NCBI GenBank assembly: GCA_947586185.1
Contig: CANPXN010000001.1
Location: forward strand, 1-64,000
Length of the DNA stretch: 64,000 bases
Direction: 5' to 3'
Source: an uncultured Clostridia bacterium
Lineage (GTDB): Bacteria; Bacillota; Clostridia; Oscillospirales; Ruminococcaceae
Shown: positions 1 through 64,000 of the stretch, piece after piece
Position numbering within the stretch: position 1 is the stretch's first letter
Layout of the letters: each line of letters starts with the position of its first letter
Translations under genes and position numbers: made by a program
The notes under the pieces: model-generated
Told to the model about the DNA's origin: nothing
What the model saw: only the letters and a program-made list of their open reading frames with translations
Databases searched by the model: none

Positions 1-1
1 C

Positions 2-57
2 AGGAGGGAGGGGGAAATCCGCATTTTTGTTGGTTTTTCTCTTTCCCCCTCCCTCCT
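2..57. repeat. Perfect 16-bp inverted repeat AGGAGGGAGGGGGAAA / TTTCCCCCTCCCTCCT
   Basis: Arms at 2-17 and 42-57 read directly; 24-nt loop. Confidence 0.85.
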
Positions 58-106
58 ATAGGTTGTCCCTTTGCATTAACCTATAAGGTTTGGCTTCGCT
101 TTCCCC

Positions 107-166
107 AAAGCGAAAAATTTTCCCTATCGCTTTGAGTAAAGCGAAAAAATTTTCCCCATAGCTTTT
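107..166. repeat. Imperfect tandem repeat AAAGCGAAAAA(A)TTTTCCC(T/C)AT(C/A)GCTTT
   Basis: Two adjacent near-identical units at about 107-134 and 139-166. Confidence 0.7.
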
Positions 167-356
167 TCCAAAAGCGGTAAAAAACCTTTTTTCGGTATTC
201 CCTTTCGGGAATACACTCAAAAAGTTTGCCAAGCTTTTCAAAGCTGAAATAAAAAATCTCTTTTTAGTATTTTAGCATAAATTTTCTCAAAAGGATAGTG
301 TTTTAAAGAAAAATCTGTTATAATATTAAGGACGATCATTTTTAACGGAGGAAAAT

Positions 357-2882
357 ATGAGATTACTTGCAATAGACGGAAACAGCATAATGAATCGTGC
401 CTATTATGGAATAAGGGTGCTTACAAACAGCCGTGGAGTTCATACAAACGCTCTGTTCGGATTTATGAACATATACTTGAAAAATATTTCAGAGGTTAAG
501 CCGGATTGCGTTGCAGTGGCATTTGATCTTAAAAGTCCTACTTTCAGGCATAAGGCAGTCGCTTCATATAAGGCAAACAGAAAGGGTATGCCTCAGGAGC
601 TTGCAGAGCAGATGCCCCTTATAAAGGATATGCTAAAGTATATGGGCGTAAAGATCCTTGAATGCGAGGGCTTTGAGGCTGACGATATTTTAGGAACACT
701 TTCCAGGATGTGCTGCGATTCTGGAAACGAATGCTTTATACTGACCGGAGACAGGGACAGCCTTCAGCTTGTAAACGAATGCGTGACCGTAAGGCTTGCA
801 ACAACAAGGGAAACCATTGTGTATACCCCTGAGAAATTTACAGAGGACTATGGATTTCCTCCGATACAGCTTATTGATCTGAAAGCTCTTATGGGGGACA
901 GCTCGGATAATATTTCAGGAGTTTCGGGGATTGGTGAAAAGACAGCCAGCACTCTTATTAAGGAGTGGGAAACTGTTGAAAATCTTTACGCACATCTTGA
1001 CGAGGCAAAGCTTACAAAGAGCGTAAGATCAAAGCTTGAAAATGGTAAGGCAGCCGCTGAGGAAAGCAAGTGGCTTGCAACAATAAAGCTTGATGTGCCG
1101 ATAGGGGGCGGCATTGAAAATTACAAAATCGGGGATATGGAAACTGAAAAGCTCCAAAAGCTTTTAAGCGAGCTTGAAATGTACAAGCTTCTTGAAAGAC
1201 TTTCATTGAGCGCTGTTGAAACTGAGCAGGAGGCTGATGCCGAGAGCCGGGAGATCAATATTACAGAAAAGGAGCTTGCTACAGATATCATATCAGTGCT
1301 TGAAAAGGCGGACTATATTTTTGACGGTGAAAGACTGTCAGTAATTGACGGAGAAACTGCCTATACCTCTGGGGACAGAACAGTTATCGCAGAGTTTTTG
1401 AGCAGTGGTATTTCAAAGCGTACTTTCGGCGCAAAGGAGGATTACAAGCTCTGTTTTGAATATGGCAGGGAGCTTTTAGGTCTTGAATTTGACGCTGAGA
1501 TCGCAGCATATCTTCTTGACGCATCTGCAAGCGAATATAAAATAGAAAAGCTTTGCAGGAAATATTCTGTTCCGTATTACAGCAGCGCAGGGGAATATGC
1601 CGATATCGCAAGTCTGCCGGAGCTGTGTGATGCTCTGCACAGGGAAATCGAGGAACAGGGTATGCTGCCGCTAATGAATGATATTGAGCAGCCTCTTACA
1701 GAGGTGCTGGCGGCTATGGAATTTACCGGAGTAAAGGTGGATATTCAGGGAGTCAAATATTTCGGCGAGGAGCTTGACGCAGAGGTCGGGGGCATAAGAG
1801 ACAGTATCTATGAAATGTGCGGTCATGAGTTCAACATAGCCTCTCCAAAGCAGCTTGGAACTGTATTGTTTGAGGAGCTGGGTCTTCCGGCTAAGAAAAA
1901 GACCAAAAGTGGATATTCAACAAATGCTGAGGTTTTGGAGGAGCTTCGTTCGCAGCATCCGATCATAGACCTTGTATTGAGATACAGACAGCTTACAAAG
2001 CTCAGCTCAACCTATGTTGAAGGGCTGCTTAAAACTGTTGAGAGCGATGGAAGAATTCATACCAACTTTAAGCAAACCGAAACAAGGACCGGAAGGATAT
2101 CCTCTACAGAACCGAATTTGCAGAACATTCCCGTGAGGACAGAGCTTGGACGTGAAATGAGGAAATTCTTCGTTTCAGATAACGGAAAGGTTTTTCTCGA
2201 TGCGGACTACAGCCAGATCGAGCTTAGGATTCTTGCCCATGTATGCGGTGACGAAAACATGCAGAGAGCCTTTCGTGAGGGCGAGGATATTCACGCTGCA
2301 ACTGCGTCACAGGTTTTTGATATGCCGCAGGATATGGTTACGTCACAGATGAGAAGCGCTGCAAAGGCGGTAAACTTTGGTATCATTTACGGCATAGGCG
2401 CATTTTCGCTTTCAAAGGATATAGGCGTAAGCGTTTATGAGGCAAAGAAATATATAAGCGGCTATCTTGCGAAGTATCCTAAGGTTGAGAAGTTTATGAA
2501 CAGCACTGTTGAAAATGCTGTAAGAAACGGATATGTTACAACTATGTTCGGCAGAAAGAGATATATCCCGGAGCTGAGCGCCTCCAATAAAATGATGCAG
2601 GCGGCAGGAAAGAGAATAGCTATGAACACGCCTATTCAGGGAACGGCTGCGGATATTATAAAAATCGCTATGGTAAGGGTATACAGAAGGCTTAAAGAGG
2701 AAGTTCCTGACGCAAGGCTGATCTTACAGGTCCATGACGAGCTGATCGTGGAGTGCTCCCGTGAGGATTCTGAAAAGGCATCGGAAATCCTTTGTGACGA
2801 AATGGTAAGGGCATGCGATCTTGCCGTGCCTCTTACAGCGGACGTTAACATCGGGGAGAGCTGGTATGACGCCAAGGGTTAA
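357..2882 (+). CDS. polA: DNA polymerase I
   Basis: 841 aa; N-terminal 5'-nuclease domain, family A motifs (DADYSQIELRILAH, RSAAKAVNFGIIYG, QVHDELIVE). Confidence 0.98.
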   Translation: MRLLAIDGNSIMNRAYYGIRVLTNSRGVHTNALFGFMNIYLKNISEVKPDCVAVAFDLKSPTFRHKAVASYKANRKGMPQELAEQMPLIKDMLKYMGVKILECEGFEADDILGTLSRMCCDSGNECFILTGDRDSLQLVNECVTVRLATTRETIVYTPEKFTEDYGFPPIQLIDLKALMGDSSDNISGVSGIGEKTASTLIKEWETVENLYAHLDEAKLTKSVRSKLENGKAAAEESKWLATIKLDVPIGGGIENYKIGDMETEKLQKLLSELEMYKLLERLSLSAVETEQEADAESREINITEKELATDIISVLEKADYIFDGERLSVIDGETAYTSGDRTVIAEFLSSGISKRTFGAKEDYKLCFEYGRELLGLEFDAEIAAYLLDASASEYKIEKLCRKYSVPYYSSAGEYADIASLPELCDALHREIEEQGMLPLMNDIEQPLTEVLAAMEFTGVKVDIQGVKYFGEELDAEVGGIRDSIYEMCGHEFNIASPKQLGTVLFEELGLPAKKKTKSGYSTNAEVLEELRSQHPIIDLVLRYRQLTKLSSTYVEGLLKTVESDGRIHTNFKQTETRTGRISSTEPNLQNIPVRTELGREMRKFFVSDNGKVFLDADYSQIELRILAHVCGDENMQRAFREGEDIHAATASQVFDMPQDMVTSQMRSAAKAVNFGIIYGIGAFSLSKDIGVSVYEAKKYISGYLAKYPKVEKFMNSTVENAVRNGYVTTMFGRKRYIPELSASNKMMQAAGKRIAMNTPIQGTAADIIKIAMVRVYRRLKEEVPDARLILQVHDELIVECSREDSEKASEILCDEMVRACDLAVPLTADVNIGESWYDAKG

Positions 2883-3321
2883 AATAATAAACGCCTGCTC
2901 AGAGCATATTGAAGCAATTGCAGAGATCGAAAGCAGAGCTATTCCTGGAGGCTGGAGCAGGAGAGCCTTTGAGGAGGCTGTCGCTGCTCCGGGAAAAATT
3001 ATGCTTGCGGCGGAGCTTGAGGGCAGAACTGTCGGATTTGCAAACGCCTCCTTTGTTCTGGACGAAGGTGAGATTCTTAACATTGCCGTGGATGAAAAAT
3101 ACAGGCGTGCAGGAATAGGGAAAGCGCTGCTTTACAGTCTGCTTGAACGCTTTCCCGCCAAAATTGAAAACGTATATCTTGAAGTGCGCTCTGAAAACTC
3201 AGCCGCAATATCCCTTTATGAAAAAGCAGGCTTTGAAAGCTGTGGACTTAGAAAAAAGTACTACGCCGATCCGGTGGACGACGCAGTGATAATGAAGAAA
3301 AATATTAAGGATGGTGAATAA
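2866..3321 (+). CDS. rimI: Ribosomal-protein-alanine N-acetyltransferase RimI-like GNAT
   Basis: GNAT motif RRAGIGKALL, position between polA and tsaD; ATG at 2866 overlaps the polA end. Confidence 0.9.
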   Translation: MTPRVKIINACSEHIEAIAEIESRAIPGGWSRRAFEEAVAAPGKIMLAAELEGRTVGFANASFVLDEGEILNIAVDEKYRRAGIGKALLYSLLERFPAKIENVYLEVRSENSAAISLYEKAGFESCGLRKKYYADPVDDAVIMKKNIKDGE

Positions 3322-4331
3322 TGCTTATACTTGGAATAGAAAGCTCCTGTGATGAAACTGCTGTATGCGTTGCGCATGACGGTACGGAAATACTGTCCTC
3401 GGTGATATCAACTCAGATAGAGGAGCATAAAAAATATGGGGGCGTTGTGCCGGAGATTGCTTCAAGGAGGCACTGTGAGAACATTTTAGGAGTAACTAAA
3501 AAGGCTCTTGAGGACTCCGGTAAAAGCCTTGATGATATTGACGCTATAGCTGTTACCTATGCCCCGGGACTTATCGGTGCGCTCCTTGTTGGAGTGAATT
3601 TTGCCAAGGGACTTGCAATGGCCTCAGGAAAGCCTCTTGTGCCCGTACACCATATCGCAGGTCATATTGCCGCAAACTATATTGTTCACCCGGAGCTTAA
3701 ACCGCCATATTTATGTCTTGTTGCAAGCGGAGGACATTCACATATCGTTGAGGTGCTTGACTATACAAAATTCAAGATAGTGGGCAGGACAAGGGACGAT
3801 GCGGCAGGGGAATGCTTTGATAAGTGCGCAAGGGCTATGGGATTTCCTTATCCGGGCGGCGTTCATATTGACAGAGCCGCACAAAGCGGAAACAAGGATA
3901 CATATAAACTCCCAAGGCCGGCGGTTCATGGCAGCGAATATGATTTCAGCTTTTCAGGACTTAAAACAGCAGTTATAAATCTTGTTCATAATTCTCAGCA
4001 GAGAAATACTGAGATAAATAAAAATGACCTTTCCGCAGCTGTTCAAAATGCAATATCGGAAATCCTGTCAGAAAAAACCATAAATGCGGCAAAGGCTCTT
4101 GGGTATGATACCGTTGCCGTTGCAGGAGGAGTTTCGGCAAATTCCGGTGTGAGAGCTGCCTTTGAAAAGCTTTGCGGTGAAAGCGGTATGAAGCTTTATC
4201 TCCCGAGAAAGGACCTTTGCGGAGATAACGGAGCTATGATCGCATGTCAGGGATATTATAACTATCTTGCCGGCTACAGGGCGGATGAAAGCCTTAACGC
4301 TGTAGCAACACTTTCTTTGGAGGAGATATAA
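3321..4331 (+). CDS. tsaD: tRNA N6-threonylcarbamoyladenosine transferase TsaD
   Basis: MLILGIESSCDETAVCV start, HHIAGH metal site, full-length 336 aa. Confidence 0.98.
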   Translation: MLILGIESSCDETAVCVAHDGTEILSSVISTQIEEHKKYGGVVPEIASRRHCENILGVTKKALEDSGKSLDDIDAIAVTYAPGLIGALLVGVNFAKGLAMASGKPLVPVHHIAGHIAANYIVHPELKPPYLCLVASGGHSHIVEVLDYTKFKIVGRTRDDAAGECFDKCARAMGFPYPGGVHIDRAAQSGNKDTYKLPRPAVHGSEYDFSFSGLKTAVINLVHNSQQRNTEINKNDLSAAVQNAISEILSEKTINAAKALGYDTVAVAGGVSANSGVRAAFEKLCGESGMKLYLPRKDLCGDNGAMIACQGYYNYLAGYRADESLNAVATLSLEEI

Positions 4332-4334
4332 AAC

Positions 4335-5576
4335 ATGGAGACTATAAAGAAGATTATTTGTATTTTTATTTCAGCAGTATGCTGTGCCGGAACCCTTTCA
4401 TTGGGTGTAACTGCCGGAGCGGATACCTACCAAAATATTACATATGAAGCCGTTGACAGCAACGGGGACGGAAAAGAGGATTACATAGAGATAACGGACT
4501 GTTATGATAATGCTGTAAGCGTCAACATTCCGTCTAAAATAGGCGGTCTTCCGGTCAGAAATATCAGAGCCAACGCCCTTAGCGGCTGTGCAGCTATGAA
4601 AAGCTTAACTATTCCGGACAGCGTAGTAAGCTTTGGAGCAGCGGCGTTCAGTAGCTGTAAAAGCCTTACAAGCCTTACGATACCGGGCAGTGTAACAAGT
4701 ATAGGCGCTTCTGCGTTTAGTAACTGTGAAAACCTTACAGACCTTACGATACCGGACAGTGTAACAAGTATAGGCAATTCTGCGTTTCGTAACTGTAAAA
4801 GCCTAAAAAGCATAACTATTCCCGACAGCGTAAAGAGTATAGGACTCTCTGCGTTCCACAGCTGCTCAGGTCTTGAAAGTGTAGTTATATCGGACAGAGT
4901 TTACACCATAAGCGACAGTATGTTTTACGGCTGTTCAAAAATTGAAAGCATAACGATTCCCGACGAAGTAACAAATATAGATGATTCTGCATTTCATAGC
5001 TGTCACAATCTTAAAACAGTAAATATACCATATGGCTTAGCAAGAATTGGAGCATACGCATTCTATAACTGTGTAAATTTGGAGAACTTAAATGTTCCTG
5101 ACACCATAGTGACATTGGGAGAATCAGCGTTTAGAGGCTGTGGGGCGAAAAGCATTACAGTTCCTGACGGAGTAACAGGCATAGGAAAAGAAACATTCAG
5201 CAGCATAAGAATTGATAGCGTTACAATTAAAAATCCGAGATGTAAGATTTATGATGATGCGTCAACGATAGAAGAAACTGCTTCAATATGCGGCTATGAT
5301 AATTCAACTGCTAAGGCCTATGCTGAAAAATACAACCGGAGCTTTGTTTCACTGGGTACTTATATTTTTGGCGATTTGAACGAAGATGGAAAAATAACGG
5401 CATTTGACGCATCCTTAATATTCAGCGTATATAAGTATTTTTATAAGAATAGTTTCTATAACTTAAAAAGAGGTGAAATTACAAGAGCTGATATCAACAA
5501 TGATAAAAAGATCACAGCTAAGGACGCTTCTATTGTGTTTTCGATCTATAAGGAAAATTATCAACAAGGCAAATAA
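4335..5576 (+). CDS. Secreted BspA-type leucine-rich repeat protein with C-terminal type I dockerin-like module
   Basis: Signal peptide; repeated 'AFxxCxxLxSITIPDSVxSIG' LRR_5 units; two EF-hand-like repeats GDLNEDGKITAFDASLIFSVYK and ADINNDKKITAKDASIVFSIYK. Confidence 0.88.
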   Translation: METIKKIICIFISAVCCAGTLSLGVTAGADTYQNITYEAVDSNGDGKEDYIEITDCYDNAVSVNIPSKIGGLPVRNIRANALSGCAAMKSLTIPDSVVSFGAAAFSSCKSLTSLTIPGSVTSIGASAFSNCENLTDLTIPDSVTSIGNSAFRNCKSLKSITIPDSVKSIGLSAFHSCSGLESVVISDRVYTISDSMFYGCSKIESITIPDEVTNIDDSAFHSCHNLKTVNIPYGLARIGAYAFYNCVNLENLNVPDTIVTLGESAFRGCGAKSITVPDGVTGIGKETFSSIRIDSVTIKNPRCKIYDDASTIEETASICGYDNSTAKAYAEKYNRSFVSLGTYIFGDLNEDGKITAFDASLIFSVYKYFYKNSFYNLKRGEITRADINNDKKITAKDASIVFSIYKENYQQGK

Positions 5577-5588
5577 GGACATAACTAT

Positions 5589-6455
5589 ATGAGTGTTAAG
5601 CATTTTAGATTTAAATTAATAAAATTATCACTTATTGCAATTATAAGCTGTGGTTTATTTTGCAGTTGTAGTTCTGATAATAATATATCTCCGGAAATTC
5701 AATGGGATAAAATATCTATAAATACTTGCATTGAAAGATTACATATGAATTATGAAGATATTTGCGAATTAACATGTGATCCAAGCGACAATGTTTCTCT
5801 TTTGAGCACAGATTATGATCTGCTGGAAAAGTTAGTTAACCTTGAGGCGATAAAACTTGTGGGTATAGGATCAGAGGATGATGCACAAAAATTTTTTTCA
5901 GAATTAACAGCGTTAAAAAAATTGAAGACAGTGGAAATCGTTGACTCCCATATAGGGTCTATTGATAAGCTTGGCGATATCGAAAATATGGTTAACCTTA
6001 GTATTACCGGAAATATAGGCGGCGGTGTATGGTTTGGCATCGAGGATATAGAATTATTGGGAAGTGACGAACGATTCGATGAATTGCAGTCATTGTCCTT
6101 AAAATTTATAAATTTGGATAAGATACCAAATTTGAAGAGTTTAAAAAAATTGGATAGCCTTGCTGTTTCCGGTCAGGAAATAACGTCTATTGATAAAAAT
6201 ATGGTTAATTGGGATCAACTTAAATTTTTGGAAATAAGTAATACGGCCGTATCATCAATTGATCCGGATATTGTCAAACAATTGAAAAAGCTTAGTTCGC
6301 TGGATATATCTTATAGTAAATTTAAAGATGTATATTTCATTAATGAATTGCCTGAACTTGAGAGCTTTAAATATGCAGGCTATTCTACATATGATGTGAA
6401 TGTTGAATGTTTAAAAAAACATCCGAATTACAAGGATAATTGGCTGGATGATTGA
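5589..6455 (+). CDS. Leucine-rich-repeat lipoprotein
   Basis: N-terminal lipobox (LFCSC), LRR-type spacing of Leu/Ile. Confidence 0.7.
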   Translation: MSVKHFRFKLIKLSLIAIISCGLFCSCSSDNNISPEIQWDKISINTCIERLHMNYEDICELTCDPSDNVSLLSTDYDLLEKLVNLEAIKLVGIGSEDDAQKFFSELTALKKLKTVEIVDSHIGSIDKLGDIENMVNLSITGNIGGGVWFGIEDIELLGSDERFDELQSLSLKFINLDKIPNLKSLKKLDSLAVSGQEITSIDKNMVNWDQLKFLEISNTAVSSIDPDIVKQLKKLSSLDISYSKFKDVYFINELPELESFKYAGYSTYDVNVECLKKHPNYKDNWLDD

Positions 6456-6499
6456 GATTATTTGACTCAGAATTATAGCCTATACAGTAAAGGAGAGGT

Positions 6500-6738
6500 T
6501 ATGAAATTATTTAAGAAGAAAAATAAAACTTCCCCTAAAACTGTGAATTTAACCCGTTTTTTGGGAAAATAACGTTCATCTATCACTGGTGGACGGAGGA
6601 ACTTATTACATTTAAACTTTGGGGAAATGAGCATGGAAGGAATCGGAGCCTTTTGGGATAATAGCTTTGGCGTTTCTTTGCTTCCGGATACATTTCTCGT
6701 AAATTCTGTCGATGATTTTGAAGAATTATTCAATTAAC
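6500..6738 (+). pseudogene. Possible remnant of a small gene broken by stop/frameshift
   Basis: ATG and RBS give MKLFKKKNKTSPKTVNLTRFLGK*, followed by an open stretch ...GEMSMEGIGAFWDNSFGVSLLPDTFLVNSVDDFEELFN*. Confidence 0.4.
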
Positions 6739-6811
6739 TATAAACGCTTTGATCGACGATTTCCATATTAAAAAAACTTTGTGAAAAAATAAACAAATTG
6801 CAGTAAAACTA

Positions 6812-6840
6812 TTGACACATTGACAAAAAGTATTTATAAT
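6812..6840 (+). promoter_or_regulatory. Sigma-A type promoter for pckG
   Basis: TTGACA-17 nt-TATAAT. Confidence 0.85.
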
Positions 6841-6919
6841 AGACAATGAGGGAAATTTTTAAATTTCTGTAAATTCTATCCGGTGTGCGGATGGAAATAT
6901 ATTCAAGGAGGAAAAAACA

Positions 6920-8710
6920 ATGTCACTGACTAAGAATCCTAATGTGTTAAAATGGGTCGAAGAAATGACAGCTCTTACAAAGCCTGATAAGGTTGTATGG
7001 ATCGACGGCAGCAAGGAGCAGATCGAAGCTTTGAAGGCTGAGGCTATCTCCACTGGTGAAATGATCGAGCTTAATCAGGAAAAGCTTCCTGGTTGTCTGT
7101 ATCACAGAACTCTGCCTAACGATGTTGCAAGAGTTGAGGACAGAACATTCATCTGCTGCAAGAATAAGGAAGACGCAGGTCCTACAAATAACTGGATGGA
7201 TCCTGATGAGATGAAGGCTATGCTCACACCTATGTACGACGGTGTTATGAAGGGCAGAACAATGTACGTTATCCCTTACTCAATGGGTCCTATCGGATCA
7301 CCTCTTGCTAAGGTAGGCGTTGAAGTAACAGATTCTATCTATGTTGTTCTTAACATGAATATTATGACAAGAATGGGCAGCCAGGCTTTTGAAAACCTTG
7401 GCGATACTTCAAACGATTTCGTTAGAGGTCTTCATTCAAAGGCTGACGTTGATCCTGAAAAGAGATATATCGTTCAGTTCCCTGAAGACAATGCTATCTG
7501 GTCAATCAACTCAGCATACGGCGGCAATGTTCTTTTAGGCAAGAAGTGTTTCGCTCTCAGAATCGCTTCATACCAGGGCAAGAACGAAGGCTGGATGGCT
7601 GAACATATGCTTATTCTCGGCGTTAAGAAGCCAAACGGCGAAGTTAAATACATCACTGCAGCTTTCCCTTCAGCATGCGGCAAGACAAACCTTGCAATGC
7701 TTATTCCGCCTGAGGGCTATAAGAAGGACGGATATGAAGTATTCACAGTCGGCGACGATATTGCTTGGATGAAGCAGGGCGATGACGGCAGACTTTATGC
7801 TATCAACCCTGAAAACGGATTCTTCGGCGTTGCTCCAGGTACAAACTCAAAGTCAAACCACAATGCTCTTGAGTCAACAATGAAGGATACTATTTTCACA
7901 AACGTTGCTATCAATAACGATGACAACACTGTTTGGTGGGAAGGTCTTGACAAGAATCCTCCTGAAAACGCTACAGAGTGGAAGGGCGAAAAGGTTAACG
8001 GCAAGGAATATACTGCTGCCGGCAACAAGCTTGCTCATCCGAACTCAAGATTTACTGCTCCGGCTAAGAACTGCCCTTGTATTTCTCCTGAGTTTGACAA
8101 TCCAAAGGGTGTTCCGGTATCAGCTATCATCTTCGGCGGAAGAAGAGCTGCTACAACTCCTCTGGTATATCAGTCATTCGACTGGACACACGGAACATAT
8201 ATCGGTTCTGCTGTATCATCAGAAACAACTGCTGCTGCAACAGGCGCTGTAGGCGTTCTCAGACATGACCCTATGGCTATGAAGCCTTTCTGCGGTTATC
8301 ATATGGGCGACTACTGGGCACACTGGCTCGAAATGGGCGAAAAGCTCGGTGACAAGGCTCCTAAGATTTTCAACGTTAACTGGTTCAAGCAGGACGAAAA
8401 CGGCAACTTCATCTGGCCTGGCTTCGGCGACAATATGAGAGTTCTCGACTGGATCATCAAGAGATGTGAAGGTACTATTGACGCTGATGAAACAGCTATT
8501 GGTTACCTCCCTAAGAAGGGCGATATCAATGTTGAAGGTATCGAAGACGAAGTTACTCCTGAAGTTATGGATAAGCTTCTTGCAGTTGATAAGGACCTTT
8601 GGAAGAAGGAAGTCGGCGAAATGCGTGAATTCTATAAGCAGTTCGGCGATAAGCTCCCTAAGGCTCTCAGCAATGAGCTTGATAAGCTTGAAGAAAGACT
8701 TAATAAGTAA
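6920..8710 (+). CDS. pckG: Phosphoenolpyruvate carboxykinase (GTP)
   Basis: GTP-PEPCK signature FPSACGKTNLAML, whole-length similarity by eye. Confidence 0.97.
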   Translation: MSLTKNPNVLKWVEEMTALTKPDKVVWIDGSKEQIEALKAEAISTGEMIELNQEKLPGCLYHRTLPNDVARVEDRTFICCKNKEDAGPTNNWMDPDEMKAMLTPMYDGVMKGRTMYVIPYSMGPIGSPLAKVGVEVTDSIYVVLNMNIMTRMGSQAFENLGDTSNDFVRGLHSKADVDPEKRYIVQFPEDNAIWSINSAYGGNVLLGKKCFALRIASYQGKNEGWMAEHMLILGVKKPNGEVKYITAAFPSACGKTNLAMLIPPEGYKKDGYEVFTVGDDIAWMKQGDDGRLYAINPENGFFGVAPGTNSKSNHNALESTMKDTIFTNVAINNDDNTVWWEGLDKNPPENATEWKGEKVNGKEYTAAGNKLAHPNSRFTAPAKNCPCISPEFDNPKGVPVSAIIFGGRRAATTPLVYQSFDWTHGTYIGSAVSSETTAAATGAVGVLRHDPMAMKPFCGYHMGDYWAHWLEMGEKLGDKAPKIFNVNWFKQDENGNFIWPGFGDNMRVLDWIIKRCEGTIDADETAIGYLPKKGDINVEGIEDEVTPEVMDKLLAVDKDLWKKEVGEMREFYKQFGDKLPKALSNELDKLEERLNK

Positions 8711-8766
8711 TTTATATATTAAAAAAGGGACGGCTTTACGGCGAGTTGTGATAAAGTCGTATTAAA

Positions 8767-8802
8767 AAAGACACTTCCGATATTTATGTCGGAAGTGTCT
8801 TT
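8767..8802 (+). terminator. Rho-independent terminator downstream of pckG
   Basis: AAAGACACTTCCGA ... TCGGAAGTGTCTTT hairpin. Confidence 0.75.
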
Positions 8803-8811
8803 GCGTTTCTG

Positions 8812-8840
8812 TTGACATTTATATTTTCTTTTGATATAAT
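8812..8840 (+). promoter_or_regulatory. Sigma-A type promoter
   Basis: TTGACA-17 nt-TATAAT upstream of the 8888 CDS. Confidence 0.85.
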
Positions 8841-8887
8841 GATGATTAAACAGACTGATAAATTGGAGTTTAGCGAGGTGAATACCT

Positions 8888-9661
8888 ATGAGCATTATAA
8901 AAAATGAAATACCAATATTGGAATTTGATAACGAGCAAAGTGCAGTTATTGATCCCACACATGAAAAAATTGCTATACCTATACAGCTTCCTAAAAAATG
9001 CGTTTTTGCCTTTCTTGGAGACTATATTGATGAATACGCAAGCAAGACGGACACACAAAAGGTAGCCCATTTTGTTAGTGCCACAAAGCTATTTCCCATA
9101 TACACAACCAAGTATAAGGGTGAGGAAATTGTACTTTGCCAAGCTCCTGTTGGTGCCGCACCTGCAGCTCAAATTCTTGACTGGCTGATTGGATACGGCG
9201 TGCGTGAAATCATTTCAGCGGGCACTTGCGGAGGACTTGATGAATTTCCAGAAAGCACTTTCCTTGTGCCTCGCCGTGCTCTACGTGACGAAGGAACGTC
9301 ATATCACTATGCGCCTCCCTCAAGATTTATGGATGTCAGCGAAAGATCGAGAAAAGCAATTGAAGAAACCATATTGGAACATGGTATGAAATATAGGGAG
9401 GTCATCACCTGGTCAACAGACGGATTTTACCGTGAGACTAAAGAAAAGGTGGAATATCGTAAAAGTGAAGGTTGCTCAGTGGTTGAAATGGAGTGCTCGG
9501 CTCTTGCTGCTGTTTCTTCTTTTCGGGGTGCAACTTGGGGCATGATACTCTATACCGCAGATAGCCTTGCCAATGTGGATAAATACGACATGCGAAATTG
9601 GGGCGGCAACGCTTATGAATATGCCCTTACCTTATGTCTTGATGCGGTTAGAAAGTTATAA
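8888..9661 (+). CDS. Nucleoside phosphorylase (uridine phosphorylase-like)
   Basis: PNP/UDP family features (SAGTCGGLDE, VVEMECSALAAV). Confidence 0.88.
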   Translation: MSIIKNEIPILEFDNEQSAVIDPTHEKIAIPIQLPKKCVFAFLGDYIDEYASKTDTQKVAHFVSATKLFPIYTTKYKGEEIVLCQAPVGAAPAAQILDWLIGYGVREIISAGTCGGLDEFPESTFLVPRRALRDEGTSYHYAPPSRFMDVSERSRKAIEETILEHGMKYREVITWSTDGFYRETKEKVEYRKSEGCSVVEMECSALAAVSSFRGATWGMILYTADSLANVDKYDMRNWGGNAYEYALTLCLDAVRKL

Positions 9662-9704
9662 AGAGAACCAATTTTATGAAAGAAGTGGTTTTATACTATT
9701 CTTT

Positions 9705-9737
9705 CATCAACATATAGACAAAGTCTATATGTTGATG
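9705..9737. repeat. Perfect 15-bp inverted repeat CATCAACATATAGAC-aaa-GTCTATATGTTGATG
   Basis: Read directly. Confidence 0.9.
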
Positions 9738-9884
9738 GTGCCGCAATGCGGCAGTGGCGGCGAAGAAGCTTAAGAAGCCGTTCAATACTAATCTTGTCAA
9801 AACTGTAGGTATTGACTGCCGCCATTCAGGCGGCTTTTCCACTAGGCTTTGTCTAACGGTCAAACTTTGCTTTTTTAACATACT

Positions 9885-9914
9885 AAAGGGACGGCTTTAC
9901 GCCGTCCCTTTTTC
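9885..9914. terminator. Intrinsic (probably bidirectional) terminator between convergent genes
   Basis: AAAGGGACGGC tttac GCCGTCCCTTTTT. Confidence 0.85.
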
Positions 9915-9921
9915 TATTCAT

Positions 9922-10716
9922 TTACTGCTTTTCGCAGCAGGTTATCGCTCCGGTCGGACATGCTTCGTAGCATGCTCCGCAGCTGGTGCATTTTGCATAG
10001 TCGATAACTGCATGGAAATTCTCAACGTGAATAGCGTCATTTAGGCATTTCTTTTCGCAGATCTTACAGCCGATACAGCCGTTGCTGCACGCCTGTTTTG
10101 TGATCTTTCCGTTATCTGCCGAGGAGCATTTGACATCAATATGCTTTGTGACAGGCTTTATTGTAATAAGCTGGTTTGGGCATACCTTGGCGCATTTTCC
10201 GCAGCCGCCGCAGTTGCTGTTCACCACAGCTACGCCGTTTACAATACTGATAGCGTTGTTGTCGCACTGAGTAATACAGTCGCCGTAGCCAAGACAGCCG
10301 TAGCTGCATGCCTTGCTGCCTCCGTAGAACCTTTTGGCAGCGACACAGCTCTGCACTCCGTCAAATTCAAAGCGATGCTTTACTGCGTCACAGTTTCCGT
10401 TACAGCGTACAACTGCAACTTCCGGGATCATTTCAAGCGCTTCTGTTCCGAGTATGCCGCTGATCTTAGCGCTTACGTCAGGACCGCCCGGCTTACAGAG
10501 ATTTGTTGGAACGCCTTTTTCAACAATGGCGTTTGCATAGTCCGCACAACCGGCAAAGCCGCATGCTCCGCAGTTTGCCTGAGGAAGAGAGTCTGCAATC
10601 TGTTCTATACGCTCGTCAACCTTTACTTCAAAAACCTTTGAGGCAACGGTTAAAAGAACGCCTGCAAGAATACCGAGAATTGCAAATATAATTATCGGCA
10701 GTAAGTAGTTTGACAT
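9922..10716 (-). CDS. rnfB: Rnf electron transport complex subunit B (ferredoxin type)
   Basis: N-terminal TM, CGACGFAGC cluster motif, several CxxCxxCxxxCP motifs. Confidence 0.96.
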   Translation of the reverse strand: MSNYLLPIIIFAILGILAGVLLTVASKVFEVKVDERIEQIADSLPQANCGACGFAGCADYANAIVEKGVPTNLCKPGGPDVSAKISGILGTEALEMIPEVAVVRCNGNCDAVKHRFEFDGVQSCVAAKRFYGGSKACSYGCLGYGDCITQCDNNAISIVNGVAVVNSNCGGCGKCAKVCPNQLITIKPVTKHIDVKCSSADNGKITKQACSNGCIGCKICEKKCLNDAIHVENFHAVIDYAKCTSCGACYEACPTGAITCCEKQ

Positions 10717-10733
10717 AGTTCTCTCCTTTCTCC

Positions 10734-11312
10734 TCAGCTGATAAGACCTGAAAAGGCCATAAAGCTGAGGGATACGATTGAAGCTGCTGCAAGAGTGCTC
10801 GGGATTCCTTTGAAGGTTGCAGGAATGTCAGCAGTTTCAAGCTTTGAACGCACTCCGGAAAAGAGTACAAGCGCAAGTGAAAAACCGATGCCGGCACAGA
10901 CTGCGTTTACTATGGATTCAATGAATGTGTAGCCGTTGTCGATGTTCAAAAGAGTTACGCCAAGAACCGCACAGTTGGTAGTTATAAGCGGAAGATATAC
11001 GCCGAGAGCCTTGTAAAGAGGCGGCATCATTTTCTTCATGACAATTTCAACAAGCTGTACAAACAAAGCGATAATCAGAATGAATGCAACTGTCTTGAGA
11101 TATTCAAGTCCGTTTGGCTCAAGAACAAGGGAGTAAACCGGATATGTAACGGCTGTAGCACAGGTCATTACAAATATTACCGCAGCGCCCATACCAAGAC
11201 TTGACGAAAGCTTTTTTGATACGCCCAGAAACGGACAGATACCCATGAACTTTGAAAGGACGAAGTTGTCAACCAGTATGGCGGACAGCATGATAATAAA
11301 AATGTTTTTCAT
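10734..11312 (-). CDS. rnfA: Rnf complex subunit A
   Basis: Membrane protein MKNIFIIMLSAILVDNFVLSKFMGICPFLGVSKK; gene order. Confidence 0.96.
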   Translation of the reverse strand: MKNIFIIMLSAILVDNFVLSKFMGICPFLGVSKKLSSSLGMGAAVIFVMTCATAVTYPVYSLVLEPNGLEYLKTVAFILIIALFVQLVEIVMKKMMPPLYKALGVYLPLITTNCAVLGVTLLNIDNGYTFIESIVNAVCAGIGFSLALVLFSGVRSKLETADIPATFKGIPSTLAAASIVSLSFMAFSGLIS

Positions 11313-11986
11313 TATTTATCCTCCTCCTTTTCAGCAGCCTTTGAAGCAGCTCCGCATACCGCTGCGTTAGGGCAGCCTGCACAGCCGATTTTCTGAGGAG
11401 GCTTTTTGCCGGCTATCTTATTTACAAGAGCGATTATACAGCCAAGTACGAAAAATCCTCCTGCTGGCATAATAAACACGGTCATAGGCTGGAATGCCTC
11501 AGGGAGAGAAATCCCCATCCAGCTTCCTGCGCCGAGAATTTCTCTTACAGAGCCCATAATAAACAGCGAGCCTGTAAAGCCAAGTCCCATTCCCAGAGCG
11601 TCGCATATTGACGGCAAGACCTTGTTTTTGCATGCGAACATTTCCGCACGTCCAAGGATAATACAGTTAACCGTTATAAGGCTCAAAAACGTTCCCAGCG
11701 AATCGTAAAGGTCAGGTACAAAGCCATGCAGAATAAAGCTTATAAAGGTTACAAAGCCGGCGATGATTACTATGTAGCAAGGGAGCTTTACCGACTTAGG
11801 GATTATGTTTTTAAGCAGCGAGATAACGATATTGGAGCCGAGCAGTACAAATGCTGTTGCAAGACCCATTCCAAGGCCGTTTATTGCCTGAGTCGTTACC
11901 GCAAGGGTAGGACACATTCCAAGGAGGCCTACTAAAGTTGGATTATCCTTTATAAGTCCCTTTGTAAATTCTTTAAGGTTGCTCAT
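11312..11986 (-). CDS. rnfE: Rnf complex subunit E
   Basis: KGLIKDNPTLVGLLGMCPTLAVTT; gene order. Confidence 0.96.
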   Translation of the reverse strand: MSNLKEFTKGLIKDNPTLVGLLGMCPTLAVTTQAINGLGMGLATAFVLLGSNIVISLLKNIIPKSVKLPCYIVIIAGFVTFISFILHGFVPDLYDSLGTFLSLITVNCIILGRAEMFACKNKVLPSICDALGMGLGFTGSLFIMGSVREILGAGSWMGISLPEAFQPMTVFIMPAGGFFVLGCIIALVNKIAGKKPPQKIGCAGCPNAAVCGAASKAAEKEEDK

Positions 11987-12501
11987 TTCAGTATCGCCTC
12001 CTTGTTCTCATTATAGGTTTCTATTGCAATGTCAACTGCGTTTTTCATTCCCTTTGAGGAGTATGTTGCACCTGTGATAGGGCTGAAATCGTAATCCGTT
12101 GATGACTGACCTAAAAACTGTTCACGGAAGCTTTTATCGTCCTGAACCTTAGTTCCGAGTCCTGGAGTTTCTCCGCAGGCTACAATTCCCACGCCGCAGG
12201 TCTTTCCCTCTGTGTCTATTCCTATTAAAAGCTGTAGACCGCCCTTTGAATAGCCGTCAACAGTGATATCAAATATCACACGACCGCTGTCGTCACGGAT
12301 AACCTGATTTACCTTGTCGTAGGTCTGGTCGACCACTGTGTATTCAGCCTCACCAAAGGTTTCTTCAAGGCTTGATTGGAGCTTGTTCTGCTGAGCCTCG
12401 GCAACCTTGTCTTTTGTAAGCTCATTTGCCATGGCAAGGAGTCCACTTACTATAACGCATATAATGGTCAGTACCAGAGGAGGCATAATTTTGCTTTTCA
12501 T
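11983..12501 (-). CDS. rnfG: Rnf complex subunit G (FMN-binding)
   Basis: FMN attachment motif SPITGATYSSKG; gene order. Confidence 0.94.
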   Translation of the reverse strand: MKSKIMPPLVLTIICVIVSGLLAMANELTKDKVAEAQQNKLQSSLEETFGEAEYTVVDQTYDKVNQVIRDDSGRVIFDITVDGYSKGGLQLLIGIDTEGKTCGVGIVACGETPGLGTKVQDDKSFREQFLGQSSTDYDFSPITGATYSSKGMKNAVDIAIETYNENKEAILK

Positions 12502-13479
12502 TTATTCAGCCTCCTTTTTGATCTTTTTAGCTCCTAAAGGCTTTGTCATTGTAAATGCGTCAATGTACGGAGTTACAATGTTCATAAGGAGTATTGAGAA
12601 GGAAACGCCCTCAGGATAGCTGCCGAATTGCCTTATGAGGAAGGTGATAACGCCGCAGCCTATTCCGAAAATGAGCTTTCCGAGAGATGTTACCGGGGTT
12701 GTTACATAATCAGTCGCCATGAAGAATGCGCCTAAAATAAGGCCTCCGGAAAGGAGCTGATACAGAACATCATTTCCGGCAATAAGATTTAAAAGAGCAA
12801 CTGTTCCTATGAATGCAACAGGAGTTACAGGGGAAATAATTCCTCTTATTATAAGGTATATGCCGCCGATCAAAAGAGCAAGAGCGCATGTTTCACCGAT
12901 ACAGCCGCCAACGTTTCCAAGGAATAGATCTTTATATGACGCCGTTTCTGTTACAAGGGGAGTAGGTCCTGTAAAGACTGTGTTTCCTGCGATCTCAATT
13001 GAACCTGTGGCTCCGGCAGGCATATTTTCATTAACGTTCCAATTAAATGGTATTGCCCAAGTGGTCATGTTTGTCGTAAAGGAAAGCATCAGAACGATAC
13101 GTCCTACGATCGCCGGGTTTGCAAAGTTTTGTCCAAGTCCTCCGAAGAGCTGTTTTACAATTACGATAGCAATAAAGCAGCCTATGATAGCCTGCCAGAA
13201 AGGAATTGTTACCGGCAGATTCAGCGCAAGGAGAAGTCCTGTTACAGCGGCGCTCAGGTCGGTAATGGTCTGTTCCCTTTTCATTATTATTCTTGTTACT
13301 CCCTCAAAGCATGCGCTTGCCGCCATGCAGAGCAGGATCAGCAGCAATGCTCTCAGCCCAAATATGATACATGAGGCGATCACTGCCGGCAGAAGAGATA
13401 CTAAAACGCAAAGCATAATGCGCTGAGTGCTCATGCTGCCCTTTACATGAGGGGAGGGTGATACTGTCAGATTATTCAA
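12502..13479 (-). CDS. rnfD: Rnf complex subunit D
   Basis: Polytopic NqrB/RnfD-like; likely TTG start at 13479 with upstream RBS (the ORF track extends to 13524). Confidence 0.93.
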   Translation of the reverse strand: MNNLTVSPSPHVKGSMSTQRIMLCVLVSLLPAVIASCIIFGLRALLLILLCMAASACFEGVTRIIMKREQTITDLSAAVTGLLLALNLPVTIPFWQAIIGCFIAIVIVKQLFGGLGQNFANPAIVGRIVLMLSFTTNMTTWAIPFNWNVNENMPAGATGSIEIAGNTVFTGPTPLVTETASYKDLFLGNVGGCIGETCALALLIGGIYLIIRGIISPVTPVAFIGTVALLNLIAGNDVLYQLLSGGLILGAFFMATDYVTTPVTSLGKLIFGIGCGVITFLIRQFGSYPEGVSFSILLMNIVTPYIDAFTMTKPLGAKKIKKEAE

Positions 13480-13495
13480 ATTTGTCCCGCCTTTC

Positions 13496-14773
13496 TTATG
13501 TTCTTGGTAAAAGAGCTTTTGCAAGCTGATTTATTTCCGCAAGCTTTCTTGACGCTGGACAGACATATGTACAGCAGCCGCAGTTCATGCAGAGGTTTAC
13601 CTTCAGCTTCTGAAGCGCTTTAATGTCCCTTGCATGATATGCCTTTTCAAGCTCGGTAGGCATAAGCTTTAAAGGACAGGCTTTTATACAGCGTCCGCAG
13701 CGGATACAGTTTGTTTCCTTAGGCTCAGATATTTTTTCAAAGGCAAGGACTGCGTTGCTGCTCTTGCCGAGAGGAGCTTCAAGATCAAAGCCGCACATAC
13801 CCATCATTGGTCCGCCGAGAATGAGCTTTTTGAGCCTTTCGGTATCGCAGCCGGCAAAGTCAAGGACCTCTCTTACCGATGTTCCCACCGGAACGATCAC
13901 GTTGCAAGGCTTTGAAACGATATCTCCGTCAACGGTAACTCTTCTTTCAGTAAGAGGCATACCGGTCTTTATATAGCGGTGAATCTCAGCCGCCGTTGAG
14001 ATGTTTGAAACAATTACGCCCTGATCGGATGGGAGCTGACCCTCGCCTACGATTCTTCCCAGAACATTGTAGATCATTACCTTTTCAGCGCCCTGAGGGT
14101 ATGTGGACGGAAGAGTGTATACGGATATTTCCGGATATTTTTCCACCTTTTCAGTAAGCAACTTAATAGCCTCCGGCTTATTGTTTTCAATGCCTATGTA
14201 AGCTTTTGGAATATTAAGCCATTTCAGTATAAGTCTTATCCCCTCGATAATATCGTCAGGACATTCCATCATTTCACGGTAGTCCGAGGTTATGTAAGGC
14301 TCACATTCAGCTCCGTTTATAACAAGGGTATCCACCGGTGTTTTAGGACAGAGCTTGATATGCGTCGGGAAGCCTGCGCCTCCAAGGCCTGTAAGACCGC
14401 ACTGCTTTACAGCGCTTACAAAGTCCTCTTTTGAGTTTACCACAGGGGGCTTTACCTCCTCGGAAACAGTCTGGTTTCCGTCGGTTTCAATTGTTACAGC
14501 TTTGCAGCTTCTGCCGTTTGCAAGCTTAATGTCAGAAACAGCCTTTACTGTTCCCGATACGCTTGAATGAACCGGAACTGACATAAATGCGTCGGTATCG
14601 CCGATCTTCTGACCGACTAAAACGCTGTCTCCCGGCTTTACGAACGGTGTGCAGGGCGCTCCCATGTTCATCACCATAGGGATAACCACTGTCTTAGGGA
14701 GTGGCAGCCTTACAGTTTTGAAGTCCTGTGTGCCCTTATGGTGGGATAAGCGTACTCCGCCAAGTTTTTTCAT
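13496..14773 (-). CDS. rnfC: Rnf complex subunit C
   Basis: GGAGFPTHIKL NADH/FMN-site motif and two 4Fe-4S motifs. Confidence 0.96.
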   Translation of the reverse strand: MKKLGGVRLSHHKGTQDFKTVRLPLPKTVVIPMVMNMGAPCTPFVKPGDSVLVGQKIGDTDAFMSVPVHSSVSGTVKAVSDIKLANGRSCKAVTIETDGNQTVSEEVKPPVVNSKEDFVSAVKQCGLTGLGGAGFPTHIKLCPKTPVDTLVINGAECEPYITSDYREMMECPDDIIEGIRLILKWLNIPKAYIGIENNKPEAIKLLTEKVEKYPEISVYTLPSTYPQGAEKVMIYNVLGRIVGEGQLPSDQGVIVSNISTAAEIHRYIKTGMPLTERRVTVDGDIVSKPCNVIVPVGTSVREVLDFAGCDTERLKKLILGGPMMGMCGFDLEAPLGKSSNAVLAFEKISEPKETNCIRCGRCIKACPLKLMPTELEKAYHARDIKALQKLKVNLCMNCGCCTYVCPASRKLAEINQLAKALLPRT

Positions 14774-14774
14774 T

Positions 14775-15278
14775 TTATCCTCCTTTGTTTACTGTTGTTT
14801 TCAGCTTTGAAAATGCAGGCATAAGAACTCTCAGGCATATGCCCGAGGCGCATCCTGCTATACAACCGGAAATAATCAGCACAGGCAGATACGCCGCTAC
14901 CGCTTTTGTTTTAAGAATGATACAAGCGGCTGCAAGCTGAGCCATGTTATGAGCTATACCTCCGGAAATGCTGTTAAAAAGCAATGATGCCTTTGTTCTT
15001 CTGAAGAGCAAAAGCATTAGCAGAAAAGATAAGATTCCGCCTGAAACAGACATACAGAATGCTGTCAGTCCTCTTGTAAGCAGGACAAACAGCGATTTCA
15101 GAATACATATTGAAAAAGCGGAACCCGTTCCTATGTATATTATAGCATACATAATAATTATATTTGAAAAGCCCGGCTTTACCCCAAGGGGGAGCGGGAA
15201 TAGGTTTTCTATTGCCGATACTGCAACTGCAAGAGCAAGCAGCAGACCGTTATAAGCGATTTTTCGGGTTTTCTTCAT
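14775..15278 (-). CDS. Gx transporter family / heptaprenyl diphosphate synthase component I-like membrane protein
   Basis: ALAVAVSAIENLFPLPLGVKPGFSNI signature. Confidence 0.82.
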   Translation of the reverse strand: MKKTRKIAYNGLLLALAVAVSAIENLFPLPLGVKPGFSNIIIMYAIIYIGTGSAFSICILKSLFVLLTRGLTAFCMSVSGGILSFLLMLLLFRRTKASLLFNSISGGIAHNMAQLAAACIILKTKAVAAYLPVLIISGCIAGCASGICLRVLMPAFSKLKTTVNKGG

Positions 15279-15281
15279 AAG

Positions 15282-15665
15282 CTATCCAGTCTTTACTGAG
15301 GACGGCGCTTTTCCGTCCTTTATTTCAATAACAAGCTTTTTTGGCAGACATACTATCGTTTCGCCGGGAGAAGCTATAAACCCAGTATTTACACATATCT
15401 GATTTTTGCAGTTCGATGACTTTATCCGGATTTTCTCATCCTTTATTTCAAACACCGGACCTTGTATTTCCTTTAGTGTGAACTCTCCGTCCGCAGTCTT
15501 GGAAAGATCAATTTCACTTACGATTTTTTCGTTTACGGAGATACTTGCAATACAGCGTTCAGAGCTGACTGAATGCCTGAAAAGCAGAAATCCTGCCGCA
15601 GCAAGAATTATCACGGCGATTATTATAATATCGCTCTTCCTTGCAAACACGGTATTATTCTTCAT
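15282..15665 (-). CDS. NusG domain II-containing protein
   Basis: N-terminal TM plus 'IRIKSSNCKNQICVNTGFIASPGETIVCLPKKLVIEI'. Confidence 0.85.
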   Translation of the reverse strand: MKNNTVFARKSDIIIIAVIILAAAGFLLFRHSVSSERCIASISVNEKIVSEIDLSKTADGEFTLKEIQGPVFEIKDEKIRIKSSNCKNQICVNTGFIASPGETIVCLPKKLVIEIKDGKAPSSVKTG

Positions 15666-16656
15666 AGGACAGGTCCTTTTTCACAAATTCAAGTCCTGGA
15701 CTTACATAGAGCTTTTTGTTTTTATCTGCGGCTATGATTTTGTAGTCTTGAGCGTTAAGATGCTTTTCTATGCCCTTTGTGCCCTCAATGAAGACCTGAG
15801 TGGATATAAAATCCGAGAGAAGACCGCTTTCGGCGAAAACTGTTACTGTAGTAATATCGCTTTCGGAGGGATAGCCTGTTTCAGTATCCATTATGTGACA
15901 GTATTTTTTTCCGTCTGCTTCAAAGTATCTCTCATACCCTCCTGATGTTGAAAGAAAGCATGGCTTCGTCCTTACTCTACCAAGAACTCCTCCGCTTTCA
16001 GGCTCTTTTATGTCAACGTTGAAGTATCCGTTTTCGCCGTCTCCGTAAAGCAATACGGATGAGCCGGTGGACACGATAGTATCACTGCTGTCATCTATAT
16101 CTTTCAGAAAAGCTTTTACACGGTCGAGGGCGATGCCTTTTGCAACAGCGCCAAAGTCAAGCTTTGCTCCGTTTTGGAGAGTGACGCTGTTTCCGCTTAC
16201 TTTTATATTGTCTATGCCCACTGTTTCAAGTGCAGCGTCAATGTCCTTTTCAGACGGAACGGACGGATTTTCAGAGTCAATGTTCCACAGGAGCGTAAGA
16301 CCTCCTGCTGTGATGTCAACGCTGCTCCCGTATTCCCTATTGAGATTAAGGATATTGTTTAAGCCTCGTATCAGCTCATCTGAGCAGTTTTCAAGGCCTC
16401 CGCTTTCGTTGAGTCTTGCAGCTTCGCCGTTTTCACTGCGACAGTCGTATACGGCTTCAAGGCTTTTGAAAATATCCCTTGTATCCTTGCATACGTCTAT
16501 ATCCGACCGGACAGATACGACCGTGTCCATTGAAAAAAAGGTATCTTCATAGACGGTATGTCTGTTCGCTTGAAAATATATTATCGCTGAGGCTATTACC
16601 GCTGCTGATATGGCTGCGGCAGCAATAAGTGGTTTAAGGCTTTTTTTCAAAAACAT
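15655..16656 (-). CDS. apbE: FAD:protein FMN transferase
   Basis: ApbE features: DFGAVAKGIALDRV, HIMDTETGYPSES. Confidence 0.93.
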   Translation of the reverse strand: MFLKKSLKPLIAAAAISAAVIASAIIYFQANRHTVYEDTFFSMDTVVSVRSDIDVCKDTRDIFKSLEAVYDCRSENGEAARLNESGGLENCSDELIRGLNNILNLNREYGSSVDITAGGLTLLWNIDSENPSVPSEKDIDAALETVGIDNIKVSGNSVTLQNGAKLDFGAVAKGIALDRVKAFLKDIDDSSDTIVSTGSSVLLYGDGENGYFNVDIKEPESGGVLGRVRTKPCFLSTSGGYERYFEADGKKYCHIMDTETGYPSESDITTVTVFAESGLLSDFISTQVFIEGTKGIEKHLNAQDYKIIAADKNKKLYVSPGLEFVKKDLSYEE

Positions 16657-16702
16657 AAAAAACCCCTTTTATTTTTACAGGAAAAATGCTATAATAGGTT
16701 TA

Positions 16703-16882
16703 TTAAGGCAACACCGCACAAAGATTGTGCGCAGATTGCGCAGTCAGATTTTTTGTCAGATTGCATAAAAAGCTCGCAGGCATACTGGCGTATGTCAAGA
16801 GATTTTTGTGTGATATGACGGAAAATCTGCTAACAAGATGTGTGCAAAGCCGTCAGGCGCGCTTTGTGCGGTGTTGCCTTAA
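16703..16882. mobile_element. MITE-like nonautonomous element with perfect 21-bp terminal inverted repeats
   Basis: TTAAGGCAACACCGCACAAAG ... CTTTGTGCGGTGTTGCCTTAA; TTAA at both ends may be the target duplication; no coding capacity. Confidence 0.75.
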
Positions 16883-17505
16883 GGACATACCTCTGATATG
16901 TAGTCCTCGCTGAGCTTAATAAGATTCAGCAGCGACGCCGCTCCTGCGGAATACTCTCCCGAAAGAGCCGTTGTGGTAATTGCCAGCGAGTCTGCGGAAG
17001 CTTCCGATTCGCTTTTTATTTTTGCTGATGCAAGAGCATTAAATGCGTCCGAGTAATTTTCGGAAAGCTTCTGGGTTATCCGGAAAAGCTTCTGGTCGTT
17101 CCCGGAGTTTGCATTATAAAGCATACGGAATATTTTATAGACCTCTATCATAATTGCTGAGGATATGTCCTTTTCAAGAACCGGACTTCCGGACTTTGAA
17201 GCAAGTGAAAAAAGTATGCTCACTGAATCGGAAATAATTTCCTCGCTTTTTTCTGTGCTTATATCTGAAGAACTGCTTTTCGGTGTATGTGCATTGGGAG
17301 CCGGTACTCTTCCGAGAAGATAATCACAGGACACATTGTAGTAGTCGGCTATACGTACCAGAAATTCAAGACCGCATTCCCTTATGCCCTTTTCATAGTG
17401 GGACAGGAGAGCTTGGGAAATACCAAGGTCTGCGGCAGCCTGCTTCTGGCTGATTTTTCTTTCTTTTCTTTGCAGCGTTATAATTCTGGGAAAATCAGAA
17501 TTCAT
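16879..17505 (-). CDS. Xre-family HTH transcriptional regulator
   Basis: N-terminal HTH_3 (KISQKQAAADLGISQALLSHYEKGIREC). Confidence 0.88.
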   Translation of the reverse strand: MNSDFPRIITLQRKERKISQKQAAADLGISQALLSHYEKGIRECGLEFLVRIADYYNVSCDYLLGRVPAPNAHTPKSSSSDISTEKSEEIISDSVSILFSLASKSGSPVLEKDISSAIMIEVYKIFRMLYNANSGNDQKLFRITQKLSENYSDAFNALASAKIKSESEASADSLAITTTALSGEYSAGAASLLNLIKLSEDYISEVCP

Positions 17506-17831
17506 TTTGTTTGTTCCTCCGGTTATTGCACCTTATGGCTGTGCAAAAATTGATACATATAAAATTATATAACAAATAGTATAAAAAGTAAAGGGTAAAA
17601 ACCCTTAATGTTGCACAGAGGTTAAGTAACAAAATTGACAAAACTTACAATGCAGCGAATTTCCAGCCTGAATTTAGTGCATAATAACCATTGACACGTC
17701 TGTCAAAAAATTGCACACCCGAACAAAAGACGGATTTCAGTATTGGATAATATATACTTCTTGTATTGAAAGAGTTTCCATATGGGTTCTCTTTAAATTA
17801 CCCATAAATCTATTATACGAGGAGCCATGAC

Positions 17832-18455
17832 ATGAAGGGCTACAGACTTACAGTTATAAGGCATGGCCTTACAGAGGCAAACGATAAGTCGGTTTACATA
17901 GGAAGCCGCAGCGACTATTCTCTTTCGGATAAGGGAAGAAGTCAGCTTGTAAACAAGCTTGATGTTTTTCAGTATCCTAAGGTGCAGAGGGTTTACTCAA
18001 GTCCTCTTAAAAGATGCACTGAAACTGCGGAGCTGCTTTTTCCGGACAGGGAGCTTTACCTGGCGGAGGATTTCAGAGAGCTTGATTTCGGAGAGTTTGA
18101 CGGCAAAAGTGTAAAAGAGCTTATTGACCGTGAGGATTACAAGGACTGGCTAAAGGGCGGAGCGGATAAGCGGCCTCCGGACGGGGAAAGCCTCAATGAG
18201 CTTACTGCAAGGATATACAGGGGGCTTCATACAGTTCTTATGGATATGATGCAGGAGGAGCTTACTCACTGCGCTCTTATTACTCATTCTGGTATCATCA
18301 CCAATATTATGGCAGGGTTCGGAATACCGAAATACGATCCTAAGGAGCTTACCTGTCAGCCGGGAGAGGGATTTGAAATCCTGACATCTGCCAAGCTTTG
18401 GCAGCAGTCACAGGTGTTTGAGATACTCGGAAAAGCGCCTTATGAAACCGTTTGA
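17832..18455 (+). CDS. Histidine phosphatase family protein
   Basis: IRHGLTEAN catalytic motif, phosphoglycerate-mutase-like. Confidence 0.88.
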   Translation: MKGYRLTVIRHGLTEANDKSVYIGSRSDYSLSDKGRSQLVNKLDVFQYPKVQRVYSSPLKRCTETAELLFPDRELYLAEDFRELDFGEFDGKSVKELIDREDYKDWLKGGADKRPPDGESLNELTARIYRGLHTVLMDMMQEELTHCALITHSGIITNIMAGFGIPKYDPKELTCQPGEGFEILTSAKLWQQSQVFEILGKAPYETV

Positions 18456-18526
18456 TATTATGATACATATTGCTGCCAATTGACTTGTGTATATTAGTGA
18501 GCAATAATCATAAATGAGGTGTTGCT

Positions 18527-19309
18527 ATGAGTATTTCTGTTTACAGAAAAAGGTCGTGTCAGATTCTCAAGGGGAACTATGCCGAGGCGTTTGCTGTTGT
18601 TTTAGCCTGTATTCTCGTGTATGCTGCCTTTAAGACAGCGGATGTGCTTACTGCTTTGTTTTTGTCATTCAGCGGCATATTTTCGGCAGAGGATATAATG
18701 TTTTCTCCGGGATTGCCTGCGTTTTTGATAAAGACTCTTAGGTTTTTGCTTTGCTTTGCCGCCATGACTCCTCTTATTACCGGTACAGTATGGTGGTTTT
18801 CACAAACTGCGGCAGGGGAGGATAACCGCAGCATTTTGAAGCTGTATACCGGCTTTCGCCTTAACCTCAGAAGCGCAGTTCTTTATGGCATGATGTGGAC
18901 AGCATCATTTCTGACGGCTGTTCCGGTATTTCTCAGTTGGTACGGAGGATACAGACTGCTGCTTCTGTCCCAGAATAGTGGGGAGCCGGAGCTTTTGATT
19001 TTTGCCGCTTTTCAGCTTTTTATGCTGGGATTGCTTATGGTGTTTTTCAGCTTGCTGAACGCCGCCGGAATGAGCGCTGCTCCTTTTATTTTTATAAAAA
19101 GACCCGGGGACAACCCTTTGAGGGCTTTTTTCTGTTCATACAGGGTCATGAGGGGCAGAAAGCTCCGGCTGATAAAACTTATGCTTTCATATCTTCCAGT
19201 TATGCTGGGTATTGTTACAATACCCTTTGTTCTTCCGAAAGCATTTATGGCTCTTGCGGTATATGCGGATTGTGCGGCAAAGGAGGAGGGCGTTTTTGAA
19301 AAGGATTGA
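18527..19309 (+). CDS. Uncharacterized polytopic membrane protein
   Basis: Several hydrophobic segments; RBS upstream; no family recognised with confidence. Confidence 0.6.
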   Translation: MSISVYRKRSCQILKGNYAEAFAVVLACILVYAAFKTADVLTALFLSFSGIFSAEDIMFSPGLPAFLIKTLRFLLCFAAMTPLITGTVWWFSQTAAGEDNRSILKLYTGFRLNLRSAVLYGMMWTASFLTAVPVFLSWYGGYRLLLLSQNSGEPELLIFAAFQLFMLGLLMVFFSLLNAAGMSAAPFIFIKRPGDNPLRAFFCSYRVMRGRKLRLIKLMLSYLPVMLGIVTIPFVLPKAFMALAVYADCAAKEEGVFEKD

Positions 19310-20135
19310 GTTTACTGCCGACAGGAGATGTCGGCTTGATGACTTTCTGATACATGACAGGGGAATGTCAAGAAGACTGCTCACAAGGCTCAAGCGTACT
19401 GAAAACGGCATTACCAGAAACGGAATGCTTATCCGTTCAATTGACATGGTTGAACCGGGAGATGTTATAGTCGTGCAGCTTGAGGACAAAAGTTTCCTTG
19501 AGGGAAATACCTGTCTTGACGTTCCGGTAGCCTATGAAAGCGCCGGAGTCGTGGTGTTTGACAAGCCTGTTGGTATGCCTGTTCACCCTTCTATAAAGCA
19601 TCAGGGGGATACGCTGGGAAATTTCTTTTCCGGAAAGTACCCCGGTCTTACCTTCCGTCCGGTAAACCGTCTTGACAGGGATACATCAGGACTGTGCTGC
19701 TGCGCAAAGGACGCCTTTTCAGCCGCTGCTCTACAGGGAAATATCTCAAAAGTATACTATGCTGTTGCATGCGGCAGGATAACCGGAGATGGAGTTATTG
19801 ATGCTCCTATAGCGAGAGAGCAGGACTCCATTATAAAAAGGATAGTATCGCCGGACGGTCAGAGGGCGGTCACACATTATCAAGCGGTTTGCGGAAATGA
19901 TAAGTATACTCTTCTGAGAATAATTCTGGAAACCGGAAGAACTCATCAGATAAGGGTTCACTTTGCCCATGCAGGACACCCCCTTGCAGGGGATGACATG
20001 TACGGCGGAAGTACGGAGGACATATCCTGTCAGGCACTGCACTGCGGAAAGCTGACTTTCAATGAGCCTCAGAGCGGAGAGGTAATTACTGTCCGTTGTG
20101 ATATACGTGAGGACATGAAAAAGTTAATTACATAA
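19296..20135 (+). CDS. RluA-family pseudouridine synthase
   Basis: RPVNRLDRDTSGL motif, S4-like N-terminus; TTG start at 19296 behind AGGAGGAGG. Confidence 0.92.
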   Translation: MKRIEFTADRRCRLDDFLIHDRGMSRRLLTRLKRTENGITRNGMLIRSIDMVEPGDVIVVQLEDKSFLEGNTCLDVPVAYESAGVVVFDKPVGMPVHPSIKHQGDTLGNFFSGKYPGLTFRPVNRLDRDTSGLCCCAKDAFSAAALQGNISKVYYAVACGRITGDGVIDAPIAREQDSIIKRIVSPDGQRAVTHYQAVCGNDKYTLLRIILETGRTHQIRVHFAHAGHPLAGDDMYGGSTEDISCQALHCGKLTFNEPQSGEVITVRCDIREDMKKLIT

Positions 20136-20158
20136 TTTACATAAAGGAGCAAGATATA

Positions 20159-20635
20159 ATGGAAAGAATAGCAAGTTTTCAAGTCGATCATACAAAGATT
20201 GATGTTGGAATGTATGTTTCAAGAGTGGACGGAGATATTACGACCTATGATGTGAGAATGGTAAAGCCTAACGGTGGAAGCTACCTTCCTACGCCGGCTA
20301 TGCATACTATAGAGCATCTCTTTGCGACATACGCAAGAAATTCAGAGTTTGGAAAGGGTATTATATATGTTGGCCCTATGGGTTGCCGGACTGGATTTTA
20401 TCTGCTTACAAGAAGTCTTCCCGACGAGGCTGCGCTGAAAATCGTAAGGGATGCCTTTAAATTCATATCGGAATATGATGACCGCATTCCCGGATGTTCT
20501 GAGGAAGAATGCGGCAATTACAAGGAGCATGACCTTGCCGGAGCAAGAAAGGCTGTGCTGCCGCTTTTGAAAGTACTGGAAAATTACACTGTCGAAATGA
20601 TGGATTATTCTTGGCATATGAACCAAAAAATCTGA
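20159..20635 (+). CDS. luxS: S-ribosylhomocysteine lyase (AI-2 synthase)
   Basis: MHTIEHLFATYARNS and GPMGCRTGFY motifs. Confidence 0.97.
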   Translation: MERIASFQVDHTKIDVGMYVSRVDGDITTYDVRMVKPNGGSYLPTPAMHTIEHLFATYARNSEFGKGIIYVGPMGCRTGFYLLTRSLPDEAALKIVRDAFKFISEYDDRIPGCSEEECGNYKEHDLAGARKAVLPLLKVLENYTVEMMDYSWHMNQKI

Positions 20636-20695
20636 CTCTGATTTGTGCAACATTACAAATTATTGTCGAGGATTGGTAAATGTAGACAAAAAGTA

Positions 20696-20723
20696 TTGCG
20701 TAAATTTATTTAGTTGTTATAAT
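20696..20723 (+). promoter_or_regulatory. Putative promoter of the M23 peptidase gene
   Basis: TTGCGT-16 nt-TATAAT. Confidence 0.55.
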
Positions 20724-20819
20724 AAAATTCATGGTGTGTAACTGATTTGTAACAATTGTAATAACTTGTTACATATTCTGCGGCGAATGTTCGCAGATAA
20801 TATGAAAGGAGCTGTTACC

Positions 20820-22145
20820 ATGAATAAGAAGCGTCTTAACAGAAAAAACATATCAAAGGACGTTTCAGTCAAAAAAGATTATAACAGGAATACAACAAAA
20901 AGGACTGCTGCGGCAGTTATGAATTTTGCTGCGCCGGCAATATCTGCTGCGTTTTTAGCATGCTCGGTCTACTGGGCGTCCGATCTGCAATACAGTGAGG
21001 CTGTTCAGTATACCTCGGCAAACGATGCGGTAGAGGTGTTTGCAAAGGTCGATACGGGAGTTAAGACCGCTGCCGAAAGCTTTATCGTTACTGATATGCC
21101 TGATGAGTGCGCCGGCTTTTCTTCTAAGGCTGTTGAAAACTCAGGTGCAGAGCTGATCGAAGCATATGGAGTTTATGTTGACGGCGAGTTTGTCGGCGCT
21201 GTTGTTGATAAGGAATCCGTTGAGGACAGCCTTGACAGCAGACTGAAGGAATATACCGAAAGTGACGATATCGTTGAAGCTGAATACAGCGAGGAAGCTG
21301 AAATAAAGGAGGGCGTTTACCTTACTGCCGCTCTTGTTAATGAAAATGAAATGACGGACTATCTTGGCGGCGAGAAAAAGGTGGTTGCGGAATATGAGGC
21401 AGCTGAGGGAGATACCCCCGAAAAGATAGCCGACGACTTTGATATGACCATTGAGGAGGTTCAAAAGCTGAATCCTGACCTTGAAGATGAATGCGGCAGA
21501 GGCGAAACTGTAAAGGTGGTCGAAACTCAGTCAGTACTCCCTGTAAAGCATGTTCAGCGTGTACAGGTGGTTGAGGATATGGAGTATGACTCGGAGACTG
21601 AAAATGTCGATGAGAAATCAATTTCTTCAAAGAGCGGTGAAAAGCTTGATACCTATGAAATTACCTTCATTGACGGTGAGGAGGTCTCCAGAAGTCTTGT
21701 TGAGTCAGAGCCTCTTGAACAGACGATCCGGGGCAGCTCGGACGTCAGAACAGGCTCCGCTCCGGAGATGCAGGCATCGAATGAGTTTATCTGGCCTGCC
21801 GCCGCAGGATATGTAAGCGATCCTTTTGGCAGCGACAGAAATCATAAGGGAATGGATATTGCTGCCCCTTACGGTACTGAGATATATGCCGCCGCTGACG
21901 GAGAGGTTATAGCTGCCGGCTGGAATAACGGTGGATACGGCTATTTTGTGAAGATAGATCATGGAGACGGATATTCAACTCTTTACGGCCATGCAAGCGA
22001 GGTCCTCGTTTCAGAGGGTCAGAAGGTTTCCGCCGGAGATGTGGTGGCTCTTGTAGGGTCAACCGGTGACTCCACCGGAAATCATCTTCACTTTGAAGTG
22101 AGATATAATGACGAGTGTATGAATCCGGCAGAGTATTTAGAATAA
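20820..22145 (+). CDS. M23 family metallopeptidase (LysM-like segment, cell-wall hydrolase)
   Basis: C-terminal NHKGMDIAAPYGTEIYAAADGEV...GNHLHFEVR; LysM-like EGDTPEKIADDFDMTIEEVQKLNP. Confidence 0.92.
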   Translation: MNKKRLNRKNISKDVSVKKDYNRNTTKRTAAAVMNFAAPAISAAFLACSVYWASDLQYSEAVQYTSANDAVEVFAKVDTGVKTAAESFIVTDMPDECAGFSSKAVENSGAELIEAYGVYVDGEFVGAVVDKESVEDSLDSRLKEYTESDDIVEAEYSEEAEIKEGVYLTAALVNENEMTDYLGGEKKVVAEYEAAEGDTPEKIADDFDMTIEEVQKLNPDLEDECGRGETVKVVETQSVLPVKHVQRVQVVEDMEYDSETENVDEKSISSKSGEKLDTYEITFIDGEEVSRSLVESEPLEQTIRGSSDVRTGSAPEMQASNEFIWPAAAGYVSDPFGSDRNHKGMDIAAPYGTEIYAAADGEVIAAGWNNGGYGYFVKIDHGDGYSTLYGHASEVLVSEGQKVSAGDVVALVGSTGDSTGNHLHFEVRYNDECMNPAEYLE

Positions 22146-22193
22146 GTTTTAATTTATTCGCAAAAAAGTTACATTTGAAAATTGTCCCGGATG

Positions 22194-22222
22194 TTGCAAA
22201 ATCTGCATATATATGATATAAT
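22194..22222 (+). promoter_or_regulatory. Promoter upstream of the S10 operon
   Basis: TTGCAA-17 nt-TATAAT. Confidence 0.75.
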
Positions 22223-22399
22223 AATCAAGCGTGATTGCAACAGATATGCGTAGAAGCGGAAGGTTGCTGGCGGTATGTCAGGTAATTTCCGTGGAGTATG
22301 TCCGATTAAAAACCGGGCGACTGAGATATTGAGCACAGTTTGTGCGTGTATTTATGCTATAGCATTAAGTATGCGTATTTTGTGTCCTGATGAACAGTT

Positions 22400-22434
22400 A
22401 ACCCGAAAATTCATGCGATTTTCGGGTTTTTTTA
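22400..22434 (+). terminator. Intrinsic terminator inside the rpsJ leader (attenuator candidate)
   Basis: AACCCGAAAAT tcatgcg ATTTTCGGGTTTTTTT, downstream of the promoter and upstream of rpsJ. Confidence 0.8.
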
Positions 22435-22517
22435 TTACTCTTTTTCGGGAAACGCACGGGAACGTGTCAAGTCTCATTACCTGCCCCCAAATACTATGAC
22501 CTAAGGAGGCGAAAAAA

Positions 22518-22832
22518 GTGGCAGTCAACGAAAAGATCAGAATCAAGATCAAGGGATATGAACACGCAACAGTGGACGCAGCAGCTGCAAAGATTGTTGA
22601 AGCTGCAAAGAGAAGCGGCGCAAGAGTTTCAGGACCAATACCGCTCCCAACGAACAAAGAGGTTATCACAATCCTCAGAGCCGTTCACAAGTACAAGGAC
22701 AGCCGTGAGCAGTTCGAGATGAGAACTCATAAGAGACTTATTGATGTTATCAGACCGACAGCTAAGACAACGGATGCTCTTCAGAAGCTGGAGATTCCGG
22801 CAGGTGTTGATATCGTAATGGAGCTTAAGTAA
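22518..22832 (+). CDS. rpsJ: 30S ribosomal protein S10
   Basis: [14 protein letters not shown]...; GTG start. Confidence 0.98.
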
Positions 22833-22937
22833 AAAGCTTTTAGCCCCTGGTTCCGCAAAGACGGAACAGTGATGACTTAAATGTCATCGGTCAAGTTGGC
22901 CTTGCGCCAACCAATAACCTAACAGGAGGAAACATAC

Positions 22938-23570
22938 ATGAAAAAAGGTATAATCGGCAAGAAAATCGGTATGACTCAGATTTTTGACGAATCAGGAAAA
23001 GTTATTCCTGTAACAGTAGTTGAAGCCGGTCCTTGCGTTGTTGTTCAGAAGAAAACCGTTGAAAATGACGGATATGCATCTGTTCAGCTGGGCTTTGGGG
23101 ACGTTAAGGTTTCAAGAGTCAACAAACCGATGAAAGGACATTTCGGCAAGGCAGACGTAGCCTGCAAGAAGGAACTCAAGGAGTTCAGACTTGATGACTG
23201 TGAGTCAGTCAATGTAGGCGATATTCTGAAGGCAGATACTTTTGAAGTAGGCGACATGGTTGATGTCAGCGGTACAAGCAAGGGTAAGGGCTTCCAGGGT
23301 ACTATCAAGCGTCATAATAACTCAAGACTCAAGGAAAGCCACGGTACAGGTCCTGTTCACAGACATGCCGGTTCAATGGGCGCATGCTCATCACCGTCAA
23401 GAATCTTCAAGGGCAAGGGTATGCCTGGACAGATGGGTAACGAAAAGGTTACTGTTCAGAATCTTGAAGTAGTAAAGATCGATGCAGAAAATAATCTTAT
23501 TGCACTAAAGGGCGCAATTCCAGGTCCTAAGGGCGGAATCGTAAGCATCGTCGACAGTGTTAAGGCTTAA
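22938..23570 (+). CDS. rplC: 50S ribosomal protein L3
   Basis: [16 protein letters not shown]; order. Confidence 0.98.
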
Positions 23571-23587
23571 GGAAGGAGGAAGCATAT

Positions 23588-24211
23588 ATGTCAAAGATTT
23601 CAGTTTATGATATGGCCGGCAATCAGGTTTCAGAAACAGAGATTTCCGACGCCGTATTCGGTATTACTCCAAACAAAGCCGTTATGCACGCTATGGTTGT
23701 TAATTATCTCGCAAATCAGCGTCAGGGTACACAGTCAACTCTTACAAGAACAGAAGTAAGAGGCGGCGGCAGAAAGCCTTGGAGGCAGAAGGATACAGGT
23801 CATGCAAGACAGGGTTCAATCCGTGCTCCTCAGTGGACTCACGGCGGCGTTGCTCTGGGACCTAAGCCAAGAGATTACAGATATACACTTAATAAGAAGG
23901 TAAGAAGACTCGCTATGAAGTCTGCACTTTCTTCAAAGGCTGCTGAGGGCGAGCTTATCGTTCTTGATGCTCTTAACCTCGACGGCTACAAGACAAAGAC
24001 TATCGTTAATATGCTGAAGGCTCTCAATGTTGACGGCAAGGCTCTTATCGTTACAGCCGAAGCTGATCAGAAGGTTGTAAAGAGCGCAGCAAACATCCCC
24101 GGCGTAAAGACAGCTGCTGTAAACACACTTAACGTTTACGACATCTTAAACCATGACAAGTTCATCGTTGTTAAGAATGCTGTTGGCAAAATCGAGGAGG
24201 TGTACGCATAA
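23588..24211 (+). CDS. rplD: 50S ribosomal protein L4
   Basis: TRTEVRGGGRKPWRQKDTGHARQGS. Confidence 0.98.
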   Translation: MSKISVYDMAGNQVSETEISDAVFGITPNKAVMHAMVVNYLANQRQGTQSTLTRTEVRGGGRKPWRQKDTGHARQGSIRAPQWTHGGVALGPKPRDYRYTLNKKVRRLAMKSALSSKAAEGELIVLDALNLDGYKTKTIVNMLKALNVDGKALIVTAEADQKVVKSAANIPGVKTAAVNTLNVYDILNHDKFIVVKNAVGKIEEVYA

Positions 24212-24525
24212 TGAAAGCACCACAGGATATAATCCTCAAGCCTGTTATCACCGAAAGAAGTATTGATATTCTTCCAACAGGAAAGTATACATTCAAGGTT
24301 GATAAGGACGCTAACAAGGTTGAGATAGCAAAGGCAGTTACAGAGCTCTTCGGTGTTGAGGTTTTAAAGGTCAACACTATGAACTGCAAGGGACGTGCAA
24401 GACGCGTAGGCAGATATGAAGGCAAAAAGGCTGACTGGAAAAAGGCTATCGTTACAATTAATACAGAACCGAGCGACAAGAAGAAGTTCAAGTCATCAAT
24501 CGAGTTCTTTGACGGTTTATATTAA
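24211..24525 (+). CDS. rplW: 50S ribosomal protein L23
   Basis: Order and sequence (ILKPVITERS). Confidence 0.97.
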   Translation: MKAPQDIILKPVITERSIDILPTGKYTFKVDKDANKVEIAKAVTELFGVEVLKVNTMNCKGRARRVGRYEGKKADWKKAIVTINTEPSDKKKFKSSIEFFDGLY

Positions 24526-24587
24526 TAGTTAAACCGCTGTTATGGGAGTAATGCTCCCGCAAACAATGCATTTAAGGAGTGAAAACA

Positions 24588-25421
24588 ATGGCTATAAAGG
24601 CTTATAAACCGACAACTCCTTCACGTCGTCAGATGACCTGTACAGACTATTCGGATTTGTCAAAGGTTGCTCCGGAGAAGAGTCTGCTTGAACCATTGAA
24701 GAAAAATTCAGGCAGAAACAACTACGGAAGAATCACGGTTCGCCACAGAGGCGGCGGCTCAAGAAGAAAGTATCGTATCATCGACTTCAAGCGTGATAAG
24801 GATAATATGAACGCTACAGTTCAGACGCTGGAGTACGATCCAAACCGTTCAGCATTCATTGCTCTCGTTAAGTACGAGGACGGTGAAAAGAGATATATTC
24901 TCGCACCAAACGGCCTTAAGGTCGGAGATGTTGTTTGCTCAGGACCGGAAGCAGACATCAAGGCAGGCAATGCTCTTGAACTTTCAAACATCCCTGTTGG
25001 TACATTTATCCACGCTATTGAGCTTTATCCTGGAAAGGGCGCTCAGCTGGTTCGTTCAGCAGGAAATATGGCTCAGCTTATGGCTAAGGAAGGCAACTAC
25101 GCTCTTGTAAGACTTCCGTCAGGAGAGCTTAGAAACGTTCCGATAAGCTGCAAGGCTACAATCGGTCAGGTAAGCAATATCGACCACGAAAACGTTAATA
25201 TCGGTAAAGCCGGAAGAACACGTCACCTCGGTATCAGACCAACAGTACGTGGTTCAGTTATGAACCCTTGCGACCACCCACACGGCGGTGGTGAAGGTAA
25301 GTCACCGGTAGGACGTCCGGGACCTGTTACTCCTTGGGGTAAGCCAGCACTTGGCTATAAGACCCGTAAGAAGCATAACCGTTCTGACAAGTTTATCGTA
25401 AAACGCAGAAACGGCAAATAA
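24588..25421 (+). CDS. rplB: 50S ribosomal protein L2
   Basis: [31 protein letters not shown]. Confidence 0.98.
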
Positions 25422-25442
25422 GCTGAAAGGAGGAACTGATTA

Positions 25443-25727
25443 ATGAGCAGAAGTATTAAGAAGGGCCCTTATGTTCAGGAAGCGCTCTATAAAAGAGTTT
25501 TGCAGATGAATGAAGCCGGCGAAAAGAAGGTTCTGAAAACATGGAGCAGATCTTCAACAATTTTCCCTGATTTCGTAGGCCATACATTTGCAGTTCATGA
25601 CGGACGCAAGCATGTTCCTGTATATGTTACAGAAGATATGGTAGGTCATAAGCTCGGTGAGTTTGCTCCGACCAGAACTTACAGAGGTCACGCAGGTTCA
25701 AAGACAAGCAATAACGGTAAGAAATAG
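25443..25727 (+). CDS. rpsS: 30S ribosomal protein S19
   Basis: [11 protein letters not shown]. Confidence 0.98.
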
Positions 25728-25744
25728 CGGAAGGAGGAGTTCAA

Positions 25745-26080
25745 ATGGAAGCCAGAGCATATCTTAGAAACGCTCGAATCGCACCGAGAAAGGTACAGGT
25801 TGTTCTTGATCTCATCAGAAACAAGCCTGTAGACGTTGCGCTTGCTACTCTTAATTATACACCAAAGGCTGCATGTGAATCAGTAGAAAAGCTTTTGAAG
25901 TCCGCTATCGCAAATGCAGAAAACAATCACAGCATGGACAGAGATAACCTCTATGTTGCTGAATGTTTTGTTTGCCCGGGACCTATAATGAAGAGAATTA
26001 TGCCAAGAGCACATGGTAGAGCATACAGAATTTTAAAGAGAACATCACACATTACAATTGTTCTTAAAGAAAAAGACTGA
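25745..26080 (+). CDS. rplV: 50S ribosomal protein L22
   Basis: Order and sequence. Confidence 0.98.
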
Positions 26081-26097
26081 TCCCAAGGAGGTTAATT

Positions 26098-26853
26098 ATG
26101 GGCCAGAAAGTTAATCCGCACGGTCTTCGTGTCGGCGTTATTAAGGATTGGGATTCCCGCTGGTTTGCGAATAAGTCAGATTTTGGCGATACTCTTGTTG
26201 AAGACTACAATGTTCGTAACTATATTAAGAAGAGCTTGTATGCAGCAGGTGTTCCAAGAATTGAAATAGAAAGATTCGCTGATAAAGTCAGAATCCACAT
26301 TCACTGCGCTAAGCCTGGTATCGTAATCGGAAGAGGCGGTACAGAAATCGAAAAGCTTAGAGTTAAGCTTGAAAAGATGATGGGCAAGCAGGTTTCTATA
26401 AATATCGTTGAGGTAAAGCAGCCTGATATCAGCTCACAGCTCGTAGCTGAGAAGATCGCTCTCGATCTCGAGAACAGAATCTCATTCAGAAGAGCTATGA
26501 AGCAGTCAATCGGCAGAGCAATGCGTCTTGGCGCAAAGGGTATCAAGGTTATGGTTTCAGGACGTCTCGGCGGTGCAGAAATCGCAAGATCTGAAACATA
26601 CCACGAGGGTACAATCCCGCTTCAGACAATCAGAGCTGATATAGACTACGGTTTTGCTGAAGCTGATACAACATACGGACGTCTCGGCGTTAAGGTATGG
26701 ATCTATAAGGGCGAAGTTCTGAAGGGCGAGGTTTCAAAGTCAGACGCTGCTAAGAATAACAGCAGAGGCGGAAGAGACAGAGCTGATAACAGAAGACGCA
26801 ACAACAGAAATTATAAACCAAGAGAAGCAAAGAGTGAAGGAGGTAACCAGTAA
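26098..26853 (+). CDS. rpsC: 30S ribosomal protein S3
   Basis: [15 protein letters not shown]. Confidence 0.98.
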
Positions 26854-27278
26854 TGCTACTTCCAAAGAGAGTAAAGTACCGCCGTGTTCACAGAGGCCGT
26901 CTTAAGGGCAAGGCTATGAGAGGCAATACAGTAACTTACGGCGAATATGGTCTTCAGGCTTTAGAGCCTGCATGGATCACATCAAATCAGATCGAATCAG
27001 CCCGTATCGCTATGACACGTTATATCAAGCGTGGCGGTCAGGTTTGGATCAAAATCTTCCCGGATAAGCCGATCACAGAAAAGCCGGCTGAAACACGAAT
27101 GGGTTCCGGTAAGGGTTCACCTGAATATTGGGTAGCTGTTGTAAAGCCAGGCAGAGTAATGTTTGAAATTGCCGGCGTTCCTGAGGAAACAGCAAGAGAA
27201 GCTATGCGTCTTGCTATGCACAAGCTCCCAATCAAATGTAAATTTGTTGTTAAGGAAGAGCAAGGAGGGGAGCAGTAA
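26853..27278 (+). CDS. rplP: 50S ribosomal protein L16
   Basis: [16 protein letters not shown]. Confidence 0.98.
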
Positions 27279-27484
27279 TGAAGGCATCTGAAATCAGAGA
27301 TATGTCAGTGGAAGAAATGAACGAAAAGCTGACCAGCTTAAAAGAAGAGCTCTTCAATCTTCGCTTCCAGCTTGCTGTAAACCAGCTTGATAACACATCT
27401 CGTCTTAAGGCTGTCAAGAAGGATATCGCAAGAATCAAGACAGTTCTTCGTGATGTTGAGATCAAGGCAAGCGTTAACCAGTAA
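27278..27484 (+). CDS. rpmC: 50S ribosomal protein L29
   Basis: Order and sequence. Confidence 0.97.
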
Positions 27485-27502
27485 GAAAGGGAGGATTTAG
27501 CT

Positions 27503-27760
27503 GTGTCTGAGAGAAACCTTAGAAAAACAAGGGTTGGTAAAGTTGTAAGCGACAAGATGGATAAGACTGTTGTTGTTGCTATCGTTGACAATGTTAAACA
27601 CCCGCTTTACAAGAAGATCATCAAGAGAACAGTTAAGCTGAAGGCTCATGATGAAAAGAACGAGTGCCGTATAGGCGATCGTATAGAGGTTATGGAAACA
27701 CGTCCTTTGTCAAAGGATAAGAGATGGCGTGTAACAAACATTATTGAAAGAGCTAAGTAA
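27503..27760 (+). CDS. rpsQ: 30S ribosomal protein S17
   Basis: Order and sequence; GTG start. Confidence 0.97.
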
Positions 27761-27810
27761 TTTATATATTGAAAAGAAGCAGTCAAAGCTTCTGAAAGGA
27801 GGAACTCGCT

Positions 27811-28179
27811 GTGATACAAATGCAGTCTTACCTGAAGGTCGCTGACAACACAGGAGCAAAAGAGCTTATGTGTATCAGAGTTCTTGGCGGCACACGCAGA
27901 AGATATGCTAATATCGGTGATGTTGTTGTAGCTTCTGTTAAGAAAGCAACACCCGGCGGCGTTGTTAAGAAGGGCGATGTTGTAAAGGCAGTTATCGTTC
28001 GTTCAGCAAAGGGACTTAGAAGAGAAGACGGCACATACATCCGTTTTGATGAAAATGCTGCCGTAATCATTAAGGAAGATAAAAATCCAAAGGGAACCCG
28101 TATTTTCGGACCTGTTGCAAGAGAGCTCCGTGACAAGGAATATATGAAGATTTTAAGCCTTGCACCGGAAGTATTATAA
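27811..28179 (+). CDS. rplN: 50S ribosomal protein L14
   Basis: [18 protein letters not shown]. Confidence 0.98.
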
Positions 28180-28192
28180 TGGAGGTGTCATG

Positions 28193-28546
28193 ATGAGTAA
28201 GGTACACGTAAAAACAGGTGACACAGTCGTTTTGCTTACAGGCGATTATGATGATAAATATTCAAAAAGCGGTTCAAGAAAGACCGGTAAGGTTCTTGAA
28301 GTAAGCCCTAAGGAAGGCAAGGTAATCGTTGAGGGAATCAACATGATTACAAAGCATATGAAGCCGACAAGAATGGGCGAGGCCGGAAGCGTTATCCAGG
28401 CTGAATCCCCGATTTATGCTTCAAAGGTGCAGCTTGTTTGCCCAAAATGCGGCAAGCCAACAAGAGTAGGTCATAAGATCGAAATGGACGGCGATAAGAA
28501 GACAAAGCTGCGTGTTTGCAAAAAATGCGGCGAATCATTCAAATAA
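28193..28546 (+). CDS. rplX: 50S ribosomal protein L24
   Basis: [18 protein letters not shown]; start after GGAGGTGTC. Confidence 0.96.
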
Positions 28547-28557
28547 GGAGAAACGAT

Positions 28558-29097
28558 ATGGCAAGGTTAAAAGAATACTATGTTAGCACCGTAGCTCCTG
28601 CAATGATGAAGAAATTCGGCTACAAGAGCATTATGGAAATTCCTAAGCTCGATAAGGTAGTTATCAATGTAGGCGCAGGCGAGGCTAAGGAAAATTCAAA
28701 GGTTATCGACGCTATCATGACAGACCTTATGGCAATTACAGGCCAGAGACCTGTAGTCTGCAAGGCTAAGAAGTCAGTTGCTAACTTCAAGCTCCGTGAA
28801 GGAATGCCGATCGGCGTTAAGGTTACACTGAGAAGCGAAAACATGTATGAATTTGTTGACAAGCTTTTCAATGTTGCGTTTCCTCGTGTAAGAGACTTTA
28901 GAGGAATCAACGGCAACTCATTTGACGGAAAGGGAAATTATTCAACCGGTATCAAGGAACAGCTTATTTTCCCTGAAATCGAATACGATAAGATCGATAA
29001 AGTCAGAGGTATGGATATAAACTTCATCACAACTGCCAAGACTGATGAAGAAGCGAAAGAGCTGCTTTCACTTTTGGGCGCTCCGTTCGCTAAATAA
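28558..29097 (+). CDS. rplE: 50S ribosomal protein L5
   Basis: [26 protein letters not shown] at 28558. Confidence 0.97.
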
Positions 29098-29116
29098 TTA
29101 GGGAGGATAAATCACT

Positions 29117-29302
29117 ATGGCAAAAAAAGCGATGATCAATAAGCAGCAGAGAACTCCCAAGTATTCAACAAGAGCTTATAACAGATGCAAGATTTGCGGC
29201 AGACCGCATGCATATCTGAGAAAGTTCGGCATCTGCCGAATCTGTTTCAGAGAGCTCGCACACAAGGGCCAGATTCCTGGTGTTAAAAAGGCAAGCTGGT
29301 AA
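29117..29302 (+). CDS. rpsN: 30S ribosomal protein S14 (zinc-binding type Z)
   Basis: [22 protein letters not shown]: intact CxxC pairs. Confidence 0.97.
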
Positions 29303-29325
29303 AAATACAAAGGAGGTCATTTGGC

Positions 29326-29724
29326 ATGCAGATTACTGATACAATAGCAGATTTACTGACAAGAATTCGTAATGCGAGTTCTGCAAAGCACGCCACGGTT
29401 GACGTTCCCGCTTCAAATGTAAAGAAAGCTATTACACAGATTCTCGTTGAAGAAGGTTATGTAAAGAGCTTCCAGGTCATTGAAGACGGTAAGCAGGGTA
29501 TAATCAGAATTACACTTAAATACAGCGATAGTAAGTCACCGGTTATAACAGGCTTACGCAGGGTTTCAAAACCAGGCTTGCGTATATATTCAAGTTGTGA
29601 GGATATGCCTAAGGTAAGAAAGGGTCTTGGTATTGCGATCGTTTCAACATCTAAGGGAATCATGACTGACAAAAAGGCTCGTGAGCTGAACGTCGGCGGC
29701 GAGATTTTAGCATTTATTTGGTAA
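29326..29724 (+). CDS. rpsH: 30S ribosomal protein S8
   Basis: Order and sequence. Confidence 0.97.
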
Positions 29725-29737
29725 GGAGGACACGGAT

Positions 29738-30283
29738 ATGTCAAGAATAGGTAAAATGCCGATTAGTGTCCCTGCCGGTGTAGATGTTAAAAATGAAAAT
29801 AATATGATTACCGTAAAGGGCCCTAAGGGCACAATCACAAAGCAGTTCGCAGAGTCTATGAACATCGAGATCGCTGACGGCGTTATCACAGTAACACGTC
29901 CGAACGATGAAAAGACAAACAGAAGCCTTCACGGTCTTACAAGAACACTTATCGCTAACATGGTCGAAGGCGTTACAAACGGCTTCTCAAAGACTCTTGA
30001 GATCGAGGGTGTAGGTTACCGTGCTGCAAAGCAGGGAAACAACCTTGTTATGAACCTTGGTTATTCACATCAGGTAATTGTTCCTGAAACAGACGGCATC
30101 AAGATAGATGTTCCACAGCCTAACAAGATCGTAATTAACGGTATTGATAAGCAGGTTGTAGGTCAGTTTGCCGCTGAAGTTCGTGAAAAACGTCCACCTG
30201 AGCCGTATAAGGGCAAGGGTATAAGATATGCCGGCGAACACATTATCCGCAAGGAAGGTAAAGCTGGTAAGGGCAAGAAGTAA
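29738..30283 (+). CDS. rplF: 50S ribosomal protein L6
   Basis: [17 protein letters not shown]. Confidence 0.98.
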
Positions 30284-30301
30284 TAAAGGAGTGAATTTGC
30301 A

Positions 30302-30661
30302 ATGATTAAAAAGGCTGACAGTAATAAAGCCAGATTAAAGAGACATCGCAGAGTTCGTGCGAAGATTTCCGGTACTCCTCAGTGTCCGCGTCTTAACGTT
30401 TACCGTTCAACAAAGCATATTTACGCTCAGATCATTGACGATGTAAACGGTGTTACACTCGCTTCTGCTTCAAGCCTTGAAAAGGATTTTGACGGAAACG
30501 GCGGAAATATAGAGGGCGCTCGCAAGATCGGTGAAACGATCGCTAAGCGTGCAGTTGAAAAGGGTATTGCTGAAGTCGTATTCGACAGAGGCGGTTACCT
30601 CTATCACGGAAGAATCAAAGAGCTTGCTGAAGGAGCTCGTGAAAACGGACTGAAGTTCTAA
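30302..30661 (+). CDS. rplR: 50S ribosomal protein L18
   Basis: Order and sequence. Confidence 0.97.
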
Positions 30662-30677
30662 GAAGGAGGTAATACTT

Positions 30678-31178
30678 TTGGCTAATATAGATGCTAATGC
30701 ATTGGAGCTTTCTGAAAAGGTTGTTTCCATTAACAGAGTTGCTAAGACTGTTAAGGGCGGACGTATAATGAAGTTCGCTGCTCTGGTAGTAGTCGGTGAC
30801 GGAAACGGCACAGTAGGCTTTGGTCTGGGTAAATCAGGCGAAGTTCCGGACGCAATCCGCAAGGGTATTGAGGACGCTAAGAAGAACTTGATCAAGATCC
30901 CTATGAGAGGCACAACGATCCCTCACGAAGTAATCGGCGCTTTCGGCGCAGGCAGAGTTCTTATGAAGCCTGCTGCTCCTGGTACAGGCGTTATCGCCGG
31001 CGGTCCGGTTCGTGCGGTAATCGAAATGGCTGGTATCAAGGATATCAGAACAAAGTCTCTTCGTTCAAACAACCCATGCAACGTAGTAAGAGCAACTATT
31101 GCAGGTCTTGCTTCATGTATGACAGCTAAAGAAGTAGCTGAAAAGAGAGGCAAGTCAATAAAGGAAATTTTAGGTTAA
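30678..31178 (+). CDS. rpsE: 30S ribosomal protein S5
   Basis: [20 protein letters not shown] start. Confidence 0.97.
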
Positions 31179-31191
31179 GGAGTGAGCGGTA

Positions 31192-31368
31192 ATGGCAAAG
31201 CAGATTAAGCTCGTAAAGAGCCTTATAGGCAGAAAACAGGACCAGATTGATACAGCTCATTCACTGGGCCTTAAAAAAATCGGTCAGGTAACAGTACAGC
31301 CTGACAATGAGCAGACTAAGGGAAAAATCGAAAAGATCTCTCACCTCGTGGAGGTTCAGGAAGCGTAA
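31192..31368 (+). CDS. rpmD: 50S ribosomal protein L30
   Basis: Not in the ORF track; translated by eye: [58 protein letters not shown] (58 aa). Confidence 0.95.
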
Positions 31369-31386
31369 GCAAGGAGGTGCATCACG

Positions 31387-31827
31387 ATGAAATTACACGA
31401 ATTATCACCAGCGCCGGGTTCAGTTTCTGAACGTAAGCGTATCGGCAGAGGCCACGGTTCAGGCAACGGCAAAACAGCCGGCAAGGGCCATAAGGGACAG
31501 AACGCACGTTCAGGCGGCGGCGTTAGAATCGGCTTTGAAGGCGGACAGATGCCGCTTGCAAGAAGAATCCCTAAGAGAGGCTTCAATAACATTTTTGCAA
31601 CTAAGTATACTGCTATCAATGTTTCACAGCTCAATAAGTTCGTTGATGGAACAGTAGTTGATACAGAAATGCTCAAGGCTGCAGGAATCATTAAGAAGGA
31701 GAACGACGGTGTTAAAATTCTTGGCAACGGCGAACTCACTGCAAAAATTACTGTAAAGGCTGCTAAATTCTCACAGAGTGCTGTCGAAAAAATCGAGAAG
31801 GCTGGCGGGAAAGCAGAGGTGATTTAA
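31387..31827 (+). CDS. rplO: 50S ribosomal protein L15
   Basis: [21 protein letters not shown]. Confidence 0.97.
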
Positions 31828-31828
31828 T

Positions 31829-33157
31829 GTGTTCGAAACATTGAGGAACGCATGGAAAATCACGGAACTTCGTAAGAAGATTCTATTTACTTTATTAATA
31901 GTTATAATATTCAGAATCGGAAGCGCTCTTACAGTTCCATTCCTTGATACAACAGCCGTACAGGGCTGGATGGATCAGTCGGCAACTGACGGCAACTTCC
32001 TTGAATATCTTAACGTATTGACCGGTGGTGCATTGTCAAAGGCAACAATATTCTCACTGTCAATCACACCGTATATCAACTCTTCAATTATTATGCAGCT
32101 CCTGACGTATGCACTTCCTCCTTTGGAGAGGTTGCAGCAGGAGGGTGAAGAAGGAAGAAAACGTCTTAACCAGATAACTTCTTTTGTAGCACTTGGTCTT
32201 TCACTTTTCATGTCCATAGCATACTATTTCACATTGAAAAACAGCATGGGCGCAGTTAAGTATACAACCGGTGCGGAAGGCATTTTTGCAGCAGTTGTTA
32301 TTGTAGGATGCTTCGCAGCCGGCGCTTCGCTGGTTGTATGGATGGGTAACAGAATCAATGAAAGAGGTATCGGCAACGGTATTTCTATGATTCTTTTTGC
32401 AGGTATCGTTGCAAGATTCCCGACCGATGTCGGAACTCTTGTAGAACTTACCAAGCAGACCCCTGAAAAGTATCTCTTCGTTTCAATTGGTATCCTGATC
32501 GTATTTGTTCTTATGATAGGATTTGTTGTATTTATGAACGAGTCTGAAAGAAGAATACCGATTCAGTATGCAAAGCGTGTCGTTGGCAGAAAGCAGTACG
32601 GCGGACAGAACACACACATTCCTGTAAAGGTTTGCATGAGCGGTGTTATGCCAATCATCTTCGCTATGTCTTTCATGTCAATTCCAAGTACTTTAAGACT
32701 CTTTATTGAGCCTGTTAAAACATTTGACGGCGCAACCTTTATGCAGAAGTTTTATGTACATTTTCTTAATTTCTTCAGCACAAGATCATTTTCTTATGCA
32801 CTTATATACTTCATCCTTATCATAGCGTTTAACTACTTCTATGTATCGATGCAGTATAATCCAATAGAAATTGCAAACAACCTTCGTCAGCATAACGGAG
32901 GCATCCCGGGAATCAGACCTGGTAAACCGACTTCGGATTACATCCAGAGAGTTCTTTCAAAGATCACTCTCGTAGGCGCATTCTTCCTGGGTATTATTGC
33001 AATCTTCCCTATATTCCTTGCAAAGGCAGATGAAAACCTGAGCAGCCTTTCAATGGGCGGTACAACAATGCTTATCGTTGTAAGCGTTGCCCTTGAAACT
33101 GTTCGTACTCTTGAATCACAGATGATGATGCGTCATCATAAGGGATTCCTTGAATAA
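31829..33157 (+). CDS. secY: Preprotein translocase subunit SecY
   Basis: 10-TM SecY sequence; GTG start. Confidence 0.98.
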   Translation: MFETLRNAWKITELRKKILFTLLIVIIFRIGSALTVPFLDTTAVQGWMDQSATDGNFLEYLNVLTGGALSKATIFSLSITPYINSSIIMQLLTYALPPLERLQQEGEEGRKRLNQITSFVALGLSLFMSIAYYFTLKNSMGAVKYTTGAEGIFAAVVIVGCFAAGASLVVWMGNRINERGIGNGISMILFAGIVARFPTDVGTLVELTKQTPEKYLFVSIGILIVFVLMIGFVVFMNESERRIPIQYAKRVVGRKQYGGQNTHIPVKVCMSGVMPIIFAMSFMSIPSTLRLFIEPVKTFDGATFMQKFYVHFLNFFSTRSFSYALIYFILIIAFNYFYVSMQYNPIEIANNLRQHNGGIPGIRPGKPTSDYIQRVLSKITLVGAFFLGIIAIFPIFLAKADENLSSLSMGGTTMLIVVSVALETVRTLESQMMMRHHKGFLE

Positions 33158-33170
33158 GGAGGAAGCAATA

Positions 33171-33803
33171 ATGAATTTAATTTTACTGGGCGCACCTGGC
33201 GCAGGCAAAGGTACTCAGGCAGAGGTTATTTCAGAAGCACTGAATATTCCTCAGATCTCAACAGGAAATATTCTTCGTGAAGCTGTTAAGAACGGCACTG
33301 AGTATGGCCTTAAGGCTAAGGCTGCTATGGAGAGCGGTTCACTTGTTTCCGATGATGTTGTTATCGGTATCTTGAAGGACAGGATCGCTGAGGATGACTG
33401 TAAAAACGGTTATATCCTTGACGGTTTCCCGAGAACTGTTCCACAGGCTGAGGCTCTTGAAAATATGGGCGTAAATATTGATAAGGTTATCGAAATTGAC
33501 GTTCCTGACGAAACAATTCAGCAGAGACTGTCCGGAAGAAGAGTCTGCGAAGACTGCGGAGCTTCCTATCACGTTGAGTTCAAGCCTTCTAAAGCTGAGG
33601 GCGTGTGCGATAAGTGCGGCGGCAAAACAGTTCAGCGTAAGGACGATCATCCTGACACTGTTATCGAGCGTCTGAAGGTTTATCACCAGCAGACAGCTCC
33701 TCTTAAGGATTTCTATGCAAACCGCGGTAAGCTGAAAACTGTAAAGGGTCAGAGCGAGGTTTCCGAAACCTCCAAGCTTACTCTTGAAGCAGTGAAGGCG
33801 TAA
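33171..33803 (+). CDS. adk: Adenylate kinase
   Basis: MNLILLGAPGAGKGTQAE; zinc-finger LID (CEDCG...CDKCG). Confidence 0.98.
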   Translation: MNLILLGAPGAGKGTQAEVISEALNIPQISTGNILREAVKNGTEYGLKAKAAMESGSLVSDDVVIGILKDRIAEDDCKNGYILDGFPRTVPQAEALENMGVNIDKVIEIDVPDETIQQRLSGRRVCEDCGASYHVEFKPSKAEGVCDKCGGKTVQRKDDHPDTVIERLKVYHQQTAPLKDFYANRGKLKTVKGQSEVSETSKLTLEAVKA

Positions 33804-33805
33804 TA

Positions 33806-34555
33806 ATGGTTAGTGTAAAATCCAGTACTGATTTAGCTAAAATGCGTGAAGCCGGACGAATTTCCGGCCGTGCGCTGAAGCTTGCAGGTGAATCAATTAA
33901 AGCAGGTATGACAACAAAAGCCCTTGACAAAATTATTCACGATTATATAGTCGGATGCGGAGCTAAGCCTTCCTTCTTAGGATACGGCGGCTTTCCGGGC
34001 AGTGCCTGCATTTCAATAAACGATGAGGTCATTCATGGTATACCAAGCCATAAAAGAAGGATCGCTGAGGGCGATATAGTAAGTGTTGACGTGGGAGCAT
34101 GTATAAACGGCTTTCACGGAGATACATGCGCTACTTTCGCTGTTGGAAAGGTTTCAGATGAGGCCAAAAAGCTCCTTGAGGTAACCGAGGCTTCCCTCTA
34201 TGAGGGTATCAAGGCGGCTCAGGTGGGAGCAAGGATCGGCGATGTTTCCCATGCGGTTGAGGAGTACTGCGTGTCAAGGGGATACGGTGTCGTAAGACAG
34301 TACTGCGGACACGGTATCGGAAGAGAGCTTCATGAATCCCCTGAAGTGCCGAATTACGGTAAGGCAGGTCATGGAGTAAGACTTGTTTCAGGAATGACAT
34401 TCTGCGTTGAGCCTATGATTAACGTCAAAGGCGAGGGCATAAGAGTTTTAAACGACGGCTGGACAGTTGTCACAAAGGACGGTTCGCTGTCAGCACACTT
34501 TGAACATGCCATTGCAATTACGCCAAACGGTCCGGTTATTCTTACCGAGCCTTAA
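33806..34555 (+). CDS. map: Type I methionyl aminopeptidase
   Basis: GYGGFPGSACISINDEVIHGIP. Confidence 0.98.
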   Translation: MVSVKSSTDLAKMREAGRISGRALKLAGESIKAGMTTKALDKIIHDYIVGCGAKPSFLGYGGFPGSACISINDEVIHGIPSHKRRIAEGDIVSVDVGACINGFHGDTCATFAVGKVSDEAKKLLEVTEASLYEGIKAAQVGARIGDVSHAVEEYCVSRGYGVVRQYCGHGIGRELHESPEVPNYGKAGHGVRLVSGMTFCVEPMINVKGEGIRVLNDGWTVVTKDGSLSAHFEHAIAITPNGPVILTEP

Positions 34556-34567
34556 CGGAGGGTAGCA

Positions 34568-34828
34568 GTGGAGATTAGAGAAGGTGCAATAGCGAGAGCC
34601 TGTGCCGGCAGAGATAAGGATGGCTTTTTCGTAGTGACGAAAATCATCGGGAATTATGCTTTTATAGCGGATGGCCGCAGAAGAAAGCTTGAGTTTCCGA
34701 AACGGAAAAGTCTAAAGCATCTGAGATTTACCAATAATGTTATAGACTTAAACGGTATAACAGATAAAAAGCTTAGAAATGTGCTGAGTGTATACTCGGA
34801 CACCGTAACCGATATGGGGAGGTATTAA
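34568..34828 (+). CDS. KOW-domain RNA-binding protein (L14e-like)
   Basis: Small basic protein between map and infA; GTG start. Confidence 0.75.
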
Positions 34829-34830
34829 TT

Positions 34831-35049
34831 TTGTCTAAGGAAGATGGAATTGAATTAGAAGGTATCGTTGAGGAGGCACTGCCGAACGCAATGTTCAAGG
34901 TAAAGCTTCCGAATGATCATATAATTCTTGCACATGTATCAGGCAAGCTCAGAATGAACTATATCAGAATCGTTCCGGGCGACAAGGTAACTGTTGAAAT
35001 GTCACCTTATGACCTGACTAAGGGCAGAATCACTTGGAGAGCTAAGTAA
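34831..35049 (+). CDS. infA: Translation initiation factor IF-1
   Basis: [16 protein letters not shown]...; TTG start. Confidence 0.97.
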
Positions 35050-35229
<180 letters not shown>

Positions 35230-35271
35230 ATAAAAGCCGTGACATCTTATTAACGGAGGTGCTATTAATTA

Positions 35272-35640
35272 ATGGCAAGAATTGCTGGTATTGACCTGCC
35301 AAAGGACAAGAGAGTCGAAATCGGTTTGACTTATATCTACGGCATTGGTCGTCCGACTGCTGCAAAAATTCTCGATGAGACAGGTATTAATCCTGATACA
35401 AGAGTTAAGGATCTTACTGAACAGGATGTAGCAAAGCTGCGTGACTATATAGATCAGAACTGTAATGTTGAGGGTGACCTCAGAAGAGAAGTTGCACTTA
35501 ATATCAAGAGACTTGTTGAAATAGGATGCTACAGAGGCGTTCGTCACCGTAAGGGTCTTCCTGTAAGAGGACAGAGAACAAAGACGAATGCAAGAACTCG
35601 CAAGGGTCCGGTTAAGACAATCGCTAACAAGAAGAAGTAA
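35272..35640 (+). CDS. rpsM: 30S ribosomal protein S13
   Basis: [26 protein letters not shown]. Confidence 0.98.
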
Positions 35641-35654
35641 GGAGGGAATGAACA

Positions 35655-36056
35655 TTGGCACAGCAGAAAGGCAAGAAGGTTGCAGTAAGAAGACGCAGAG
35701 AGCGTAAGAATATTGAAAGCGGCGCTGTTCATATCCAGTCTACTTTTAATAATACAATTGTAACTATCACTGATACACAGGGTAACGCTATTTCATGGGC
35801 AAGCGCCGGCGGTCTTGGATTTAGAGGTTCAAGAAAGTCTACTCCGTTTGCAGCTCAGACAGCAGCTGAAACAGCAGCAAGAGCAGCTATGGAGCATGGT
35901 CTTAAAACCGTTGAGGTTTATGTAAAGGGACCTGGTTCAGGCCGTGAAGCAGCAATCAGAGCTTTACAGGGCGTTGGCCTTGAGGTTAAGATGATCAAGG
36001 ACGTAACCCCTATTCCACATAACGGATGCCGTCCTCCAAAGAGAAGACGTGTATAA
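35655..36056 (+). CDS. rpsK: 30S ribosomal protein S11
   Basis: Order and sequence; TTG start. Confidence 0.98.
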
Positions 36057-36076
36057 TTTTACAGGAGGTGTAAGAT

Positions 36077-36673
36077 TTGGCTATTAATAGAGAACCTATT
36101 CTCAAAAGGTGCAGATACCTGGGAATCAGCCCGGCTGTAATGGGTATCGCAAAGGAAAGCAACCGTAATCCTAACGCAAACAAGAGAAAGAAAGTTTCAG
36201 AATACGGAATGCAGCTCAAGGAAAAACAGAAGCTGAAATTCATCTATGGTGTATTGGAAAAACCTTTCCGTCACTACTATGAGCTTGCTGAAAAAATGGA
36301 AGGCAAAGCCGGTGAAAACCTTATTACAATTCTTGAATCAAGACTTGATAATATCGCTTTCAGAATGGGTCTTGCTCTTACAAGACGTGAAGCAAGACAG
36401 CTGGTTTCACATGGACATTTCTGTGTAAACGGCGTTAAGGTGGACGTTCCTTCTTATAGAGTAAAGGTCGGCGACGTAATCGAGCTTTGTGATAACAGCA
36501 AGAAGCTTGACAAGTTCAAGGATACTGCTGAAGCAACAAAGGGAAGAGTAGTTCCTCTCTGGCTTGAAGCAAACAAGGATGCGTTCTCAGCTAAGGTTGT
36601 TCGTATGCCTGTTAAGGATGACATAGACTATGAGGTTGAGGAAACATTCATTGTCGAGTTGTATTCCAAATAA
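36077..36673 (+). CDS. rpsD: 30S ribosomal protein S4
   Basis: Order and sequence; TTG start. Confidence 0.96.
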   Translation: MAINREPILKRCRYLGISPAVMGIAKESNRNPNANKRKKVSEYGMQLKEKQKLKFIYGVLEKPFRHYYELAEKMEGKAGENLITILESRLDNIAFRMGLALTRREARQLVSHGHFCVNGVKVDVPSYRVKVGDVIELCDNSKKLDKFKDTAEATKGRVVPLWLEANKDAFSAKVVRMPVKDDIDYEVEETFIVELYSK

Positions 36674-36742
36674 TAAGTGTTCGCTTGTCAGAAGTCTGTT
36701 CATTTATATATTTAAAAGTGATTGCGAAATAGGAGGGTTCTT

Positions 36743-37696
36743 ATGCTGGAAAAAATTGTAAAGCCGGAAATTGATACTGTCGAACTGAAAAGTGACGGAA
36801 AGTACGGCAAATTCGTTTTAGCGCCGCTTGAACGTGGTTATGGTATCACGCTTGGTAACAGTCTAAGACGAGTGCTTCTCTCCTCGCTCCCGGGTGTGGC
36901 TGTCAATGCTGTGAAGATAGACGGCGTACACCACGAGTTATCTACAATCCCAGGCGTAAAAGAGGATGTAACAGAGATAATCCTTGCGATCAAGGGCCTT
37001 ACAGCAAAGCTTTACGGCGAAGGTCCTAAGACTGTTTATATTGAAGCCGAAGGCGAATGCGAAGTTACTGCCGGGGATATTAAAACAGATTCAGAAGTCA
37101 ATATTCTTGATCCGGGAATGCATATCGCAACTCTTGGCAAGGATGCAAAGCTTTATATGGAAATTACTATCGACAGAGGAAGAGGCTATGTTTCAGCTGA
37201 ACGCAATAAGCAGATGATAAATCTGCCGATTGACACAATTGCAGTTGATAGTATTTATACTCCTGTTTTGAAGGTAAACTATTCGGTTGAAGACACACGT
37301 CTTGGCCAGGTTACCGATTTTGATAAGCTGACAATAGAGGTTTGGACTGACGGTACAATCTCAGCTAAGGAAGCATTATCACAGGCAGCCAATCTCCTCA
37401 ACGAGCATCTGAAATTGTTTGTTGACCTTTCTGAGGAAGCAAACATTGCAGAGGTCTTGGTAGAACAGGACGATAAGGGAAAAGAAAAAATCCTTGAGAT
37501 GACCATTGAGGAACTTGACTTATCAGTACGTTCATTCAATTGCTTGAAGCGTGCTGGAATTAATACTGTAGATGACTTGATCAACAAGTCCGAAGAAGAA
37601 ATGATGAAGGTTAGAAACCTTGGTAAAAAATCTTTCGATGAAGTGAAAGAAAAGCTTCAATCACTTGGCTTTGACCTCAGTTCTGAAGAGGAATAA
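36743..37696 (+). CDS. rpoA: DNA-directed RNA polymerase subunit alpha
   Basis: [23 protein letters not shown] at 36743. Confidence 0.98.
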
Positions 37697-37754
37697 ATTA
37701 CCGGAACGTCTGTTTAGGCAGATCGTTCTCAAATCAGTAAAGGAGTGAATTACG

Positions 37755-38096
37755 ATGCCTGGTACAAGAAAGCTTGGTAGAACAACAGATCACAGAAAAG
37801 CTATGCTCAGGGCTATGGTAACATATCTGCTTGAAAACGGTCAGATTGAAACTACTGTTACAAGAGCTAAGGAAGTTCGTGCTGTTGCGGAAAAGATGAT
37901 TACTATCGGTAAAAATAACGATTTGCACTCCAAACGTCAAGTATATGCTTACGTTACTAAGGAAGACGTTGCTAAGAAGTTATTTGAAGAAATTTCACCT
38001 AAGTATGCTGAAAGAAACGGCGGATACACAAGGATCGTTAAGATCGGTCCTCGTCGTGGCGACGCAGCTGAAATGGCTATTATTCAGCTGGTATAA
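37755..38096 (+). CDS. rplQ: 50S ribosomal protein L17
   Basis: [17 protein letters not shown]. Confidence 0.98.
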
Positions 38097-38126
38097 TATA
38101 TACCTGCATACCGATAAAACTAATAG

Positions 38127-38154
38127 AAGCCGGTCTTTTATGACCGGCTTTTTT
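38127..38154 (+). terminator. Rho-independent terminator at the end of the ribosomal supercluster
   Basis: AAGCCGGTC ttttat GACCGGCTTTTTT. Confidence 0.9.
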
Positions 38155-38237
38155 GCATTCCCATCTTTATGTCTTTAAAGCTTATATGATAAAAAATAAA
38201 ACAGGTGTGTAACGTAATCGTTTCACACCTGCTAAAA

Positions 38238-40169
38238 TTATCTTATATTCTGTTTGCCCTTGCGCAGCTTTTTCTGCTCATACATTTTCTGATCCGCTAT
38301 ACTGATAAGCTTGTAAAGAGGCTTGTTCACGCTTGCGGAGGTTATATGATAGCCTATGCTTGCAGCTATTGTATAAGGCTTATTGTATTTTTTATTGCAC
38401 TCGTCCAGATAGTCCGTTATCCGTCGGCTCATTCTTAAAGCGTCTTCTTCTTTGTAGCCTGATGCAAAAATAATGAACTCATCGCCGCCGAATCTTGCGC
38501 AGACCTCTCTGTCGGTGCGGCATACGCTTTTTATAGCGTCGGACATTCTGCAAAGTGCAAAGTCGCCCTCATTATGTCCAAAGTTGTCGTTTACATATTT
38601 AAGCCCATCCATGTCAATAAACATGATCATGACGCAGCCAAGCTCTTCGGCGCATTTTTGATATAAAGGCTCAGCGTTTTTTGAAAATCCGTGGCGGTTG
38701 TAGATCTGACCCAAAGGGTCGATTATATAGAGCCTGTCAAGCTCATCAACCATCTGATCGAGGCACATGATCTTTCTCACATTTTCAAAAGCATTGCTGA
38801 CGCTCATTACCCATGTATGGAAGACCTTGCTGACCAAAGGGAAATTCGTGTTGCACATAACACAATAGCCAAGACATCTGTCACGGAAGTGGATAGGCAT
38901 AAAGTAATACATATCGCACTTATTCGACTGGTTGAATATATCCGGCAGCATTTCATTTGAATTAAATGAATCATACTCCACGAATTTGCTATCAACATAT
39001 GCCAGCATAACATCCATTCTGTCCGTATAGCCTTCAGTAATGTATTCAGCGCGGGTTACGCTTTTATCAGTTCTTCTTGTGAATGCATAACCGCTGTTCC
39101 AATCGCTGCACATACATAGGAAGAATTTTTCGATTTTTAATTCTTGGACGAATTTTTTTAGGATATTTATGTTATCCCTTATTGAAACTGACTCCTCGAA
39201 GTCGCAGAACATCCTGTTGATCATAGGAACGTCAATGTTAATCGACTCAATAGTCCTGTAGTTGCTGCGCTTGTATTCCGGAATGCCGTTAAGGTTATCA
39301 AAGCTGCAACCACAGCTCTCACCGAAGATACACTTCGTATCAAGAATTTCAACTCTTTCAGTTTTTATTCCGTTGATATGCGAATATATTTTTTCACAGG
39401 CTTTATATCCGGATATTTTCAAAGGCCTTTCAACGGAAGTTATACTCGGAGAATAGTGCTTTGCAGCATAAATATTGTCAAAGCCTGCGATCATAATATC
39501 CTCTGGAACGCTTATGTCATTTTTTTGAAGCTCCACTGTTGCCGAGAGAGCCATTGCATCATTTGCGCAGATAATAACGTCTGGCAGCTCTTCACCTGAT
39601 GCAAGAAGCTTTCTTATAGCTTCTCTTCCGTCTTCTCCTCGGAAAGCTCCCCAAAAGATGCGGTTTTCCTCGACAGGAATGCCATGCTCCTCTAAAACAG
39701 TTTTATAAGCTTTAAGTCTGAGAGCGCTTTCCGGATTTTCACGAGGACCGGTAATATAATTAATTTTTTTGCAGTGGTGGCAATCAAGAAAATGTTCGAT
39801 CATTTCCTTCATTGCCTTGAAGTTGTCGATGCCAATATAATACATGTCACCGAAATCGTTGTCAACGCTTACAGCCGGAATTCCGGCATTTCTGACGGCA
39901 GAAGTAATTTCTTCTGTCTGCTCATCTGAAGATATAGTGTTTGTAAGCAGAATAACGCCGTCAACTTTATTGTAATTAACAAGCTTATAAATATTAAATT
40001 CACCGGCGTCATACATAGTGCTTTTGAGAATCCCGCCGAATGCAACGAAGTGAAGAAGATTGATATTCTTACCCTTTGCAAATTCATGAATACCTTTTAA
40101 AATGGTGTTCTGATATTCTTCGTCTATACCTGAAACTATTACAGCTATATTGATTTTTTTATTATCCAT
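38238..40169 (-). CDS. LacI-type periplasmic-binding-fold sensor fused to GGDEF (diguanylate cyclase-like)
   Basis: N-terminal PBP1/LacI ligand-binding fold without HTH; C-terminal ARFGGDEFIIFASG; likely start MDNKKINIAVIVSG at 40169 (ORF to 40241). Confidence 0.85.
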   Translation of the reverse strand: MDNKKINIAVIVSGIDEEYQNTILKGIHEFAKGKNINLLHFVAFGGILKSTMYDAGEFNIYKLVNYNKVDGVILLTNTISSDEQTEEITSAVRNAGIPAVSVDNDFGDMYYIGIDNFKAMKEMIEHFLDCHHCKKINYITGPRENPESALRLKAYKTVLEEHGIPVEENRIFWGAFRGEDGREAIRKLLASGEELPDVIICANDAMALSATVELQKNDISVPEDIMIAGFDNIYAAKHYSPSITSVERPLKISGYKACEKIYSHINGIKTERVEILDTKCIFGESCGCSFDNLNGIPEYKRSNYRTIESINIDVPMINRMFCDFEESVSIRDNINILKKFVQELKIEKFFLCMCSDWNSGYAFTRRTDKSVTRAEYITEGYTDRMDVMLAYVDSKFVEYDSFNSNEMLPDIFNQSNKCDMYYFMPIHFRDRCLGYCVMCNTNFPLVSKVFHTWVMSVSNAFENVRKIMCLDQMVDELDRLYIIDPLGQIYNRHGFSKNAEPLYQKCAEELGCVMIMFIDMDGLKYVNDNFGHNEGDFALCRMSDAIKSVCRTDREVCARFGGDEFIIFASGYKEEDALRMSRRITDYLDECNKKYNKPYTIAASIGYHITSASVNKPLYKLISIADQKMYEQKKLRKGKQNIR

Positions 40170-40655
40170 AATACACCGACCTGTACAATAATCCAATGTT
40201 TCTTCTACAATGATTGGGTTGAATTTTACTTTCAAATTCATTATACTACATGTGCAGAAATTTTTAAAGTGAAAAATCTAATTATTCCAAAAAAATTATC
40301 AGAATAAACAAATATACTTTTATGTTTTGTGCATAATTACCACATTTAAAACGATTAAAATATTTTATAATTAAAATTCTTTACATGCCGTAAAAACAAG
40401 GAACTTAAACGTTTAAATATAAAGGCGATCCCTTGCGATGTTTTTTTAAATATGTTATAGTAAAATTATCAAAATACAGGAGGGATTTTTCAGAAAGCTT
40501 GCGGCGTATTTTTTCATTAAAAGACAGGAATACAATAAAACTTTGTATAATTTGTGCAAAAAGCCCATAACATTTTTTATAAAAATATGCTATAATAATT
40601 ACAAGCAGAAATTTAAGAATTAATTATGGTTGGGTGTATTCAGGAGGTATAAATT

Positions 40656-41165
40656 ATGAATTATGCGGCGGATGATTATGTAGTATACGGAACAGCAGGT
40701 GTATGTCAGATCGCAGGTGTTGAAACCAAGAGCTTTGACGGTATACACGAAGATAAATACTGTAAGCTTGTGCCGGTGCAGGCAACAGGCTCTACATATT
40801 ATGTGCCGGAGAATACACTGGATTCCAAGGTTAGAAAACTCTTGTCAAGGGATGAGATATACACAATAATTGACAATATGCCGAATATAGAGCCTAAGTG
40901 GTGCAATGACCGCAATGAGCGCAAGCAGATTTTTAATGCAGTTCTGAAAAGTGATGACTATGAAAAAATAATCTGTATGATAAAGTCCCTGCATGCTCAG
41001 AAAGAGAAACGTGTTTCAGGAGGAAAACGGCTTTCCTCAAATGATGAGAAGACAATGAAGCTTGCTGAGAATCTTATGTATCAGGAATTTGCAATGGTTC
41101 TTGGTATCGACAAGGATGATGTGCTTCGGTTTATTATTGACAGGCTTGAAAATACAAACAGCTGA
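40656..41165 (+). CDS. CarD-family transcriptional regulator
   Basis: N-terminal DDYVVYGTAGVCQIAGVE (CdnL_TRCF-like). Confidence 0.85.
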   Translation: MNYAADDYVVYGTAGVCQIAGVETKSFDGIHEDKYCKLVPVQATGSTYYVPENTLDSKVRKLLSRDEIYTIIDNMPNIEPKWCNDRNERKQIFNAVLKSDDYEKIICMIKSLHAQKEKRVSGGKRLSSNDEKTMKLAENLMYQEFAMVLGIDKDDVLRFIIDRLENTNS

Positions 41166-41177
41166 TCGGAGGTATAT

Positions 41178-41774
41178 ATGTACAGAGTTATAACAATAAG
41201 CCGTCAGTTCGGAAGCGGCGGCAGAACTATAGGAAAAATGGCTGCTGAGAAGCTTGGCTATAAATTTTACGACAGGGAGCTTGTCAATAAGGTTGCAGCT
41301 GAAAGCGGTCTGTCAGAAAAATTTATTGAGGACAGCGGTGAGTATGCAAATTCAACTACAAGTCTTCTTTTCAACCTTTCCCTTGCCGGAAATTACGGGA
41401 GCGGAAAGATGTCCCTTTACGACGAAATTTATGTTGCACAGTGCAGGATAATCAAAGAGCTTGCTGAGCAGGAGCCATGTGTAATAGTTGGCAGGTGCGC
41501 CGATTATATCCTAAAGGATCGTGACGACTGCCTGAATGTATTTATCCATACCGACATGAAAAACAGGGCGGAGAGAATAGTAAAGCTTTACGGTCAGACG
41601 GAAAAGTCTCCGGAAAAAAGACTCAAGGAAAAGGATAATAAGCGAAAGGTATACTATAAAAATTATACCGGCAGAAACTGGGGGCTTGTGGAAAACTATC
41701 ACCTTGCCCTTGACAGCGCATGTATAGGATTAGAGCGATGCGCTGAGCTTATAGCGGAGATCGCCGGGAAATAA
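41178..41774 (+). CDS. Cytidylate kinase-like family protein
   Basis: ITISRQFGSGGRTIGKMAAEKLGYKFYDREL. Confidence 0.88.
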   Translation: MYRVITISRQFGSGGRTIGKMAAEKLGYKFYDRELVNKVAAESGLSEKFIEDSGEYANSTTSLLFNLSLAGNYGSGKMSLYDEIYVAQCRIIKELAEQEPCVIVGRCADYILKDRDDCLNVFIHTDMKNRAERIVKLYGQTEKSPEKRLKEKDNKRKVYYKNYTGRNWGLVENYHLALDSACIGLERCAELIAEIAGK

Positions 41775-41804
41775 ATAGGTTCTTTAAGAACAGTTTTTGA
41801 GAAA

Positions 41805-41828
41805 GTCAAGCGTTTGCTTGGCTTTTTT
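41805..41828 (+). terminator. Rho-independent terminator
   Basis: GTCAAGC gttt GCTTGGCTTTTTT. Confidence 0.7.
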
Positions 41829-41854
41829 ATTTGTATTTACAATGGACACGTATG

Positions 41855-41883
41855 TTGACATAAAAGCATGCAGGCTATATAAT
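41855..41883 (+). promoter_or_regulatory. Consensus sigma-A promoter for the TetM-like/NYN gene
   Basis: TTGACA-17 nt-TATAAT, about 30 nt upstream of the ATG at 41916. Confidence 0.85.
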
Positions 41884-41915
41884 AAATATATATTTTTACA
41901 GATTGGACGGATAAA

Positions 41916-44477
41916 ATGAAAAGACTTGTAACCGGTATACTTGCCCATGTTGACTCTGGGAAAACCACTTTGTCAGAGGCTTTGCTGTATCTTTCCGGAA
42001 TAGTCAGAAAGCCGGGCAGGGTGGATCATGGAGATACATTTCTTGACAACTATTCTCTGGAGCGGAGCAGGGGAATAACCATATTTTCAAAGCAGGCATC
42101 TGTGAGATACGGAGATACCGAGCTTATTCTGCTGGACACTCCGGGGCATGCGGACTTTTCGGCTGAAATGGAACGAACTATGCAGGTGCTTGACTATGCT
42201 GTACTGGTTATAAGCGGAACGGACGGAGTACAGAGCCATACGGAAACGCTCTGGAGGCTGCTTGTCAGATATAACATTCCGGTTTTCATTTTTGTGAACA
42301 AAATGGATATTGCGGGAGCTGACAAAAATGCCGTTATTAGTCAGCTTAAAAGCCGTCTTGATTACAGATGCGTTGACTTTTCCAGTACAGATTCTGAGGA
42401 CTTTTTTGAAGAGCTTGCCGAATGTGATGAGGAAATTATGCAGAGCGTACTGGAAAACGGACGTGCAGATGACGATAATATAAGACTTGCTGTAAAGCAC
42501 AGGAGAGTTTTCCCGTGTTGTTTTGGTTCGGCATTAAAAATGAAGGGCGTGGAGGAGCTTTTAACGCTTCTTGACAGATATGCGCTGGAGCCGGAGCGGA
42601 GAAAAGAGTTTGGTGCAAAGGTGTTCAAGATTTCCGAGGATGAGCAGGGAAATCGTCTTACGCATATGAAGATAACGGGAGGAAGTCTTAAAGTCAGATC
42701 AGCGCTTTCCGGAAACGGCTGGTCTGAGAAGATAAATCAGATAAGGATATATTCTGGAGCAAAGTTTTCGGCAGTGGATGAAGCTTTCAGCGGTATGATC
42801 TGTGCGGTAACAGGGCTTACAAAGACCTTTCCCGGTGAGGGTATCGGAGAAGAGCCGGATTCTGAAACACCTGTCCTTGAACCTGTGCTGTCGTATCGTG
42901 TGAGTCTGCCGGAGGGGATTGACCCCCATACAGCTCTTGTAAAGCTCAGAAAGCTTGAAGAGGAGGACCCACAGCTCCGTGTGGTGTGGAGCGAGGGGCT
43001 TCGTGAAATACATGTTCAGCTCATGGGAGAGATACAGCTTGAAATTTTAAGGAGCATTATTTCTGAACGTTTTCAGATGGATGTTGAATTTGACGAGGGA
43101 AGTATTGCATATAAGGAAACTATTGCCGACAAGGTTGAGGGGGTGGGCCATTATGAGCCGCTCAGACATTATGCCGAGGTGCATCTTATACTTGAACCCC
43201 TTGAAAGAGGAAAGGGTATGCAATTCTGTACTGACTGCCGTGAGGAATGCCTTGATAAAAACTGGCAAAGACTTGTTCTCACTCACCTTGAGGAGAAAAC
43301 TCATATAGGGGTACTGACCGGTTCTCCTGTGACAGATATTAAAATAACCCTTGCCGCAGGACGTGCTCACATAAAGCATACTGAGGGAGGGGATTTCAGA
43401 CAGGCAACCTATCGTGCTGTAAGGCAGGGACTGAGGTCTGCACAGAGCATACTCCTTGAACCGTGGTACAGCTTCAGGCTGGAAGTGCCTATGGAGACGG
43501 TGGGAAGGGCTATGTCGGATCTTCAGCAAATGAATGCTGATTTTGATCCTCCGGAAACAGCCGGGGATATATCCGTTATAAAAGGGAGCGCACCGGTAGC
43601 TCTTATGCGAGGCTATCAGACGGATATTAACGCATATACTCACGGAAAGGGAAGGCTTGTATGCTCCCTGAAAGGATATGAACCATGCCGCAGCACACAG
43701 GAGGTGATCGACAGGATTGGCTATAACGTTGACAGTGATATTGAAAACAGCGCCGATTCAATATTCTGTTCCCATGGCTCGGGGTATGTTGTGAAGTGGA
43801 ACGAAGTCCCGGAGCATATGCATGTTGAAAGCGTTTTAAAGCCGAAAAGGGAAAATGAGGATATACAAAGGGTGAATGCCAAAAGAGCCTCGGATTACTG
43901 TTCAAGACTTGCGGAAGACAAGGAGCTTATGGAGATCTTTGAGCGCACCTACGGTAAAATAAACCGTGACAGGAACACTGCTTTTCGCAAAAGGGTAAAG
44001 GCAGAGCCTGTAAATCAAAAGATAAAGCCTTTGCCGAAAGGTCCTGAGTATCTCCTTGTGGACGGATATAATATAATTTTTTCATGGGACGAGCTGAAAG
44101 CTGTCGCAAAGGAAAGTCTTGACCTTGCAAGGAGCGAGCTTGTGAATATTCTCTGTAACTATCAGGCATTCAGACAGTGTAATTTGATACTTGTTTTTGA
44201 CGCATATAAGGTAAAGGGAAATGTAAGAGAGGTTGAAAAGATTCATAATATAAGCGTTGTTTATACTAAGGAAGCGGAAACGGCGGATATGTATATTGAA
44301 AAGGTCACAAACGAGCTTGGAAAAAAGCATAGGGTAAGGGTTGCGACGTCTGACGGAATGGAACAGCTTATTATTCTCGGCAACGGAGCATATCGTGTTC
44401 CGGCATCGGAATTTCACGATGAGGTTGATGCCGCACAGAAAGCTATAAGGGAGTTTATAGAGAGGAATAATTCTTAG
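41916..44477 (+). CDS. TetM-like (ribosomal-protection/EF-G type) translational GTPase fused to C-terminal YacP/Rae1-like NYN nuclease domain
   Basis: G1 AHVDSGKT, G3 DTPGH, G4 NKMD, EF-G-like III-V region; C-terminal EYLLVDGYNIIFSWDEL ... LVFDAYKVKG ... KEAETADMYIEKV ... RVATSDGMEQ. Confidence 0.9.
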   Translation: MKRLVTGILAHVDSGKTTLSEALLYLSGIVRKPGRVDHGDTFLDNYSLERSRGITIFSKQASVRYGDTELILLDTPGHADFSAEMERTMQVLDYAVLVISGTDGVQSHTETLWRLLVRYNIPVFIFVNKMDIAGADKNAVISQLKSRLDYRCVDFSSTDSEDFFEELAECDEEIMQSVLENGRADDDNIRLAVKHRRVFPCCFGSALKMKGVEELLTLLDRYALEPERRKEFGAKVFKISEDEQGNRLTHMKITGGSLKVRSALSGNGWSEKINQIRIYSGAKFSAVDEAFSGMICAVTGLTKTFPGEGIGEEPDSETPVLEPVLSYRVSLPEGIDPHTALVKLRKLEEEDPQLRVVWSEGLREIHVQLMGEIQLEILRSIISERFQMDVEFDEGSIAYKETIADKVEGVGHYEPLRHYAEVHLILEPLERGKGMQFCTDCREECLDKNWQRLVLTHLEEKTHIGVLTGSPVTDIKITLAAGRAHIKHTEGGDFRQATYRAVRQGLRSAQSILLEPWYSFRLEVPMETVGRAMSDLQQMNADFDPPETAGDISVIKGSAPVALMRGYQTDINAYTHGKGRLVCSLKGYEPCRSTQEVIDRIGYNVDSDIENSADSIFCSHGSGYVVKWNEVPEHMHVESVLKPKRENEDIQRVNAKRASDYCSRLAEDKELMEIFERTYGKINRDRNTAFRKRVKAEPVNQKIKPLPKGPEYLLVDGYNIIFSWDELKAVAKESLDLARSELVNILCNYQAFRQCNLILVFDAYKVKGNVREVEKIHNISVVYTKEAETADMYIEKVTNELGKKHRVRVATSDGMEQLIILGNGAYRVPASEFHDEVDAAQKAIREFIERNNS

Positions 44478-44479
44478 TC

Positions 44480-44508
44480 TTGACATTTTTCATAAGATAT
44501 GTTATCAT
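44480..44508 (+). promoter_or_regulatory. Promoter of thi operon
   Basis: TTGACA-17 nt-TATCAT. Confidence 0.75.
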
Positions 44509-44542
44509 AAACAAAATAAAATATTTTTAATCTTGCAGCGTC

Positions 44543-44577
44543 AAAAGGGGTGCACCACCACGGGTGCATCCCTTTTT
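44543..44577 (+). terminator. Intrinsic terminator within the thiS leader
   Basis: AAAAGGGGTGCACC accac GGGTGCATCCCTTTTT between the promoter and thiS. Confidence 0.8.
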
Positions 44578-44603
44578 CTGTTTTTTTGAAGGGAGTGTTT
44601 GAT

Positions 44604-44804
44604 GTGATTGTAAACGGAGAGGAAAGAAAGCTTGAAAGTCCTTGTACGGTCTCAGAGCTTGTAACATCTCTTGGCTATCGTCCGGAGCTTATAGCTATAG
44701 AGCTTAATGGAGAGATACTGCCGAAAAAGGAGTATGCTTCAAAAGCTCTTGAAGATACGGATGTTATGGAAATCGTTATGTTTATGGGCGGCGGAAGCTG
44801 CTGA
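44604..44804 (+). CDS. thiS: Sulfur carrier protein ThiS (C-terminus GGGSC)
   Basis: VIVNGEERKLE...DTDVMEIVMFMGGGSC; GTG start at 44604 (44595 also possible). Confidence 0.88.
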   Translation: MIVNGEERKLESPCTVSELVTSLGYRPELIAIELNGEILPKKEYASKALEDTDVMEIVMFMGGGSC

Positions 44805-44822
44805 ATGAAAGGAAGTATTGCT

Positions 44823-45593
44823 ATGAATAATGATAAGCTTATAATCGGAGGACATGAATTTAATTCCCGTTTTATCTTAGGTTCGGGAAAGTTTTCTTTA
44901 AAGGATACCAAAGCGGTTCTTGAAAACGGAGAGGTTGAAATGGCGACTCTTGCAGTGCGCCGTGCAAATACCGGAGGACAGGAAAATATTCTTGACTATA
45001 TGCCAAAGGGTATAACCCTTTTACCAAATACAAGCGGAGCAAGAAATGCTGAGGAGGCTGTTAGAATTGCAAGGCTTGCAAGGGAAATGGGCTGCGGCGA
45101 TTTTGTTAAAATCGAGGTGGTAAGAGATTCAAGATATCTGCTGCCTGATAACGAGGAAACCATAAAGGCAACAGAGATACTTGCAAAAGAGGGGTTTATT
45201 GTTATGCCGTATATGATGCCGGATCTTATAAGTGCAAGAAAGCTTGAAGATGCAGGAGCAGCGGCAATTATGCCTCTGGCAGCGCCTATTGGCAGCAATA
45301 AGGGGCTTTGCACAAGGGATTTTATAAAGATAATAATTGATGAAACAGAGCTTCCTGTTATTGTTGACGCAGGGATCGGAAAGCCTTCTCAGGCATGTGA
45401 AGCCATGGAAATGGGCTGCGCTGCGGTAATGGCTAATACAGCTGTTGCAACCGCCGGAAACGTGGCTCTTATGGCTAAGGCGTTTAGGCTTGCAATAGAA
45501 GCAGGAAGATGTGCATACCTTTCTGGGACGGGTAGAGTTCTCCATGACAGAGGAGAGGCTTCAAGTCCTCTTACCGGATTTTTGCAGGACTAA
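44823..45593 (+). CDS. thiG: Thiazole synthase
   Basis: [36 protein letters not shown]. Confidence 0.97.
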
Positions 45594-45605
45594 GGAGGCA
45601 GCATA

Positions 45606-46760
45606 ATGGAACAGAAAAGAATAAACCATATGGAATATCTGGAGGGAATGGAAAGGATTGATTCGGATATTCAGGACAGAGTCGTAAAGGCAATGAGTGA
45701 GTATGATTATGAAAGCTACAGTGCAGAGGATGTGCTGAAAGCTCTTGACAAGGATGTGCTTTCTCCTTATGACTACGGCGCACTGCTTTCTCCTGCGGCA
45801 GAGCCTTTGCTGGAACAGATAGCTGAAAGGGCAATGGCTGAAACACGAAAGCATTTTGGAAACTCAGTAATGATGTTCACGCCTGTTTACATAGCCAACT
45901 ACTGCGAAAACCACTGCATATACTGCGGTTTTAACTGTCACAATAAAATTCACAGGGCAAAGCTCAGCTTCGAGGAGATCGACCATGAAATGAAAGTCAT
46001 AGCCTCAACGGGGCTTGAGGAGGTCCTAATCCTCACAGGGGAGAGCAGAAAGATGTCCGATGTTGAATATATCGGCGAGGCATGCCGGATAGCCTCAAAG
46101 TATTTTCGTGTAATAGGTCTTGAGATATATCCTGTGAACTCTGATGAATACCGCTATTTGCAGCAGTGCGGAGCTGATTATGTAACGGTATTTCAGGAAA
46201 CCTATGACAGCGATAAGTATGAAACGCTTCACCTTGCAGGGCATAAGAGGATATTCCCTTACAGAATAAACGCTCAGGAAAGAGCTTTAATGGGCGGCAT
46301 GAGGGGAGTAGGCTTCGGAGCGCTTTTAGGCCTTTCGGATTTCAGAAAGGATGCCTTTGCAACCGGTATACACGCATATCTCATACAGAAAAAGTATCCT
46401 CATGCAGAGATAGCTTTTTCATGCCCAAGGCTCAGACCTACAATAAATCATGACGAGATAAATCCAAAGGATGTTCACGAAAAGCAGCTTTTACAGGTTA
46501 TTTGTGCCTACAGGATATTTATGCCATTTGCCAGCATAACAATTTCCACTCGTGAAAGACAGGGCTTCAGGGATAACGTAATAGGGCTTGCGGCGACAAA
46601 GATTTCCGCCGGAGTCAGCACCGGTATCGGCGGACATGACGGTGAGGAAAAAGGAGACGCACAGTTTATAATCTCCGACCCACGCTCAGTTGACGAGGTG
46701 AGAAACGCAATTGAAGAAAAAGGCTGCCAGCCGGTATTCAGCGATTATGTAAGGGTATAG
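45606..46760 (+). CDS. thiH: 2-iminoacetate synthase (radical SAM)
   Basis: NYCENHCIYCGFN CxxxCxxC; order thiS-G-H. Confidence 0.96.
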   Translation: MEQKRINHMEYLEGMERIDSDIQDRVVKAMSEYDYESYSAEDVLKALDKDVLSPYDYGALLSPAAEPLLEQIAERAMAETRKHFGNSVMMFTPVYIANYCENHCIYCGFNCHNKIHRAKLSFEEIDHEMKVIASTGLEEVLILTGESRKMSDVEYIGEACRIASKYFRVIGLEIYPVNSDEYRYLQQCGADYVTVFQETYDSDKYETLHLAGHKRIFPYRINAQERALMGGMRGVGFGALLGLSDFRKDAFATGIHAYLIQKKYPHAEIAFSCPRLRPTINHDEINPKDVHEKQLLQVICAYRIFMPFASITISTRERQGFRDNVIGLAATKISAGVSTGIGGHDGEEKGDAQFIISDPRSVDEVRNAIEEKGCQPVFSDYVRV

Positions 46761-46762
46761 CC

Positions 46763-47317
46763 ATGGTGATATGTGTTACAAACAGGAAGCTGTGCAGTAG
46801 CAGCTTTACAGATACGGTCAGGAGAGCCTGTCAAAAGGCGGATATGATAATTCTCAGGGAAAAGGATCTGCCGGAAAATGAGTATCTTGTACTTGCACAG
46901 CAGATAATGAAAATATGCCATGAGGAGGGTAGACTTTTCTGCGTCAATAAGTATTCAGCTGCGGCAAAGGAGCTTGGAGCAGATGCGCTCCAGCTTTCAT
47001 TTGTGGATTTCTGTACTTTTGCCGGAAACGGTGAAAAATTCTGTAAAACAGGAGTGTCGGTGCATTCCATTGAAGAAGCTGTTAAAGCTGAAAGCCTTGG
47101 CGCTGATTTCCTTATTGCAGGGCATATTTTTGCCACTGACTGTAAAAAGGGAGTTTCTCCCAGGGGAATCGGATTTCTTTCGGAGATAACAGAAAAAGTG
47201 AATGTTCCGGTCTATGGTATCGGAGGGATAAATGAGGAAAATAAAAGCCTTGTATATGAAAGCGGCGGAAGCGGTATCTGTATTATGTCAGGGTTTATGA
47301 GAACTGAAAGCAATTGA
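46763..47317 (+). CDS. Thiazole tautomerase (TenI)/thiamine-phosphate synthase-like protein
   Basis: TIM-barrel ThiE/TenI family; AGHIFATDCKKGVSPRG resembles the TenI motif. Confidence 0.8.
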   Translation: MVICVTNRKLCSSSFTDTVRRACQKADMIILREKDLPENEYLVLAQQIMKICHEEGRLFCVNKYSAAAKELGADALQLSFVDFCTFAGNGEKFCKTGVSVHSIEEAVKAESLGADFLIAGHIFATDCKKGVSPRGIGFLSEITEKVNVPVYGIGGINEENKSLVYESGGSGICIMSGFMRTESN

Positions 47318-47345
47318 TTAAATAATTGAATTTTACTATACCCCA

Positions 47346-47373
47346 TTGACAAATTTTTTTGCAGTGGTATAAT
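47346..47373 (+). promoter_or_regulatory. Promoter of the ilvA T-box transcript
   Basis: TTGACA-16 nt-TATAAT. Confidence 0.85.
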
Positions 47374-47391
47374 AATTATTAATAGGTAAAA

Positions 47392-47789
47392 TGCGCTGAC
47401 GGGAACGGAATCGGAAATATTTCTTTTCAGAGAGTGACGGCTGGTGGAATGTCACATTGAAATTCTGATTCGGATCATCCCCGAGCTGATATTCTGAACT
47501 TATACTAATCCCACATCGTTCTGTTGATAAAGCTGTAGGATAAAATACGCACAATCAAGGAAAACGACCGCAGACAGGCTGTCGCCTTTCAAGGGAGTTT
47601 AACGCAGAGTGTGCGTATTTTAGCCACAGATTTATCAATAGGTTGGTGTAGGATTAGTATTAGTAGGAATATCCGGTTTTCACCGTTATATGATTTTTGA
47701 GAGGTCATACCGTTTATGGCATGGCAATCAGAGTGGTAACACGGAGAAAATTTATCTTCGCCTCTGTTTTTTCAGGGGCGATTTTTTTA
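47392..47789 (+). promoter_or_regulatory. T-box riboswitch leader (Ile specifier ATC) upstream of ilvA, carrying a long internal palindrome
   Basis: Stem I with AGAGAGTGACGGCTGGTGGAATGTCAC; specifier loop GGATCATC closed by CCCCGAGC; T-box sequence AGAGTGGTAACACGG at 47730-47744; terminator CGCCTCTG tttttt CAGGGGCGATTTTTTT. Confidence 0.88.
47501..47660. repeat. Long imperfect palindrome (MITE-like) inside the T-box leader
   Basis: TATACTAATCCCACA...TTGATAAAGCTGTAGGATAAAATACGCACA ... TGTGCGTATTTTAGCCACAGATTTATCAA...TGTAGGATTAGTAT. Confidence 0.85.
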
Positions 47790-47813
47790 TTATATTTGAA
47801 AGAGGTTATCAAT

Positions 47814-49013
47814 ATGTTGACACTTGACAAGGTTTATCATGCTTCCAATGTTTTAAAGGAGGTTATAAGACCTACCGCATGTATTTATGCTCCGGACATC
47901 AACCCGGATGTTCATACATATCTTAAAACGGAAAATTTACAGGTTACGGGTTCTTTTAAGGTAAGAGGAGCTTACTATAAGATATCCCAGCTTTCTGATG
48001 AAGAAAAGGCTCATGGCGTTATTGCATGCTCTGCCGGAAATCATGCTCAGGGCGTGGCTCTTGCGGCAACTAAAAACGGCATCAAATCCCTTATCTGTCT
48101 GCCGGACGGAGCTCCTATCTCAAAGGTTGAGGCAACTAAAGGCTATGGCGCAGACGTATGCCTTGTTGAAGGAGTTTATGATGACGCATACGCAAAGGCA
48201 ATACAGCTGAGGGACGAAAAGGGATATACCTTTATTCATCCTTTTGATGATGAAAATGTTATCGCAGGTCAGGGTACTATAGGACTTGAGATATTAAATG
48301 AAATTTCAAATGCCGACGTTATAGTTGTTCCGGTAGGCGGTGGCGGACTTATTTCCGGTGTTGCATTTACAGTAAAGCAGCTCAAGCCTTCCGTAAGAGT
48401 TTACGGTGTTCAGGCTGAGGGCGCTCCGTCAATGGTAGAATCGCTCAAAGATGGGGAAATCAAGTGCCTTGATTCTGTCAATACCATTGCAGACGGAATA
48501 AAGGTAAAGGAGCCGGGAGTAAATACATTTGAGTGCTGTCAGAAGTATGTTGACGATATTGTTACTGTATCCGATGATGAGATATCATCTGCTATACTTC
48601 ACATGATAGAAAAGCAGAAGCTTATTTCCGAGGGAGCAGGCGCAGTTCCTGTAGCTGCTGTTATGTTCAATAAGATTCCGGACATTAAGGGCAAGAATGT
48701 TGTATGCCTTGTTTCCGGAGGCAATATTGACGTTACGATCCTTTCAAGAGTTATAAAGAGAGGTCTTTTAAAGTCAGGCTGCTCCGATACTCTTACGATT
48801 CAGCTTGAGGATAAGCCGGGACAGCTCAAGGGTGTTTCTGCTATTATTTCCGATCTTGGCGGAAATGTAACTTCAATTCACCATGAAAGGGCAAGCGAGG
48901 GCGATATTACAGAGTGCCTCCTGAGGATAGTTCTTGAAACAAGAAACTATGCTCATATCCGTGAGATCAGAAGCGCTCTTACAAATGCCGGCTTTAAAAT
49001 TGTAAATAAATAA
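47814..49013 (+). CDS. ilvA: Threonine ammonia-lyase (ACT-domain containing)
   Basis: TGSFKVRGAYYKI PLP-lysine motif; C-terminal ACT domain; ATG at 47814. Confidence 0.95.
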   Translation: MLTLDKVYHASNVLKEVIRPTACIYAPDINPDVHTYLKTENLQVTGSFKVRGAYYKISQLSDEEKAHGVIACSAGNHAQGVALAATKNGIKSLICLPDGAPISKVEATKGYGADVCLVEGVYDDAYAKAIQLRDEKGYTFIHPFDDENVIAGQGTIGLEILNEISNADVIVVPVGGGGLISGVAFTVKQLKPSVRVYGVQAEGAPSMVESLKDGEIKCLDSVNTIADGIKVKEPGVNTFECCQKYVDDIVTVSDDEISSAILHMIEKQKLISEGAGAVPVAAVMFNKIPDIKGKNVVCLVSGGNIDVTILSRVIKRGLLKSGCSDTLTIQLEDKPGQLKGVSAIISDLGGNVTSIHHERASEGDITECLLRIVLETRNYAHIREIRSALTNAGFKIVNK

Positions 49014-49029
49014 AAAAGGAGTTTTTAAC

Positions 49030-49404
49030 ATGTCAAAAGTAGTTTACACTAAAAATGCACCTGATGCAATCGGACCTTATTCACAGGCAGTCGTTTCAGG
49101 AAATCTCGTTTTCACCTCCGGTCAGATTGCTATTAATCCGGCAAGCGGAGAGGTAGAGGCAAAAACAATCGAGGAGCAGACTCATCAGGTATGCAAGAAC
49201 CTTACAGCAGTTCTTGAGGAGGCAGGCACTTCGATCAGCAAGGCTATCAAGACAGTATGCTTTTTAAGCGATATGGCTGATTTTGCAGCTTTCAATGGAG
49301 TATACGGTGAGTATTTCACATCTAAGCCGGCTCGTTCATGCGTTGCAGCAAAGCAGCTGCCAAAGGGTGTTTTGGTAGAGGTAGAGGTAATCGCTGAGAT
49401 CTGA
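49030..49404 (+). CDS. ridA: RidA family reactive intermediate deaminase
   Basis: NAPDAIGPYSQAV, FTSGQIA, RSCVAAKQLPKGVLVEVEVIA. Confidence 0.96.
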   Translation: MSKVVYTKNAPDAIGPYSQAVVSGNLVFTSGQIAINPASGEVEAKTIEEQTHQVCKNLTAVLEEAGTSISKAIKTVCFLSDMADFAAFNGVYGEYFTSKPARSCVAAKQLPKGVLVEVEVIAEI

Positions 49405-49549
49405 TATTCTGAATATTATATATGAGTCAGTAAAGCTTGCTTCATCTATTCGTACCCGAGGGCACTTCCTTCGGTTACATATTTTGCGGCTGATTATTAT
49501 TGGCACTCCTTTTAGTCGCAAAATGGTGTTTTAAATAAAATATTAAAAA

Positions 49550-49781
49550 CCGTTCGATTGAGTACGGAAATCAATTTTTAAAAATTTGGTATATCCTATC
49601 CCCATATATTTGTTAAGAAAAAGTTTTTTAGTTTCCTTCCAATTCTATTTTCTTCCCTTTAAGGGAAGAAAATAGAATTGAACTGGGATTCTAAAGGGAC
49701 TTTGTCCCTTTAGCAGGGGGTGCGGGGGACAGAGTCCACCGCATAGGGTTTCAAAAATTGATTTTCATGCCAATTGGGCGG
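49550..49781. repeat. Composite palindromic intergenic element
   Basis: Outer arms CCG...AAATCAATTTTT / AAAAATTGATTTTC...GCGG; inner perfect 20-bp arms with 1-nt centre at 49640-49680; GGGACTTTGTCCC module. Confidence 0.7.
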
Positions 49782-49837
49782 TTTTTCTTGACAGTTAGTG
49801 TATTATATGCTATAATACACTAAAAGGAGATGCTGAT

Positions 49838-50824
49838 ATGTATAAAAAGAAAAGCAAGGAGACAGCCATATGGATATTACTTATGGCTTTGATCGTAATT
49901 ATAATATTTTTCGGAGTATATTACATATTAAAAAGTGAGCGATCGGAAACTGCCGATAGTAAAAAGCTTTCTGCGGAATCAACGGTTACAACGGTGATAA
50001 CTCAGGAGCCTGTTGTAATAACATCCGTTGCAAGACTGGAGCTAAGCGAAGACGAGCTTTACAGCAGCAATGCGATACTTATGCGTGATGACGGTGTTGT
50101 TTTGTATGAAAAAAACAGCAGCGACAAGATGTATCCTGCTTCTCTTACAAAGATGATGACAGCTATAGTAGCTATTGAAAATATTGATGACTTTGATGAA
50201 AAGGTTACGATTCCGCAGGAGGTCTTTGACTATGCAGCGCAGGAGCAGGCGTCCATAGCTGGTTTTTCTCCGGGCGTGGAGATAACTCTTAGGGACATGC
50301 TTTACGGCTTGCTGCTTCCTTCCGGAGCCGAGTGCAGTATCGGACTTGCAGATTATGTTGCAGGTGGAACTGAGGCGTTTGCCGATAAAATGAACGAAAC
50401 AGCAAAGCGGCTGGGAATGGAAAACACAAACTTTACAAATCCAAGCGGACTTCATGATGATAATTTGTACTCAACAGCTGCCGATATTGCAAAGCTTGAA
50501 AGCTATGCTCTGGACGATCCGGATTTCAGGGAGATATTTACAACAAAGACCTATGAAACCACATGCGGGGATGGGAGTATTGTTTCGTTTTCTGGAACGA
50601 TGTTTGCGGCTATGGAGTCTCCGGAATTTGAGGGAGGCGTGATACTCGGCGGTAAAACCGGTTTTACCGATCAGGCTGGTCTTTGCCTTGCGTCCCTTGC
50701 CTCAATAGGGGATCATGAGTACATACTTGTTACGGCTCATGCTGAGGGAGATCACACTACTGAACAGTATAATGTAACCGATGCTTTTACCGTTTATAAG
50801 GCGGCTGCAAAGCTTTATAATTAA
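49838..50824 (+). CDS. D-alanyl-D-alanine carboxypeptidase (peptidase S11)
   Basis: SxxK PASLTKMM, SGAECSIGLADY (SxN-type region), GGKTGFTDQAG (KTG). Confidence 0.93.
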   Translation: MYKKKSKETAIWILLMALIVIIIFFGVYYILKSERSETADSKKLSAESTVTTVITQEPVVITSVARLELSEDELYSSNAILMRDDGVVLYEKNSSDKMYPASLTKMMTAIVAIENIDDFDEKVTIPQEVFDYAAQEQASIAGFSPGVEITLRDMLYGLLLPSGAECSIGLADYVAGGTEAFADKMNETAKRLGMENTNFTNPSGLHDDNLYSTAADIAKLESYALDDPDFREIFTTKTYETTCGDGSIVSFSGTMFAAMESPEFEGGVILGGKTGFTDQAGLCLASLASIGDHEYILVTAHAEGDHTTEQYNVTDAFTVYKAAAKLYN

Positions 50825-50872
50825 GGTAACGTGAGGTGTTGGCTAATGCGTTCCTTTTTAAATCAGCTGAAA

Positions 50873-50909
50873 GAAAACCCCTGACAGAGCTATTCTGTCA
50901 GCGGTTTTC
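50873..50909. terminator. Bidirectional intrinsic terminator between convergent genes
   Basis: GAAAACC cCTGACAG agctatt CTGTCAG c GGTTTTC; overlaps the stop of the minus-strand MATE gene. Confidence 0.75.
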
Positions 50910-52292
50910 TGTGCTTTCGGGGTTCCATTTGCTGACTGCAAAGTGAACTGAAAACATAATAAACAATATAAAATTATGGGCGATCATACAGCCCCATGCC
51001 GATACAAGACCGAAGCCTAAAATCTGTGTGCAGATAAATGTACCCACTATCCTTACAAGCCACATTCCAAGCACATTGTAAACAAATGGCGCAACAGTTT
51101 TTCCAAGCCCCTGCATGATTCCCTCGATAACAATAGGGACGCCGTAGAATGGTTCGGATACCGCTACCATTCTCAGCACAGCCGTACCAAGTGAGATAAC
51201 CTTTGTGTCATGTGAGAACAGCTGCATAAGCTTTGGAGCGAAAATAAAAAGAAGACCTCCTGAAATTATCATAAGTATGATCTCAAGGGGAAGAAGCGTT
51301 CTGGAAAGATTTTTAAGCTTCTTGCCGTCCCTTGCGCCCCATGCGTTTCCTGACAGCGTGGCTGCTGCTGTCTGCATTCCGTATCCCGGGATATAAAAGG
51401 CTGATTCCACAGTATTTGCAATTGTGTGGGCAGCTGTTGCGGTTTCTCCGAGGGAATTGATCATAGAGGCGAAAGCTACGTATCCAAAGGATGTTGCAAA
51501 TCGCTGAAGCATATTTGGCAGCGCCACTCTCAGGCAGCGCTTTAGTATATCCCAGTCCGGCAGAAATCTCTGACCTCGGGGTGAAATTTCCTTATGCCTC
51601 CAAAGCATAAGTGTTATGGCAATTCCTCCGAATGTATATGCGGCGGCGCTGGCAGCGGCAGCTCCTTCAATTCCCATATCTGCTCCCGGAACTGAAATGG
51701 AAATGCCCAGTACGGAGATTTTTCGGGCAGGATAGATCAGCAGGAAGTTCAGCACAATATTGATTAGGTTAACGCCTATTCCTACACGCATAGGTGTTTT
51801 TGTATCTCCCACTGAGCGGAGAACAGTGCCGAAAATAATGCTTGCACACCGAAAAAGCATGGGCATATACAGTATTCTGAAATAACGTGCGGCGGCATTT
51901 TGAATATCCTTTTCCACACGCATCCACACCGGAATCCTGCTGCTTAATGTAACTGTAAGAATCGTAAAAAACAGACCTGCCGCAATTACTGTCATTACAG
52001 CCTGACCTGACGCCTTTTTGGCTTTCTGCTTATCACCTGCGCCGAAGGATTGGGAAATAAATGCTAAAAAGCCCACTCCGAGGGCTGAAATAGTGCTGCT
52101 GATAAGCCAGTTTACAGTGCTTGTTGCTCCCACAGCAGCTGTTGCTTTGGTTCCCAGAGAGCCGACCATTGCCGTGTCTATGTACTGCACTGCTGTCTGT
52201 AAAAGCTGTTCAAGCATAGTAGGCCATGCAAGAGCGATTATCATTGGCAGCATTTTCAGATATGGATTGTTTTTTGAGCTATGTAATGTCAT
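50898..52292 (-). CDS. MATE family efflux transporter
   Basis: ALAWPTMLEQLLQTAVQYIDTAMVGSLG; likely start at 52292 overlapping the upstream gene (ORF to 52379). Confidence 0.93.
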   Translation of the reverse strand: MTLHSSKNNPYLKMLPMIIALAWPTMLEQLLQTAVQYIDTAMVGSLGTKATAAVGATSTVNWLISSTISALGVGFLAFISQSFGAGDKQKAKKASGQAVMTVIAAGLFFTILTVTLSSRIPVWMRVEKDIQNAAARYFRILYMPMLFRCASIIFGTVLRSVGDTKTPMRVGIGVNLINIVLNFLLIYPARKISVLGISISVPGADMGIEGAAAASAAAYTFGGIAITLMLWRHKEISPRGQRFLPDWDILKRCLRVALPNMLQRFATSFGYVAFASMINSLGETATAAHTIANTVESAFYIPGYGMQTAAATLSGNAWGARDGKKLKNLSRTLLPLEIILMIISGGLLFIFAPKLMQLFSHDTKVISLGTAVLRMVAVSEPFYGVPIVIEGIMQGLGKTVAPFVYNVLGMWLVRIVGTFICTQILGFGLVSAWGCMIAHNFILFIMFSVHFAVSKWNPESTENR

Positions 52293-53160
52293 TGAGCTGC
52301 GATTCCTCCATTTCTGTAGCAGGCTTTTTTTTAGTGATGATTTTACCATGTGCATTAGCGTCGTCCATGATGATTTCACCTACTGACGGAACATATATTG
52401 TTCCGGAAAGAGGGTTTTTAATGCTGTCAACAGAGGTTTTAACAGTTGCATATACTTCCGACTTTTCAAAGCAAAGATCCGTATTGATCATTTCGCAGTT
52501 AATAAGCCTAAGCTCCCTGCAATAGCAGAATGGCTGAGTTCCAATAATTTTACAATTTTCAAGAGTAAGCCCCTTTGAATACCATGCAAGGTATTCTCCC
52601 TTGACCGTACTGTTGCGAACAGTGATATTTTCACCATGCCAGAATGCGTCCTTGGTGTCAAAAATGCAGTTTTCAAACAGTGCATTTTTTATGTACTGAA
52701 AAGAATATTTGCCCTTAAAGCGTACATTTTCAAAGTGAATATTACTGCTTCTCATCATAAAATACTCACTTTCAGCACTACAGTCCGTCATTTCAATGCC
52801 TGTAACCGACCAGCCAAATTCAGGGGATATTATGTCGCACCCTTTCATTTTCACATCTGAACATTCGCGAAGAGCTTTTATTCCGTGAAGCTTTGTATCG
52901 GTAATGGTGATGTTGCCAGAATACCACAGCGCAGCCCTGCAAAGCTCGGTCATTTCAGAGTCGGATATTTCAAGATTCTGGTCGTGCCAGAATGGGTAGC
53001 GAAGATTACAGAAGCAGTTCTTTACTTTTATATCAGAGCTTTCCTTTAAAGCGCTTTCTCCGTCAGCCGGCCCGTCAAAGGAACAGTTCCGAAGCTCCAG
53101 ACCACAGCTTCCATACAGGGCTCTTTCTTCATCATACTTTTTATCAATAATTATGTTCAT
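52279..53160 (-). CDS. DUF3737 family protein (beta-helix-like)
   Basis: Repetitive xxNCxF/xFxN beta-helix pattern; DQNLEISDSEMTELCRAALWYSGNI. Confidence 0.82.
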   Translation of the reverse strand: MNIIIDKKYDEERALYGSCGLELRNCSFDGPADGESALKESSDIKVKNCFCNLRYPFWHDQNLEISDSEMTELCRAALWYSGNITITDTKLHGIKALRECSDVKMKGCDIISPEFGWSVTGIEMTDCSAESEYFMMRSSNIHFENVRFKGKYSFQYIKNALFENCIFDTKDAFWHGENITVRNSTVKGEYLAWYSKGLTLENCKIIGTQPFCYCRELRLINCEMINTDLCFEKSEVYATVKTSVDSIKNPLSGTIYVPSVGEIIMDDANAHGKIITKKKPATEMEESQLNDIT

Positions 53161-53210
53161 AGTAGTTACCTCCTGTTGATAAATCAGTAATATTATGAAA
53201 AAGTTATTTA

Positions 53211-54041
53211 TTAGTATTTTGATATCGGGATCTGGATCTCGTTTATCTTTTCGCTGTCAAGGTTTGTAAGATTTTCATCTATGATACAAAGCTGTACAGC
53301 ATTTCCTGCGATCTTGTATCCCTTTGAATTTATATAGGCAAGAAGCCTTTCTACTGTGGCATTTCTCTCAAAGGATGTTCCACAATAGCGGCATGTTACA
53401 TATTCGCCTGCCGGAAAAATGATTTTACTGAATCTGGTGTTTTCCTCCTTTATAATATCAAATATAACGCAGTAAAAATTCTCCCTGAAAGCTCCGTTTA
53501 TAAGGTCGCTGCCGGGAATATAGACGGCATAGGAGCTGCTGATAAAAAGGCTTTTGCTGTATTTTTCAATAATTCTTGCGGACTCTGATTTTATTTCCTC
53601 ATAGCTTTGGCATATTTTATCGGAGCCGTAGCCCATACGCTCGGGATATTGCTTGTGAATGATCTTTTCATTAATACTGTCAGAAATGATGCTGTCCAGC
53701 AGTTCTATTTTTTCTATGAGGTAATGCTTAAGCAGCGCCAGCTCTTCAATTTTAGCAGAAATATTTTCATGCTGTTTTTTCAGAAGCTTATATGAACTGA
53801 AAACAGTTTTATTTTTCATATAGTCACGTATTTCTTCAAGGGTCAGTCCAAGCTGCTGCAAGGTCTGTATCACGCCGATACTTTCAAATTCATTAAGCGT
53901 ATAGTATCTGTAGCCCGTGTTCGGGTCTTTAAAGGATGGGCTGAAAAGGCCGATTTTGTCATAATATCTTAAAGCGTTAGGGGAAATGTCTGTCAGCTCT
54001 GAAAATTCTTTTATTGTATAAAGATTCTTTTTATCAGTCAT
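53211..54041 (-). CDS. MerR family transcriptional regulator
   Basis: N-terminal YTIKEFSELTDISPNALRYYDKIGLFSPSFKDPNTGYRYY. Confidence 0.93.
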   Translation of the reverse strand: MTDKKNLYTIKEFSELTDISPNALRYYDKIGLFSPSFKDPNTGYRYYTLNEFESIGVIQTLQQLGLTLEEIRDYMKNKTVFSSYKLLKKQHENISAKIEELALLKHYLIEKIELLDSIISDSINEKIIHKQYPERMGYGSDKICQSYEEIKSESARIIEKYSKSLFISSSYAVYIPGSDLINGAFRENFYCVIFDIIKEENTRFSKIIFPAGEYVTCRYCGTSFERNATVERLLAYINSKGYKIAGNAVQLCIIDENLTNLDSEKINEIQIPISKY

Positions 54042-54205
54042 GCTATACCCTCCTAAACCTTAATGTAACACTAATGTTTACGATTTATTTTATCATAAAT
54101 TTTATAAAATTTCAATAATTTATTCACAAAAAATACATTTTTAACTGAAAAAGCTGAAAAACCATGGTCTGAAATATAAAATCTGTACAAATATAAAATT
54201 TAATA

Positions 54206-54236
54206 TTGACTTTAGTACTGCTTTAAGTATTATACT
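54206..54236 (+). promoter_or_regulatory. Promoter of the SDR/ABC/amidohydrolase operon
   Basis: TTGACT with TATTAT at 16-nt spacing or TATACT at 19-nt spacing; palindrome AAGTAT-T-ATACTT. Confidence 0.6.
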
Positions 54237-54264
54237 TAGTGTATACTAAAACAGGAAATAAATC

Positions 54265-54317
54265 AGGCGGACTGCTTTACAATGACGTAGGCGTAATTGT
54301 AAAGGGTCTGTTTTTTT
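54265..54317 (+). terminator. Intrinsic terminator in operon leader
   Basis: CTTTACAAT gacgtaggcgta ATTGTAAAG core with outer pairing to GGTCTG followed by TTTTTTT. Confidence 0.7.
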
Positions 54318-54338
54318 ATACCTGAGAGGGAGGCTTAT

Positions 54339-55091
54339 ATGGATAAACTGCTAAATAATATGAACTGCATTGTTACCGGAGGCTCAAGAGGTATCGGAAA
54401 GGCTATAGCAGAAGCATTTGCAGCTCAGGGCGCAAATGTTATTATTACATATGTAAACAATTCTGCAAAGGCTGAGGATACTGTTAATAAGATGAAATCC
54501 CTCGGCTCAGAGGCATATGCGTTTAAATGTGACGCAGGCAATGAAGATGATGTAAAGGCTCTCCGGGACTTTACGGCGGATAAGCTTGGAAGTATAAATG
54601 TTCTTGTGAACAATGCGGGAACGATCGGAAAGGAATATCCTGTAACGGAAATTCCAGTCAGTGAATGGGACAAGGTTATGCAGGTCGATGTAAGAGGCGT
54701 GTTCCTTGCAGTGAAATATCTTGTACCGTTATTTGACAAAAACAGAATCGGCAGGATAATAAACATTTCCTCGGAGCTTTCTGTAAAAGGACGTGCAAAT
54801 TACGTTCATTATACTGCGGCAAAGGGAGCGGTAAATTCGATGACAAGATCACTTGCATTGGAGCTTGCGCCGGAAATCCTTGTTAACACTATTGCTCCCG
54901 GACCTATTGAAACAGATATGATCCTTAAGGATATGGATAAGGAGTGGGTCCAAAAGGAAAAGGACATACCTCTAAAAAGGCTTGGAAGCGTAACTGATAT
55001 ATCAGCAACAGCGGTAATGCTTGCTTCTGAATACGGCGGATTTTACTGCGGACAGTTTTTAAGCCCTAACGGTGGAGCAGTATTTGTGTGA
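54339..55091 (+). CDS. SDR family oxidoreductase
   Basis: TGGSRGIG, NNAG, YTAAK; C-terminal GGAVFV. Confidence 0.93.
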   Translation: MDKLLNNMNCIVTGGSRGIGKAIAEAFAAQGANVIITYVNNSAKAEDTVNKMKSLGSEAYAFKCDAGNEDDVKALRDFTADKLGSINVLVNNAGTIGKEYPVTEIPVSEWDKVMQVDVRGVFLAVKYLVPLFDKNRIGRIINISSELSVKGRANYVHYTAAKGAVNSMTRSLALELAPEILVNTIAPGPIETDMILKDMDKEWVQKEKDIPLKRLGSVTDISATAVMLASEYGGFYCGQFLSPNGGAVFV

Positions 55092-55278
55092 CGACCGTAC
55101 TATATGAATCAAAGACATTCAGGGAGGATATTAGCGTAAAAATCACGCTAATCATATTAAGAAATTCTGCTCGCCAATGATGCGGCAACTGCGGAATATG
55201 CTAAAATCTCCATTTGCTGCTTTGGAGATTTTAATACCTGTTTGTTCTGATGCTAAAAGCGGCAGAATGGAGATTATT

Positions 55279-56289
55279 ATGAAAACAGGAAAATTATTAT
55301 CAGTATTTACGGCACTTTCGCTTGTAGCGGCAGTATTTACAGGCTGTTCTTCAAAGGGAGACAAATCGGGAGGCGGAAAGATTACAGTAGGTGTGTTTGA
55401 CATGCCGACACTTTATCTGATGCAGACTTTTGACGATATGGGTTATTATGACAAAAACGGTGCAAACATTGATTTTGAGTATTTCCCGGTATATTCTGAT
55501 GCTATCTCAGCGTTTAATACCGGAAACGTTGATATGATCTGCTATGCGGCGGCAGAAGCGGTAGCTCCTGTTGTAAAGGGTATAGACTGCAAGATTATCG
55601 GCGTTATGGATACTTCAAACGGACTTGATGGAATAGCGGCGGTAAACAGCGTCGAAACTGTAGCCGACTTAAAGGGTAAGAACATTGCAGTTGAGATTGG
55701 AACAGTTGATCATCTTATGCTCCAGAGGGCTTTGAAACAGAATGGACTGTCTGAAAGCGATGTAAACCTTATAAATATGGGAGCAGGAGATGCAGCGGCA
55801 GCGATGAACGGCGGTTCTCTTGATGCCGTAAGCACATGGGAGCCTCAGCTCAGTGCGGCAGCGGAAGCCGGACATATAATCTATTCCACAAAGGAAGACC
55901 CGAATCTTATTGCCGATATTTTCCTGATCAACGGCAAGGCTCTTGACAAGCAGTATGACAATGCCAAGGCATTTCTTAAAACCTGGTATCAGTGTATCGA
56001 CGAGTATACTGCTGACAGCTCAAAGTTTTCAGAGGCTGCTGCGAAAAAGGGAAATCTTTCGGCAGAGGAATTTTCTCAGCTTATGGATGTTACAAAGCTT
56101 GTAACCCTTGATGAAAACAAAGAAAAATTCACTGAGGGAACGGACGATATGAAAAATCTCAATGTGCTTTTGAGAAATGTAGGAGATTTTCTGTATGAGG
56201 GAGAGCTTATTGAATCCCAGCTAACAGACGATATGATTTCAGACATGATAGATTCAAGGATCATTGACGACATTATATCCGGAAAATAA
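55279..56289 (+). CDS. ABC transporter substrate-binding lipoprotein (SsuA/NMT1-like)
   Basis: Lipobox FTGCSS; NMT1-like body (AVEIGTVDHLMLQRAL, DAVSTWEPQ); ATG at 55279 (ORF from 55177). Confidence 0.87.
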   Translation: MKTGKLLSVFTALSLVAAVFTGCSSKGDKSGGGKITVGVFDMPTLYLMQTFDDMGYYDKNGANIDFEYFPVYSDAISAFNTGNVDMICYAAAEAVAPVVKGIDCKIIGVMDTSNGLDGIAAVNSVETVADLKGKNIAVEIGTVDHLMLQRALKQNGLSESDVNLINMGAGDAAAAMNGGSLDAVSTWEPQLSAAAEAGHIIYSTKEDPNLIADIFLINGKALDKQYDNAKAFLKTWYQCIDEYTADSSKFSEAAAKKGNLSAEEFSQLMDVTKLVTLDENKEKFTEGTDDMKNLNVLLRNVGDFLYEGELIESQLTDDMISDMIDSRIIDDIISGK

Positions 56290-56301
56290 AGGAGAGTTTT
56301 T

Positions 56302-57099
56302 ATGCAGACTAAAATATTAATAAGGAGAAAGGTAAAAAGGACACGGTGCATGTTTATATCCATAATTACCTTTGCCGTGATTCTGCTTGCATGGTCTGTT
56401 GCAAGTCATTATGAAATGGTAAACACACTGTTCCTGCCGGAGCCTGTAAATGTTATGAAAAAGCTGGTTGAAAACCTTACGGACGGAAGTCTCATGCAGG
56501 ATATGGGAATAAGCATTTACAGAATTTCAATGGGATTTCTTCTTGCAGCAGTTCTCGGTGTTCCGATAGGTATACTCTGTTCCTGTTTCAGGTCGGTATC
56601 CGCAGTATTCTCACCTCTTTGTCAGTTTGTAAGATATATGCCTGTACCTGCTTTTGTTCCGCTTTTAATGGTATGGATGGGTATAGGAGAATTTTCAAAG
56701 ATCATGATCGTTTTTATAGGAACGTTTTTTCAGCTTGTTCTTATGATCATTGATGATTCAAATTCGGTATCTGATGATTTACTGGCGGCAGGATATACGC
56801 TTGGTGCAAGTAACAGAACAACGCTTTTCAGGGTTCTTATACCGGCAATGGCTCCTGCTATGATGCAGACTCTCAGAATGATGATCGGCTGGGCATGGAC
56901 ATATCTTGTAGTTGCCGAGCTTGTAGCCGCTAATACAGGTCTTGGCTACAGCATACTTAAAGCGCAGCGCTTCCTTAAAACAGACGCAATTTTCGTTGGA
57001 ATTATTGTTATCGGACTTTTAGGTCTTATTACAGATGTATTGCTTGGATTTATTATAAAGAAGATATTTCCTTGGGAGGAGAGTGTTTCTAATGGCTGA
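56302..57099 (+). CDS. ABC transporter permease (SsuC/TauC-like)
   Basis: EAA-loop-like segment AAGYTLGASNRTTLFRVLIPAMAP. Confidence 0.92.
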   Translation: MQTKILIRRKVKRTRCMFISIITFAVILLAWSVASHYEMVNTLFLPEPVNVMKKLVENLTDGSLMQDMGISIYRISMGFLLAAVLGVPIGILCSCFRSVSAVFSPLCQFVRYMPVPAFVPLLMVWMGIGEFSKIMIVFIGTFFQLVLMIIDDSNSVSDDLLAAGYTLGASNRTTLFRVLIPAMAPAMMQTLRMMIGWAWTYLVVAELVAANTGLGYSILKAQRFLKTDAIFVGIIVIGLLGLITDVLLGFIIKKIFPWEESVSNG

Positions 57100-57856
57100 A
57101 GTAACTCCTAAAATCATTGCAGAAAACGTATGTAAGGTATATAACGAGGGAAAGAAAACGGCTTTCAAGGCTATTGATAATGTAAATATAGAGGTTGATC
57201 TGAATGAGTTTGTATGTCTTGTAGGGCCTTCGGGCTGCGGAAAGTCAACACTACTGAGAATGCTTGCAGGTCTTGACTTTCCTACCTCGGGTAACATTAC
57301 TATTGACGGCGAGAAGATAATCGGTCCGGGAGCTGACAGGGGAATGGTTTTTCAGACCTATACTCTTTTTCCTTGGATGACTGTGGAAGAAAATATAAAA
57401 TTCGGTCCCAAGCTCAAAAAAATGAGCAAGACTGAACAGCAGGAAATTGCAGACAAATATCTTGAAACTATAGGACTTACAAAGTTCAGAAAATGTCTTC
57501 CAAAAGAGCTTTCCGGAGGAATGAAACAGAGGGTCGCGATCGCAAGAGCCCTTGCAAATAATCCGGAGGTACTCTTAATGGACGAGCCTTTCGGCGCTTT
57601 GGATCTGTTTACAAAATCCCAGATGCAGCTCATGATGCGTGAGATATGGCAGAGGGAGAGAACAACTATTGTCTTCATTACCCATGATATAGAGGAGGCT
57701 GTGTTCCTCGGTACAAAGGTGTATGTTATGACAGCAAGTCCGGGAAGAATCCGGGAAAAGGTGGATATAGAGCTACCGTATAACAGGGAGCTGGATCTCA
57801 AGGACACTCCTGAATTTATAAAGATCAGGCGCAGTATTCACGCTATGCTTCACTGA
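57092..57856 (+). CDS. ABC transporter ATP-binding protein (SsuB/TauB-like)
   Basis: GPSGCGKST, LSGGMKQRVAIARAL, LLMDEPFGALD. Confidence 0.96.
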   Translation: MAEVTPKIIAENVCKVYNEGKKTAFKAIDNVNIEVDLNEFVCLVGPSGCGKSTLLRMLAGLDFPTSGNITIDGEKIIGPGADRGMVFQTYTLFPWMTVEENIKFGPKLKKMSKTEQQEIADKYLETIGLTKFRKCLPKELSGGMKQRVAIARALANNPEVLLMDEPFGALDLFTKSQMQLMMREIWQRERTTIVFITHDIEEAVFLGTKVYVMTASPGRIREKVDIELPYNRELDLKDTPEFIKIRRSIHAMLH

Positions 57857-57872
57857 GAAAGGAAAGGTTGTT

Positions 57873-58880
57873 ATGAAAAGATTTACAGGTGTTTTGCTTG
57901 CAGCGTCAATAGCTGGAGCGTTACTTACGGGCTGCGGCGATAAAACGACTTCATCAGGAGGCTCTGACAGCGATCCTATCAAGCTTGCCGTTTATCCTCT
58001 AACATCGCCTTATTTTGAATATGCAATGGATGAGCAGAAGCTTTTTGAAAAATACGGGGCAAATGTTGATTTAGTGGAATTTGCTCAGTATACTGACGTT
58101 ATTCAAGCATTGGATTCCGGAAGCGTTGACGCTTCTATAATGGGAATAACCGAAGCGGTAGCGCCTATTGTAAACGATCTGGGACTTGAAATAGTTTGCA
58201 TGACGGACTATTCATCAGGAATGGACGGAATAGTTGCATCAAAGGATATTAAGTCAGTGGAAGATCTGAAAGGAAAGACTATTGCAACAAATATAGGAAC
58301 CATGAATCATATGCTACTTCTTTCAGCACTGGATAAGGCAGGACTCAGCGAAGCTGACGTTACCATAACAAATATGTCCGAGGGTGACGCAGCAGCAGCT
58401 CTTATAGGAGGTTCAATTGACGCTGCCTCAATATTTGACCCTCAGATGAGCAAGGCAGCGCAGGAAAGCGGAGGCTCGGTAATTTTCACATCTGCTGATT
58501 TGCCGGGAGAGCTTTCAGATGTTCTGCTGGTAAAGGGTTCTGTAGCTGATAAGAGAAAAGCTGAGGTAAAGGGAATTATTGAGGCATGGTATGATATTCA
58601 GAGTCAGTATGATAAAGATTCTGATTCTGTAGTGGATATTATCAGCAGTAAAACAGATCTTACAAATGAAGATTTCTATGACCTGATGTCCGGACTGGAT
58701 ATTGCAGATATTGATTACAATAAAGAAATGTTTGATAATGACGGTGAAAAAATGACGGAGCTTATATCAGATGTTGCAGAATTTTTGTACAATGCTGAAT
58801 GTGTTGAAGATGTTCCTGATAAGGAAAAAATCAAGGCTGCAATCAACGGAAGCTTTATAGAGGAGCTTGGAAAGTCATGA
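57873..58880 (+). CDS. Second ABC substrate-binding lipoprotein, paralogous to the 55279 gene
   Basis: Lipobox LLTGCGD; shared blocks such as AVAPIV, DGI, DLKGKTIATNIGTMNHMLL, GDAAAALIGGS. Confidence 0.87.
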   Translation: MKRFTGVLLAASIAGALLTGCGDKTTSSGGSDSDPIKLAVYPLTSPYFEYAMDEQKLFEKYGANVDLVEFAQYTDVIQALDSGSVDASIMGITEAVAPIVNDLGLEIVCMTDYSSGMDGIVASKDIKSVEDLKGKTIATNIGTMNHMLLLSALDKAGLSEADVTITNMSEGDAAAALIGGSIDAASIFDPQMSKAAQESGGSVIFTSADLPGELSDVLLVKGSVADKRKAEVKGIIEAWYDIQSQYDKDSDSVVDIISSKTDLTNEDFYDLMSGLDIADIDYNKEMFDNDGEKMTELISDVAEFLYNAECVEDVPDKEKIKAAINGSFIEELGKS

Positions 58881-60154
58881 TCAAAAAAGCAGTTATTGCA
58901 GGCGGAAATACAGTGCTTTCGGAAAAGCTTAAAAGCATGCTTACAGGGTATGAAACTGATATATGCAGCGTAAGCGGCTACACTGCCGGAGGGGATTTCA
59001 GCGTTCTTGACTTGTCCGCTAACAAGCTTCCGGAGAACACTTCCGCTGATGACTGGGATACCATTGAGAAAAAGTATGTTGATGCTGTATATAGCTTTTT
59101 TAAGGGACTTTTCCCGAAAATAAAGGAACGGAACTGGTCCTCTGCTGTGGTTATAATACCGTCCGGAGGAAATTATGTGTCAGAATCGGCAATGTATCTT
59201 ATAGAGGGTATGTGTAAGAGCTTTGCCTGTGAAGCAGCGCAGTATAATGCCATAATTAACTGCATTGAATGCAGGGGTATGGATATAAAAAGACTTTCAG
59301 AGCTGATCGTCTTTTTTGCTGATGAAAGGGCATACATGACGGGACAGGTTCTTAGACCTTGCTTTAAAAACAGCTATGTATTCAGTGGCAGCCCCGTTGC
59401 TCTTATAACGGGCGCAGGTCAGGGGATAGGTCTGGCGGCTGTAAGGGAGCTTAAAAGCAGAGGCTTTAAGGTATGCCTTAACGATATTGCTATGACAGAA
59501 AGTGTAAAAAGGGCTGCTTACGAAACAGGTTCATATCCGGCTATGGGAGATATTTCTGTCAGAGAAAATACCGACCGGTTTATTGCAAATATTATATCCG
59601 ACTTAGGAGGCATTGACGTTTTTATCGCAAATGCGGCATACATGAATATGTGCCCGTTTGAAAAGCTGGAAAAGCAGGATTTTGACCGGCATGTTAACGT
59701 CAATATCCGTGGACATCTGGGTTGCCTTTCAGCCGTAATACCTGTGATGAAAAAGCAGGGCTTTGGAAGAATTATTTTGTTTTCCTCAATGTTTGGTACG
59801 TCCGGCTGGAGGAACGCATGCAGCTATGCCGGAACGAAAACTGCTTTGATAGGTCTTGGTCAGTATCTTGCGGCGGAGCTTGAAGAGTATGGGATATCAG
59901 TCTGTATAATTTCTCCGGGGGTGATCGACACTCCTCAGCTTAAAGCGGATGCCGATGATATGGGAGTAACGGTTGAGGAGGTAAAGAAAATTTATGCAAG
60001 GGATATTCCTCTGGGAAGGGTCGGCTCTCCGGAATCAGTAGCATACCTTGCAGGGTTTCTTGCCGACGGTGGAGCAGATTACCTTTCCGGGAGCATAATT
60101 CAGACAAACGGTGGCGAGATAAGGAATACTCCAGAATCAATTAGTCGGAGGTAA
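58877..60154 (+). CDS. Tandem SDR protein: degenerate N-terminal SDR-like domain plus canonical C-terminal SDR domain
   Basis: C-terminal TGAGQGIG and YAGTK motifs; N-terminal segment has an SDR-like layout but no complete TGxxxGxG/YxxxK. Confidence 0.8.
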   Translation: MIKKAVIAGGNTVLSEKLKSMLTGYETDICSVSGYTAGGDFSVLDLSANKLPENTSADDWDTIEKKYVDAVYSFFKGLFPKIKERNWSSAVVIIPSGGNYVSESAMYLIEGMCKSFACEAAQYNAIINCIECRGMDIKRLSELIVFFADERAYMTGQVLRPCFKNSYVFSGSPVALITGAGQGIGLAAVRELKSRGFKVCLNDIAMTESVKRAAYETGSYPAMGDISVRENTDRFIANIISDLGGIDVFIANAAYMNMCPFEKLEKQDFDRHVNVNIRGHLGCLSAVIPVMKKQGFGRIILFSSMFGTSGWRNACSYAGTKTALIGLGQYLAAELEEYGISVCIISPGVIDTPQLKADADDMGVTVEEVKKIYARDIPLGRVGSPESVAYLAGFLADGGADYLSGSIIQTNGGEIRNTPESISRR

Positions 60155-60160
60155 ATTCAA

Positions 60161-61675
60161 ATGAAAAAAACTATATTGAAAAATGCAATGATACTTACTC
60201 TTAATGAAAATGACGAGGTTTTAGAAAACTCAGATATTCTCATAGAGGGAGATACTATAAAGGAGATTTCTAAGAATATTGTTCCGGAGGGTGATGAAGC
60301 TGTAACAGATTGCTTAGGACTTCTTATCACTCCGGGTTTTGTAAACGCTCATCTTCATTCTGATGAAAATATGTTCAAGGGACTTTATGATAATCTTCCT
60401 CTGGAGCTGTGGATGCTTTATTCTTATCCTCCGTCTCCTGAATATGGCGATTTTCCGGAAAGACTTGTATATTTAAGGACTCTTGCCGGAGCGATAGAAC
60501 AGATACGTTCGGGTATTACAAGCTGTCAGGATGATGTTTCGGGGCATCCAAGAACAACTGCGGATACTCACAGGATAATTTTTAAGGCATATGAGGACAT
60601 CGGAATGAGAGCCAATATCTCCACCTCGGCTCTGCATAAAAACTTTCTTGATACTATTCCGTATCTCAGGGATTATGTTCCGGCGGAGCTTCAGAAAAAA
60701 TTTTTTGATCCGATTCCAATGAGCGAGGAGCTTGCGGAGGCTGAAAAGATCATAAAGGAATGGAACGGAAAAGGTAATTTCAAAGTGACCCTTTCTCCTA
60801 TCGCTCCGCAGAGGTGTACGGATGAATATAATGTAAGGGTGTATGAGCTTGCGGAAAAATATGATCTTCCGTATCATACTCATATATGCGAAACAAGAAT
60901 GCAGAGGGAAACAGGCTTTGAATTTTATGGAAAGACCATTATTCAGCACTGTAAAGAGCTTGGTATTTTGTCGGATAGAACAACTATAGCTCATGGTAAC
61001 TGGCTTGACGACAGAGATATTGAGATTGCTGCTGAAACAGGAATAAATGTTGTTCATAATATTGTTAGTAATTTAAAGCTCGGCAGCGGTATAATGCCGT
61101 ATACAAAAATGGCGGAGTCAGGAGTTCATATCTGTCTTGGTACTGACGGAACAAGCAGTAATGACAGTCAGAATATGTTTGAGGTAATGAAGACCGCAGC
61201 TTTGGTCCACAAGGTAACTCAGCCGGATTATAACAGGTGGCCTTCAGCAGGACAGATCATTGACAACGCTGTAAAGGGAGGAGCAAGAAGCCTTATGAGG
61301 GAGGATGAAATCGGATCTGTCGAACCTGGCAAAAAAGCAGACCTGCTTATGTTTGATCTTTCCGCATATTCTTTTACGCCTCTTAATGATATCAAGAATC
61401 ACATAGTATACTGTGAAAACGGCAGCCATATTAAAAATGTAATGATCGGCGGAGTTATGGTCATGAAGGATGGAGAGCTGACAACAATTGACGAAAGGGC
61501 TGTTCTTTCAGAGCTGAGAGAAATGAACAAGGAGTTTTCTGAGAGGTATAAAAAGGTTTTACCGCTGTCCGATGAAATTTTCAGATATATTGATCAGTCA
61601 TATAATACATGTATTGAAAAGGAAGATAAGCTTTGGCGCTTTTCAGCTCCTTTAAGCGAATACCGCAAATCTTGA
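60161..61675 (+). CDS. Amidohydrolase family protein (TrzN/AtzB/SsnA-like)
   Basis: VNAHLHSDEN, HTHICET, AHGNWLDDRDI, GTDGTSSND metal-site order. Confidence 0.88.
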   Translation: MKKTILKNAMILTLNENDEVLENSDILIEGDTIKEISKNIVPEGDEAVTDCLGLLITPGFVNAHLHSDENMFKGLYDNLPLELWMLYSYPPSPEYGDFPERLVYLRTLAGAIEQIRSGITSCQDDVSGHPRTTADTHRIIFKAYEDIGMRANISTSALHKNFLDTIPYLRDYVPAELQKKFFDPIPMSEELAEAEKIIKEWNGKGNFKVTLSPIAPQRCTDEYNVRVYELAEKYDLPYHTHICETRMQRETGFEFYGKTIIQHCKELGILSDRTTIAHGNWLDDRDIEIAAETGINVVHNIVSNLKLGSGIMPYTKMAESGVHICLGTDGTSSNDSQNMFEVMKTAALVHKVTQPDYNRWPSAGQIIDNAVKGGARSLMREDEIGSVEPGKKADLLMFDLSAYSFTPLNDIKNHIVYCENGSHIKNVMIGGVMVMKDGELTTIDERAVLSELREMNKEFSERYKKVLPLSDEIFRYIDQSYNTCIEKEDKLWRFSAPLSEYRKS

Positions 61676-61690
61676 AAAGGAGGCAGTGTT

Positions 61691-62083
61691 ATGGGTGATG
61701 AAAAATTTTATGAAGACGCCAAACGTGATATGCTTTGTAGGTATATACCTGCTGATAAATTCAGACTTGTGGGAAGCGCATATAAAAACGTTCCCGGAGG
61801 TCTTACCGAAGTCAGGGTGAAGCTGAATATCAAAAAGAAGTTTGCCGATGCTCTGAGCTTTAACACCTCAAAAAGCGGACTGCTATTCGGTTGGGTTCGG
61901 GCAGGAGAAATGCTTAAAAAGGAAGACGGAAGCAAAAGTGCAGAGAAGATCGAGCTTTACGATTGGGACAACGGTTTTCTGATGCTTATTTTTTACAAGG
62001 AAGGCAGTAAGCAAGGCGTTTATGTATCGTCTGAGGATGTTAGGCTTTTGCTTGAAAACTGTATGCGTCCAAACAATGAATAG
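61691..62083 (+). CDS. Hypothetical protein, last gene of the operon
   Basis: 130 aa, RBS AAGGAGG, close spacing to the upstream gene; no family recognised. Confidence 0.6.
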   Translation: MGDEKFYEDAKRDMLCRYIPADKFRLVGSAYKNVPGGLTEVRVKLNIKKKFADALSFNTSKSGLLFGWVRAGEMLKKEDGSKSAEKIELYDWDNGFLMLIFYKEGSKQGVYVSSEDVRLLLENCMRPNNE

Positions 62084-62127
62084 TAAAGGGACTGACATGC
62101 CTGAAAACGGTTCGTCAGTCCTTTTAC
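62083..62127 (+). terminator. Rho-independent terminator closing the operon
   Basis: GTAAAGGGACTGAC ... GTCAGTCCTTTTAC. Confidence 0.8.
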
Positions 62128-62286
62128 TTATATTGCTTTCAAAAAACGGTATCTCTTATATGTTTAATGTTTAACTTTTATAGCAAAAAAGGTTCAAGCA
62201 TGCTGGAAAAGTTGAGTTATTAAGTTATATGAAACAGTATTGCAGAATGAAAATTAAAAGATATACTTAGGTTTTGCTGGATGCAA

Positions 62287-62315
62287 TTGACTTTTGCTGA
62301 TTTTTAGTGTATAAT
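62287..62315 (+). promoter_or_regulatory. Promoter of the adenylate-forming ligase gene
   Basis: TTGACT-17 nt-TATAAT. Confidence 0.75.
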
Positions 62316-62346
62316 ATACAAATAAAACTAAAAAGCGGAGAAGAAA

Positions 62347-64000
62347 ATGGAAGTTAATTATAGAAATTACAGACAAAAAATTGAAGAGGTTCTAAGGGAT
62401 TACAGCGGCAAAAATGCTGTTACATATATGCGGAGTAATGGCACAACGGAAAAGCTATCTTTTCATGACATTGAAGTTTTTCTGCATAAAGCCTCCGAGG
62501 ACCTTGAAAAATACAATATCATACCGGGCGACAGGGTAGCTATCGTTTCTCCTCTGTCGCCTTATGCTGTTATAATAAGCATCGTTCTTACTTATATGAA
62601 TATAACTATAGTTCCGGTCGACGCATCTCTGCCTGTTGGAGAGATTGAAAAGCTTATTGAGTTTTCAGATGTCAGAGGGCTTTTTATTACAGATAAGCTG
62701 CACAGCCGTATCAGCAGAAAAATTACCGGTAAGATTCCTTGCTTTCGTATTTATGACGCTCTTTCAATAACCCCTTTTGAAGACAGCGCTCCATGTATAG
62801 CTGTCAAGACTCCCGATCCTGAAATGGATGTAACGGCAATAATTTACTCTTCCGGTACAACAGGTCAGATGAAGGGTGTAAAGATAACCTATAAGTCAGT
62901 TTTGAATGCTGTGGAGATCAATAAGAGGCTTGTTGGTATAAAGGCTTTTATGAGGTATCTCCTTGTGCTGCCCTTTAATCACATTGCCGGATTTACAAGC
63001 GCTCTTGCGTTCTTTCTTACCGGATGTGAGATAGGATTTATTGAGGACGTTGACGCTTCAAAGCTTCAAAAAGGAATGCAGGAATTTAAACCTCACTGCT
63101 TTGTTATAATCCCTAAGGTGTATGAGGTTATGGAGCAGAAGATACGAGCTGCTGTGCGGGCGAAGGGCATAGTAGTTTATAAAGCTATAAATGCACTTTT
63201 GAAAATATCAGGATTTTTAAGGAAAAGCTTTGGAATTAATATAGGCAGAAAAGTGTTTCACAGTATTACAAAAGAGGTTTTCGGCACTGATATTACCAGT
63301 ATAGGAACAGGCGCATCACCATGCAAGGCAGAGACTGCTGAATTTTTCCTTAATCTCGGACTTAAATGGCACAATTTTTACGCTTCAACAGAAACCAATG
63401 TACCGGTCACTGCTACGAGCATTGTGGATAAATATCCATCCGATACAGTGGGAAATGTAAATCATCACCCTGAAATTGAAGTAAGGATAAATGGCGCTGA
63501 TGAAAACGGAATCGGCGAGATCGTTGTAAAGTCACAGCTTATGATGAAGGGCTATTTCCGTGCTCCTGAGCTTACAAAAGAAGCTTTTGAAAACAGATTT
63601 TTTAAAACAGGAGATTATGGGTATATTGATAAAAAGGGATTTCTTCATATTACTGGTAGGATCAAGGAGAGTATAGTTCTTCAGAACGGAAAAAAGGTAT
63701 CTCCTGCGGATGTAGACGATTATTATCTTGCAAGAGTTCCTGGCTATGACATTGCGAGCAGGGGCATTGTAAGCCCTGAGGGTCAGTATGATGAAACTCA
63801 TCTTTTCATTGCCTCCGACGGTCTTGACCAGCAGGAAAGAAAAAAGGTTCTTTCTTTGTTTGAGAGGGAGTCACGAAGCGCTCCGTCGATGTACAAGCTT
63901 TTAGGAATACACTTTGTACAGCAGATACAGCGCACATCTGTCGGCAAGGTAAAGCGCTTTTGTCTTGAGCCGGAGGATAGTCAGGTTTGCAAGGCTAAAA
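62347..64000 (+). CDS. AMP-dependent synthetase/ligase (ANL superfamily), runs off window end
   Basis: Not in the ORF track (no stop in window); translated by eye: IIYSSGTTGQMKGVKITYKS, YASTETNVP, TGDYGYIDKKGFLHITGRIKE, TSVGKVKR. Confidence 0.92.
   Translation, partial: MEVNYRNYRQKIEEVLRDYSGKNAVTYMRSNGTTEKLSFHDIEVFLHKASEDLEKYNIIPGDRVAIVSPLSPYAVIISIVLTYMNITIVPVDASLPVGEIEKLIEFSDVRGLFITDKLHSRISRKITGKIPCFRIYDALSITPFEDSAPCIAVKTPDPEMDVTAIIYSSGTTGQMKGVKITYKSVLNAVEINKRLVGIKAFMRYLLVLPFNHIAGFTSALAFFLTGCEIGFIEDVDASKLQKGMQEFKPHCFVIIPKVYEVMEQKIRAAVRAKGIVVYKAINALLKISGFLRKSFGINIGRKVFHSITKEVFGTDITSIGTGASPCKAETAEFFLNLGLKWHNFYASTETNVPVTATSIVDKYPSDTVGNVNHHPEIEVRINGADENGIGEIVVKSQLMMKGYFRAPELTKEAFENRFFKTGDYGYIDKKGFLHITGRIKESIVLQNGKKVSPADVDDYYLARVPGYDIASRGIVSPEGQYDETHLFIASDGLDQQERKKVLSLFERESRSAPSMYKLLGIHFVQQIQRTSVGKVKRFCLEPEDSQVCKAK

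Follow-up and report, generated by a model that had tools for sequence, protein, structure and literature searches.

A candidate ribosome-associated nuclease of Clostridia: a Rae1-type NYN domain fused to a translational GTPase of its own subfamily

Introduction

Proteins that join an EF-G-like GTPase to a C-terminal YacP-like NYN domain are already on record: Atkinson 2015 described the fusion in ten Clostridiales and suggested that it confers RNase-based tetracycline resistance (PMC4342817), and RefSeq carries such proteins under the names 'translation factor GTPase family protein' or 'TetM/TetW/TetO/TetS family'. As for the nuclease half, Rae1 (YacP) of B. subtilis is described as an endonuclease that works in the A site when a ribosome has paused (PMC10100781, PMC12320835, PMC6613710), and its gene lies next to yacO/rlmB (PMC6613710). 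A literature search for experimental work on the fusion, including ribosome rescue or mRNA cleavage, found none.

Here, we analysed a 64,000-nucleotide stretch (the window; positions 1 to 64,000 of contig CANPXN010000001.1, assembly GCA_947586185.1) from an uncultured Clostridia bacterium. It encodes a protein with the Atkinson 2015 architecture, an EF-G-like GTPase with a C-terminal YacP-like NYN domain in Clostridiales, and the remark in the preliminary description of this DNA that the architecture might already exist in databases was thus borne out. What is new, as read from sequence comparisons, is the placement of the GTPase in a non-TetM subfamily, a single ancient fusion, a wide spread, and the conserved residues of both modules.

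Results

Gene and domain architecture

The fused gene is a single intact open reading frame of 853 amino acids (positions 41916-44477, forward strand) with an ATG start and no internal stops. A Pfam search found five EF-G/TetM-like domains followed by a complete NYN_YacP (Rae1) domain. The G domain (GTP_EFTU, E-value 1.4e-50; residues 5-223, positions 41928-42584) contains the P-loop AHVDSGKT, DTPGH with H78, NKMD, and GSAL, and it is followed by EF-G-like domains II and III (residues 232-393, positions 42609-43094; EF-G_D2 at 232-305 and EFG_III at 322-393), domain IV (EFG_IV; residues 395-510, positions 43098-43445), and domain V (EFG_C; residues 513-593, positions 43452-43694). The GTPase motifs together with domains II-V place the protein in the translational GTPases (EF2 family). 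Domain V continues into a family-specific C-terminal extension (residues 594-636, positions 43695-43823) with the motif DSxFCxHGxGxxVxWxEVxxxMH, and a variable linker (residues 637-710, positions 43824-44045) leads to the NYN_YacP domain (residues 713-852, positions 44052-44471), which matches Pfam with an E-value of 2.5e-49 and a score of 167.9 bits against a gathering score of 24.6.

Every motif quoted in the preliminary description (AHVDSGKT, DTPGH, NKMD, VDGYNII, FDAYK, TADMYIE, and ATSDGMEQ) was present in the frame, and both the intact GTPase with an EF-G-like body and the C-terminal NYN domain were recovered by the HMM search; all of its statements about the sequence held, while its interpretation was only partly supported. 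Because 80 distinct genome loci match the query across almost its full length, the fusion is neither a chance event nor an assembly artefact.

Promoter, leader and gene neighbourhood

Upstream of the gene lies a putative sigma-70-type promoter (TTGACA-17-TATAAT, positions 41855-41883, forward strand) that matches the consensus at 12 of 12 positions and would leave a leader of about 26 nt, as previously described. Terminator-like hairpins occur 5' of the gene (positions 41798-41829, from a motif scan) and 3' of it (positions 44543-44576, forward strand). Since the counts of promoter-like and terminator-like sites in the region are no higher than in shuffled sequence, only the perfect 12/12 promoter stands out. 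No Rfam family attained its gathering score near the gene, and no tet-type attenuator leader was found, in line with the earlier claim. Between the gene and thiS, positions 44480-44576 hold a promoter-like site (TTGACA-17-TATCAT, 11/12) and then the 3' hairpin, with no Rfam riboswitch match.

The upstream neighbours are CarD-like and cytidylate-kinase-like genes, and thiS lies downstream. An unfused GTPase gene elsewhere (locus L204, G472:C63) adjoins thiF/thiG-like genes, and the fused gene of the window precedes thiS/thiG; this proximity is probably a coincidence, as it did not recur in the other loci examined. On the reverse strand at positions 38238-40241, the window also encodes a 667-aa protein that combines a LacI-type sugar-binding sensor (Peripla_BP_3) with a GGDEF diguanylate cyclase domain. 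No conserved operon partner was found, the commonest recurrent neighbour being an ABC transporter in 19 of 115 loci; there is thus no conserved gene neighbour that points to a pathway, which counts against the explanation that we favour below.

The gene is chromosomal in the window and, as had been stated, shows no mobile element context. A plasmid or other mobile element was rejected as its origin, the plasmid matches of the fusion being few and on large replicons. A phage origin was set aside as well: the matching record MT835563 (L255, MT835563.1), labelled Bacteriophage sp., is unverified, and the genes that accompany the fused gene in it are ordinary bacterial ones (solute-binding protein, carbohydrate kinase, citrate transporter), so it is probably a mislabelled bacterial contig. 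MT835514 is a further match to the fusion. PADLOC gave no match, and a role in anti-phage defence was likewise dropped.

The GTPase forms a subfamily apart from TetM

The preliminary description had called the GTPase TetM-like, and the published suggestion (PMC4342817) and the TetM/TetW/TetO/TetS annotation of some members point the same way: a protein that protects the ribosome against tetracycline or another A-site antibiotic, its activity modified by the RNase domain (Atkinson 2015). Consistent with this, the overall fold is the same and the NCBIfam model tet_protect is the best NCBIfam match. However, the window protein scored 412-413 bits on that model against a cut-off of 775, whereas the EF-G of the same genome reached 392 bits and a real TetM 880; OtrA, at 688 bits, likewise fell under the cut-off. 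Four other subfamily members scored 377-416 bits. The protein is not EF-G proper either, with 315 bits on the EF-G equivalog model against a cut-off of 659.4. Domain IV is 27% identical to that of TetM and 26% to that of EF-G, and by HMM score and domain identity the protein is thus equidistant from the two.

The tip of domain IV separates the groups further. In the window protein the tip loop GRAHIKHTEGGDFR covers residues 482-495 (positions 43359-43400, forward strand), and the subfamily carries AHxKHTEG where TetM has YYSPVSTP with its Ser508-Pro509-Val510; an invariant H-x-K-H-T loop thus stands in for the residues with which TetM dislodges the drug. H485, K487, and H488, which replace TetM Y507, P509, and V510, showed no variation among the aligned proteins (56 of 56) or among the 81 fused proteins of a first set. 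All 56 aligned members thereby have Lys at the position of TetM Pro509, a residue that overlaps the drug site (PMC7456112), and His at that of Val510. The tip loops of the Ligilactobacillus salivarius and Paenibacillus proteins, which lie outside those sets, deviate in part and also lack Pro-Val. H485 of the subfamily falls at the position of EF-G H583. In a tree of domains I-V with EF-G as the outgroup, the subfamily (99/99) and TetM/O/S/OtrA (100/98) occupied separate branches.

By these comparisons the window protein is a member of its own GTPase subfamily and not a TetM-type protein, and the label 'TetM-like' was an overstatement; the accompanying view that the protein serves something other than plain tetracycline resistance agrees with the low model score and the replaced tip-loop determinants. 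Besides the scores, the tip loop, and the tree, an occurrence in roughly two-fifths of the sampled genomes of the class and a chromosomal gene with neither an attenuator leader nor a mobile context speak against the resistance reading, which we regard as quite improbable.

An unfused member on a Ligilactobacillus salivarius megaplasmid (L149:4986-6920, NZ_CP017108.1) is annotated as TetM/TetW/TetO/TetS and adjoins an rpsN copy; with 377 bits on tet_protect and no TetM loop, this is likely a false resistance annotation. The extension motif region matches 33 Ligilactobacillus plasmid records.

The NYN_YacP domain retains the Rae1 acidic residues

A phmmer search with the C-terminus identified B. 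subtilis YacP/Rae1 (5mq8/5mq9) as the nearest solved relative (E-value 6e-24). Rae1 D7, N10, D53, D81, and D104 correspond to D716, N719, D762, D791, and D813 of the window protein, and these five residues were invariant in two overlapping sets of fused proteins (81/81 and 50/50). We take Rae1 D7 and D81 to be catalytic residues. The acidic and Asn landmarks that had been read as YacP-like are therefore intact, with no loss of the aligned Asp residues. The match to the NYN_YacP profile ends at position 142 of 166, so that the final part of the Rae1 domain has either been lost or diverged, a point against the explanation favoured below.

By a crude motif test, 13 of 23 loci with a separate NYN gene have an RlmB-like gene next to it, as is the case for B. 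subtilis rae1, which marks the separate NYN genes as genuine rae1 orthologues. This proximity also suits a different function, in which the GTPase would bring the NYN domain to the rRNA of assembling or damaged ribosomes, and not to mRNA, as an rRNA/tRNA maturation or ribosome quality-control nuclease; NYN_YacP was formerly proposed for rRNA and tRNA maturation (cited in PMC4342817). Against such a role, Rae1, the one studied homologue, is reported to cleave mRNA on translating ribosomes, and the entire A-site tip of domain IV is conserved in the fusion, a feature that an assembly factor could do without. We consider this function improbable.

Conservation and predicted structure

The GTPase residues D13, K16, T17, D74, H78, N128, K129, and D131 did not vary in the aligned proteins (56 of 56) and, taken with the invariant Rae1-type acidic residues, suggest that both predicted activities are kept under selection. 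A few distant members outside the invariant-residue sets have an altered P-loop; in the divergent fused members L237 and L238 (from G467 and G616) AHVDSGKTT has given way to ASADTGKTT or ASADAGKTT. In another genome the fused gene is interrupted, leaving frames of 288 and 618 residues (L232, G458:C1 around 1370500-1372900), by pseudogene formation or sequencing error, and the unfused copy at L204 shows a similar break.

Conservation is highest in domain IV (0.73 among fused proteins, 0.62 from fused to unfused), ahead of the G domain (0.58 and 0.45, respectively). This fits a role of the A-site-facing tip; TetM, TetO, and TetS show the same ranking of domain IV above the G domain. Linker identity among fused proteins is 25%.

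AlphaFold2, run on 56 sequences with the plasmid-collection rows left out, gave a model with a mean pLDDT of 85 and a pTM of 0.64, in which domains I-V and the NYN domain are ordered. The extension (residues 594-634) was modelled as an ordered helix-strand-strand-helix element with a pLDDT of about 88, and the linker as a weak helix (646-679) followed by disorder (683-703), so that the NYN domain is predicted to be tethered and not rigidly positioned. EF-G structures ranked best in a Foldseek search.

Distribution and history of the fusion

The distribution of the subfamily was surveyed with a profile built from domain IV together with the C-terminal extension; the A1-based census used an E-value threshold of 1e-40 on genomes some of which are fragmented, and the class tallies, compared by hand from genome tables, may be off by a few. 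Among 388 genomes of the class, NYN_YacP occurs in 249 and the GTPase subfamily in 164 (about 40%), with both in 155, the GTPase without NYN in 9, and NYN without the GTPase in 94; neither module thus strictly needs the other. In about 12 of the 155 genomes with both, mostly of one family (f65), the two are separate genes, and in the rest they are fused. A phylum-wide sample gave the subfamily in 20 of 299 genomes, and the profile also matched shorter, unfused relatives in Ligilactobacillus salivarius, Paenibacillus, and Subdoligranulum. Unfused relatives measure about 640-670 aa and end directly after the extension motif, which is found in the subfamily both with and without NYN.

Within the order of the window, 74 of 81 NYN-bearing genomes carry the domain in a frame of more than 800 aa. 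The fused copy is the sole NYN_YacP in the genome of the window, and a second NYN gene is rare in fused genomes generally, which suggests that the fusion replaces the separate rae1-type gene.

The GTPase tree placed the fused proteins in one clade (100/100), which also takes in the unfused L. salivarius protein; placing that protein inside or outside the fused clade gave a p-AU of 0.336, the inside position implying NYN loss after the acquisition of a fused gene. In the NYN tree, free and fused copies likewise fell into separate groups (100/99), except that a single free copy (G479), probably a fission product, lay within the fused group; a tree with the fused NYN domains forced into one clade was not worse (p-AU 0.535). 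Both trees are most simply explained by one ancient fusion. Several independent fusions were considered and found unneeded, as each tree gives essentially one fused clade.

The occurrence of an unfused GTPase in the 9 genomes with no NYN and in Bacilli (L149, L156), the long, variable, and disordered linker, and the retention of the EF-G His583 position as His485 would all be compatible with a GTPase that acts alone as an accessory translocase or A-site clearing factor, its NYN domain being an independently acting passenger kept for co-expression or co-localisation. On the other side, a single fusion persists through most of the clade without damage to either part, and the near absence of a second, free NYN copy argues for coupled use; independent action of the two parts seems rather doubtful to us.

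Discussion

A working model for the fusion

The explanation that we favour, at about even chances, is that the fused protein is a chromosomal, probably housekeeping translation factor whose GTPase docks on stalled ribosomes and whose tethered Rae1-type NYN domain cuts mRNA, in effect a fused Rae1 delivered by a GTPase. Ribosome docking and A-site mRNA cleavage are here inferred from knowledge of the protein families, and the order of events and the trigger are guesses. The EF-G-fold GTPase would dock at the factor-binding site of a paused or stalled ribosome, its domain IV tip would probe or clear the A site (or translocate), and GTP hydrolysis would reset the GTPase, which would then withdraw. 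The NYN domain, which follows domain V at the end of a predicted flexible tether of roughly 70 residues, could cut the mRNA once the A site is free; alternatively, it might cut just ahead of the A site or elsewhere on the mRNA. The cut mRNA would then be handled by tmRNA and exonucleases, and tmRNA, which is encoded in the genome of the window, could rescue the ribosome.

EF-G and TetM place domain IV in the A site. With domain IV and Rae1 both expected there, simultaneous action is unlikely, and the modules should act in turn or at different sites. The original proposal that GTPase docking itself brings the nuclease into the A site therefore meets a probable steric conflict, judging from EF-G and TetM structures, in which domain IV fills that site. 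A more specific possibility, which we offer tentatively and with the chances somewhat against it, is a two-stroke machine: the GTPase would bind a stalled ribosome, use its EF-G-like domain IV to move the peptidyl-tRNA or another A-site occupant, and withdraw on GTP hydrolysis, whereupon the tethered Rae1 domain would enter and cut the mRNA. We know of no precedent for an mRNA endonuclease that delivers itself to its site on the ribosome in a GTP-dependent manner.

If the general model is true, it would link translational GTPases directly to mRNA cleavage on the ribosome, offer a handle on how Rae1-type enzymes reach the A site, and define a common translation factor of gut Clostridia. The two-stroke reading, if true, would make the unfused subfamily found in other Clostridia and in Bacilli an uncharacterised translation factor. 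Whether or not the model holds, the comparisons bear on resistome annotation: in these bacteria, as in Ligilactobacillus salivarius, the tetracycline determinants are missing from genes that go by the name 'TetM/TetW/TetO/TetS family tetracycline resistance'.

Comparison with known systems

The closest described proteins are the clostridial 'Tet'-NYN proteins of Atkinson 2015 (PMC4342817), which share the architecture and the bacterial group and of which the window protein is a member; they were filed under Tet, whereas the present analysis shows a separate subfamily without Tet determinants, occurring with and without NYN and far beyond ten species. Tet(M), Tet(O), and Otr(A) resemble the window protein in having five EF-G-like domains, a C-terminal extension, and an intact GTPase, but the window protein lacks the SPV tip loop, carries another extension, and combines its low domain IV identity to TetM with an HMM score at the level of EF-G. 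EF-G (FusA) provides its best structural matches and shares the tip His at the H583 position, yet loop I and the tip differ, and the genome of the window encodes a separate EF-G. Finally, the C-terminal domain is homologous to B. subtilis Rae1/YacP, with D7, D53, D81, and D104 conserved; while Rae1 stands alone, at about 170 aa and with its gene beside rlmB, the version in the window is attached to a GTPase and has a shortened C-terminal end.
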